From contig JAJPHO010000083.1 in the NCBI GenBank assembly GCA_021325215.1, forward strand, positions 1-40,819: a stretch of 40,819 bases of DNA, in the 5' to 3' direction. Under the pieces are notes generated by a model. It worked only from the letters and a program-made list of their open reading frames with translations, was not told the DNA's origin and did not search any database. Source of the stretch: Alphaproteobacteria bacterium. GTDB taxonomy: Bacteria; Pseudomonadota; Alphaproteobacteria; Rhodospirillales; Magnetospirillaceae. How positions within the stretch are numbered: the first letter of the stretch is position 1; each line of letters opens with the position of its first letter. The position numbers and the translations under genes were made by a program. Shown here one piece after another: positions 1-40,819 of the stretch.

Positions 1-11
1 CGAAGGCCTTC

Positions 12-716
12 ATGACCCCATCCCTCACCGCCGAGCCGTCAGTTCTGTTGGAAAAAGTTTCCTTCACACTGGCCGGGCCGGCAGGCCAGGTCAATATCCT
101 GACCGACATCGATCTCAGCGTATCTGCGGGCGAAACCTTGGGTGTGGTCGGGCCGTCCGGGTCCGGCAAATCGAGCCTCCTGATGGTGATGGCCGGGCTG
201 GAACGCGCCAGCGCCGGGCGGGTGCGGGTGGCCGGCACCGATTTCGCCGGCCTGTCCGAGGACAAGCTGGCCCGCTTCCGCCGCGAAAATATGGGGATCG
301 TGTTCCAGGCTTTCCACCTGATGGGCACCCTCACCGCGCTGGAAAATGTCGCCATCCCGCTCGAACTGGCCGGCCGCGCCGATCCGCTCGGCCAGGCCGC
401 GCGCCAGCTGGAGCGCGTCGGGCTGGGCCATCGCCTGGGCCATTATCCCGGGCAATTGTCGGGCGGCGAGCAGCAGCGCGTGGCGCTGGCCCGCGCTTTC
501 GCGATGCGGCCGAGAATCCTTCTGGCCGACGAGCCGACCGGCAATCTCGACCAGTCGACCGGGCGCAGGATCATCGATCTGCTGTTCGAGCTGCATCGCG
601 AGGAAAAGAATTCCCTGGTGCTGATCACCCATGACCCATCTTTGGCCGAACGCTGCGACCGGGTCGTGCGGATCGAGGACGGGCGCATTCACGCGGACCA
701 GATGGTGCCGGCGTGA
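12..716 (+). CDS. ABC transporter ATP-binding protein, YbbA/LolD type
   Basis: This 234-residue nucleotide-binding subunit should hydrolyse ATP on the cytoplasmic face for the FtsX-type permease that follows. The Walker A motif GPSGSGKS lies at residues 47-54, the LSGGEQQR signature begins at 149, and Walker B ILLADE is at 169-174, followed by PTGNLD. The PTGNLD ending and the compact length are typical of the MacB/LolD/YbbA subfamily, which serves mechanotransmission or lipoprotein and effector extrusion rather than classical import. Its stop overlaps the permease start (GTGA), so the two are translationally coupled. YbbA is preferred over LolD because the partner is a single very large permease of YbbP size. 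In many proteobacteria tesA lies next to this pair, but that side is outside the window. The transported substrate cannot be read from the sequence. Confidence 0.93.
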   Translation: MTPSLTAEPSVLLEKVSFTLAGPAGQVNILTDIDLSVSAGETLGVVGPSGSGKSSLLMVMAGLERASAGRVRVAGTDFAGLSEDKLARFRRENMGIVFQAFHLMGTLTALENVAIPLELAGRADPLGQAARQLERVGLGHRLGHYPGQLSGGEQQRVALARAFAMRPRILLADEPTGNLDQSTGRRIIDLLFELHREEKNSLVLITHDPSLAERCDRVVRIEDGRIHADQMVPA

Positions 717-3229
717 CTTCCCTCAAATTGGCCTGGCGCGGCCTGCGCGGCGGCCGGTCGGGCTGGTTCACCATCGTCGCCTGCCTGATGCTGGGCGTCG
801 GGGCCATCGCCGCCTCGCTGTCGCTCGACGATTCCCTGCGCCGGGCCTTGTCCGACGATGCGCGGGCTCTGCTGGGTGGCGATGCCGAGCTGCGCCTGAC
901 CTATCGGGCTCCCTCCGCCGAGGAAACCTTGTTCCTGCAGGGCTTCGGCGATTTGTCGCAATCGGCCGAAATGCGGGTGATGGCGCGCAAGAGCGAGGAT
1001 GGCCGCCAGACCCTGGCCGAGCTGAAGACCATCGACAGCGCCTATCCCTTGTTCGGCAAGGTCGATCTGGCGCCGGCGCAAACCCTGGCCCAGGCCACCG
1101 CCAAGGACGGGGGCAGCTGGGGTGCCGCCGCCGAGCAGGATCTGCTCGACCGGCTGGGCCTCAAGCTGGGCGATCATTTCACCGTCGGATCGGCCGAGTT
1201 CGTGCTGCGCGCCGTGATCACCCGGGAACCGGACCGCGCCGGGGCCAATTTCTCGCTGGGGCCGCGTCTGTTGGTCGCCGACGGCGCGCTGGACGCGACC
1301 GGCCTGATCCAGCCGGGCAGCCTGGTGCATCATCTGGTGCTGGTGAAGTTGAGGCCGGGCGAGGCTGTTCCCGCTTTCCGCCAGGCGCTCGATGCCCATT
1401 ACCAGCCGGCGCCCTGGCTGTTCCGCGACGCCTCCGAGGCGACGCCGTCGCTGAAGCGGCTGCTCGACCGCACCACCTTGTTTTTGACCCTGGTCGGGCT
1501 GACCAGCCTGCTGGTCGGCGGCATCGGCATCGCCGACGGCACCACCGCCTTCGTCGACCGGCGCATCGCCGACATCGCCAAGCTGAAATGCCTGGGCGCT
1601 TCGACCGCCACCATCCTGGCCAGCCACGTGATCCAATTCGCCTTGCTGGCGTCGATCGGGCTGGTGCTCGGCCTGGCGCTGGGGGCGACCGCGCCCTGGC
1701 TGGTGACCGCGACCCTGGGCGACCGGCTGCCGGTCGAGGCCCATCTCGGCGTGTCGTTCCTGCCGCTGGCCAAGGCGGCGGCTTTCGGCGTGTTGGCCTG
1801 CATCACCTTCGCCACCCGGCCTTTGGCGCGCGCCGCCGCGGTGCCGGGCGCCCAGCTGCTGCGCGACCGCGTGGCGCCGGCCGAAATTCGTTTCGGCTTC
1901 GCACCGCGTTTGCTGGTGGCGGCTTCCGCCCTGGCATTGGCCGGTTTCACCATCCTGATCAGCGCGGACCGCAAGCTGGCGATCGGGTTCGTCGTCGGCG
2001 GCGCCGTCGCTTTCGGCCTGTTCGCGCTGGGTGGAAAGCTGGTGGTGGAGCTGGCGCGGCTGGCTTCGAAACGGCCGATGGCCGGCAAGCTGCCGCTCCG
2101 CCTCGCTCTGTCGAGCCTGCATCGGCCCGGCGCGCTGACCGAGGGCGTGGTGCTGTCGCTCGGATTGGGCCTGTCGCTGCTGGTCGGGCTGACCTTGATC
2201 GAAGTGGCGCTGTCGCGTCAGATCGACGAACAGATTCCCGCCAAGGCGCCGGCTTTCTTCTTCGTCGACATCCAGCCGGACCAGGCCGATCTGTTCGACA
2301 GGACCGCCCGGGATGCCGGCGCGACCGATATCACCCGCGCGGTGATGATCCGCGGCCGCATCACCCGCATCAAGGATATGCCGGTCGGCCAGGCCAAAAT
2401 CGGCGAAGACGCCGCCTGGGCGGTCAAGGGCGATCGCGGCCTGACCACGGCGGAAGCTCCGCCCGCCGACGCCAATATCGTCGCCGGCGATTGGTGGCCG
2501 AAGGATTATGACGGGCCGCCGCTGGTCTCGCTCGACGCCAACATCGCCAAAGGGTTCGGCGTCGGTATCGGCGATTCGATCACCATCGATGTGCTGGGCC
2601 GCGAGATTCCGCTGAAGATCGCCTCGCTGCGGCGGATCGACTGGGCCAGTCTCGGCATGAACTTCACCTTCGTGCTGTCGCCCAACGCCTTGGCCGGCGC
2701 GCCGACCAGCGAGATCGCCACCGTCCATGTGCCGCCGGAGCGCGAGGCGGCGGTCGAGCGGGCGGTCAGCGATGCCCTGCCGACCATCTCGGTGATCCGC
2801 ATTTCCGACGCCCTGGCTCAGCTGCGCCGGGTGGTCGACGGTATCGGCATCGCCATCCGCGCCGCGGCGGCGGTCGCTCTGGTGGCGGGCGGGCTGGTGC
2901 TGGCCGCCGCCATCTCGGCCGGCCAGCGCCGCCGGGTCGCCGAGGCGGTCCTGCTCAAGGTGCTGGGCGCGGCGCGCGCCGACCTGCTGCGCGCCGTACT
3001 GTGGGAATTCGCCATTCTCGGCGGGTCCGCCGGTATCGTCGCGGCGGGCGTCGGCTGCCTGATCGCCTGGGGCGTGCTGACCAAGGTGCTGCATATGGAG
3101 GCGGCTTTGGTGGCGCTGCCGGTGTTGCTGACCCTGGGCTTGGGCATCGCCGCGGTGGCGCTGGCCGGTTTGGCCGGCACCTTCCGGGCATTGCAGGCGC
3201 GTCCCGCCCCCTATCTGCGGGCGGAATGA
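713..3229 (+). CDS. ABC transporter permease, YbbP/FtsX family
   Basis: This large inner-membrane permease (838 residues) starts at a GTG that overlaps the stop of the ATPase gene. It has one N-terminal membrane helix (about residues 18-38) and a long extracytoplasmic segment. Several helices follow at roughly 255-380 and 400-500, then a second periplasmic segment, then three C-terminal helices at about 715-830. Two FtsX-like domains in one polypeptide are the hallmark of YbbP-type proteins (E. coli YbbP is about 800 residues). With the upstream ATPase it probably forms an exporter or lipid/lysophospholipid-handling complex. That role is an inference from the family and no substrate is known. 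A very long open frame on the opposite strand here is a GC-rich shadow. Confidence 0.9.
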   Translation: MTSLKLAWRGLRGGRSGWFTIVACLMLGVGAIAASLSLDDSLRRALSDDARALLGGDAELRLTYRAPSAEETLFLQGFGDLSQSAEMRVMARKSEDGRQTLAELKTIDSAYPLFGKVDLAPAQTLAQATAKDGGSWGAAAEQDLLDRLGLKLGDHFTVGSAEFVLRAVITREPDRAGANFSLGPRLLVADGALDATGLIQPGSLVHHLVLVKLRPGEAVPAFRQALDAHYQPAPWLFRDASEATPSLKRLLDRTTLFLTLVGLTSLLVGGIGIADGTTAFVDRRIADIAKLKCLGASTATILASHVIQFALLASIGLVLGLALGATAPWLVTATLGDRLPVEAHLGVSFLPLAKAAAFGVLACITFATRPLARAAAVPGAQLLRDRVAPAEIRFGFAPRLLVAASALALAGFTILISADRKLAIGFVVGGAVAFGLFALGGKLVVELARLASKRPMAGKLPLRLALSSLHRPGALTEGVVLSLGLGLSLLVGLTLIEVALSRQIDEQIPAKAPAFFFVDIQPDQADLFDRTARDAGATDITRAVMIRGRITRIKDMPVGQAKIGEDAAWAVKGDRGLTTAEAPPADANIVAGDWWPKDYDGPPLVSLDANIAKGFGVGIGDSITIDVLGREIPLKIASLRRIDWASLGMNFTFVLSPNALAGAPTSEIATVHVPPEREAAVERAVSDALPTISVIRISDALAQLRRVVDGIGIAIRAAAAVALVAGGLVLAAAISAGQRRRVAEAVLLKVLGAARADLLRAVLWEFAILGGSAGIVAAGVGCLIAWGVLTKVLHMEAALVALPVLLTLGLGIAAVALAGLAGTFRALQARPAPYLRAE

Positions 3230-3233
3230 TCGT

Positions 3234-3641
3234 TCAAGGCTGCGGAATGCCGCCATCGAGGATGTATTTCCACGATCCGTCCGGCTGCTTGCGCCAGACG
3301 GTGAGATAGCGGCTGTGGCTTTCCTTGCCATGGTCGGTGATGGTGGCGTGCCCCATCGTATAGCCGAGATCGCCGCCCGCCGAGATCACCGCCTCGTCCG
3401 GTTCCCAGGCGATCCGCAGGTCGGGCGGGAAGCGCTTGCCCAATTGCTCCGGCGTCGTATGCGGCTGGGCCGAGTTGAGGATGGTGACGTCCGGGGCGGC
3501 GAAGGCCTGGAACGCCGCGTTCGGCCCCTGCTTCGCCGACAGGGCGGCGAAGGCGCGGTCGGCCTCCTTCAAAACATCGGAAGGATCGGCGGCAAATACG
3601 GGTGCGGCGATGACGATCGTCGACAAGAGCAGGCGTTTCAT
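3234..3641 (-). CDS. exported DUF4440/SnoaL-like (NTF2-fold) protein
   Basis: A 135-residue protein with an N-terminal signal peptide (MKRLLLSTIVIAAPVFA, cleavage probably after residue 17). The mature part resembles the DUF4440/NTF2-like fold: a helical start (DVLKEADRAFAAL), then GDLGYTMGHATI and a terminal WRKQPDGSWKYILDGG strand pair, the usual ending of these domains. No catalytic residues can be assigned, and the family contains both small-ligand binders and enzymes. The start is supported by an AGGAGAGG ribosome site three bases upstream of the ATG. It converges on the ABC permease with only four bases between the stops and is divergent from the Bax-inhibitor gene. Confidence 0.8.
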   Translation of the reverse strand: MKRLLLSTIVIAAPVFAADPSDVLKEADRAFAALSAKQGPNAAFQAFAAPDVTILNSAQPHTTPEQLGKRFPPDLRIAWEPDEAVISAGGDLGYTMGHATITDHGKESHSRYLTVWRKQPDGSWKYILDGGIPQP

Positions 3642-3651
3642 GGACCTCTCC

Positions 3652-3681
3652 TTGATTATCCGCGGCTTCGTCCGATATCTT
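3652..3681 (+). promoter_or_regulatory. candidate sigma70 promoter for the Bax-inhibitor-1 gene
   Basis: TTGATT (3652-3657) and TATCTT (3676-3681) are separated by 18 bases in the divergent spacer ahead of the gene starting at 3722. Each hexamer matches consensus at four of six positions. This is a visual match only. Confidence 0.3.
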
Positions 3682-3721
3682 GAGCGTGTAAATTCACCCT
3701 CTCGCTACTGGGATTTGTCAC

Positions 3722-4465
3722 ATGGCATGGGAAACTGAACGCAACGCGTGGGCCGGGGCACAAGCCTCTTACGAGGTCGACGCCGGCCTGCGTCAATACA
3801 TGCTCCGAGTCTACAATTACATGGCCTCGGGCGTCGCCTTGACCGGCCTGATCGCTGCTTTGGTCGCCAATACCCCGGCTCTGACCCAGCTGTTCTTCCA
3901 GGTCGGCTATCGCGGCCATCTGGGCATGACCGGCCTGGGCTGGATCGCCACCCTGGCGCCGCTCGGCATCGTGCTGGCCTTCTCGTTCGGCCTTGCGCGG
4001 ATGAGCGCGGCGACGGCGCAGACGCTTTACTGGGTCTATGCGGCGCTGATGGGCGTCTCGATGGCCAGCATCTTTTTCGTCTATACCGGCACCAGCATCG
4101 CCCGCGTGTTCTTCATCACCGCGGCATCCTTCGCCGGTCTCAGCCTCTATGGCTACACGACCAAGAAGAACCTGTCGGCCTTCGGCAGCTTCCTGATCAT
4201 GGGCTTGATCGGCATTCTGATCGCCGGTCTGGTCAACATCTTCCTGCAGAGCTCCGCGCTCTATTTCGTGATCTCGGCGGCGGGCGTGCTGATTTTCGCC
4301 GGCCTGACCGCTTACGACACGCAGAAGATCAAGGATATGTACTGGTCGGGCGACGGCCACGAAGTGGCCAGCAAGAAGGCCGTGATGGGCGCGTTCTCGC
4401 TCTATCTCGACTTCATCAACCTGTTCATCATGCTGCTGCGCTTCTTCGGCGACCGCCGCGACTAA
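3722..4465 (+). CDS. Bax inhibitor-1/YccA family integral membrane protein
   Basis: A 247-residue polytopic inner-membrane protein with about seven hydrophobic helices from residue 35 to the C-terminus. The family signatures are visible: an N-terminal soluble stretch ending in RVYNYMASGVALTG, a central AASFAGLSLYGYTTK segment, the GLTAYDTQKIK motif near residue 200, and the LYLDFINLFIMLLRFFG tail. Bacterial relatives (YccA, YetJ) act as pH-sensitive calcium leak channels, or in YccA's case modulate FtsH. Which applies here is unknown. The gene appears monocistronic, with a divergent gene upstream and a strong hairpin terminator 24 bases after its stop. Confidence 0.92.
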   Translation: MAWETERNAWAGAQASYEVDAGLRQYMLRVYNYMASGVALTGLIAALVANTPALTQLFFQVGYRGHLGMTGLGWIATLAPLGIVLAFSFGLARMSAATAQTLYWVYAALMGVSMASIFFVYTGTSIARVFFITAASFAGLSLYGYTTKKNLSAFGSFLIMGLIGILIAGLVNIFLQSSALYFVISAAGVLIFAGLTAYDTQKIKDMYWSGDGHEVASKKAVMGAFSLYLDFINLFIMLLRFFGDRRD

Positions 4466-4488
4466 GAGGTACAGCGTTGAAAACGGAA

Positions 4489-4516
4489 AGGGCGGCTCTC
4501 GGGCCGCCCTTTTTGT
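4489..4516 (+). terminator. Rho-independent terminator after the Bax-inhibitor gene
   Basis: An 8-bp GC-rich stem (AGGGCGGC at 4489-4496 pairing with GCCGCCCT at 4503-4510) has a six-base loop and is followed by a T-rich run. It lies between two convergent genes and probably also helps stop leftward transcription, although the opposite T tract is poorer. Confidence 0.85.
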
Positions 4517-5200
4517 TTAGTCGTCGCCGTTCCTGAGCAGCGCCATTGCCTGGTTCAGCTGGCTCATGCGCTGATGGTCGCCATGGTCGCTGTCCGGATG
4601 GTGAATGGTGGCCAGCAGGCGGAACTTGGCGCGCACCGTCCTGCTGTCCGGCTTGGCGCCGGGCGAGAAGCCCAGCACATGCAAAGCGTCGCTGCGCGAG
4701 CGCACGCCATCGGGCAAAGGATCGAAGGCCAGGGTCGAAATGATGGCCCGCAGACGGTCCAGCTCATCGGCCTCGGGCTCCGCCTCGGCGAGGGGAATCA
4801 CCGGCACGGGAGGGGGTTCCGGCACCGATCGTTGCAGCGGGGCCGAGGGGTCGGAAAGGTTCACCGCCAGCCTGCCTTCCGAAAGCGCCAGGGCCAGGCC
4901 GAGGGCGCGGCGGATGAAGGGGATGGTATGGCCGGGCGGCATGCGCACCTGCAGCCGGGGCTTGCGCCGCCAGGGTCGTCCCTCAGCCGGACCGGATTTC
5001 AGAATGACCGTTTCGCGGTCGTGGCTGGGCGGTTCGCCGGGGTCGGGGAACTGCTCGACGCCCGCGGCCGGGACCACCAGCAGGACCGAGCGGGCGAGGT
5101 CGCCGACATTGACCTGACGGGACTCCGCCAGCGCCTCGACCGCCTCGCGGAAGGTGCTGGAACAGGGGACGGTGTAGGAGTGCTTCAGCGGGACCGGCAT
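4517..5200 (-). CDS. J-domain-containing protein
   Basis: A 227-residue protein whose last 60 residues form a J domain. A helix-II-like basic segment (RTVRAKFRLLATI) is followed by HHPDSD, which contains the invariant HPD tripeptide needed to stimulate DnaK ATPase, and then a helix III ending at the C-terminus. Unlike DnaJ, the J domain is C-terminal and there is no zinc-finger or G/F region. The N-terminal 160 residues hold two Pro-rich linkers and a segment (FIRRALGLALALSEG) I do not recognise. It is probably a specialised DnaK co-chaperone of unknown client. The ribosome site upstream of the ATG is weak, and a start a little downstream is possible. Confidence 0.78.
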   Translation of the reverse strand: MPVPLKHSYTVPCSSTFREAVEALAESRQVNVGDLARSVLLVVPAAGVEQFPDPGEPPSHDRETVILKSGPAEGRPWRRKPRLQVRMPPGHTIPFIRRALGLALALSEGRLAVNLSDPSAPLQRSVPEPPPVPVIPLAEAEPEADELDRLRAIISTLAFDPLPDGVRSRSDALHVLGFSPGAKPDSRTVRAKFRLLATIHHPDSDHGDHQRMSQLNQAMALLRNGDD

Positions 5201-5328
5201 GAGCTCATCGGCGGGAGAAACGGACGAATAACGTAACGAATAATCGGTTGGTTCGCCTGTTCTAACTACAAAAGTATGTCGATGAGGTTAAACCTACGGA
5301 GGACGAGACCCGGCGGCCCGAAACGGGT
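5201..5328. other. spacer upstream of the J-domain gene: short direct repeat and small palindrome
   Basis: The octamer ACGAATAA occurs twice with a 12-base period (5224-5231 and 5236-5243), and the 11-base palindrome AGGTTAAACCT lies at 5285-5295. No gene is seen. The repeats could be regulator sites for the J-domain gene, but nothing identifies the factor. Confidence 0.3.
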
Positions 5329-5414
5329 AAAAAAAGGGCCGGTGGAAAACCACCGGCCTGAGCTTAGGGAGGAAACGTCCAAGAAAGGTACTGAATGACA
5401 AGTCATTCGGTACG
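5329..5414 (-). ncRNA. small regulatory RNA resembling suhB/mmgR (alpha-r8) family
   Basis: On the minus strand three elements follow each other within about 86 bases. First is a 5' hairpin (arms 5388-5399 and 5402-5413, one C/A mismatch, two-base loop). Next is an unpaired linker containing CTTGGACGTTTCCTCCCT (5364-5383), with the anti-Shine-Dalgarno-like core TTTCCTCCCT. Last is a perfect 9-bp terminator hairpin (5337-5345 with 5350-5358, AAAA on the plus-strand loop) followed by seven T residues. From memory this architecture and the TTTCCTCCC core are diagnostic of the alphaproteobacterial suhB/mmgR family, in which mmgR affects polyhydroxybutyrate granules. A plausible promoter sits directly upstream. 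No protein-coding gene is terminated by this hairpin, which supports an independent RNA. Confidence 0.68.
5337..5358 (-). terminator. terminator hairpin of the small RNA
   Basis: A perfect 9-bp stem, GGCCGGTGG with CCACCGGCC, has a four-base loop. On the minus strand it is followed by seven consecutive T residues (5329-5335), a textbook intrinsic terminator for leftward transcription. Confidence 0.88.
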
Positions 5415-5420
5415 GACACG

Positions 5421-5450
5421 ACTATGCCACCGAAGCTTGCTGCGGTGCAA
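5421..5450 (-). promoter_or_regulatory. candidate promoter of the small RNA
   Basis: Minus-strand TTGCAC (5445-5450) and CATAGT (5421-5426) are 18 bases apart and would place the start near 5414, exactly at the foot of the first hairpin. The -35 match is weak, so position relative to the RNA is the main support. Confidence 0.4.
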
Positions 5451-5504
5451 CATCAGATGCCCTGTCCGGCTTGCATGGCTGGCATGAGAGGAGTGAGAGC
5501 AACC

Positions 5505-5804
5505 ATGTTTCCACAGCGTATTCTCCGTTTCGCCGCGCCGCTGGCCGCGATCCTGGCCCTGACCGCCTGCGGCGACGGCGGCGAGCCTTCGCAGCAGGAC
5601 ATCCAGGCGGCGCTGGGCGCTTCGAAGGAACTGCCGGCCGATCCCTCGATCCAGGTCGAGAAGATGCGCTGCGCCCCGGCCCCCGGCGACAAGCAGGCCT
5701 TCCTCTGCCGCTACCGCTTTCCGCCGGCCGATCCCATCGACGGCATCTTCAAGAAGGATGGCGCCGCCTGGCGCCATGTCGGCGACGCGCCGGCCAAGCA
5801 ATAA
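5505..5804 (+). CDS. small predicted lipoprotein of unknown function
   Basis: A 99-residue protein with a lipoprotein signal: a basic start, a hydrophobic core, and an LTAC lipobox with Cys22 as the lipidation site. The mature part is short and has two further cysteines in KMRCAPA and FLCRYRF, which could form a disulfide in the periplasm. I do not recognise a family. The ATG at 5505 is chosen over the upstream in-frame ATG near 5424 because GAGAGGAG precedes it and the lipobox then lies at the normal distance. A strong hairpin terminator follows immediately, so it is probably monocistronic. Confidence 0.72.
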   Translation: MFPQRILRFAAPLAAILALTACGDGGEPSQQDIQAALGASKELPADPSIQVEKMRCAPAPGDKQAFLCRYRFPPADPIDGIFKKDGAAWRHVGDAPAKQ

Positions 5805-5807
5805 ACA

Positions 5808-5839
5808 AAAGGGCCGGTTTCTGGGGGGACCGGCCCTTT
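5808..5839 (+). terminator. terminator after the small lipoprotein gene
   Basis: An 11-bp stem (AAAGGGCCGGT at 5808-5818 with ACCGGCCCTTT at 5829-5839) starts three bases after the stop codon. The T run is only three long, but the flanking A/T symmetry suggests action in both directions. Confidence 0.75.
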
Positions 5840-5913
5840 CGTACTGTTCGCCATCGCCACCGCGCCGGTAAAGAATCTGGCCCGATCCTGCAATCAGCTT
5901 GTCGAAGCGATCG

Positions 5914-5953
5914 AAAACAAAAGGGGCCAGCCCGTCGTCCGAGCCAGCCCCTT
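5914..5953 (-). terminator. terminator of the tRNA-Thr unit
   Basis: On the minus strand a long stem of about 14 pairs, including G-U wobbles, is formed by AAGGGGC (5921-5927) and GCCCCTT (5947-5953) plus the inner arms around a five-base loop. It is followed by TTTTGTTTT. It starts ten bases beyond the tRNA 3' end. Confidence 0.8.
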
Positions 5954-5962
5954 CGTATTGGA

Positions 5963-6037
<75 letters not shown>

Positions 6038-6049
6038 GCCGAGGGCCGG

Positions 6050-6078
6050 AAGCTAACGGTTTCGGGAAAAAATCGCAA
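6050..6078 (-). promoter_or_regulatory. candidate promoter of tRNA-Thr
   Basis: Minus-strand TTGCGA (6073-6078) and TAGCTT (6050-6055) are spaced by 17 bases and lie 12 bases ahead of the mature tRNA 5' end. The -10 match is poor, so spacing and position are the main support. Confidence 0.35.
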
Positions 6079-6119
6079 GAGTTCGAATCGGCGGCCGGAT
6101 TCTGCTGGAAATTAAATAG

Positions 6120-6136
6120 TTAGCTTGCTAGATAAT
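6120..6136 (+). promoter_or_regulatory. SlyA-type operator overlapping a -10 element
   Basis: TTAGCTTGCTAG at 6120-6131 reads CTAGCAAGCTAA on the other strand, 11 of 12 bases identical to the SlyA consensus TTAGCAAGCTAA as I remember it. It abuts GATAAT (6131-6136), a good -10 hexamer seven bases before the ATG of the MarR/SlyA gene. This arrangement implies autoregulation of the regulator and of the efflux genes behind it. Confidence 0.65.
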
Positions 6137-6143
6137 TGCCGTC

Positions 6144-6602
6144 ATGACCCAGGATCGCCGCAGGAACGAGCGGGAGATGATCTCGCTGCTCACCATCGTC
6201 AGCCGCTCTTATCGCAAGGTGGTGAATCGTATTCTGGCGGCGCACGGCCTGTCGGATTCGCAGGCTTTGCCGATCCTGCTGCTGGGCCGGCTCGGCGACG
6301 GGGTGCGCACCGGCGTGCTGGCCGAGCATGTCGGCGTCGAGGTGCCCTCGCTGATCCGTCAGATCGATCAGCTATGCGCCGCCGGGCTGGTGGAGCGGCG
6401 CGACGATCCCGCCGACGGGCGCGCCAAGACCCTGCACCTGACCGAGGCTGGCCGGGCCCAGGCCGCGGTGATCGAGACTCTGTTCCTGGATGTCAGGAAG
6501 CGGATGTTGTGGCATATCAACGATGAAGATTTAACCGCGATGCTGTCGGCGCTGCGCGAGTTCGACGCGGCGCTGGCCGCCGAGACCGCCGAGAAGGGGT
6601 AA
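6144..6602 (+). CDS. MarR/SlyA-family transcriptional regulator
   Basis: A 152-residue winged-helix regulator. After an N-terminal dimerisation helix, the recognition region AEHVGVEVPSLIRQIDQLCAAG (about residues 54-75) is followed by the wing VERRDDPADGRAKTLHLTEAG, the canonical MarR DxRxR-like wing with its Arg pair. It heads a tightly spaced operon encoding a FUSC/DUF1656/HlyD/OMF efflux system, the same partner set found next to slyA in enterobacteria. A SlyA-box-like palindrome covers its promoter. No Shine-Dalgarno sequence precedes the ATG, and the -10 hexamer ends seven bases before it, so the mRNA may be leaderless. It probably represses the efflux operon and releases it on binding an aromatic compound. 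Confidence 0.9.
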   Translation: MTQDRRRNEREMISLLTIVSRSYRKVVNRILAAHGLSDSQALPILLLGRLGDGVRTGVLAEHVGVEVPSLIRQIDQLCAAGLVERRDDPADGRAKTLHLTEAGRAQAAVIETLFLDVRKRMLWHINDEDLTAMLSALREFDAALAAETAEKG

Positions 6603-6608
6603 GGGGGA

Positions 6609-8645
6609 ATGTCCATTCTGGACCATGTGCCCAAGCTGGACCGTGTCGCGGTCCTGTTCTCGATCAACTGCTTCGCGGCGGCCGCCCTGGCGCTGGCGAT
6701 CGGTTTCGGCCTCGATCTGCCGCGTCCCTATTGGGCGGTGCTGACCGTCTATATCACCAGCCAGCCTCTGGCCGGCGGCGTGCGCTCGAAGGCGATCTTC
6801 CGCCTGATCGGAACCTTCACGGGCGCCCTGTTCACCGTTTTCGTGCTGCCGCCTCTGGTCAACGAGCCCTGGCTGCTGATCACCGCGCTGGGCGTCTGGG
6901 TCGGCGGCTGCCTGGGCGTCTCGCTGCTCGACCGCAGCCCACGCGCCTATATGCTGATGCTGGCCGGCTATACGGCCACCCTGATCGGTTTCCCGACCGT
7001 CGATCATCCAGGGCAGATTTTCGATGTCGCCGTGTCGCGCGTCGAGGAGATCTCGCTCGGCATCGTCTGCGCCACCATCACCCACAGCCTGTTCTTCCCG
7101 CGTCCGGTCGGCGCCGTGCTGAAACTGCGCCTGGCCGCCTGGCTCAAGGATGCCGACGCCTGGGCGCTGAGCATCCTGCGCCCCAATGAGGGCGAGACGG
7201 TCTCCGACCGGCGGCATCTGGCGGTGGCGGCCACCGAGATCCACATGCTGTCCCTGCTGCTGCCGTTCGACACCTCGGCGCTGCGCGATACGGTGGATAC
7301 GGTGCGGGCCATCCATCACCGTTTCCTCACCCTGATCCCGGTGCTGTCGGGCGTCGAGGACCGCCTCCAGGCCTTGCGCGCGCAAGGCGGCGGCATAGAC
7401 GGCCCGACCCGCGAGGCGATGGCGGCCGTGGTCGGGTGGATAGAGGGCGGCGCCGATTACCAGGCGTCGCGGTCGCTGCATCGCCGGATCGAAGAGTGGA
7501 AATCGCTCAATCATGGCGCCGATTGGGCGGCATTGCTGCGTCTCAGCCTGTTCAGCCGAATGCAGGATCTGCTGATCGATCTGGGCGAAGGCCATCTGCT
7601 GCATAACGCGCTGCATGCTCCGCCCGGACCCCTGCCGGCCGAATTGTCGGAGCCTTTGTCGAAGCGGACACGCAAGCGTCTGCACAGCGATGTCGGGCTG
7701 GCCGCCTTGTCGGGCCTGTCGGCCTTTCTCACCATCGTGATCGTCTGCGCCCTGTGGATCGGCACCGGCTGGCCGGACGGCACCTCGGCGGCGGCGCTGG
7801 CCGGCGTCTATTGCGCCCTGTTCGCCGCGCTCGACGATCCCGCGCCGGCGATCAAGGGATTCGGCATAATGTTCGCTGTCGGCATTCCGCTCGCCGCGGT
7901 GTTTCAATTCGCCGTCCTGCCTGGCATCGACGGACTGCCGTTGCTGCTGTTTTTCATCGCGCCGGTGTTCCTGGTCGGCGGATATCTGGTACCCGGGCGC
8001 AAAACCGGCGGTCCCGCCACGGCCTTCAATATCGCCTTCGCCAGCGCGTTGGCCCTGCAGGAAACCTACACGGCGGACTTCGCCGCTTTCGTGAATTCCA
8101 ATGCGGCGATCTATGTCTCGCTGTTCATCGCCGTGCTGGTCACCCGCGCCATCCGGTCGATCAGCGTCGATACCGCAGCGCACCGCCTGCTGCTGCGCAC
8201 CTGGAAGCAATTGGCGGCCTTGGCCCGCAATCCGGGGGTGGTGGATTCCACCGAACTGGCCGCCGAGATGGTCGATCGCCTCGGCCTGCTGGCGCCCAAG
8301 CTGGCGGCGACGCAATCCTCCAGCGTCAGCGGCAAGGATGTCCTGACCGATCTGCGCGTCGGCATGAACATCGCCCTGGTCCAGCGATACCGCGCCAGCC
8401 TGCCGCCCGAACAGGGCGCGCGGCTGAGCGATCTTTTGCAGCGGGTCGGCGCCCATTTCGCGTCTCTGACCGAAAAGCGCGAGCCGCTGCCCGCTTCTGC
8501 CATTCTGCCCGCTTTGGATTCCTGCCTGCGCGCCGCCCTCACTGCGTCCGCCGCCGGCCAGGAGCGGCAGGACGGCATCGCCGCCCTGGTCGGGCTGCGC
8601 CGCAATCTCTTCCCCGAGGCTCCCGCTTTTGCAGAGGCCGTGTAA
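6609..8645 (+). CDS. FUSC-family inner membrane efflux protein (AaeB/YdhK-like)
   Basis: A 678-residue inner membrane protein with two clusters of membrane helices (about residues 15-165 and 350-510), separated and followed by cytoplasmic helical domains. This is the duplicated FUSC layout. The N-terminal RPYWAVLTVYITSQPLAGG segment is the typical first FUSC motif of aromatic-acid exporters. With the DUF1656, HlyD-like and outer membrane proteins encoded downstream it should form a tripartite pump that exports small aromatic or amphipathic compounds to the outside. The gene begins six bases after the regulator stop with AAGGGGG at the ribosome site, and its stop overlaps the next start. Confidence 0.92.
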   Translation: MSILDHVPKLDRVAVLFSINCFAAAALALAIGFGLDLPRPYWAVLTVYITSQPLAGGVRSKAIFRLIGTFTGALFTVFVLPPLVNEPWLLITALGVWVGGCLGVSLLDRSPRAYMLMLAGYTATLIGFPTVDHPGQIFDVAVSRVEEISLGIVCATITHSLFFPRPVGAVLKLRLAAWLKDADAWALSILRPNEGETVSDRRHLAVAATEIHMLSLLLPFDTSALRDTVDTVRAIHHRFLTLIPVLSGVEDRLQALRAQGGGIDGPTREAMAAVVGWIEGGADYQASRSLHRRIEEWKSLNHGADWAALLRLSLFSRMQDLLIDLGEGHLLHNALHAPPGPLPAELSEPLSKRTRKRLHSDVGLAALSGLSAFLTIVIVCALWIGTGWPDGTSAAALAGVYCALFAALDDPAPAIKGFGIMFAVGIPLAAVFQFAVLPGIDGLPLLLFFIAPVFLVGGYLVPGRKTGGPATAFNIAFASALALQETYTADFAAFVNSNAAIYVSLFIAVLVTRAIRSISVDTAAHRLLLRTWKQLAALARNPGVVDSTELAAEMVDRLGLLAPKLAATQSSSVSGKDVLTDLRVGMNIALVQRYRASLPPEQGARLSDLLQRVGAHFASLTEKREPLPASAILPALDSCLRAALTASAAGQERQDGIAALVGLRRNLFPEAPAFAEAV

Positions 8646-8848
8646 TGACCAATGAAATCGACATCGCCGGTATCTTTCTCTCCACGATGGTGCCGACGGC
8701 CATCGCCTCCCTGTTCCTCACCTGGTGCGTGCGCAAGCTGCTGGGCGGGGCCGGGGTCTATCATTACATCTGGCATCCCGCTTTGTTCGATGCCGCGCTT
8801 TTCCTCATTCTGTGGGCGGTCGTCATCGCCCTGCCCGTGAAGGTCTGA
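8645..8848 (+). CDS. DUF1656 small membrane protein (AaeX/YdhI-like)
   Basis: A 67-residue protein with two membrane helices (roughly residues 8-28 and 45-65) separated by a short loop containing GGAGVYHYIWHPALFD, which is the recognisable DUF1656 core. Genes for such proteins are almost always found between FUSC and HlyD genes, as in aaeXAB and ydhIJK. Its exact job in the pump is unknown. The start overlaps the FUSC stop (TAATG) and the HlyD gene begins two bases after its own stop, so it is fully embedded in the operon. Confidence 0.9.
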   Translation: MTNEIDIAGIFLSTMVPTAIASLFLTWCVRKLLGGAGVYHYIWHPALFDAALFLILWAVVIALPVKV

Positions 8849-8850
8849 CC

Positions 8851-9867
8851 ATGCCGAACTTCAAGCCTTTCCTTCAATCCGCCGTTCGTGTCGGCATCAC
8901 GCTGGTCGTCGTCGCCGTCGGTGTATTCGCCGGCCGCAAGGTGTGGCTGCATTATCAGACCGAGCCCTGGACCCGCGACGGGCGGGTTCGCGCCGACGTG
9001 GTCGAGATCGCCCCCGACGTCACCGGCCTGGTGACCTCGGTCTCGGTCGTGCACGATCAGACGGTCAAGCGCGGCCAGCTGCTGTTCACCATCGACCGCG
9101 ACCGCTATGAACTGGCGTTGCGCCAGGCCGATGCGGCGATCACGACCGCCGAAGCCACCATCGGGGTGCAGAAGGCCAACATCACGGTGCAGAAGGCCAA
9201 CATCGCCAGCCATCGCGCCGCCCTGGCGGAAGCGCAGCGCGAGGCGGCGCGTAACGACACTCTGGCTTCGCTTGTTTCACGTGAAGTCACCGAGCAGAGC
9301 CATACCAAGGTGACCGAGGAACAGGCGGCGGTCGCCCAGAGCGAAGCCGCCGTCGCCCAGGCCGAAGCGGCTGTCACCCAGGCCGAGGCCGCTTCGGGCC
9401 AGGCCCAGGCGGCGCGCGCCGTCGCCGCGCTGAATCTCGACCGTACCGAGGTGAAGGCGCCGACCGACGGCTATCTGTCCGACGTCACCGTGCGGGTCGG
9501 CGATTATGTCGCGCCGGGCAAGGGGGTGATGGCGCTGGTTGACGCCGCCTCGGTGCGCGTCGAGGGTTATTTCGAGGAAACCAAGATGCCCCGCCTGCAT
9601 GTCGGCCAGGCGGTCGAAGTCCATCTGATGGGCGAGGATACTCTGCTGCACGGCCATATCCAGAGCATCTCGCCGGCCATCGAGGACCGCGAACGCGGTC
9701 CCTCGGCCTCGATGCTGCCCAACGTCAACCCGACCTTCAGCTGGGTGCGCCTGGCCCAGCGCATCCCGGTGCGCATCGCCCTCGACAAGGTGCCGGCCGG
9801 CATCCGCCTGATCGCCGGCCGCACCGCCAGCGTGACCGCCTTGACGGAGGCGGAGGGCAGCAAATGA
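8851..9867 (+). CDS. HlyD/EmrA-type periplasmic adaptor (membrane fusion protein)
   Basis: A 338-residue adaptor anchored by one N-terminal helix (residues 10-28). The first half of the lipoyl domain (RADVVEIAPDVTGLVTSVSV) is followed by a long alpha-helical hairpin (about residues 85-195) rich in Ala/Gln/Glu heptads. The second lipoyl half (DRTEVKAPTDGYLSDVTVRVGDY is split around residue 200) and a beta-barrel domain complete it. It should bridge the FUSC inner membrane protein and the outer membrane factor in the periplasm. The helical hairpin contains recent-looking 21-base duplications, and a parS-like 16-mer lies within codons 141-146. Its stop overlaps the outer membrane factor start (ATGA). 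Confidence 0.93.
   Translation: MPNFKPFLQSAVRVGITLVVVAVGVFAGRKVWLHYQTEPWTRDGRVRADVVEIAPDVTGLVTSVSVVHDQTVKRGQLLFTIDRDRYELALRQADAAITTAEATIGVQKANITVQKANIASHRAALAEAQREAARNDTLASLVSREVTEQSHTKVTEEQAAVAQSEAAVAQAEAAVTQAEAASGQAQAARAVAALNLDRTEVKAPTDGYLSDVTVRVGDYVAPGKGVMALVDAASVRVEGYFEETKMPRLHVGQAVEVHLMGEDTLLHGHIQSISPAIEDRERGPSASMLPNVNPTFSWVRLAQRIPVRIALDKVPAGIRLIAGRTASVTALTEAEGSK
9166..9204 (+). repeat. tandem 21-base repeat within the HlyD coiled-coil region
   Basis: GTGCAGAAGGCCAACATC occurs at 9166-9183 and exactly again at 9187-9204 with a three-base spacer. It adds one seven-residue heptad (VQKANIx) to the helical hairpin without breaking the frame. Confidence 0.9.
9273..9288. promoter_or_regulatory. 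parS-like ParB-binding site inside the HlyD gene
   Basis: TGTTTCACGTGAAGTC matches the near-universal parS consensus TGTTTCACGTGAAACA at 13 of 16 positions, including the perfect core GTTTCACGTGAA. The codons used (CTT GTT TCA CGT) are AT-ending and unlike the GC-ending codons around them, which suggests selection on the DNA sequence. A second similar site is at 22716-22731. Confidence 0.5.
9328..9411 (+). repeat. four degenerate 21-base repeats in the HlyD coiled coil
   Basis: Four consecutive seven-codon units of the pattern A-V-A-Q-x-E-A (9328-9348, 9349-9369, 9370-9390, 9391-9411) encode successive heptads of the helical hairpin. They diverge gradually, as expected for old internal duplications. 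Confidence 0.75.
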
Positions 9868-11273
9868 AGCGGCTCCTCCCCCTCGCCGCCGCGCTGGGCC
9901 TGACCGCCTGCACGCTCGGACCCGACTACCATCTGCCCGAGGAAGCGGCGGTCAATGCGCCGCACGCCCAGGGCAGCTTCACCGCGGCGACCTCCGAGGC
10001 GGTGTCCAACAGCGCGGTGCCCGATGGCTGGTGGAAGCTCTATGACGATCCCCGCCTCAACGCGCTGGAACAGGAGGCGCTGGCCGCCAATACGGATCTG
10101 CGCGTCGCGGCGGCTAACTTGGCCAGGGCCAGTGCGGCGTTCCGCGAGGTCGATGGCCGCCGCGAGGTGGTCGGCGACGCTTCGTTCGCGGCGGTGCGGA
10201 GCCAGCTGTCCGGCGAATCCTATCTGGTGCCCGAACAGCTGCCCAGCGCCTGGCTGGGCGATGGCGCCGTCAATATCGGCTATCAGCTCGATCTGTTCGG
10301 CCGGCTGAAGCGCGCCTCCGAAGCGGCCCAGGCCGATGCCGAGGCGGTCGCCGCCGCCCAGGACCTGGCCCGCATCACGATCGCCGCCGAAGTGACCCGC
10401 GCTTATGTCGATGCCTGTTCGGCCGGCTATGAATTGGCCGTGGCCCAGCGCCAGGTCGAGCTGCAGCAGCGCTCGAACGACGTGACCTCGCGCCTGACCG
10501 ATGCCGGGCGAAGCTCGAAGATCGACGTGACGCGGGGCGAAGCCCAGTTGGAACAGGTCAAGTCGGCGCTGCCGGGATTGCGCGGCCGCCGCCAGGTCGC
10601 GCTCTATCGCCTGGCGGTGCTGACCGGCAAGCCGCCGGCCGATTACCCCAAGGACCTCGATGGCTGCACCGAGCTGCCGCGCATCCATCGGCCGATCCCG
10701 GTCGGCGACGGCGCCGCCCTGCTGAAGCGCCGCCCCGATATCCGCCAGGCGGAGCGCGGCCTGGCTGCGGCCACCGCGCGGATCGGCGTCGCCACCGCCG
10801 CGCTCTATCCCGACATCTCGCTGGGCGGCAGCGTCGGCGCCATCGGCAACATCACCGATCTCGGCATGCCGGCGGCCCAGACCTGGTCGATCGGCTCGCT
10901 CATCTCCTGGACCTTCCCGCTGGAGAGCGAACAGGCTCGGGTCGAGGAGGCCGATGCCGCGGCCAAGGCGGCGCTGGCCCATTTCGACGGGGTGGTGCTG
11001 AACGCGCTGCGCGAGACCGAAAGTAGCCTGACCGTCTATCAGCGCGATCTCGAGCGCAACGCCATCCTGCGCGCGGCGCGCGACAAGGCGGCGGAGGCTT
11101 CGGCCGAAGCCGATGCGCTCTATAAGGGCGGGCGCACGCCCTATCTGACGGGATTGTTGGCGCAGCAGACCCTGACCAGCTCGGAACAGGCGCTGGCCGC
11201 TTCCGACAGCCAGATCTCGCTCGATCAGGTCACTTTGTTTCTGGCTCTGGGTGGAGGCTGGCCGCAGGAGTAA
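9864..11273 (+). CDS. outer membrane factor lipoprotein, NodT/OprM family
   Basis: A 469-residue TolC-like channel protein with a lipoprotein signal (LTAC lipobox, Cys16), followed by the GPDY motif that begins most NodT-family proteins. Two OEP repeats (about residues 55-255 and 270-460) carry the expected helical segments. DGWWKLYDDPRLNALEQEAL opens the first repeat and RRPDIRQAERGLAAATARIG opens the second. As last gene of the operon it supplies the outer membrane conduit of the pump. Its 3' end overlaps the end of the convergent HemY-like gene by 44 bases, so no intergenic terminator is possible there. Confidence 0.93.
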   Translation: MKRLLPLAAALGLTACTLGPDYHLPEEAAVNAPHAQGSFTAATSEAVSNSAVPDGWWKLYDDPRLNALEQEALAANTDLRVAAANLARASAAFREVDGRREVVGDASFAAVRSQLSGESYLVPEQLPSAWLGDGAVNIGYQLDLFGRLKRASEAAQADAEAVAAAQDLARITIAAEVTRAYVDACSAGYELAVAQRQVELQQRSNDVTSRLTDAGRSSKIDVTRGEAQLEQVKSALPGLRGRRQVALYRLAVLTGKPPADYPKDLDGCTELPRIHRPIPVGDGAALLKRRPDIRQAERGLAAATARIGVATAALYPDISLGGSVGAIGNITDLGMPAAQTWSIGSLISWTFPLESEQARVEEADAAAKAALAHFDGVVLNALRETESSLTVYQRDLERNAILRAARDKAAEASAEADALYKGGRTPYLTGLLAQQTLTSSEQALAASDSQISLDQVTLFLALGGGWPQE

Positions 11274-12555
11274 CCGGCTCCGGCGCATCCCAGGCCAGGC
11301 TGTCGATCGTCCGGCAGGACGGACACTCCAGCGACCATGTCGCGGCATGTCCGCCGCAGGTCCCGCACAGCCAGTCGGGATCGGGGTCGGGCACCCGCAC
11401 CAGCCAGGCCTGGGCGGCGGTCTGGTTCTTATATTCTTCCAGCTCCAGGCGCGACAGCAGGCCGAGCAGCCCGGCGGTCGGGCGGATCTCGGCGGCGGCC
11501 AGCAGATGTTTGCGGGCCTGGCCCCATAATTTGGCCGCCAAGGCGGTCTCGCCTAGGATGCGCTGGGTCGCCCAGGCGTCCGGCTGCAAGGCGGCGAACT
11601 TTTCCAGCCGGCGCAATTTCTGCAGCGGCGCCTCGTCGGGCACCAGATTGGCGTAGGCCGAGGCGATCTCCGGCAGCGGCTCGATCTTCCAACTCTTTTC
11701 CAGCACGGTGGCGGCCTGACGCAGCAGATCCTGCGCCGCCTGCAGACGGGCCAGGCGCAGCGCCGCATCGGCCAGGGTGGGATCGGCCGACAAGGCCTGC
11801 TTGGCAAACGCGATGGCGTCATTGGCGTCGCCGTCGCGCTCGGCGCGGCGCGCCCGCTCGTTCAGCACCAGCCCGCGCCGCCGCGCCGTCTGCTCGCGGT
11901 TCAGGGCTTTGCGCTTGCCCGCATCGGTGAGCAGATCCTGCGCTTCGGCCAGCTGGCCGGTTTCCATCAGCAGATTGAACAGCAATTCGGCCAAGGCTCC
12001 GTCGCCCGGCGCCAGGGTCCGCGCCTCGCGGGCCAGGACCAGGGCCTGGTCGTGCTTGTTCTGGTCGAGCGCCAGTTCCAGCAGGCCGCGCACGCCCATC
12101 AGCGCGGTTTCCGGACGCTCGCGCATCGCCTCGTAATGGAGGCGCTCGGCGCTCTCATCGCCGGTCAGCTGGGCGGTCTGGGCCGACAGGACCCGGGTCA
12201 AGGAGGGATCGGCGAGCAGTTTCTCGGCCCGTGCGGCCATCTTGCTGGCCTGCTTGGCATGGCCGGCGGCGGCGGCGGCCAATCCGTCGGACAGGGCCTG
12301 ATAGCCGCGGTGCTGTTTGCTGGCCCGGCGCCTAGCGCTGAAATCGGCTGGGAAGCGGGCGATGGCGGCGATCAGGCGCAGCAGATAGAACAGCGCGCCG
12401 GCGATCAGCAACAGGAACAGCAGCAGCACCGGCACGCTGGTCGACAGATGCCAGGACAGCCAGTCGATCTCGACCGAACCGGGATGATCGGCCAGCCACA
12501 CGGCGCCAGTCACCAGCAGCGCCAGCAGGACTCCATACCCGATCAGTCTCACCAC
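11230..12555 (-). CDS. HemY-like membrane-anchored TPR protein with C-terminal zinc knuckle
   Basis: A protein of about 441 residues with two N-terminal membrane helices (roughly residues 5-23 and 41-65) that match the HemY N-terminal domain. A long tetratricopeptide-like alpha solenoid follows. The C-terminus has a rubredoxin-like knuckle, WLCGTCGG...WSLECPSC, with two Cys-x2-Cys pairs likely to bind metal. HemY-family proteins are encoded with hemC/hemD and are thought to organise late heme biosynthesis, but no enzymatic activity is established. The GTG at 12555 is preferred because GGAG lies seven bases upstream. An in-frame TTG at 12570 would add five residues. The zinc knuckle recalls LapB. 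Confidence 0.82.
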   Translation of the reverse strand: MVRLIGYGVLLALLVTGAVWLADHPGSVEIDWLSWHLSTSVPVLLLFLLLIAGALFYLLRLIAAIARFPADFSARRRASKQHRGYQALSDGLAAAAAGHAKQASKMAARAEKLLADPSLTRVLSAQTAQLTGDESAERLHYEAMRERPETALMGVRGLLELALDQNKHDQALVLAREARTLAPGDGALAELLFNLLMETGQLAEAQDLLTDAGKRKALNREQTARRRGLVLNERARRAERDGDANDAIAFAKQALSADPTLADAALRLARLQAAQDLLRQAATVLEKSWKIEPLPEIASAYANLVPDEAPLQKLRRLEKFAALQPDAWATQRILGETALAAKLWGQARKHLLAAAEIRPTAGLLGLLSRLELEEYKNQTAAQAWLVRVPDPDPDWLCGTCGGHAATWSLECPSCRTIDSLAWDAPEPVTPAASLHPEPETK

Positions 12556-12570
12556 AATCACTCTCCGCAA

Positions 12571-13278
12571 TCACTCTTCGGCGAGCAGCGCCAGCAGTGC
12601 GGCCTGGTCCGGCCGCTCCGCCACCGCCACGCCGCGCCAGGGCAGCGGCGCCAGTGCCTCGGCCACCGCGCCGCTCAAAGCCAGCGCCTTGACCGGGCGC
12701 AGGCTTTCGCCCAGGGCGCGTTTGGCGGCAAGCCTAACAAAGGTGGTGGCGGTGCGGGGAGAGAAAAACAGGGCGACGGACAGCTGCCCGCCGGCCAGGG
12801 CTTCGCGCAGGGCGGAGGAGAAGTCCTCGGCCGGTTCGGCGTCGTAGAGCACTGCCTTTTCGACGGTAAAGCCTTTGGCCGCCAAGGCGCCGCCCAAGTC
12901 TCCGGCCAGGTGCGAGGCGGCGACATGCAGCAGCGGACCCGCGGCCGGATCGGCGCGGCCGGCCACCAGATCGGCCAGTGTGGCGACGTCGCCGGCGGCG
13001 CTTTCCACCGTGACAAATCCAAGCTCGCGGGCCTCGCGGGCCGAGGCGTCGCCCACCGCCCAGACCGGCAGGTCGCGCCAGCGAGCGAGACGGGCCAAAG
13101 CACGCACGCCATTGGCGCTGGTGGCCAGCACACCCTGATAGCCGTGCCCAGGCGGGGTTTCGTCGCGATAGCGGATGGTCAGCATGGGCTCGACCAGCGG
13201 ATCGAACCCTCGGGATGTCAGGGCTTCGACCAGACCTTGGGAATCGGCCAGCGGCCGGGTGACCAAGGCGCCCCTCAC
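12571..13278 (-). CDS. hemD: uroporphyrinogen-III synthase
   Basis: A 235-residue two-lobed synthase that cyclises hydroxymethylbilane to uroporphyrinogen III in the cytoplasm. The N-terminal VTRPLADSQGLVEALTSRGF and the ATSANGVRALA segment around residue 50 are typical. The C-terminal lobe contains ALFFSPRTATTFVRLA. HemD is poorly conserved, and the assignment leans partly on its place between hemC and the HemY-like gene. The start is GTG. It follows hemC by ten bases and ends just upstream of the HemY-like start, so the three form one operon read leftward. Confidence 0.92.
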   Translation of the reverse strand: MRGALVTRPLADSQGLVEALTSRGFDPLVEPMLTIRYRDETPPGHGYQGVLATSANGVRALARLARWRDLPVWAVGDASAREARELGFVTVESAAGDVATLADLVAGRADPAAGPLLHVAASHLAGDLGGALAAKGFTVEKAVLYDAEPAEDFSSALREALAGGQLSVALFFSPRTATTFVRLAAKRALGESLRPVKALALSGAVAEALAPLPWRGVAVAERPDQAALLALLAEE

Positions 13279-13288
13279 GACGCGTCCA

Positions 13289-14234
<946 letters not shown>

Positions 14235-14235
<1 letters not shown>

Positions 14236-14262
14236 ACGTGATGACGCGAGCGTCATCACGTT
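14235..14262. repeat. 28-base near-perfect palindrome at the hemC promoter
   Basis: Arms of 13 bases (14235-14247 and 14250-14262, sequence AACGTGATGACGC and its complement) surround a GA centre. It could be an operator for a dimeric regulator of hemC or a cruciform-forming repeat element. Confidence 0.9.
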
Positions 14263-14289
14263 TCGGCGGGGTAGCCTCCCTCCGGTCCA

Positions 14290-14320
14290 TTCCACACGTC
14301 GGCTATGCCGACGTGTGGAA
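14290..14320. repeat. perfect inverted repeat in the hemC-tsaD spacer
   Basis: Fourteen-base arms TTCCACACGTCGGC (14290-14303) and its complement (14307-14320) flank TAT. There is no T tract, so it is not an ordinary terminator. A 15-base near-identical direct repeat, CCCTCCGGTCC(A/G)TTC, occurs at 14278-14292 and 14367-14381. Confidence 0.88.
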
Positions 14321-14394
14321 CCTTGGGACCTACGCCCCCGCACCCCCGGGGTGTCCGCTCCGCGTTCCCTCCGGTCCGTTCGCTGCGCTCCTCC

Positions 14395-14437
14395 GAGCGG
14401 GATGTAGATTTTCAATTATATAAATGTCATCCCGCTC
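14395..14437. repeat. inverted repeat flanking the AT-rich tsaD promoter region
   Basis: GAGCGGGATG (14395-14404) and CATCCCGCTC (14428-14437) enclose an AT-rich 23-base stretch containing TTATATAAAT, the only plausible -10 region ahead of tsaD. The 261-base spacer from 14222 to 14482 holds no gene. Confidence 0.75.
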
Positions 14438-14482
14438 TGGGCGCTGGATCGGCGGATTGAAAGGGGGTATCGAAAGGCCATC

Positions 14483-15538
<1,056 letters not shown>

Positions 15539-15542
15539 TAAA

Positions 15543-15560
15543 AAACCGACTAGACGGTTT
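15543..15560. terminator. weak hairpin after tsaD
   Basis: AAACCG (15543-15548) pairs with CGGTTT (15555-15560) around a six-base loop, five bases after the tsaD stop. The following T run is broken (TTTGTAAATT), so termination is probably partial. The longer A run on the other side would suit leftward transcription. Confidence 0.4.
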
Positions 15561-15608
15561 GTAAATTAGAGAGTAGGGTCTCGGCATCGTCATCCGAGGA
15601 TTCGAGCC

Positions 15609-15722
15609 ATGCCCTATGATCCATACTCAGACCAGACAAGGTGGCCGTTGGGCGATCTGGTCAGTGCTGGAATGATGCTGGCCGGCCTGGTCCTGCTGGG
15701 GACGTGCTTGCTCTTCACCTGA
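15609..15722 (+). CDS. possible 37-residue single-pass membrane miniprotein
   Basis: A short open frame starts at ATG 15609 with GAGGA about nine bases upstream. It encodes a polar N-terminus (MPYDPYSDQTRWPLGD) and one hydrophobic helix (about residues 18-37) ending at the C-terminus. The stop is 13 bases before the start of the DUF3313 lipoprotein gene, so it would be the first gene of that transcript. I know no family for it. The support is the ribosome site, the clean N-out/helix layout and the otherwise empty 197-base gap. Confidence 0.42.
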   Translation: MPYDPYSDQTRWPLGDLVSAGMMLAGLVLLGTCLLFT

Positions 15723-15735
15723 CCGGAGATCCCCC

Positions 15736-16398
15736 ATGTCCGTTACCTTCCCGCTGCGGCCGCTTGCCGCCGGCGCCGCCCTTCTCTTGCTCGCCGCTTG
15801 CTCCAGCCCCGATCCGGTCGCCTATGGCGGCCTGGCTTCGTCGTCCTATCTCAAGCCCAATCGCGAGACCGACGCCAGGCGCCTTCCCTTCGCCTATTCC
15901 AGCAATCCCGACTGGCACCGTTATTCGAAGGTGCTGATCGAGCCGGTCGCGGTCTATGCCGGGGCCGACAACCAGCTGGGCGATCTGTCCGCCGAAGACC
16001 GGGTCGAGTTGGCCGGCTATATGCAGAGCCAATTCTCGGCGGCGCTGGCCAACCGCTTCCGCCTGGCCGCCGGCCCCGGCCCGGAGACACTGCGCATCCG
16101 CATCACCCTGACCGGTGTGGCGACCAATTCGGCAGTGATCAGCACCTTCGCCCGCCTCGACCTGGCCGGCGGCCTCTATAACAGCGTGCAGGCCGTGCGC
16201 GGCCATGAAGGCATGATGATGGGCAGCGTCTCCTACGCCGTCGAAATCTACGACGGCGGCACCGACCGCCTGCTGGAGGCTTTCATCGCCAAGCAATATC
16301 CCGGTGCCTACAACATCGGCGCCACCTTCGGCTCGCTGGCGGCGGCCCGGACCGGCGTGGACAAGGGCGCCGAGGCCCTGGCGGAGCATCTCGAGTAA
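15736..16398 (+). CDS. DUF3313 family lipoprotein
   Basis: A 220-residue predicted lipoprotein with an LLAAC lipobox (Cys22). The mature part shows the DUF3313 pattern: YLKPNRETDARRLPFAY, then KVLIEPVAVYAG near residue 75, a helix with LAGYMQSQFSAALANRF, the strand LRIRITLTGVATNS, and a late YAVEIYDGGTDRLLEAF. Proteins of this family are envelope-associated and their function is unknown. A TetR regulator starts four bases after the stop, so the two are probably co-transcribed and the regulator may control this gene. Confidence 0.85.
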   Translation: MSVTFPLRPLAAGAALLLLAACSSPDPVAYGGLASSSYLKPNRETDARRLPFAYSSNPDWHRYSKVLIEPVAVYAGADNQLGDLSAEDRVELAGYMQSQFSAALANRFRLAAGPGPETLRIRITLTGVATNSAVISTFARLDLAGGLYNSVQAVRGHEGMMMGSVSYAVEIYDGGTDRLLEAFIAKQYPGAYNIGATFGSLAAARTGVDKGAEALAEHLE

Positions 16399-16402
16399 CC
16401 CT

Positions 16403-16984
16403 ATGATCCCCAGGATGGATAACAACTCTCGATCGGAACGGACCCGGAAGCTGGTCATAGAATCGGCCCTGGCCATCATCGCGCGGGATGGGCCGAACCG
16501 CCTGACTCTCGATGCCATCGCCAAGGAAGGCGGCATCAGCAAGGGCGGGGTCATGCACCAATTCCCCAACAAGGAGGCGGTGCTCCGGGCCCTGCTCGAT
16601 CATCAGCGGGAGCATTTCCACGGCACTCGCGAACATTATCTGGGGGAGCATGCCGCCGAGCATTCCCACCCCCAGCTGGCCGGACATATCGCCGGAGCGC
16701 GCCAGGCGGCGACGGAATCCAACTCCGTCGCCCTCGCCATCATGGCAGCGATGGCCCAGGAGCCTGGCCTGCTGGCGTCGGTGCGCGAGCGGGATGTCGA
16801 CCATCTCGCCGCGATCCGGGCCGAGGCCGCCGATCCCGACCTCGCCACCCTGCGCTGGGAGGCTGCGCGCGGCATCGTACTCTCCCATCTGCTGGGAATG
16901 TCGCCGCTCTCCGCCGAAGACCGCGAAAGGCTGTTCGCCCGTCTGCTCGACGACCGCCAGTGGGAAGCGATTAGCGACCATTGA
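16403..16984 (+). CDS. TetR-family transcriptional regulator
   Basis: A 193-residue regulator. The N-terminal DNA-binding domain reads RTRKLVIESALAIIARDG, then LTLDAIAKEGGISKGGVMHQFPNKEAVLRALL, a standard TetR helix-turn-helix with the Gly-Gly-Val-x2-His-Phe turn. The C-terminal ligand domain (residues 70-193) is all-helical and of the TetR_C_37-like type often paired with GG(V/L)MHHFPSK-type HTHs. An alternative ATG at 16415 would remove four residues and has AGG directly before it. It sits four bases behind the DUF3313 gene. The ligand is unknown. Confidence 0.9.
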   Translation: MIPRMDNNSRSERTRKLVIESALAIIARDGPNRLTLDAIAKEGGISKGGVMHQFPNKEAVLRALLDHQREHFHGTREHYLGEHAAEHSHPQLAGHIAGARQAATESNSVALAIMAAMAQEPGLLASVRERDVDHLAAIRAEAADPDLATLRWEAARGIVLSHLLGMSPLSAEDRERLFARLLDDRQWEAISDH

Positions 16985-17045
16985 CAAGGGGGGGGCCTGC
17001 CCGCAGGCTGTCGCCGGTTTGCGCCGCAACAGGGAGAGCCGTACG

Positions 17046-17666
17046 GTGGATCTGCACGTTCCGGAAGGACCGATCCGGTCGATCAAGGACTTCCTGCTTC
17101 ACATCGTCATCGTCACGATCGGCATTCTGATCGCGCTCGGCCTCGAACAACTGGTCGAAGCCCATCACCGCGCCCATCTGGCGCATGACGCGGTCGAGGG
17201 CTTCCGCCGCGAACTGACCAGCGACAGCGCCGACATCAAGGAGGTCGTCGACTCCAATGCCGCCGTCCGCGCCAAGATCGACGAGTGGATCGCCGACCTG
17301 ACCTCGGCGTCGCCGCACGAAATGGACAAATATCCAGGCGTCCATTTCAACATCCTGTCGACCGCCAGCTGGGACACGGCGATGGCTACCCAGGCGCTGA
17401 GCGAGCTTCCTTACGAGCGGGCGCATCTTTATGCGGCCGCCTACGCTTCCCTGCACATCTTCATCGACGTGCAGCGCCGCGGCCTGTCCGACTGGCAGGA
17501 TGTGCAGGTGTTCGGCAAGAACCCCGCACTCATGACCCCGGACCAGCGCCGCACCCTGATCGAGCGTCTGCACCGCTATGAAAGCGATCTCCAGGTGATC
17601 GAAAACGCCGGCGGCAATGTGCTGGAGACCGGCCAGGCCGCCCTGGGAGAAAAGCCCCATGCATGA
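17046..17666 (+). CDS. membrane-anchored protein of unknown function
   Basis: A 206-residue protein with a short cytoplasmic start, one membrane helix (about residues 15-36, FLLHIVIVTIGILIALGLEQ), and a large mostly helical soluble domain. The domain begins LVEAHHRAHLAHDAVEGFRREL, and an LDVQRRGLSDWQDVQ-like segment lies near residue 145. The N-terminal SIKDFLLHIVIVTIGILIALGLE block recurs in hypothetical proteins of many Gram-negatives, but I know no function. GTG 17046 is chosen because GGGAGAG lies eight bases upstream and the reading frame before it is non-coding in character. The stop overlaps the kup start by eight bases, suggesting co-transcription. Confidence 0.72.
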   Translation: MDLHVPEGPIRSIKDFLLHIVIVTIGILIALGLEQLVEAHHRAHLAHDAVEGFRRELTSDSADIKEVVDSNAAVRAKIDEWIADLTSASPHEMDKYPGVHFNILSTASWDTAMATQALSELPYERAHLYAAAYASLHIFIDVQRRGLSDWQDVQVFGKNPALMTPDQRRTLIERLHRYESDLQVIENAGGNVLETGQAALGEKPHA

Positions 17667-19545
17667 CGAGGATTCCCTGCATCACCACTCCCGCACGCCG
17701 CTGACAATCAGCGCGCTGGCGGCGCTGGGCGTGGTGTTCGGCGATATCGGCACCTCGCCGCTCTACGCCATGCAGGCCTCGCTCGCCGCGCTGGGCGGCA
17801 AGCACGCCGAGCCGTCGGGCGTGATCGGCATCATCAGCCTGATCCTGTGGGCGCTGATGCTGGTGGTGTCGGTGAAATATGTCGCCATCGTGATGAATGC
17901 CGACAATGACGGCGAGGGCGGCATCCTGGCCCTGGTGGCGCTGGTCGCCGGCAAGCATCACTACGGCAAGATGTCGATCCTGGTGCTGATCGGCGTGGTG
18001 GGTGCCGCGCTGCTCTATGGCGACGGCGTGATCACCCCGGCCATCTCGGTGCTGTCCGCCATCGAAGGCGTGAAGGGGGTGGAGCCCAAGCTGGCGCCCT
18101 GGGTGGTGCCGATCACCCTGGTGATCCTGTTTGGCCTGTTCGCCCTGCAAAGCCGCGGCACCGGCGGTCTGGGCAAACTGTTCGGGCCGGTGATGGCGGC
18201 GTGGTTCCTGGTGATCGCCGGTCTCGGCGTGCGCGGCATCATTGCCGATCCCGAGATCCTCAAGGCGCTCAATCCGCTGGTGGCGGCGCGGTTTCTCGGG
18301 GAAGAGCCGAGCCGCGCCTTCGCCGTGTTCGGCCTGATCTTCCTGGCCCTGACCGGCGCCGAGGCGCTTTATGCCGATATGGGCCATTTCGGGCCCAAGC
18401 CGATCCGGCTGGCCTGGTTCGTCCTGGTGTTCCCGGCCTTGATCCTCAATTATCTCGGCCAGGGCGGCTGGGTGCTGGCCCATCCCGACGATGCCGACAA
18501 TCCTTTCTACAATCTGGTGCCGGGCGGCTTCCTGCTGCCGATGGTCTGCCTCGCCGCCATCGCCACGGTGATCGCCAGCCAGGCTTTGATCTCCGGCGTG
18601 TTCTCGCTGACCCATCAGGCCATCGCGCTGCGGCTGATGCCGCGCATGGAAGTCCGGCCGACGTCGGCGAAATCCTCGGGCCAGATCTATGTGCCCTTCG
18701 TCAATTGGGCCCTGATGGTGATGACCATCCTGGTGGTGATCGGCTTCAAGAGCTCCGACGCTTTGGCAAACGCGTACGGCGTCGCGGTGGCCGCCACCAT
18801 GCTGGCCACCACCGTGCTGCTCTACCGTGTGATCACCGCCGAATGGCAATGGCCGTCCGGCGCCGCCTATCTGCTGATCGGCATATTCGCCCTGGTCGAT
18901 GCCTGCTTCCTGGCCGCCAACGCCAGCAAGTTCATCGAGGGCGGCTGGCTGCCCATCGCGCTGGGCACCCTGGTGGCCGGCTGCATGATCTGCTGGCGTA
19001 TCGGCAATCTGACGGCGCAGCGCCGCCTGGCTGAGGATTCCATGCCGATGGAGGAATTCATCGCCGGGCTCGGCCAGATGGTTTCGGCCCGGGTGCCCGG
19101 CACCGCGGTGTTCCTGACCCGCGTCGCCGACCGCGCCTCGCCGATGCTGCTGCATTATGTGCGGCATACCCGCACGCTGCATGAGAATGTCGTGCTGCTG
19201 ACGGTCGATTTGTCCAAGCAGCCGCGTGTGCCGGCCTCGCAGCGCATCGCCCTGGTCGAGATCGGGCCGGGCCTCTACCGCCTGATCGTCTCGGTGGGCT
19301 TCATGCAGCGCATCGACGTGGTGACCGCTCTGCGCGGCTGCGTGAAACTGGGCTTCACCTTCTGCGAGGATGTGCATTATTTCATCGCTCACGAGGGGCT
19401 GGTGCGCCGCTCGTCCCAGCCGCGGCTGCCGGCGCCGGTCTGGGTGATCTATCATTTCCTGCACCAGATGGGGCTGCGCGCCGCCGATTACCTGCATCTG
19501 CCGGCCAAGCGGGTGATGGAAGTCGGCTTCCGGCTCGAATTGTAA
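17659..19545 (+). CDS. kup: low-affinity potassium transporter Kup
   Basis: A 628-residue K+/H+ symporter of the KUP/HAK family, close to the 622 residues of E. coli Kup. The first helix carries the signature GVVFGDIGTSPLYAMQ. About twelve membrane helices span residues 20-450, with ALTGAEALYADMGHFG in the middle, and a cytoplasmic C-terminal domain of about 170 residues follows. ATG 17659 is chosen over the longer frame because it starts the family-typical MHDEDSLHHHS leader and follows GGGAGAAAA. It overlaps the preceding gene and is followed 12 bases later by gpsA. Confidence 0.95.
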   Translation: MHDEDSLHHHSRTPLTISALAALGVVFGDIGTSPLYAMQASLAALGGKHAEPSGVIGIISLILWALMLVVSVKYVAIVMNADNDGEGGILALVALVAGKHHYGKMSILVLIGVVGAALLYGDGVITPAISVLSAIEGVKGVEPKLAPWVVPITLVILFGLFALQSRGTGGLGKLFGPVMAAWFLVIAGLGVRGIIADPEILKALNPLVAARFLGEEPSRAFAVFGLIFLALTGAEALYADMGHFGPKPIRLAWFVLVFPALILNYLGQGGWVLAHPDDADNPFYNLVPGGFLLPMVCLAAIATVIASQALISGVFSLTHQAIALRLMPRMEVRPTSAKSSGQIYVPFVNWALMVMTILVVIGFKSSDALANAYGVAVAATMLATTVLLYRVITAEWQWPSGAAYLLIGIFALVDACFLAANASKFIEGGWLPIALGTLVAGCMICWRIGNLTAQRRLAEDSMPMEEFIAGLGQMVSARVPGTAVFLTRVADRASPMLLHYVRHTRTLHENVVLLTVDLSKQPRVPASQRIALVEIGPGLYRLIVSVGFMQRIDVVTALRGCVKLGFTFCEDVHYFIAHEGLVRRSSQPRLPAPVWVIYHFLHQMGLRAADYLHLPAKRVMEVGFRLEL

Positions 19546-19557
19546 CGGAGAGCACAG

Positions 19558-20574
19558 GTGATCAAGAGTATCGGCGTCGTCGGAGCCGGCGCCTGGGGAA
19601 CGGCGCTGGCCGCCACCGCCCGGCGGGCGGGCCGCGACGTGACCCTGTGGGCGCGCGAGGAAGAGGTCGTCGCCTCGATCAATCAATCGGGCCGCAATGC
19701 CCTGTTCCTGCCCGACATCCTGTTGGACGGCGTGCGCGCCACCGGCGATCTGGCCGCGATGGCGGACCAGGACGCGCTGCTGCTGGTGGTGCCGTCGCAA
19801 TTTCTCTCCGCCATCTGCCGCCAGCTGAAGCCGCATCTGCGCGCTCACACGCCGGTGGTGCTGTGCGCCAAGGGTGTCGAGCTGTCGACCGGCCGCCTGA
19901 TGAGCGAGCTGATCGAGCAGGAACTGCCCGGCTCGCCGCTGGCGGTGCTGTCCGGCCCGACCTTCGCCATCGAGGTGGCGCGCGGCCTGCCGACCGCCAT
20001 CACTTTGGCGTCCTCCGACGCCGCTTTGGCGCAGAGCTTGGCCGCCGCCCTCGGTGGGCCGATGTTCCGCCCCTATGTCACCGACGATGTGGTCGGCACC
20101 GAGATGGGCGGCGCGGTCAAGAATGTGCTGGCCATTGCCTGCGGCGTGGTGGAAGGGCGCGGCCTCGGCCAGAACGCCCGTGCCGCCTTGATCACCCGCG
20201 GCCTGGCCGAGATGGTGCGCCTGGCCGTGGCCAAGGGCGCGCGTCAGACTACCTGCATGGGGCTGTCGGGCCTGGGCGACCTGATGCTGACCGCCTCCTC
20301 GACCCAGTCGCGCAATTATTCGCTGGGCGTGGCGCTGGGGCAGGGCCGTGCCCTGGCCGACATCCTGGCCGAGCGCCGCTCGGTGGCGGAAGGTGTGGAC
20401 AGCGCGAAATCGGTGACGGCGCTGGCGGAGAGCTTAGGCATCGACATGCCGATCTGCCGCGCGGTGGCCGGGCTGGTCACCGGCCGCGCCACCATCGACG
20501 ATGTGATCGCCGGCCTGCTGTCCCGTCCGTTCGGCAGCGAACTCGGCTACGATAAGGGAGAACAAAGAGAATGA
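19558..20574 (+). CDS. gpsA: glycerol-3-phosphate dehydrogenase [NAD(P)+]
   Basis: A 338-residue cytoplasmic enzyme that reduces dihydroxyacetone phosphate to sn-glycerol-3-phosphate, the entry step of phospholipid synthesis. The Rossmann motif GAGAWGTALA is at residues 7-16, AKGVE at about 103, LSGPTFAIEVARGLPTA at about 132, and GGAVKNVLAIACGVVEGRGLG holds the catalytic lysine. MGLSGLGDLMLTASSTQSRNY completes the C-terminal active site. The start is GTG with GGAGAG upstream. Its stop overlaps the EVE gene start (ATGA). Placement near tsaD is a common alphaproteobacterial arrangement. Confidence 0.97.
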   Translation: MIKSIGVVGAGAWGTALAATARRAGRDVTLWAREEEVVASINQSGRNALFLPDILLDGVRATGDLAAMADQDALLLVVPSQFLSAICRQLKPHLRAHTPVVLCAKGVELSTGRLMSELIEQELPGSPLAVLSGPTFAIEVARGLPTAITLASSDAALAQSLAAALGGPMFRPYVTDDVVGTEMGGAVKNVLAIACGVVEGRGLGQNARAALITRGLAEMVRLAVAKGARQTTCMGLSGLGDLMLTASSTQSRNYSLGVALGQGRALADILAERRSVAEGVDSAKSVTALAESLGIDMPICRAVAGLVTGRATIDDVIAGLLSRPFGSELGYDKGEQRE

Positions 20575-20987
20575 CGGCTTACTGGCTGGTCAAGTCAGAA
20601 CCCGCGGCCTGGTCGTGGGACGACCAGGTGCGCGACGGCACCACCCATTGGCACGGCGTGCGCAACTACCAGGCCTCGAACAATCTCAAGGCCATGAAAC
20701 TGGGCGACCTCGCCTTCTTCTATCATTCGGTCACCGGCAAGGAGATCGTCGGCGTGGTCGAGGTGGTGAAGCTCTATTACCCCGATCCGTCCGATCCGAA
20801 GGGCATCTTCGGCATGGTCGACGTCAAGGCGGTCAAGCCGTTCGCCACGCCGGTGACGCTCGAGCAGATCAAACATGACGACCAGCTCAACCATCTCGCC
20901 TTGATCCGGCAATCGCGCCTGTCGGTGATGCCGATCGATGTCGAGGCCTGGAAGCGCATCTGCGCTTTGGGGGGAATTACCGCCTGA
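20571..20987 (+). CDS. EVE domain-containing protein
   Basis: A 138-residue single-domain protein of the EVE (PUA-like) fold. The start YWLVKSEPAAWSWDDQ, the W-x-GVRNYQASNNLK segment near residue 27, the GDLAFFYHS strand and the C-terminal LSVMPIDVEAWKRI are diagnostic. EVE domains bind modified bases in DNA or RNA. Free-standing alphaproteobacterial versions are often encoded beside gpsA, and their role is not settled. The gene is translationally coupled to gpsA and followed by a strong hairpin. Confidence 0.92.
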   Translation: MTAYWLVKSEPAAWSWDDQVRDGTTHWHGVRNYQASNNLKAMKLGDLAFFYHSVTGKEIVGVVEVVKLYYPDPSDPKGIFGMVDVKAVKPFATPVTLEQIKHDDQLNHLALIRQSRLSVMPIDVEAWKRICALGGITA

Positions 20988-20998
20988 TTTGCGAAACA

Positions 20999-21029
20999 GC
21001 CCAGCCCCGCGCGATAAGCGGGGCTGGGC
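20999..21029 (+). terminator. strong hairpin ending the kup-gpsA-EVE unit
   Basis: A 12-bp stem (GCCCAGCCCCGC at 20999-21010 with its complement at 21018-21029) has a seven-base loop. No T run follows, so it may act as an mRNA 3' stabiliser or with Rho rather than as a classical intrinsic terminator. Confidence 0.6.
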
Positions 21030-21032
21030 CGC

Positions 21033-21061
21033 TTGAGCGAAATCAAGGAATCGCTGATACT
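21033..21061 (+). promoter_or_regulatory. candidate promoter of acsA
   Basis: TTGAGC (21033-21038) and GATACT (21056-21061) are 17 bases apart, directly after the hairpin and 48 bases before the acsA start. Each matches consensus at four of six positions. Confidence 0.45.
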
Positions 21062-21108
21062 GCCAGGCAATAATAATAAGAAAAACATGCCCTTCAGGAG
21101 ACGTCGCC

Positions 21109-23055
<1,947 letters not shown>

Positions 23056-23111
23056 ACCGTTAGAAAACCTAACTTTTGCCCGAAAAACGTCTCAATCCGG
23101 CGGGAATGATG

Positions 23112-23144
23112 AAGGACTTTCCCGGAACAAGGGAAAGTCCTTTT
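23112..23144 (+). terminator. Rho-independent terminator between acsA and pal-like gene
   Basis: A perfect 12-bp stem (AAGGACTTTCCC at 23112-23123 with GGGAAAGTCCTT at 23131-23142) has a seven-base loop and ends in TTTT. It lies 56 bases after the acsA stop but only 21 bases before the next start codon. Confidence 0.88.
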
Positions 23145-23165
23145 CTTCTAGCCGGTGGGGCGAAA

Positions 23166-23696
23166 ATGCATCTGAACAGGAATACGGGTCTGGCGGTCGC
23201 CCTGATCGCCCTGACGACATTAGGCTTGAGCGCCTGCGGTTCCGACAGCGACGCCAAGGGCGGGCAGCAGTCGGTGATGGATGTCGATGGCAGCCGGATG
23301 CCTCGGCCACCCCAAGCGATCGACAAGAACCCTCTCGATGACGGCGTTCTGCATGTCTGGCCGCAGGATGTGGCGGACCGGGTGTTCTTCGACACCGACA
23401 AATCCTCGGTCAAGCCGGAAGGCCGCAGCCTGCTGGCCACCTGGATCACCTTCCTCAAGGCCCATCCGAAAGACCAGCTGCTGATCGAGGGTCATTCCGA
23501 CGAACGCGGCACCCGCGAATATAATCTGGCGCTGGGTGACCGCCGCGCCGCCGCCATCAAGGAATTCCTCGTGGCGGGCGGCATCCAGCAAGAGCGGATC
23601 AAGACCATCTCCTATGGCAAGGAGCGTCCGGCCACCCTCGGCTCGAACGAGGCGGCCTATGCCCAGAACCGCCGCGCCGTGGGTGTGCTGCAGTAA
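23166..23696 (+). CDS. pal: Pal-like peptidoglycan-associated lipoprotein (OmpA domain)
   Basis: A 176-residue outer membrane lipoprotein with an LSAC lipobox and a C-terminal OmpA/Pal domain that should bind meso-diaminopimelate in peptidoglycan. The domain begins RVFFDTDKSSVKPEG, continues LLIEGHSDERGTREYNLALGDRRA with the ligand-binding Asp and Arg, and ends ISYGKERP. The length equals Pal of the Tol-Pal system. TolB and the other tol genes are not adjacent here, so it may be the genuine Pal relocated or a paralogue. ATG 23166 gives a normal signal peptide, with GGTGGGG upstream. A terminator hairpin lies immediately ahead. The stop abuts the convergent HAD gene with no gap. Confidence 0.86.
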   Translation: MHLNRNTGLAVALIALTTLGLSACGSDSDAKGGQQSVMDVDGSRMPRPPQAIDKNPLDDGVLHVWPQDVADRVFFDTDKSSVKPEGRSLLATWITFLKAHPKDQLLIEGHSDERGTREYNLALGDRRAAAIKEFLVAGGIQQERIKTISYGKERPATLGSNEAAYAQNRRAVGVLQ

Positions 23697-24467
23697 TCAC
23701 GATTGCTTGCTGCGGGCGATGGCGTAGTCGGCGAGGTCGGTCAGCAACCGGCCTTCGCCGTCGGGCGCCACGCCCAGATTTTCATGCGGGACGCCGAAGC
23801 GATTGATCCAGAATGTCTCCAGCCCGAAGGATTTGGCGCCCGCATAGTCCCAGCCGCCGAAGGCCGCGAACAGCACGCGCGAGCGCGGCAGCTTGAAGGC
23901 CTGTTCCGCCATGGCATAGGCGCGCGGGTCGGGTTTGTAGGCCCGAACCCGGTCGGTGCTCAACCGATCTTCGAACAGATGGGCGATGCCGGCGGCTTCG
24001 TCGCTGGCCTTCAGCATGACTTCGGTCAGGTTCGACAGATAGGCCAGGCGCAGCCCGGCATCCTTCATGCGGGTCAGGGCCTGGGCGGAATCCGGCCAGA
24101 TGGTCATGCGCGAAAAGACCCCGACCATGGCCTCGATCGCCTCGGGCCGGGCGTCCAATTCCTTCGCGGTCAGGGCGAAGCGCAGGGATTCCTCGGCAAG
24201 CTGCCGGAAATCGGCATAGCGGCGGTTGAGGGTGCGCAGCCAGCAATAATCGAAGATCTTGATCTTCCACAGCGCGGCCAGGTCCTTGCCCTTGCCGGGA
24301 AACCAGGTCTCGGCGGCGGTGTCCAGGCTGCGCGCATCGAAGATGGTAAAGGCATCGAAGCCGATGGCCTCGATTCGGCCGGTCTCGGCTGCCAGTGAGG
24401 GGGACCCCAGCAGGGCGGCGCCGGCTGCTGCGGTGGTGGCGGTGAGGAAGGAGCGTCTCGTCTGCAT
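23697..24467 (-). CDS. Tat-exported HAD-family hydrolase (haloacid dehalogenase type II-like)
   Basis: A 256-residue protein with a twin-arginine signal (TRRSFLT followed by an Ala-rich core and cleavage near SLA-A), so it is predicted to be exported folded. The rest is a HAD hydrolase of the L-2-haloacid dehalogenase type: motif I FDAFTIFD with the nucleophile Asp near residue 38, motif II AYLSNLT, motif III YKPDPRAY with the lysine, and motif IV FGGWDYAGAKSFGL. Motif I is one residue shorter than the usual FDAYGTLFD. The substrate is unknown, and haloacid, phosphate or other esters are all possible. It could be co-transcribed with the upstream LysR gene 82 bases away. Confidence 0.85.
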   Translation of the reverse strand: MQTRRSFLTATTAAAGAALLGSPSLAAETGRIEAIGFDAFTIFDARSLDTAAETWFPGKGKDLAALWKIKIFDYCWLRTLNRRYADFRQLAEESLRFALTAKELDARPEAIEAMVGVFSRMTIWPDSAQALTRMKDAGLRLAYLSNLTEVMLKASDEAAGIAHLFEDRLSTDRVRAYKPDPRAYAMAEQAFKLPRSRVLFAAFGGWDYAGAKSFGLETFWINRFGVPHENLGVAPDGEGRLLTDLADYAIARSKQS

Positions 24468-24549
24468 GATGGGACGAGCCTAAGCCTTGGTAAAAACAGC
24501 AGGAAGCCGGGTTATTCGGCAGGCAGCTTTCCAGAAAATGGAAGGGCGC

Positions 24550-25464
24550 TCAGATCTTGCCGAGCAACATGTCGCCTTCGCGGAAGAACAATTCGGCGAT
24601 TTCCTCGGCAACCGCCCGGATGCGGGGCTTGTCGGCCAGATCCTTGCGCATCAGCATCCATACTTCGCGGCGCGGCGTTTCCGCCTCGATCGGGGCGGGC
24701 TGCAGCTCGGCATCGTCGATGGCCAGGTAATGCGGCAGCAGCGCGATGCCGAAGCCGGCGCGGGCGGCAGCCGCCTGCGAGGTCTGGCTGTTGCTGCGAA
24801 AGGCGACGCGCTGGCCGGGGAATTCCCGCTTCATCCAGGCAGCCTCCATGACGAAGTCGCTTTCGGGATCGAAGCCGACGAACAGCAGCGGCGCGCCTTC
24901 GGCCAGTTCGGCCAGATAAGTGGGCGAGGCATAGAAGCCATAGCCGACCAGTCCGATCTTGCGGCCGACCAGGGCGCTGTCCTTGGGCTGGCCCAGGCGG
25001 ATGGCGATGTCGGCCTCGCGCCGGGCCAGGCTGACCAGGCGGGATTCGCCCAGCATCTCGATATCCGTGCTGGGCAGGCGCTGGCGGAGTTCGCCCAGAC
25101 GGTCGACCAGGAAGCCGTCGGCCAGCACGCGGGCGGCGGTCAGGCGCACCAGCCCGCCCTCCTCGACCTGCAGCGGCAGGGACAGCAGCGACAATACCGC
25201 CTCATCCATGCGGGTCAGCTGGTCGAGCACCATCTGGCCGGTGTCGGTCAGGCGATAGCCCTCCTTGCGGCGGTCGAACAGCAGCTGTCCGATCGCCGCC
25301 TGCAGCCGCTCGATGCGGCGCGACACGGTGGCATGGTTGACCCCCAGCGCCCGCGCGGCGGCGGACAGGCTGCCATGACGGGCCAGGGCCAGGGCGAACC
25401 GCAGATCCTCCCAATCGAGCTCCATGGTCCGCGGCGGAACATCTGTGCGTTTTTTCTCAGACAT
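24550..25464 (-). CDS. LysR-family transcriptional regulator
   Basis: A 304-residue LysR regulator. The winged HTH runs MELDWEDLRFALALARHGSL, then SAAARALGVNHATVSRRIERLQ (about residues 34-55). The effector domain follows from about residue 100 to the end, with LGESRLVSLARREADIAIRLG typical of its first subdomain. An internal ATG (residue 14) starts the usual LysR N-terminus and may be the true start. Neither start has a clear ribosome site. It is divergent from an isochorismatase-like gene with a perfect short palindrome between them, the usual layout for a LysR regulator of its neighbour. Confidence 0.92.
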   Translation of the reverse strand: MSEKKRTDVPPRTMELDWEDLRFALALARHGSLSAAARALGVNHATVSRRIERLQAAIGQLLFDRRKEGYRLTDTGQMVLDQLTRMDEAVLSLLSLPLQVEEGGLVRLTAARVLADGFLVDRLGELRQRLPSTDIEMLGESRLVSLARREADIAIRLGQPKDSALVGRKIGLVGYGFYASPTYLAELAEGAPLLFVGFDPESDFVMEAAWMKREFPGQRVAFRSNSQTSQAAAARAGFGIALLPHYLAIDDAELQPAPIEAETPRREVWMLMRKDLADKPRIRAVAEEIAELFFREGDMLLGKI

Positions 25465-25475
25465 TGCGATATTTT

Positions 25476-25489
25476 AGCGAATTTTCGCT
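25476..25489. promoter_or_regulatory. palindrome in the LysR-isochorismatase divergent spacer
   Basis: AGCGAA-TT-TTCGCT is a perfect 14-base dyad centred in the 74-base divergent spacer. It is a reasonable LysR recognition site from its position, although the generic T-N11-A pattern alone is not specific. Confidence 0.45.
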
Positions 25490-25538
25490 CAATCTTCCAG
25501 ATGAGAGAATGGGGTATCCCAAGTGAGGAGAACCCCGA

Positions 25539-26126
25539 ATGCCCTCTTTCGTTTCCAGCCTTCTCAGCCTGTCCGGCGCCTCGCTGGACCCCGCGCCGCT
25601 CGACCGGGCGGCGGTGATCGTGATCGACGCGCAGAGGGAGTATGTGACCGGCCGCCTGCCGCTGGCCGATGTCGGCCCCGCCTTGGCCGAGATCGCCGCG
25701 CTGCTCGAGCTGGCGCGCAGCCGCGCCGTTCCGGTGATCCATGTCGCCCATGTCGCGGCGCCGGGCCGGCCGCTGTTCGATTCGGATGGCCCATTCGTTT
25801 CCTTCTCGCCGGAAGCGGCGCCGCGCGATGGCGAAGCAGTGGTGAAGAAAAGCCTGCCGAATGGCTTTGCCGGCACCGATCTGGCCGACATGCTGCGCGC
25901 GACCGGCCGCAAGGAGCTGATCCTGGCCGGCTTCATGACCCACAATTGCCTCTATGCGACGGCGATGTCCGCTCTCGACCATGGTTATCGCAACACCATC
26001 GTCGGCGCGGCGACCGGAACCCGCGATCTCGGCGACGTTCCGGCGGCGGTCGTGCAGCAGGCGGCTCTGGCGGGACTCGCCGATCGCGCGGCGATCATCG
26101 TGCCGCGCGTCGCAGACCTGGCTTAG
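25539..26126 (+). CDS. isochorismatase-like cysteine hydrolase
   Basis: A 195-residue hydrolase of the isochorismatase/nicotinamidase superfamily. The catalytic triad is visible as Asp30 (VIVIDAQREY), Lys104 (VVKKSLPNGFAGT) and Cys137 (AGFMTHNCLYATA), with the expected cis-peptide region before the cysteine. Members hydrolyse amides or enol ethers such as nicotinamide, N-carbamoyl compounds or isochorismate, and the substrate here cannot be told. It is divergent from the LysR gene and probably regulated by it. Its stop overlaps the convergent phosphatase gene by four bases. Confidence 0.88.
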   Translation: MPSFVSSLLSLSGASLDPAPLDRAAVIVIDAQREYVTGRLPLADVGPALAEIAALLELARSRAVPVIHVAHVAAPGRPLFDSDGPFVSFSPEAAPRDGEAVVKKSLPNGFAGTDLADMLRATGRKELILAGFMTHNCLYATAMSALDHGYRNTIVGAATGTRDLGDVPAAVVQQAALAGLADRAAIIVPRVADLA

Positions 26127-26593
26127 GCGGCGGTCAGGCCGGCGCGAATTTCGGCGAACAAGGCGTCGACCGAGCGTTCGATCAGGCGATAGACCCCCAC
26201 GAAGCTGCGGTCGTCGTAATAGGGATCGGGCACTTCGCCGGTTTCGCCCAGCCAGCTCGGCAGCAGGCGGATTTGCGCGCGCGGCGGTTCGGGGCGCAGG
26301 GCCAGCAGCTGGCGATGATGCGATGTCTCCATCACCGCGATGATGTCGAACTCGTCGAGATCGGAGATCCGTACTTTTCGGGCCCGCAGATCGTCGATTC
26401 CGACACCGAATTGATGCGCCGTGGCGATCGAGCGCGGGTCCGGCGGATCTCCCGCGTGATAGCCATGCGTGCCGGCGGAATCGCATGAGATGCGGTCCGT
26501 CAGCCCGGCTTCGCGGATACGGGCCCGCATGATGCCGTCGGCGGTGGGAGACCGGCAGATGTTTCCGGTGCAGACGAACAGCAGCTTGACCAA
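26123..26593 (-). CDS. low-molecular-weight protein-tyrosine phosphatase
   Basis: A 156-residue cytoplasmic phosphatase. The P-loop VCTGNICRSP holds the nucleophile Cys8 and Arg14, and the general acid Asp123 is in VPDPYYDD. The length is right for the family. The start is TTG at 26593, chosen because GGAGAGG lies nine bases upstream and the P-loop then begins at residue 8 as usual. Longer in-frame starts would overlap the divergent cobB. Possible targets are BY-kinases or arginine/tyrosine phosphoproteins, none of which is encoded here. Confidence 0.92.
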   Translation of the reverse strand: MVKLLFVCTGNICRSPTADGIMRARIREAGLTDRISCDSAGTHGYHAGDPPDPRSIATAHQFGVGIDDLRARKVRISDLDEFDIIAVMETSHHRQLLALRPEPPRAQIRLLPSWLGETGEVPDPYYDDRSFVGVYRLIERSVDALFAEIRAGLTAA

Positions 26594-26642
26594 GGACGAG
26601 CCCTCTCCCGACAATGAGACGGGGCCAATAAGAGAGGCAAAG

Positions 26643-27347
26643 GTGCGCGGAGGCAACATAGTGATTTTGACGGGCGCGGGAATCTCCAAGGAATCCGGGC
26701 TCGATACCTTCCGCGACGCCGAGGGGATCTGGGCCAAGGTCCGGCTGGAGGATGTCGCTACGCCCGAAGCCTTCCACCGCGATCCGGGGATGGTGCACGA
26801 ATTCTACAATGCCCGGCGTGCCCAGCTGCGCCAGGCGAACGTGGTGCCCAACGCCGCTCATCTCGCCTTGGCCCGCCTCGAACGGGAATGGCCGGGCGAG
26901 GTCACCCTGATCACCCAGAATGTCGATGATCTGCATGACCGCGCCGGCAGCCAGTCGCTGATCCATATGCATGGCCAGCTGACCAAGGCGCGGTGCCCCA
27001 CCTGCAACCTGGTCTCGCCCTGGCCGGGAGCGCTGACCATCGCCAGTCAATGCCCCGGCTGCCATTTCGAGGGGCTGCGCCCGCACATCGTCTGGTTCGG
27101 CGAGGTGCCGATGGGCCTGCGCCGCATCTATACCGCCCTCGACGAAGCGTCCTTGTTCGTGTCGATCGGCACGTCCGGCAGCGTCTATCCGGCGGCCGGC
27201 CTCGTCGCTTATGCGCTGGAGAAGGGCGTCGAGCGGACGGTCGAGCTCAATCTCGAACCGTCGGACGGGTCGCGCCTGTTCGACGAGCGGCGCTATGGTC
27301 CGGCCACCGAAGTGGTGCCGGCCTGGGTCGACGCCTTGCTCGCCTAA
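26643..27347 (+). CDS. cobB: NAD-dependent protein deacylase (sirtuin)
   Basis: A 234-residue class III sirtuin very close to E. coli CobB. LTGAGISKESGLDTFR (residues 9-24) binds NAD, TQNVDDLHDRAG follows at 91-102, and the catalytic His110 is in HMHGQL. The zinc ligands are Cys118, Cys121, Cys137 and Cys140. FYNARR supplies Tyr55 and Arg58, the pair that confers desuccinylase as well as deacetylase activity. Its classic substrate is acetyl-CoA synthetase, encoded 3.6 kb upstream. GTG 26643 has GAGAGG upstream. GTG 26661 has a better GGAGG but would cut into the first strand. It converges on a GNAT gene. Confidence 0.93.
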   Translation: MRGGNIVILTGAGISKESGLDTFRDAEGIWAKVRLEDVATPEAFHRDPGMVHEFYNARRAQLRQANVVPNAAHLALARLEREWPGEVTLITQNVDDLHDRAGSQSLIHMHGQLTKARCPTCNLVSPWPGALTIASQCPGCHFEGLRPHIVWFGEVPMGLRRIYTALDEASLFVSIGTSGSVYPAAGLVAYALEKGVERTVELNLEPSDGSRLFDERRYGPATEVVPAWVDALLA

Positions 27348-27781
27348 CCCCGCCAGCGCAGCAGGATTTCCGCGCGGTCTTCCGAGACGATGCCCGCAAG
27401 CGCGCTGACTTCTTCGAAGCCGGCCCGGGCGTAGAAGCGGCGGGCCGGTTGGTGGAAGTCGCTGACGGTGACCCACAGATTGCGCCCCGCTTCGGCCTTG
27501 CAACGATCGAGGATGAGGCTGCCGAGTCCCTTGCCCTGACTCTGCGGCAGCAGGGCCAGCATCTCGATCAGCGGGCCGCGCAGCCAGGGTTTGCGCAGGG
27601 TCAGGACCCCGCAGAAGCGGCCATCCATTTCTACAGCGTAACGAATCAGCGAGGAATCCGGCCGGGTCAGATAAGCGGCCAGGGTCTCGGCGCGGTAGCC
27701 CAGCGTCAGATAGGGATCGAAACCGGCGCAGGCGGTGGCGATGGTTTCAGCCTCTTTGGCCGAAAGGCCGCGCCAGATCAT
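27344..27781 (-). CDS. GNAT family N-acetyltransferase
   Basis: A 145-residue single-domain acetyltransferase. The acetyl-CoA pyrophosphate loop is LLPQSQGKGLGSLIL (Q-x-x-G-x-G type, about residues 78-92), preceded by the strand LIEMLA, and motif B is FYARAGFEEV near residue 116. The acceptor is not evident. It overlaps cobB tail to tail by four bases and its start overlaps the upstream deacetylase stop (ATGA), so it is transcribed with that gene. The proximity to cobB and acsA makes protein lysine acetylation a possibility but not more. Confidence 0.88.
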   Translation of the reverse strand: MIWRGLSAKEAETIATACAGFDPYLTLGYRAETLAAYLTRPDSSLIRYAVEMDGRFCGVLTLRKPWLRGPLIEMLALLPQSQGKGLGSLILDRCKAEAGRNLWVTVSDFHQPARRFYARAGFEEVSALAGIVSEDRAEILLRWRG

Positions 27782-28446
27782 GACAGCGCCTCGGCCAACG
27801 TCGTGAAGCGATAGCCGCGCTTCCGCAGCTCCGCGACGATATGCGGCAAGGCTTCGGCGGTATGCCAGCCGCGTCCATTGATGTGGAAAATCAAAATGTC
27901 ACCCGGTCTGGTCTGCGACAGCACCCACTCTTCGAGATGGGCGGCGGTGACCTCCTTGGCGGGGTCTCCGCTGGGAAAGCGCCAATGGACGACGCGATAG
28001 CCGAGCTGTTCGGCGAGGGCGACGCCGCGATCGTCATGATTGCCGGCGGGAAAGCGGAAGAAGCGGGTGTGGCGTCCGGTGATGCCGGCCAGCAGCTCGT
28101 CATTATCGGCGATCTGATGGCGGATCTGCTCGTCGGTCATCCGCTCCATGTGATTGTCATGGTCGAGCGAATGGTTCTCCAGCTCGACGAAATCGTGGGC
28201 GGCCAGATCCTTCAGGGCGTCCTGATTGTGCCGGGCGAAACGGCCGGTGACGAAGAGTGTGAAAGGGATCTTCTCGCCGAGCAGATAATCGGCGATGCCG
28301 CGGTCGAGAAAGGCCGGAGTCTTGCTCTCGCAGGCATCGAAGGTCAGGGCGACGACTTTGTCCGTCGTCGGCAGGCGCGTGACGATCTCCGCGTGCGCCG
28401 GCAGCGCAAGCAGGATCGCCAGAGCGCTAGAAATCCAGATTCGCAT
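27778..28446 (-). CDS. exported polysaccharide deacetylase (NodB-like, CE4)
   Basis: A 222-residue protein with a signal peptide (about residues 1-19) and a NodB homology domain. Motif 1 is LTFDACES, where the second Asp of the usual TFDD is Ala. Motif 2 is ELENHSLDHDNH with the metal-binding His-x3-His, motif 3 is RFFRFPAGNHDDRG, and the late motif DILIFHINGRGWHT carries the histidine. It probably removes acetyl groups from a cell-wall or secreted polysaccharide in the periplasm. The motif-1 change is seen in a subgroup of the family and may alter metal binding. It overlaps the GST gene upstream by 20 bases and the GNAT gene downstream. Confidence 0.86.
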   Translation of the reverse strand: MRIWISSALAILLALPAHAEIVTRLPTTDKVVALTFDACESKTPAFLDRGIADYLLGEKIPFTLFVTGRFARHNQDALKDLAAHDFVELENHSLDHDNHMERMTDEQIRHQIADNDELLAGITGRHTRFFRFPAGNHDDRGVALAEQLGYRVVHWRFPSGDPAKEVTAAHLEEWVLSQTRPGDILIFHINGRGWHTAEALPHIVAELRKRGYRFTTLAEALS

Positions 28447-29095
28447 AATGCGCGGGCGGCGGAATACCGGGCAGGCTGTCGGTCAGCAGCGGGCGGACCG
28501 ACGGGCGCGACTTCATGCGCGCATACCAATCCTTGGCGGCGGGATACTGGTCCCACGGCACGTCGCCGACATAATCGACGGCGGACAGATGGGCGCAGGC
28601 GACGATGTCGGCCATCGAGAATTCGTCGCCAGCCAGCCAGCGGCGCTGCTCGGCCAGGGCGCCGAGATACTCCAGATGCGCCCCGATCGCGCTCAAACCG
28701 GCGCGGATCGCTTTGGAATCCGGGCTCGATCCGCCCATCTGGCGCTTGAACACCTTCTCGCCGACCAGATTGACGGTGACCTCGTCGTTGAATTTGCCGT
28801 CGAACCAGCCGATCAGGCGGCGCACCTCGGCGCGCGGGCGGACCTGCAGGCCGATCAGCAGCGGATCGCCGAAGGCTTCGTCGAGATATTCGGCAATGGC
28901 GGTGTGGTCGGCGATCGGCGTGCCATCGGGTTCGACCAGCAGCGGCGGGCGGCCGGCGGGATCGAGCAGCATATAGTCCGGGCGCGGCGCCCAGGGATGT
29001 TCGACCACCATCTCGAAGGCCAGCTTCTTCTCGCCCAGGATGATGCGGATCTTGCGGGAAAAGGGACAAACCCAGGAATGGTACAAGGTGCGCAT
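28427..29095 (-). CDS. glutathione S-transferase family protein
   Basis: A 222-residue cytosolic GST. The thioredoxin-like N-terminal domain starts TLYHSWVCPFSRKIRIIL, with CPFS in the active-site position. It continues with PAGRPPLLVEPDGTPIADHTAIAEYLDE, the glutathione-binding P-x-L and (E/D)(S/T)-type segment. A helical C-terminal domain follows, with FSMADIVACAHLSAVDYVG as the N-capping box. ATG 29095 is used because it gives the family-standard N-terminus. No ribosome site is visible, and a promoter match ends close to it. It leads a GST-deacetylase-GNAT operon with overlapping reading frames. Confidence 0.9.
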   Translation of the reverse strand: MRTLYHSWVCPFSRKIRIILGEKKLAFEMVVEHPWAPRPDYMLLDPAGRPPLLVEPDGTPIADHTAIAEYLDEAFGDPLLIGLQVRPRAEVRRLIGWFDGKFNDEVTVNLVGEKVFKRQMGGSSPDSKAIRAGLSAIGAHLEYLGALAEQRRWLAGDEFSMADIVACAHLSAVDYVGDVPWDQYPAAKDWYARMKSRPSVRPLLTDSLPGIPPPAHYANLDF

Positions 29096-29101
29096 GGATT
29101 G

Positions 29102-29130
29102 GTTGTAGCCGAGCCCCGATAACCTTTCAA
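29102..29130 (-). promoter_or_regulatory. candidate promoter of the GST operon
   Basis: Minus-strand TTGAAA (29125-29130) and TACAAC (29102-29107) have a 17-base spacer, putting the start within a base or two of the GST ATG. Together with the missing Shine-Dalgarno sequence this suggests another leaderless transcript. Confidence 0.45.
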
Positions 29131-29213
29131 AAAATTCTTTGGTTAATCCGTGAGATATCACCACATAGGGATTGCGTCCGGGGGCGCATCCACTTGTTCA
29201 GGGAGCATTGATT

Positions 29214-29747
29214 ATGAAACGCGGAATTCTGGCTGGTGTCGCGGCTTTAGCCTTGGCTTTGCCGGCGCTGGCGGCTTTGCCCGAGGGCAGCAAGGCTCCG
29301 GACTTCTCGGCCACCGCTTCGATCGGCGGCAAGCAGTTCGAGTTCAAACTGGCCGAAGCGCTGAAAAAGGGGCCGGTGGTGCTGTATTTCTACCCCGCCG
29401 CCTTCACCCCGGGCTGCACCGTCGAGGCCCATAACTTCGCCGATGCCACCGACGAATTCGCCAAAAACGGCGCGACCGTGATCGGCGTCTCGCATGACGA
29501 CATCGCCACCCTCGACAAATTCTCGACCAGCGAGTGCCGGTCGAAATTCGCCGTGGCGGCGGACCCGGACCAGAAGATCACCAAAGCCTATGATTCGGTG
29601 CTGGCCAAGAAGCCGGAATATGCCGATCGCACCTCTTATGTGATCGCGCCGGACGGCAAGATCCTGCTGGCCTACACCAACCTCAACCCCGACCAGCACG
29701 TCGCCTTGACGATGAAGGCGGTCGAGGAGTGGAAAAAGAGTCACTAA
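29214..29747 (+). CDS. exported peroxiredoxin (AhpC/TSA, BCP-like)
   Basis: A 177-residue thiol peroxidase with an N-terminal signal peptide (about residues 1-21), so it acts in the periplasm. The peroxidatic Cys68 is in FYPAAFTPGCTVEAHNF. The position five residues later, which holds the resolving cysteine in atypical PrxQ/BCP enzymes, is His here, and a second cysteine occurs at 108 (TSECRSKF). ATG 29214 is preceded by AGGGAG and gives a normal signal peptide. It is divergent from the GST operon, which suggests a shared oxidative-stress context but no shared operator was identified. Confidence 0.92.
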   Translation: MKRGILAGVAALALALPALAALPEGSKAPDFSATASIGGKQFEFKLAEALKKGPVVLYFYPAAFTPGCTVEAHNFADATDEFAKNGATVIGVSHDDIATLDKFSTSECRSKFAVAADPDQKITKAYDSVLAKKPEYADRTSYVIAPDGKILLAYTNLNPDQHVALTMKAVEEWKKSH

Positions 29748-29752
29748 ATAAG

Positions 29753-29787
29753 CCCTCAAGGTAGAACGATTCTTGAGGGAATCGTTC
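29753..29787. terminator. overlapping alternative hairpins after the peroxiredoxin gene
   Basis: CCCTCAAG (29753-29760) can pair with CTTGAGGG (29772-29779), or GAACGATTC (29764-29772) can pair with GAATCGTTC (29779-29787). The two folds exclude each other. There is no T run, so this is a weak terminator call between convergent genes. Confidence 0.45.
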
Positions 29788-29789
29788 CA

Positions 29790-30410
29790 TCATTCGGAGC
29801 GGGGAGTCGCATCTTTGATCGGCTCCCCGCTTTCCACTTTCAGCGGCACCACGCCCGCCCATACCGGCAGATCATAATCCGCGGCGTCGTCGACCGGCGG
29901 GCCGGTGCGCAGTTTGGCCGAGACCTCGACCAGCTCCATCGCCATCACCGCCGTCTGTTTCAGCTCGATTTCGTTGGGCCAGCGCACTTCATCCCAGCGG
30001 CCGGGATGGATCTTATCCATCATCGCCTGATAGGCGGCCATCAGCTCTTCGGGGTCGGTGACCTCTTCGAAATGCCCGACCGCCATCACCGAGCGGTAAT
30101 TGACCGAATGGTGGAAGGCCGAGCGGGCCAGCACCCAGCCATCCATCAGGGTCACAGCCACGGCGGCCTCGGCCCCGTCGCGCATCGCCTTGAACAGGCC
30201 GTTCTTGCTGTTGCCATGGATGTAGAGCCGGTTGCCGCTGCGCCAGTGCAGCGTGGGCAGCACGCGCGGGCGTCCATCGACCACCAGCGAGACGTGGCAC
30301 AGGGCCGCCTCGTCGAGAATGGCGTGAACGGTCTCATGGTCATAGGCGCCGCGCTTGGCGAGGCGTTTGACGCGGGTGGTCCCGGTGACGTCGTAGGCGG
30401 TGCTCATCAT
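29790..30410 (-). CDS. pyridoxamine 5'-phosphate oxidase-like flavoprotein
   Basis: A 206-residue member of the split-barrel FMN-binding superfamily. The start YDVTGTTRVKRLAKRGAYD and HAILDEAALCHVSLVVDGRP are typical of the MocR-linked PNPOx-like group, followed by RLYIHGNSKNGLFKAM near residue 70 and NYRSVMAVGHFEEV near 110. These proteins bind FMN, F420 or heme, and the true substrate of this group is unknown. It is not canonical PdxH. Two tandem ATGs (30410 and 30407) are possible, with AAGAG just upstream. It is divergent from a MocR-type regulator across an 87-base spacer with a 20-base palindrome, so it is the likely target. Confidence 0.86.
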   Translation of the reverse strand: MMSTAYDVTGTTRVKRLAKRGAYDHETVHAILDEAALCHVSLVVDGRPRVLPTLHWRSGNRLYIHGNSKNGLFKAMRDGAEAAVAVTLMDGWVLARSAFHHSVNYRSVMAVGHFEEVTDPEELMAAYQAMMDKIHPGRWDEVRWPNEIELKQTAVMAMELVEVSAKLRTGPPVDDAADYDLPVWAGVVPLKVESGEPIKDATPRSE

Positions 30411-30452
30411 CTCTTGTCCGATTGGGGTGGCAGGCGCAGGATGGCGCCGCAA

Positions 30453-30472
30453 TGGCTCTTCTAAAAGAGCCA
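30453..30472. promoter_or_regulatory. 20-base palindrome between PNPOx-like and MocR genes
   Basis: TGGCTCTT (30453-30460) and AAGAGCCA (30465-30472) flank CTAA, a perfect dyad in the middle of the divergent spacer. This is a probable operator for the adjacent MocR regulator. Confidence 0.6.
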
Positions 30473-30497
30473 ATTCAGAGATTTCAGAGGAGCCACT

Positions 30498-31952
30498 TTG
30501 ACGCCGCTGGCCGATCTTCTCGCCCCCTGCCTCGATGAAGACCCGGCGGTTCCGCTCTATCGCCGGCTCTATCTGGCCCTGCGTGAGGCGATTCTGGCCG
30601 GCCGGGTGCGCCAGCGCCTGCCCTCGACCCGCCGCCTCGCCCAGGATCTCGGCATCTCGCGCAACAGCGTCGCGACCGCCTTCGAGCTGCTGCAGGCCGA
30701 AGGCTATCTGGCCGGCCGCATCGGATCGGGTTCCTATGTCGCCGATCACCTGCCCGACCAGGCGCCCGCCGCAGTCCCCTCCGCCCCCGCTGAACCGCCG
30801 GCGCCGCGCCGCCTGGCGCGCCGCGTCGCCGCCTTGCCGGAAGAGCCGCGCGACTCGTCGCGGGCGGAGCCCTTCGCCGTCGCGCCGGCGATCTGGGCCG
30901 ATTTTCCCTGGCCGGTATGGAGCCGCCTGCTCGCCCGGCCTTGGCGGCATCCCACCCCCGCCCTTGCCGCCTCGCTCGACCGGGCCGGCTTTCCCGCCTT
31001 GCGCCGCGCCGTGGCCGAACTGCTGGGCGCCAGCCGGGCGATGAGCTGTTCGCCCGATCAGGTGCTGATCACCGGCGGCTCGCAGCAAGCGCTCGATATC
31101 GCCTGCCGCCTGCTGGTCGATCCCGGCGAGCGGGTGATGGTGGAAGACCCCGGTTTTCACGGCGCCGACGCCGCCATCATCGCCGCGGGCGGCATAGCTG
31201 TGCCGCAGCCGGTCGATGGCGAAGGGCTGCTGGTGCCGGACAGCCTCGACGGTATCCGCGCCGTGCAGGTCACGCCGTCGCGCAATTTTCCGCTCGGCAG
31301 CATCCTGTCGCTGCCGCGCCGCCTCGCCTTGCTGCAGGCCGCTTCGGCGGCGGATTGCTGGATCATCGAGGATGATTTCGACGCTGAATTCCGCCATGCC
31401 GGGCGGCCGCTCGCTTCGCTGTTCGGCCTCGACCGCGACCGGCGCGTGCTCTATGCCGGCACGTTCAGCCGGACCCTGTTCCCGGCTGCCCGGCTCGGCT
31501 ATCTGGTGGTGCCCGAGGCCCTGATCGAGCCGGCCCGGCAGGTGCGGGACGCCGCCGATGGCGGCATGGGGACCACGGTTCAGGCTGCCTTGGCAGCGTT
31601 CATCGCTGAAGGCCATTACGGCGCCCATCTGCGCCGCCAGCGCCTCAAGCTGGCTGCCGGGCGGCGGGTGCTGACGGCGTTGCTGTCCGAACGGCTGGGC
31701 GATGTATTGGAGATCGTTCCGGCCGATGGCGGGCTGAGTCTGACGGCCTTGTTCCGCACGCCGGCGGAGGATCGTGTCGCGGTCGAGGCGCTGGCGCGGA
31801 TCGGCATCGCGGCGCGGCCGCTCTCCTCCTTCTATCGCGCCGGGCCGGCGCGTCACGGGCTGGTGCTGGGTTTCGCCGGTTGGAGCGAAGCGGAGATGGC
31901 GTCCGCCATCGGCCGCATGGCGGCGGATACAGCATGGAGGGGGATCGGCTGA
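30498..31952 (+). CDS. MocR/PdxR-type GntR regulator with lysine-less aminotransferase domain
   Basis: A 484-residue fusion of a GntR winged helix (residues 15-80, with RLPSTRRLAQDLGISRNSVATAFELLQAEGYL) and an aminotransferase fold-type I domain (about 125-480). PLP-domain landmarks are ITGGSQQALDIACRLL, VEDPGFHGADA, TPSRNFPLGS and IIEDDFDAEFRH. The Schiff-base lysine expected in GTFSKTLFP is Arg325 (GTFSRTLFP, codon CGG), so PLP cannot be bound as an internal aldimine. The start is TTG 30498 with GAGGAG six bases upstream. It is divergent from its probable target, the PNPOx-like gene. Confidence 0.92.
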   Translation: MTPLADLLAPCLDEDPAVPLYRRLYLALREAILAGRVRQRLPSTRRLAQDLGISRNSVATAFELLQAEGYLAGRIGSGSYVADHLPDQAPAAVPSAPAEPPAPRRLARRVAALPEEPRDSSRAEPFAVAPAIWADFPWPVWSRLLARPWRHPTPALAASLDRAGFPALRRAVAELLGASRAMSCSPDQVLITGGSQQALDIACRLLVDPGERVMVEDPGFHGADAAIIAAGGIAVPQPVDGEGLLVPDSLDGIRAVQVTPSRNFPLGSILSLPRRLALLQAASAADCWIIEDDFDAEFRHAGRPLASLFGLDRDRRVLYAGTFSRTLFPAARLGYLVVPEALIEPARQVRDAADGGMGTTVQAALAAFIAEGHYGAHLRRQRLKLAAGRRVLTALLSERLGDVLEIVPADGGLSLTALFRTPAEDRVAVEALARIGIAARPLSSFYRAGPARHGLVLGFAGWSEAEMASAIGRMAADTAWRGIG

Positions 31953-32166
31953 TCGCCCCCAGCGGGGTGTCACCGGGGGGGGGTGGATGTTGACGCCGCC
32001 AGGGGCGACCAGCCGAATTTTGGGGAAAATTTTCCCGTTCTCTATCACCATGATGCGCAAAGGACCGGTTTTATTCCCGCTGCCGGCGGAAATTTCGCCA
32101 TGCAGGAATAGGCCGGCGGGGCGGGGCGTCTCATCCTGATGCCGCTCAAGGTGAGGATTGCCGCAG
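31953..32166. other. 214-base spacer before the YceI-like gene, with a 14-base palindrome
   Basis: No gene is supported here. The stretch has a run of nine G residues near 31974, and the perfect palindrome GGGAAAATTTTCCC at 32023-32036, whose partner regulator is unknown. It may contain the promoter of the YceI-like gene, but no good hexamer pair was found. Confidence 0.5.
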
Positions 32167-32790
32167 ATGAGGTCCGTTTCCCGTTTCGCCCTTCCCCTGC
32201 TGACACTGCTGGCCTGCGCTTCCTGCACGGCGGTCAAGGTGGTGACCCACACCACCAGCGCCGATCCGATCGACGCCCCGGCCGGCCTCTATCATCTGGA
32301 CGCGCATCATTGGAGCGTAACCTTCGATGTCGACCATTTCGGCTATTCGCGCTTCGTGATGCGGTTCGACCGGATGAATGCCGATCTCGACTTCCATCCC
32401 GACAATCCGACGGCCTCGAAAGTCACCGCCCACATCGCCGCCGCCAGCCTCGATACCAACGATGCCGAGCTGGACGATATGGTGCGCGGTTCCGAGCTGC
32501 TGGAAGCCGACCGCTTCCCCGAGATCACCTTCGTCAGCAAGCAATTGCGCGTCACCGGCAAGAATACCGGCGAGATGGACGGGGATCTGACCATCCATGG
32601 CCAGACCCAGCCGGTCACCCTGGCCGTCACCTTCAATGGCGGGGCGCCCAATCCGCTGACCGACAAACACACGCTGGGCTTCTCGGCGACCGGCCATTTC
32701 AACCGCTCGGCCTTCGGGCTGGGCCGCTGGTATCCAGCGGTCGGGCGCGAGATCCAGCTGCGCATCGAGGCTGAGTTCGAGAGCAGCTAG
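32167..32790 (+). CDS. YceI-family lipoprotein
   Basis: A 207-residue predicted lipoprotein: basic start, hydrophobic core, and two candidate lipobox cysteines (LLAC at 17, CASC at 20). The mature part is a YceI-type beta-barrel lipocalin-like domain: GLYHLDAHHWSVTFDVDHFGYSR is the opening, DRFPEITFVSKQLRV the middle, and GDLTIHGQTQPVTLAVTFNG the late motif. YceI proteins bind polyisoprenoid or amphiphilic lipids in the periplasm. ATG 32167 is preferred over TTG 32158 because the signal peptide then has normal length and GAGGA lies about ten bases upstream. Confidence 0.9.
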   Translation: MRSVSRFALPLLTLLACASCTAVKVVTHTTSADPIDAPAGLYHLDAHHWSVTFDVDHFGYSRFVMRFDRMNADLDFHPDNPTASKVTAHIAAASLDTNDAELDDMVRGSELLEADRFPEITFVSKQLRVTGKNTGEMDGDLTIHGQTQPVTLAVTFNGGAPNPLTDKHTLGFSATGHFNRSAFGLGRWYPAVGREIQLRIEAEFESS

Positions 32791-32793
32791 ATC

Positions 32794-34239
32794 TTAAAAA
32801 ACATACTGAATAGAAGCCGCGATCTTGTCCCAGTCGGACAGCGGATGGCCGAGATAGCCGGGGATCGGCACATTGTCCCGGCCGAAATAATGGGTGCCGG
32901 TCAGGCTGGCGGTCCAGCCCTGGTCGAAAGTGGCGGCGACGCCCAGGCTCATATCGCCGGTGCCGCGGTTCATGTCCGGCAGCACCGACGAATTGCCGGC
33001 GAAATTCCAGCCGAAGCCCAGCGGCACCGACAGATCCACGCGCGGCAGCACCTGATAGAACTTCGCCGTCAGCACCGTGCGCAGCGCCGCGGCGTCGCGC
33101 GTGCGGCCGGGGGCGAGCTGGCCCGGATTGGCGGTGATCGACAGCAGCCGGTTGGCGGCCAGCTCGGTGGTCCAGTCGGCGCCGCCCGGCAGCAGCGCGA
33201 CAGGCTCGATCGGCAGGGTTGCCGAGACCTGGCCATGCAGCGTGTCGCCGCGTGGCCCGACGTCCGCGCTGTCCAGCGGCGATGGATCGAGGAAGATGCC
33301 GCCTTGCACCAGCTGGGTGTGCCGGCGCGCGGAAACTTCACCGGCCATCGTGGCGTCGCCCAAAGGTCCGGTGAAACTGGCGCCGATCAGGCCGGCAGCT
33401 TGGGCATAGCGCAGCGAATAGGTATGGACCCCGCGCACATAGAAAAGGTCTGGGGTCTTGGCGTCGAACTGCAGGGCATAGAGGCCGAGATCCCATTCGT
33501 CGCGCCGCAGCTTGAGCCCCAGGCCGAACTGGTCGGTGCCGCCGGGCGTGGGGTCGCCGGCGCGGGTGTAATAGATCGGGCCATATTCCGGATTATAGAT
33601 GGAGATGCGCGACAGGTGGTCGTTGCCCAGCACGTCGCCGGCAGACGCATAGGCATCCTGCGGATCGACCCGGTTGCGCCGCCATTCGAACTGCTGATAG
33701 GCCAACAGGGTTATGTCGCCGCCGACCTGCCAGCTCAGCGAGGTCTGGCCGACCGGCAGGAAATGGGTGGCGGCATAGCCCGTCGTATCGTTGGCGGTGG
33801 AATCGACCGGCGCCTGGGCGCCGGCGATGCCGTTGCCGGCGAAATAGAGGCTTTCCCCCCAGATCACCGATTGCCGGCCGATGGCGGCGGTCAGCGGCTT
33901 GCCGAACAGGTCGAAGGTGCCATGGACATAGGCCTCGGACAGGTCGATGAAGGAGGAGGCCGGCTCGACCGCGTCCTTGCGCGCTTCCAGGCTGGCGCGC
34001 AGGCCATAATCGTTGCGCGACCAGTCGAGTTCCGACAGAAAATCGGCGCGCCCTTGCGTAAAATCAGCGCCATAGCCACAGTTGAGGCCGCCCGAACAAT
34101 TATCGTCGGCCAGTGGAGGGACCCAGTTGAACTGGTATGAAGTGCTCAGCCGGACCGTGTTGGTCCAGCGCAGATCGTCGGCTTTCACCAGAACGGGCAG
34201 CAGGGCCGTCCCGAGCAGGATCAAAGTCTTGGCTTTCAT
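32794..34239 (-). CDS. DUF1302 family outer membrane protein
   Basis: A 481-residue protein with a signal peptide (MKAKTLILLGTALLPVLVKA) and a beta-rich body typical of DUF1302. DLRWTNTVRLSTSYQFN opens the mature protein, with the GRQSVIWGESLYFAGNGI landmark near residue 140. Alternating amphipathic strands continue to the final QYVF, an outer-membrane-barrel-like aromatic C-terminus. It is shorter than many family members (often 550-700). DUF1302 and DUF1329 genes are normally neighbours. Here the DUF1329 partner is on the opposite strand, and the two 5' ends overlap. Its role is unknown, and envelope transport of hydrophobic compounds has been proposed for the pair. Confidence 0.86.
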   Translation of the reverse strand: MKAKTLILLGTALLPVLVKADDLRWTNTVRLSTSYQFNWVPPLADDNCSGGLNCGYGADFTQGRADFLSELDWSRNDYGLRASLEARKDAVEPASSFIDLSEAYVHGTFDLFGKPLTAAIGRQSVIWGESLYFAGNGIAGAQAPVDSTANDTTGYAATHFLPVGQTSLSWQVGGDITLLAYQQFEWRRNRVDPQDAYASAGDVLGNDHLSRISIYNPEYGPIYYTRAGDPTPGGTDQFGLGLKLRRDEWDLGLYALQFDAKTPDLFYVRGVHTYSLRYAQAAGLIGASFTGPLGDATMAGEVSARRHTQLVQGGIFLDPSPLDSADVGPRGDTLHGQVSATLPIEPVALLPGGADWTTELAANRLLSITANPGQLAPGRTRDAAALRTVLTAKFYQVLPRVDLSVPLGFGWNFAGNSSVLPDMNRGTGDMSLGVAATFDQGWTASLTGTHYFGRDNVPIPGYLGHPLSDWDKIAASIQYVF

Positions 34240-35530
34240 CGCCTGTCTGTCTAACACCGCCGCCGCCGCCGTTCTACCGAAGGACGCCGAGGCGCTGAAA
34301 TCGGCGCTGACCCCGACCGGCGCCGAACGCGCCGGCAATGAAGACGGCAGCATTCCCGCCTGGACCGGCGCGGTGACGCCGCCGCCCGCCGACGAAAAGC
34401 CGATCCTGGTGATCACTGCCGAGAATTGGCGGCATTACGAGCAGCGCCTGCCCGAGGGGCAGAAGGCGCTGTTCGCCAAATATCCGGACTACCGGATGGA
34501 AATCTATCCGACCCACCGCACCGCCGCCCTGCCCGAGGCGGTCTATCGCAATATCTTCGCCAACGCCACCCGCGCCAAGGCTGCCAAGGACGGCATCGCC
34601 GAGGGCATCGAGGGGGCGGCCGGCGGCGTTCCCTTCCCGATTCCGCAGAACGGCACCGAGGCGGTGTGGAACCATCTGCTGGCCTTCTGGGGTCCGGCGC
34701 GCGAAGACCGCGTGCGCAATTACATCGTCGCCGCCGACGGTGCGCTGACCCTGACCAACCAATATCGCGAGATCGTCGATTTTCCCTATTACGCGCCGGG
34801 CGTCACGCCGGACAGCGTGGGGGATTATTACTATAAGCGCCGCGAGATCAGCGACGGTCCGCCCGCTTTGGCCGGACGCGGCTATCTGCTGTGGCAGCCG
34901 CTGGATGCGTCGCGCACGCCGGTGCAGGCTTGGCAATATCTGCCGCGCGAGCACCGGGTGCGCAAATCGCCTTTGCTGTCGCACGACACGCCGACGCCGG
35001 ACGGCGCCGGCATCGAGAGCTTCGACGATTATTACGTCTTCTCCGGCACGCCCGACCGCTATGCCTTCACCCTGGTCGGCAAGACCGAGATGTATGTTCC
35101 CTACAACAATAACCGCTTCTATCAGCGGCCGGTCTCCGGCCTGGCCGGGCCCCGGCATATGGCGGGCGACGCGCTGCGCTACGAATTGCACCGTGTGTGG
35201 GTGGTCGATGGCGTGCTGGCCGCGGGTCAGCACCATCTGGTGTCGCATCGCCGGCTCTATCTCGACGAGGACAGCTGGTTCGCCGTCTATTCCGACGGCT
35301 GGGACGCCGATGGGCGCCTGTGGAAGTTCAGCCACGGCACCATGCCGCTGATGGCCGATCTGCCGGCTGTGGTGCTGGGGTCGCAGGTCACTTACGACCT
35401 GCAGGCCGGCGGCTATTTCATCGGGTTCACGTTCAATGAGGAGCCGGCCGGTTTCAAGCCGACCGCGCCCCATGACGCAAGCGTCTTTACGCCGGAGGCC
35501 CTCGCCTCTCAAGCCGCCATTACAAATTGA
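34229..35530 (+). CDS. DUF1329 family exported protein
   Basis: A protein of about 433 residues whose mature start AAVLPKDAEALKSALTPTGAERAGNEDGSIPAWTG is the DUF1329 hallmark (LTP.GAE.AGN.DG.IPAWTG). Later landmarks include FPIPQNGTEAVWNH and a late FSHGTMPLMADLPAVVLGSQVTYDLQ region. It should be a periplasmic or outer-membrane-associated LolA/LppX-like lipid-binding fold. The start is uncertain: TTG 34229 follows AGGA and gives a short signal peptide (MAFIACLSNTAAAA), while GTG 34157 would give a longer basic leader. Either start overlaps the 5' end of the divergent DUF1302 gene. The 3' end overlaps the anti-sigma gene by 11 bases. Confidence 0.85.
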   Translation: MAFIACLSNTAAAAVLPKDAEALKSALTPTGAERAGNEDGSIPAWTGAVTPPPADEKPILVITAENWRHYEQRLPEGQKALFAKYPDYRMEIYPTHRTAALPEAVYRNIFANATRAKAAKDGIAEGIEGAAGGVPFPIPQNGTEAVWNHLLAFWGPAREDRVRNYIVAADGALTLTNQYREIVDFPYYAPGVTPDSVGDYYYKRREISDGPPALAGRGYLLWQPLDASRTPVQAWQYLPREHRVRKSPLLSHDTPTPDGAGIESFDDYYVFSGTPDRYAFTLVGKTEMYVPYNNNRFYQRPVSGLAGPRHMAGDALRYELHRVWVVDGVLAAGQHHLVSHRRLYLDEDSWFAVYSDGWDADGRLWKFSHGTMPLMADLPAVVLGSQVTYDLQAGGYFIGFTFNEEPAGFKPTAPHDASVFTPEALASQAAITN

Positions 35531-36236
35531 GATCGGCATAGCTGGACGAGGCGACCTTCAGCATTTCCTTCGCGGTCATCTCGCCCACCATCGCCACGGC
35601 CAGCTCGGCATTCTGCCAGACGCAGACCTCGGCCTTGCCTTCCTGGTGCAGGTCGAAACGGTCCTGTCCCAGCGAGTGACGCAGATAGATGGTGAACAGC
35701 TTGCCGGCGGCGTCGACATAGCTCAGTTGCGCCGCCTGGCCATAAAGGGTCACGGCGGTCAGGGTGAAGCCCGAGCGGCCCAGATCGGGAACCTTGACCG
35801 GCACCGACAAGGCGGCGCTGACCACGGCATCGCGCTGATCGGCATCGGCCAGCGCGACCTGGCGAGTGACCGCGCCGCCGCCGGAGCGGGCGGCCAGGGC
35901 CTCCTTGACCACCACGTCGCCGTTCCACAGGCCGGGGCCGAACCAGACGGCCAGGGCCAAGCCGGCGGCCAGCGCCAGGGCGGCCCCGAACTGGGTGGTG
36001 CGCTGGCGGGAGCGGTGGCGGCGGAAGGGATCACGCAGGCGATCGGGGATCGACTGGTCGGCCAGCGGGCCGTAGGTGTGCTTCAGCAGCAATTTGTCGG
36101 CGCGCAGACGGGCGACCTCGCGCGCCAGGGCCGGCGAGTCGGCGATCTTCGTGGCGAAGGCGGTCATCGCCTCGCGGTCGAGAGCACCGTCGACGAACGC
36201 CTGTAAATCTTCCTGCGGGGTCAGTTCTGGCTCCAT
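35520..36236 (-). CDS. membrane-anchored anti-sigma factor
   Basis: A 238-residue protein. The N-terminal zinc-less anti-sigma-like domain (PEDLQAFVDGALD-type start, EVARLRADKLLLKHTYGPL) is cytoplasmic. A single membrane helix spans about residues 86-106 (FGAALALAAGLALAVWFGP), and a periplasmic domain of 130 residues follows with GFTLTAVTLYGQAAQLSY. The layout and the divergent ECF sigma gene make it the cognate anti-sigma factor, holding the sigma factor at the membrane until an envelope signal arrives. ATG 36236 is chosen over TTG 36260, and AAGG lies close before it. The periplasmic sensor domain is not one I recognise. Confidence 0.83.
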   Translation of the reverse strand: MEPELTPQEDLQAFVDGALDREAMTAFATKIADSPALAREVARLRADKLLLKHTYGPLADQSIPDRLRDPFRRHRSRQRTTQFGAALALAAGLALAVWFGPGLWNGDVVVKEALAARSGGGAVTRQVALADADQRDAVVSAALSVPVKVPDLGRSGFTLTAVTLYGQAAQLSYVDAAGKLFTIYLRHSLGQDRFDLHQEGKAEVCVWQNAELAVAMVGEMTAKEMLKVASSSYADLNL

Positions 36237-36280
36237 GCCTTTTCCAAACTCATAGAGCAAGGGGATCTTGCTGTCGATTA

Positions 36281-36306
36281 TACGCTTCCTGCGGGGGATT
36301 TATTCC
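36281..36306 (-). promoter_or_regulatory. ECF-type promoter of the anti-sigma gene
   Basis: On the minus strand GGAAT (36302-36306) is separated by 17 bases from CGTA (36281-36284). A sigma70-like TATAAT (36277-36282) overlaps the CGTA, so both polymerases may use the site. Confidence 0.5.
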
Positions 36307-36316
36307 AGGAACTTAT

Positions 36317-36342
36317 GGAATAATCGTCGAAGGTCCGTCGTC
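36317..36342 (+). promoter_or_regulatory. ECF-type promoter of the sigma factor gene
   Basis: GGAAT (36317-36321) is separated by 17 bases from CGTC (36339-36342), 39 bases before the sigma factor ATG. It mirrors the minus-strand promoter at 36281-36306 and resembles the GGAAC-N17-CGTT layout of EcfG-like sigma factors. Confidence 0.55.
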
Positions 36343-36381
36343 ATAACCGGCATCGACTGCCTCCGGGGGATTTTTAAGCTT

Positions 36382-36924
36382 ATGTGGATGACGGCGCGCA
36401 AGGCCTTCACCGCCAAGGACGAAAAGCTGATCGAGCCGTTCATCGGACCGCTCCGCCGTTTCGCCATGGGCCTTTGCCATGACCCCCATCTGGCCGACGA
36501 TCTGGTGCAGGATACGCTGGAACGCGCCATCAGCCGTTGGCATTTAAGAAACGAGGACGGTAATCTCAAGGCCTGGCTGTTCACCATCCTGCACAATGAA
36601 TTCATCGATGGACGCCGCCGCATCGCGCGCCGCGGCACCAATGCCTCGATCGACGATCTGGTAATCGAGCCGCAGGTCCTGGCCGACCAGGAGGATAATA
36701 TCCGCGTCAAGGACGTGATGGCCGCCATCGACCGCCTGGCCGAGGACCATCGCGCCCTGATCCTGCTGATCGGCGTCGAAGAGCTTTCCTACGAGGAATG
36801 CGCCAAGGTGCTGAACATCCCGATTGGCACCGTGATGTCCCGCCTGTCGCGGGCGCGCGCCAAACTGCGGCAGCACCTGGAGGAAGGCCACCAGGGCGCC
36901 GAGATCACCTATCTGAAGCGGTGA
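36382..36924 (+). CDS. ECF-family RNA polymerase sigma factor
   Basis: A 180-residue group IV sigma factor. Region 2 contains LRRFAMGLCHDPHLADDLVQDTLERAISRW with the -10 recognition helix. Region 4 contains LLIGVEELSYEECAKVLNIPIGTVMSRLSRARAKLRQHL, which reads the -35. No extra domains are present. ATG 36382 is chosen because the upstream in-frame codons show no sigma homology and overlap the promoter. A second ATG lies at 36388. GGGGGA is 12 bases upstream. It is divergent from its probable anti-sigma factor and is likely autoregulated through the mirrored promoters. Confidence 0.9.
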   Translation: MWMTARKAFTAKDEKLIEPFIGPLRRFAMGLCHDPHLADDLVQDTLERAISRWHLRNEDGNLKAWLFTILHNEFIDGRRRIARRGTNASIDDLVIEPQVLADQEDNIRVKDVMAAIDRLAEDHRALILLIGVEELSYEECAKVLNIPIGTVMSRLSRARAKLRQHLEEGHQGAEITYLKR

Positions 36925-36940
36925 CGGGCGATCAGGGCGG

Positions 36941-40819
<3,879 letters not shown>

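Follow-up and report, generated by a model that had tools for sequence, protein, structure and literature searches.

The window analysed here, a stretch of 40,819 nt of alphaproteobacterial DNA, carries on its minus strand a member of the αR8 (MmgR/suhB) family of small RNAs, with a PhaR-type operator placed over the −35 element of its predicted promoter. The explanation which we favour, and which we consider likely, is of an αR8 small RNA repressed by PhaR until polyhydroxybutyrate (PHB) forms, which would then lower translation by Hfq-aided pairing to ribosome-binding sites. By itself the window locus is ordinary, being a second, promoter-diverged αR8 copy added to a known family; judging from the sites predicted upstream of other copies, PhaR control of αR8 looks widespread in the class.

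The family call made in the sequence-only reading, and the covariance-model check named there, were both borne out, as the Rfam model RF00519 (suhB/mmgR, αR8) matched at 5322–5396 (−) with 54.8 bits against a cut-off of 41 (cmscan of the window). The match runs end to end (model positions 1–77 of 77) with an E-value of 1e-8 over the whole window, in which the only other above-threshold Rfam match is a tRNA. The small RNA is predicted to be about 86 nt long (5329–5414, −), with a start at around 5414 placed from the −10 element, and the unit 5414–5329 folds at −31.5 kcal/mol (z −5.29, with 0/200 shuffles equal or better). The 5' hairpin noticed earlier is predicted in both the minimum-energy and centroid folds as GUACcGAAUGACUUGUCAUUCaGUAC (5387–5414, −), and the short hairpin of the Rfam model comes after it; in the RF00519 alignment one pair of that short hairpin is non-standard for the window copy. 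When folded alone, the window 5' segment has a z of −1.28, and the 5' segments of 37 genomic copies have a mean z of −2.28 with 29 of them below −1. The exposed linker is also present, as CTTGGACGTTTCCTCCCT, which is unpaired in the centroid fold and in which the 10-mer UUUCCUCCCU (5367–5376, −), identical to the αR8 10-mer and the predicted pairing seed, is open. The intrinsic terminator with seven T residues was found where the letters had suggested it (5329–5358, −), with a stem of 9 bp at 5358–5337 (loop TTTT) followed by seven T at 5335–5329, and it is the one terminator-like site in a scan of 5201–5505 where 0.3 were expected from shuffles. The covariance score, the 10-mer in an open linker and the Rho-independent terminator, and the agreement in core and order of parts with αR8 as described for SisA-D and MmgR, confirm that the unit is a member of the family. 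It should be noted that the anti-hemB RNA (RF02837) has in common with the window unit a CCUCCCU stretch between hairpins; its model scored 20.8 bits here against a cut-off of 49.5, and the unit is not a member of that family. The sroB, ylbH and P26 models from Rfam, which match at the same site, were all below their cut-offs.

The unit had been described as lying in a gene-free gap, and this holds for the space between a gene starting at 5200 (−), with a weak DnaJ match (20.5 bits, below the Pfam cut-off), and a small ORF with an ATG at 5505 (+), although mechanically called ORFs overlap the gap. The small ORF has no Pfam family, looks lipoprotein-like by eye, and is found in only one of 41 genomes, its own. 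None of the proteins encoded near the window copy matched anything in the other αR8 loci compared, and several of these queries are probably not real genes. We note that a palindrome flanked by A and T tails follows the small ORF at 5808–5839 (AAGGGCCGGT...ACCGGCCCTT, by eye), which is probably a two-way terminator with letters similar to the sRNA stem, and that 6144–9864 includes genes for a MarR-type regulator and a HlyD-type efflux subunit. A contig scan with the MarR-type protein gave 33 relatives, the nearest of them being Caulobacter proteins at 52–59% identity. Searching plasmids with the 75-nt unit gave five partial matches, in Roseomonas and Indioceanicola, all confined to the core, and searches of plasmids with the flank 4400–6700, of phages with the 86-nt unit, and of a collection of genome contigs with a 24-mer gave no match.

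Beyond the earlier observations, we found that the genome has two αR8 copies, the one in the window (contig C24) and a second on contig C160 (L035:7239–7313) which scores higher at 64.9 bits and has two PhaR-type sites in its promoter (21.0 and 20.8 bits). Among this genome and 40 relatives, 37 of the 41 have an RF00519 match with E ≤ 0.001 and 28 have one over the cut-off. For a class sample of 190 genomes the corresponding numbers are 107 with a match and 86 over the cut-off, obtained with stricter filters than those used for the relatives so that weak matches were lost, and this is less often than described in PMC12559287, where αR8 is given for all Alphaproteobacteria except the Rickettsiales and with several copies in many genera. 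Three genes for N-formylglutamate amidohydrolase (PF05013) are found on contigs C85, C117 and C153 of the 195-contig assembly and none on C24 or C160, and the linkage between αR8 and this amidohydrolase is therefore not seen here.

The promoter is the weak point of the unit. A consensus promoter scan around the sRNA found none, and the promoter-like pair proposed earlier stands instead on an alignment with 12 other copies, which predicts TTGCAC (5450–5445), a spacer of 18 nt and CATAGT (5426–5421) on the minus strand (5421–5450 in all), set against CTTGC (−35) and TATATT-like (−10) elements in the relatives. The stretch 5329–5450 singled out earlier covers both the transcript and this promoter. 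The PhaR-type operator TGATGTTGCACCGCAGCAAGC (5435–5455, no strand assigned) was identified over this −35 element using a symmetrised weight matrix built from 15 sites in promoters listed as efficiently bound by S. meliloti PhaR (PMC12542648 Table 3), with the mmgR site, four exoH sites and the acyP site left out. Its 17.9 bits are the highest score among the 40,799 positions of the window (the next, at 32090, has 12.5 bits), and lie below the scores of all 15 training sites and of the held-out mmgR site (21.8 bits). We regard 5435–5455 as a likely promoter palindrome of the PhaR (AniA) regulon. A short pattern, TTGCNNYGCAGCAA, allowing one mismatch, matched the genome 41+46 times, compared with 29+17 times when reversed, and is thus a common one. 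PhaR, Hfq and phasins are all encoded in the genome, and PhaR-type sites were found upstream of phaR (15.6 and 12.1 bits; L143:1349–1398) and upstream of three of five phasin matches, four of which are over the cut-off (18.6–27.4 bits; L145:1361–1438, L144:1298–1318 and L147:2357–2377), with the other two lacking a site.

To judge how far this operator is conserved, we took the 38 copies over the cut-off from the genome itself, its family and its order, including that in the window, and dropped one (L029) which lacks the exact anchor. In the 105 nt upstream, 31/37 of these copies have a site scoring 12 bits or more and 6/37 have none, compared with 1/42 downstream, 8/2036 random 105-nt window segments, and one of five viral copies scored alongside. 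When a further 108 copies over the cut-off were scored class-wide, an upstream site was found in 72 and none in 36, compared with 3/108 downstream and 67/2160 dinucleotide shuffles, and the positions of these sites vary. In the class-wide copies without a PhaR site (these 36 plus L244) a recognised phage gene was found in the flanks of 0/37, many of the flanks being only 350 bases long. In some copies the operator, some 61 nt before the core, shares sequence with the 5' arm of the hairpin in the RNA, and the conservation seen there may partly be that of RNA pairing; the window operator lies outside the predicted RNA. The link between PhaR and mmgR is already known from S. meliloti, as PhaR (AniA) is reported to repress mmgR and to bind its promoter palindrome in vitro. 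We recognised no earlier report in the literature searched of a class-wide PhaR site at αR8, with two likely papers (Ceizel Borella 2018 and Lagares 2016) known to us by citation, and we claim no priority. A conserved promoter heptamer is reportedly mentioned in a published abstract.

The layout of these promoters falls into more than one pattern. A palindrome like TTGCACTGCAGCAA is found 56–63 nt upstream of the core in 26/37 copies, over the −10 element and start, and in 11 of these a second palindrome of more than 10 bits is found 85–92 nt upstream, over the −35; the window copy keeps the −35 palindrome only. In the window copy, L023 and L039 the operator precedes the core by about 80 nt. 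Further upstream, the window has a dyad CATGCCAGCCATGC (5473–5486, no strand assigned) like the CATGGCTGCCATGC found upstream of αR8 in L023 and L009/L043, and in these and the window the dyad, or something near it, is 109–121 nt upstream of the core; L039 has a weaker dyad. The 5' hairpins of the window copy, L023, L039 and L009/L043 differ in their letters and are all hairpins. Allowing one mismatch, the upstream dyad is found at 17 places in the genome against 2 in the control, and of the 15 loci which were read, one of which is the window locus itself, most look like coding DNA by eye.

Compared with known systems, the window copy shares with S. meliloti MmgR the covariance family, the 10-mer core and the terminator, and TGCACCGCAGCA from the PhaR site of S. 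meliloti mmgR as given in PMC12542648 Table 3 is identical in the window. In contrast, the operator covers the −35 element in the window and is near the start in S. meliloti mmgR (position 13 in the same table), the 5' hairpin is another one, there is a second copy in the genome, and the contig has no N-formylglutamate amidohydrolase gene. The SisA-D RNAs of Caulobacter crescentus have the same core and layout and likewise occur as several copies per genome (PMC12559287), but whereas that account gives no common upstream motif for them, the window has a predicted PhaR-type site.

It is possible, though we think it rather unlikely, that this αR8 copy has escaped from PhaR and is governed by another signal acting through the dyad at 5473–5486, with the −35 site being a remnant. 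The PhaR score is lower than those in the other copy in the genome (17.9 against 21.0 and 20.8 bits) and the proximal operator is absent, the dyad is common to L023 and L009/L043 with L009 having no PhaR site (4.7 bits), and unrelated promoters are reported for Caulobacter SisA-D (PMC12559287). However, no window position scores higher than this PhaR-type site, which takes in the −35, and L023, which has the same layout, has a PhaR-type site of 24.7 bits.

Less probable again is that the window has a degenerate αR8 copy which has lost transcription or function, as might be suggested by a covariance score ten bits or so below that of the other copy (54.8 against 64.9), a promoter weak by consensus, and an adjacent ORF found in none of the other genomes among the 41. 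Against this, the core, terminator and 5' hairpin (in other letters) are intact and the operator has been kept. We regard it as very improbable that the unit makes no RNA of its own and serves an adjacent gene as leader or terminator: the same-strand gene with the weak DnaJ match does start 128 nt downstream, but the end-to-end covariance match over the cut-off and the terminator before that gene already make this unlikely.

Our preferred explanation, of a PhaR-repressed αR8 small RNA, would have PhaR sitting on the −35 element and repressing the gene while the polymer is absent. Once granules form, the RNA of about 86 nt would be made and would end at its own terminator, and the exposed UUUCCUCCCU, aided by Hfq, would pair to ribosome-binding sites rich in purines, thereby reducing translation, the likely targets probably being carbon-storage or uptake genes. 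We infer the repression, pairing and use of Hfq from what is reported for S. meliloti and Caulobacter; an RNA of the Hfq type, produced once PhaR is released by PHB, is to be expected because of the behaviour of SisA and MmgR and because the Hfq, PhaR and phasin genes are present. In Caulobacter, SisA (αR8) is reported to repress fusions to mRNA leaders and to be sponged by CrfA (PMC12559287), and in S. meliloti MmgR is reported to lower phasins and PHB with the direct target unproven. NtrC input is known for S. meliloti mmgR and may bear on this explanation.

The direct pairing of CCUCCC with ribosome-binding sites, as suggested in the sequence-only reading, fits the SisA report, but the duplex energies for the phasin leaders are no better than those for ordinary ORF starts in the window. 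These energies are −20.9, −17.2 and −10.8 for the phasin leaders and −11.4 for phaR, and do not stand out among those for 44 ORF starts of the window, which have a median of −18.5 and a best value of −28.9. The complement of the 13-nt core, with up to one mismatch, is found in two places in the genome besides the two sRNA genes, compared with 3 when reversed, and there is thus no excess; the two places are the leaders of zwf-like and peptidase-like genes (named by eye from translations). In the zwf-like leader (L057; contig C175, 28310–28322) 12/13 letters match the core complement, again with no excess over the control. For S. meliloti, PMC12542648 Table 3 includes zwf among the genes with a PhaR site, in this case a weakly bound one. 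The sequence GGGAGGAAA is found before ATG in 15 matches (14 places) against 0 in the control, a count which we do not take as evidence because this is a good Shine-Dalgarno sequence as such. AGGAGAGG and GAGGAG leaders had been remarked upon in several window genes from the letters alone. A CrfA-like sponge RNA was not found in the genome using short patterns.

Copies of αR8 type were also found in phage sequences. A 21-nt core was found in 10 stretches of viral contigs, 5/10 of which are over the RF00519 cut-off, and a second pattern, modelled on the variant TTGGGCG...NGACT, gave at least 120 matches, of which 80 were listed. It should be noted that the search pattern fixed the core and so only the context and flanks are independent. 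Among the matches listed there are 89 viral loci, duplicates kept, and a NusG-like, replication, HNH or terminase cluster is within 1.6 kb in 33 of these, a NusG-like gene is upstream on the same strand in 19, and a NusG-like gene upstream is combined with HNH or terminase downstream in 13, while 56 have none of those clusters and may have host flanks (clusters were named from PHROG/Pfam matches for some members, from annotated records, and otherwise by eye). All 15 loci chosen for their phage neighbours are over the RF00519 cut-off, at 41.4–72.7 bits (examples of viral copies include L064:1690–1775, L290:12000–12076, L320:3840–3916 and L395:3988–4068). In 23 aligned phage copies, 6/13 consensus pairs are changed on both sides, the terminator being outside of the consensus. 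In the Bradyrhizobium phage ppBeUSDA76-1 the copy (62.8 bits) lies between a phrog_6386 match and HNH/terminase genes, and the upstream protein is annotated otherwise but matches phrog_6386, an antiterminator; ppBdUSDA122-1 has the same context with a copy below the cut-off, and BDU-MI-1 is a further match. In the Microcystis phages Mwe-JY08 (62.8 bits) and vB_MweS-yong2 (47.0 bits) the copies follow peptidase or lysozyme genes, and these differing contexts argue against one fixed place. A PhaR site was found in 0/31 copies with phage neighbours and in 3/86 when all viral copies having sufficient flank are counted, in both cases among the matches listed; we use these copies as a negative control for the operator. 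A literature search on phage αR8 RNAs found nothing on point.

This leads us to a tentative suggestion, which we hold as possible rather than probable, that αR8 is one family with two lives. The chromosomal copies, many with a PhaR operator, would report carbon storage, and the copies in phages of Alphaproteobacteria, mostly PhaR-free, would in part be late-operon leaders released as small RNAs when there is no antiterminator. With the same seed, a prophage might then take part in the carbon network run by αR8 in the host; alternatively, such leaders might be the origin of the host family. For the late-leader placement, a comparison may be made with the lambda 6S RNA found between pR' and tR'.

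If the phage copies are confirmed as RNAs, a core regulator of the host would be carried in phage genomes, in some of them at the late-leader position. For the family as a whole, the apparent PhaR–αR8 wiring across the class would allow a circuit from storage to sRNA to be tested in many species.
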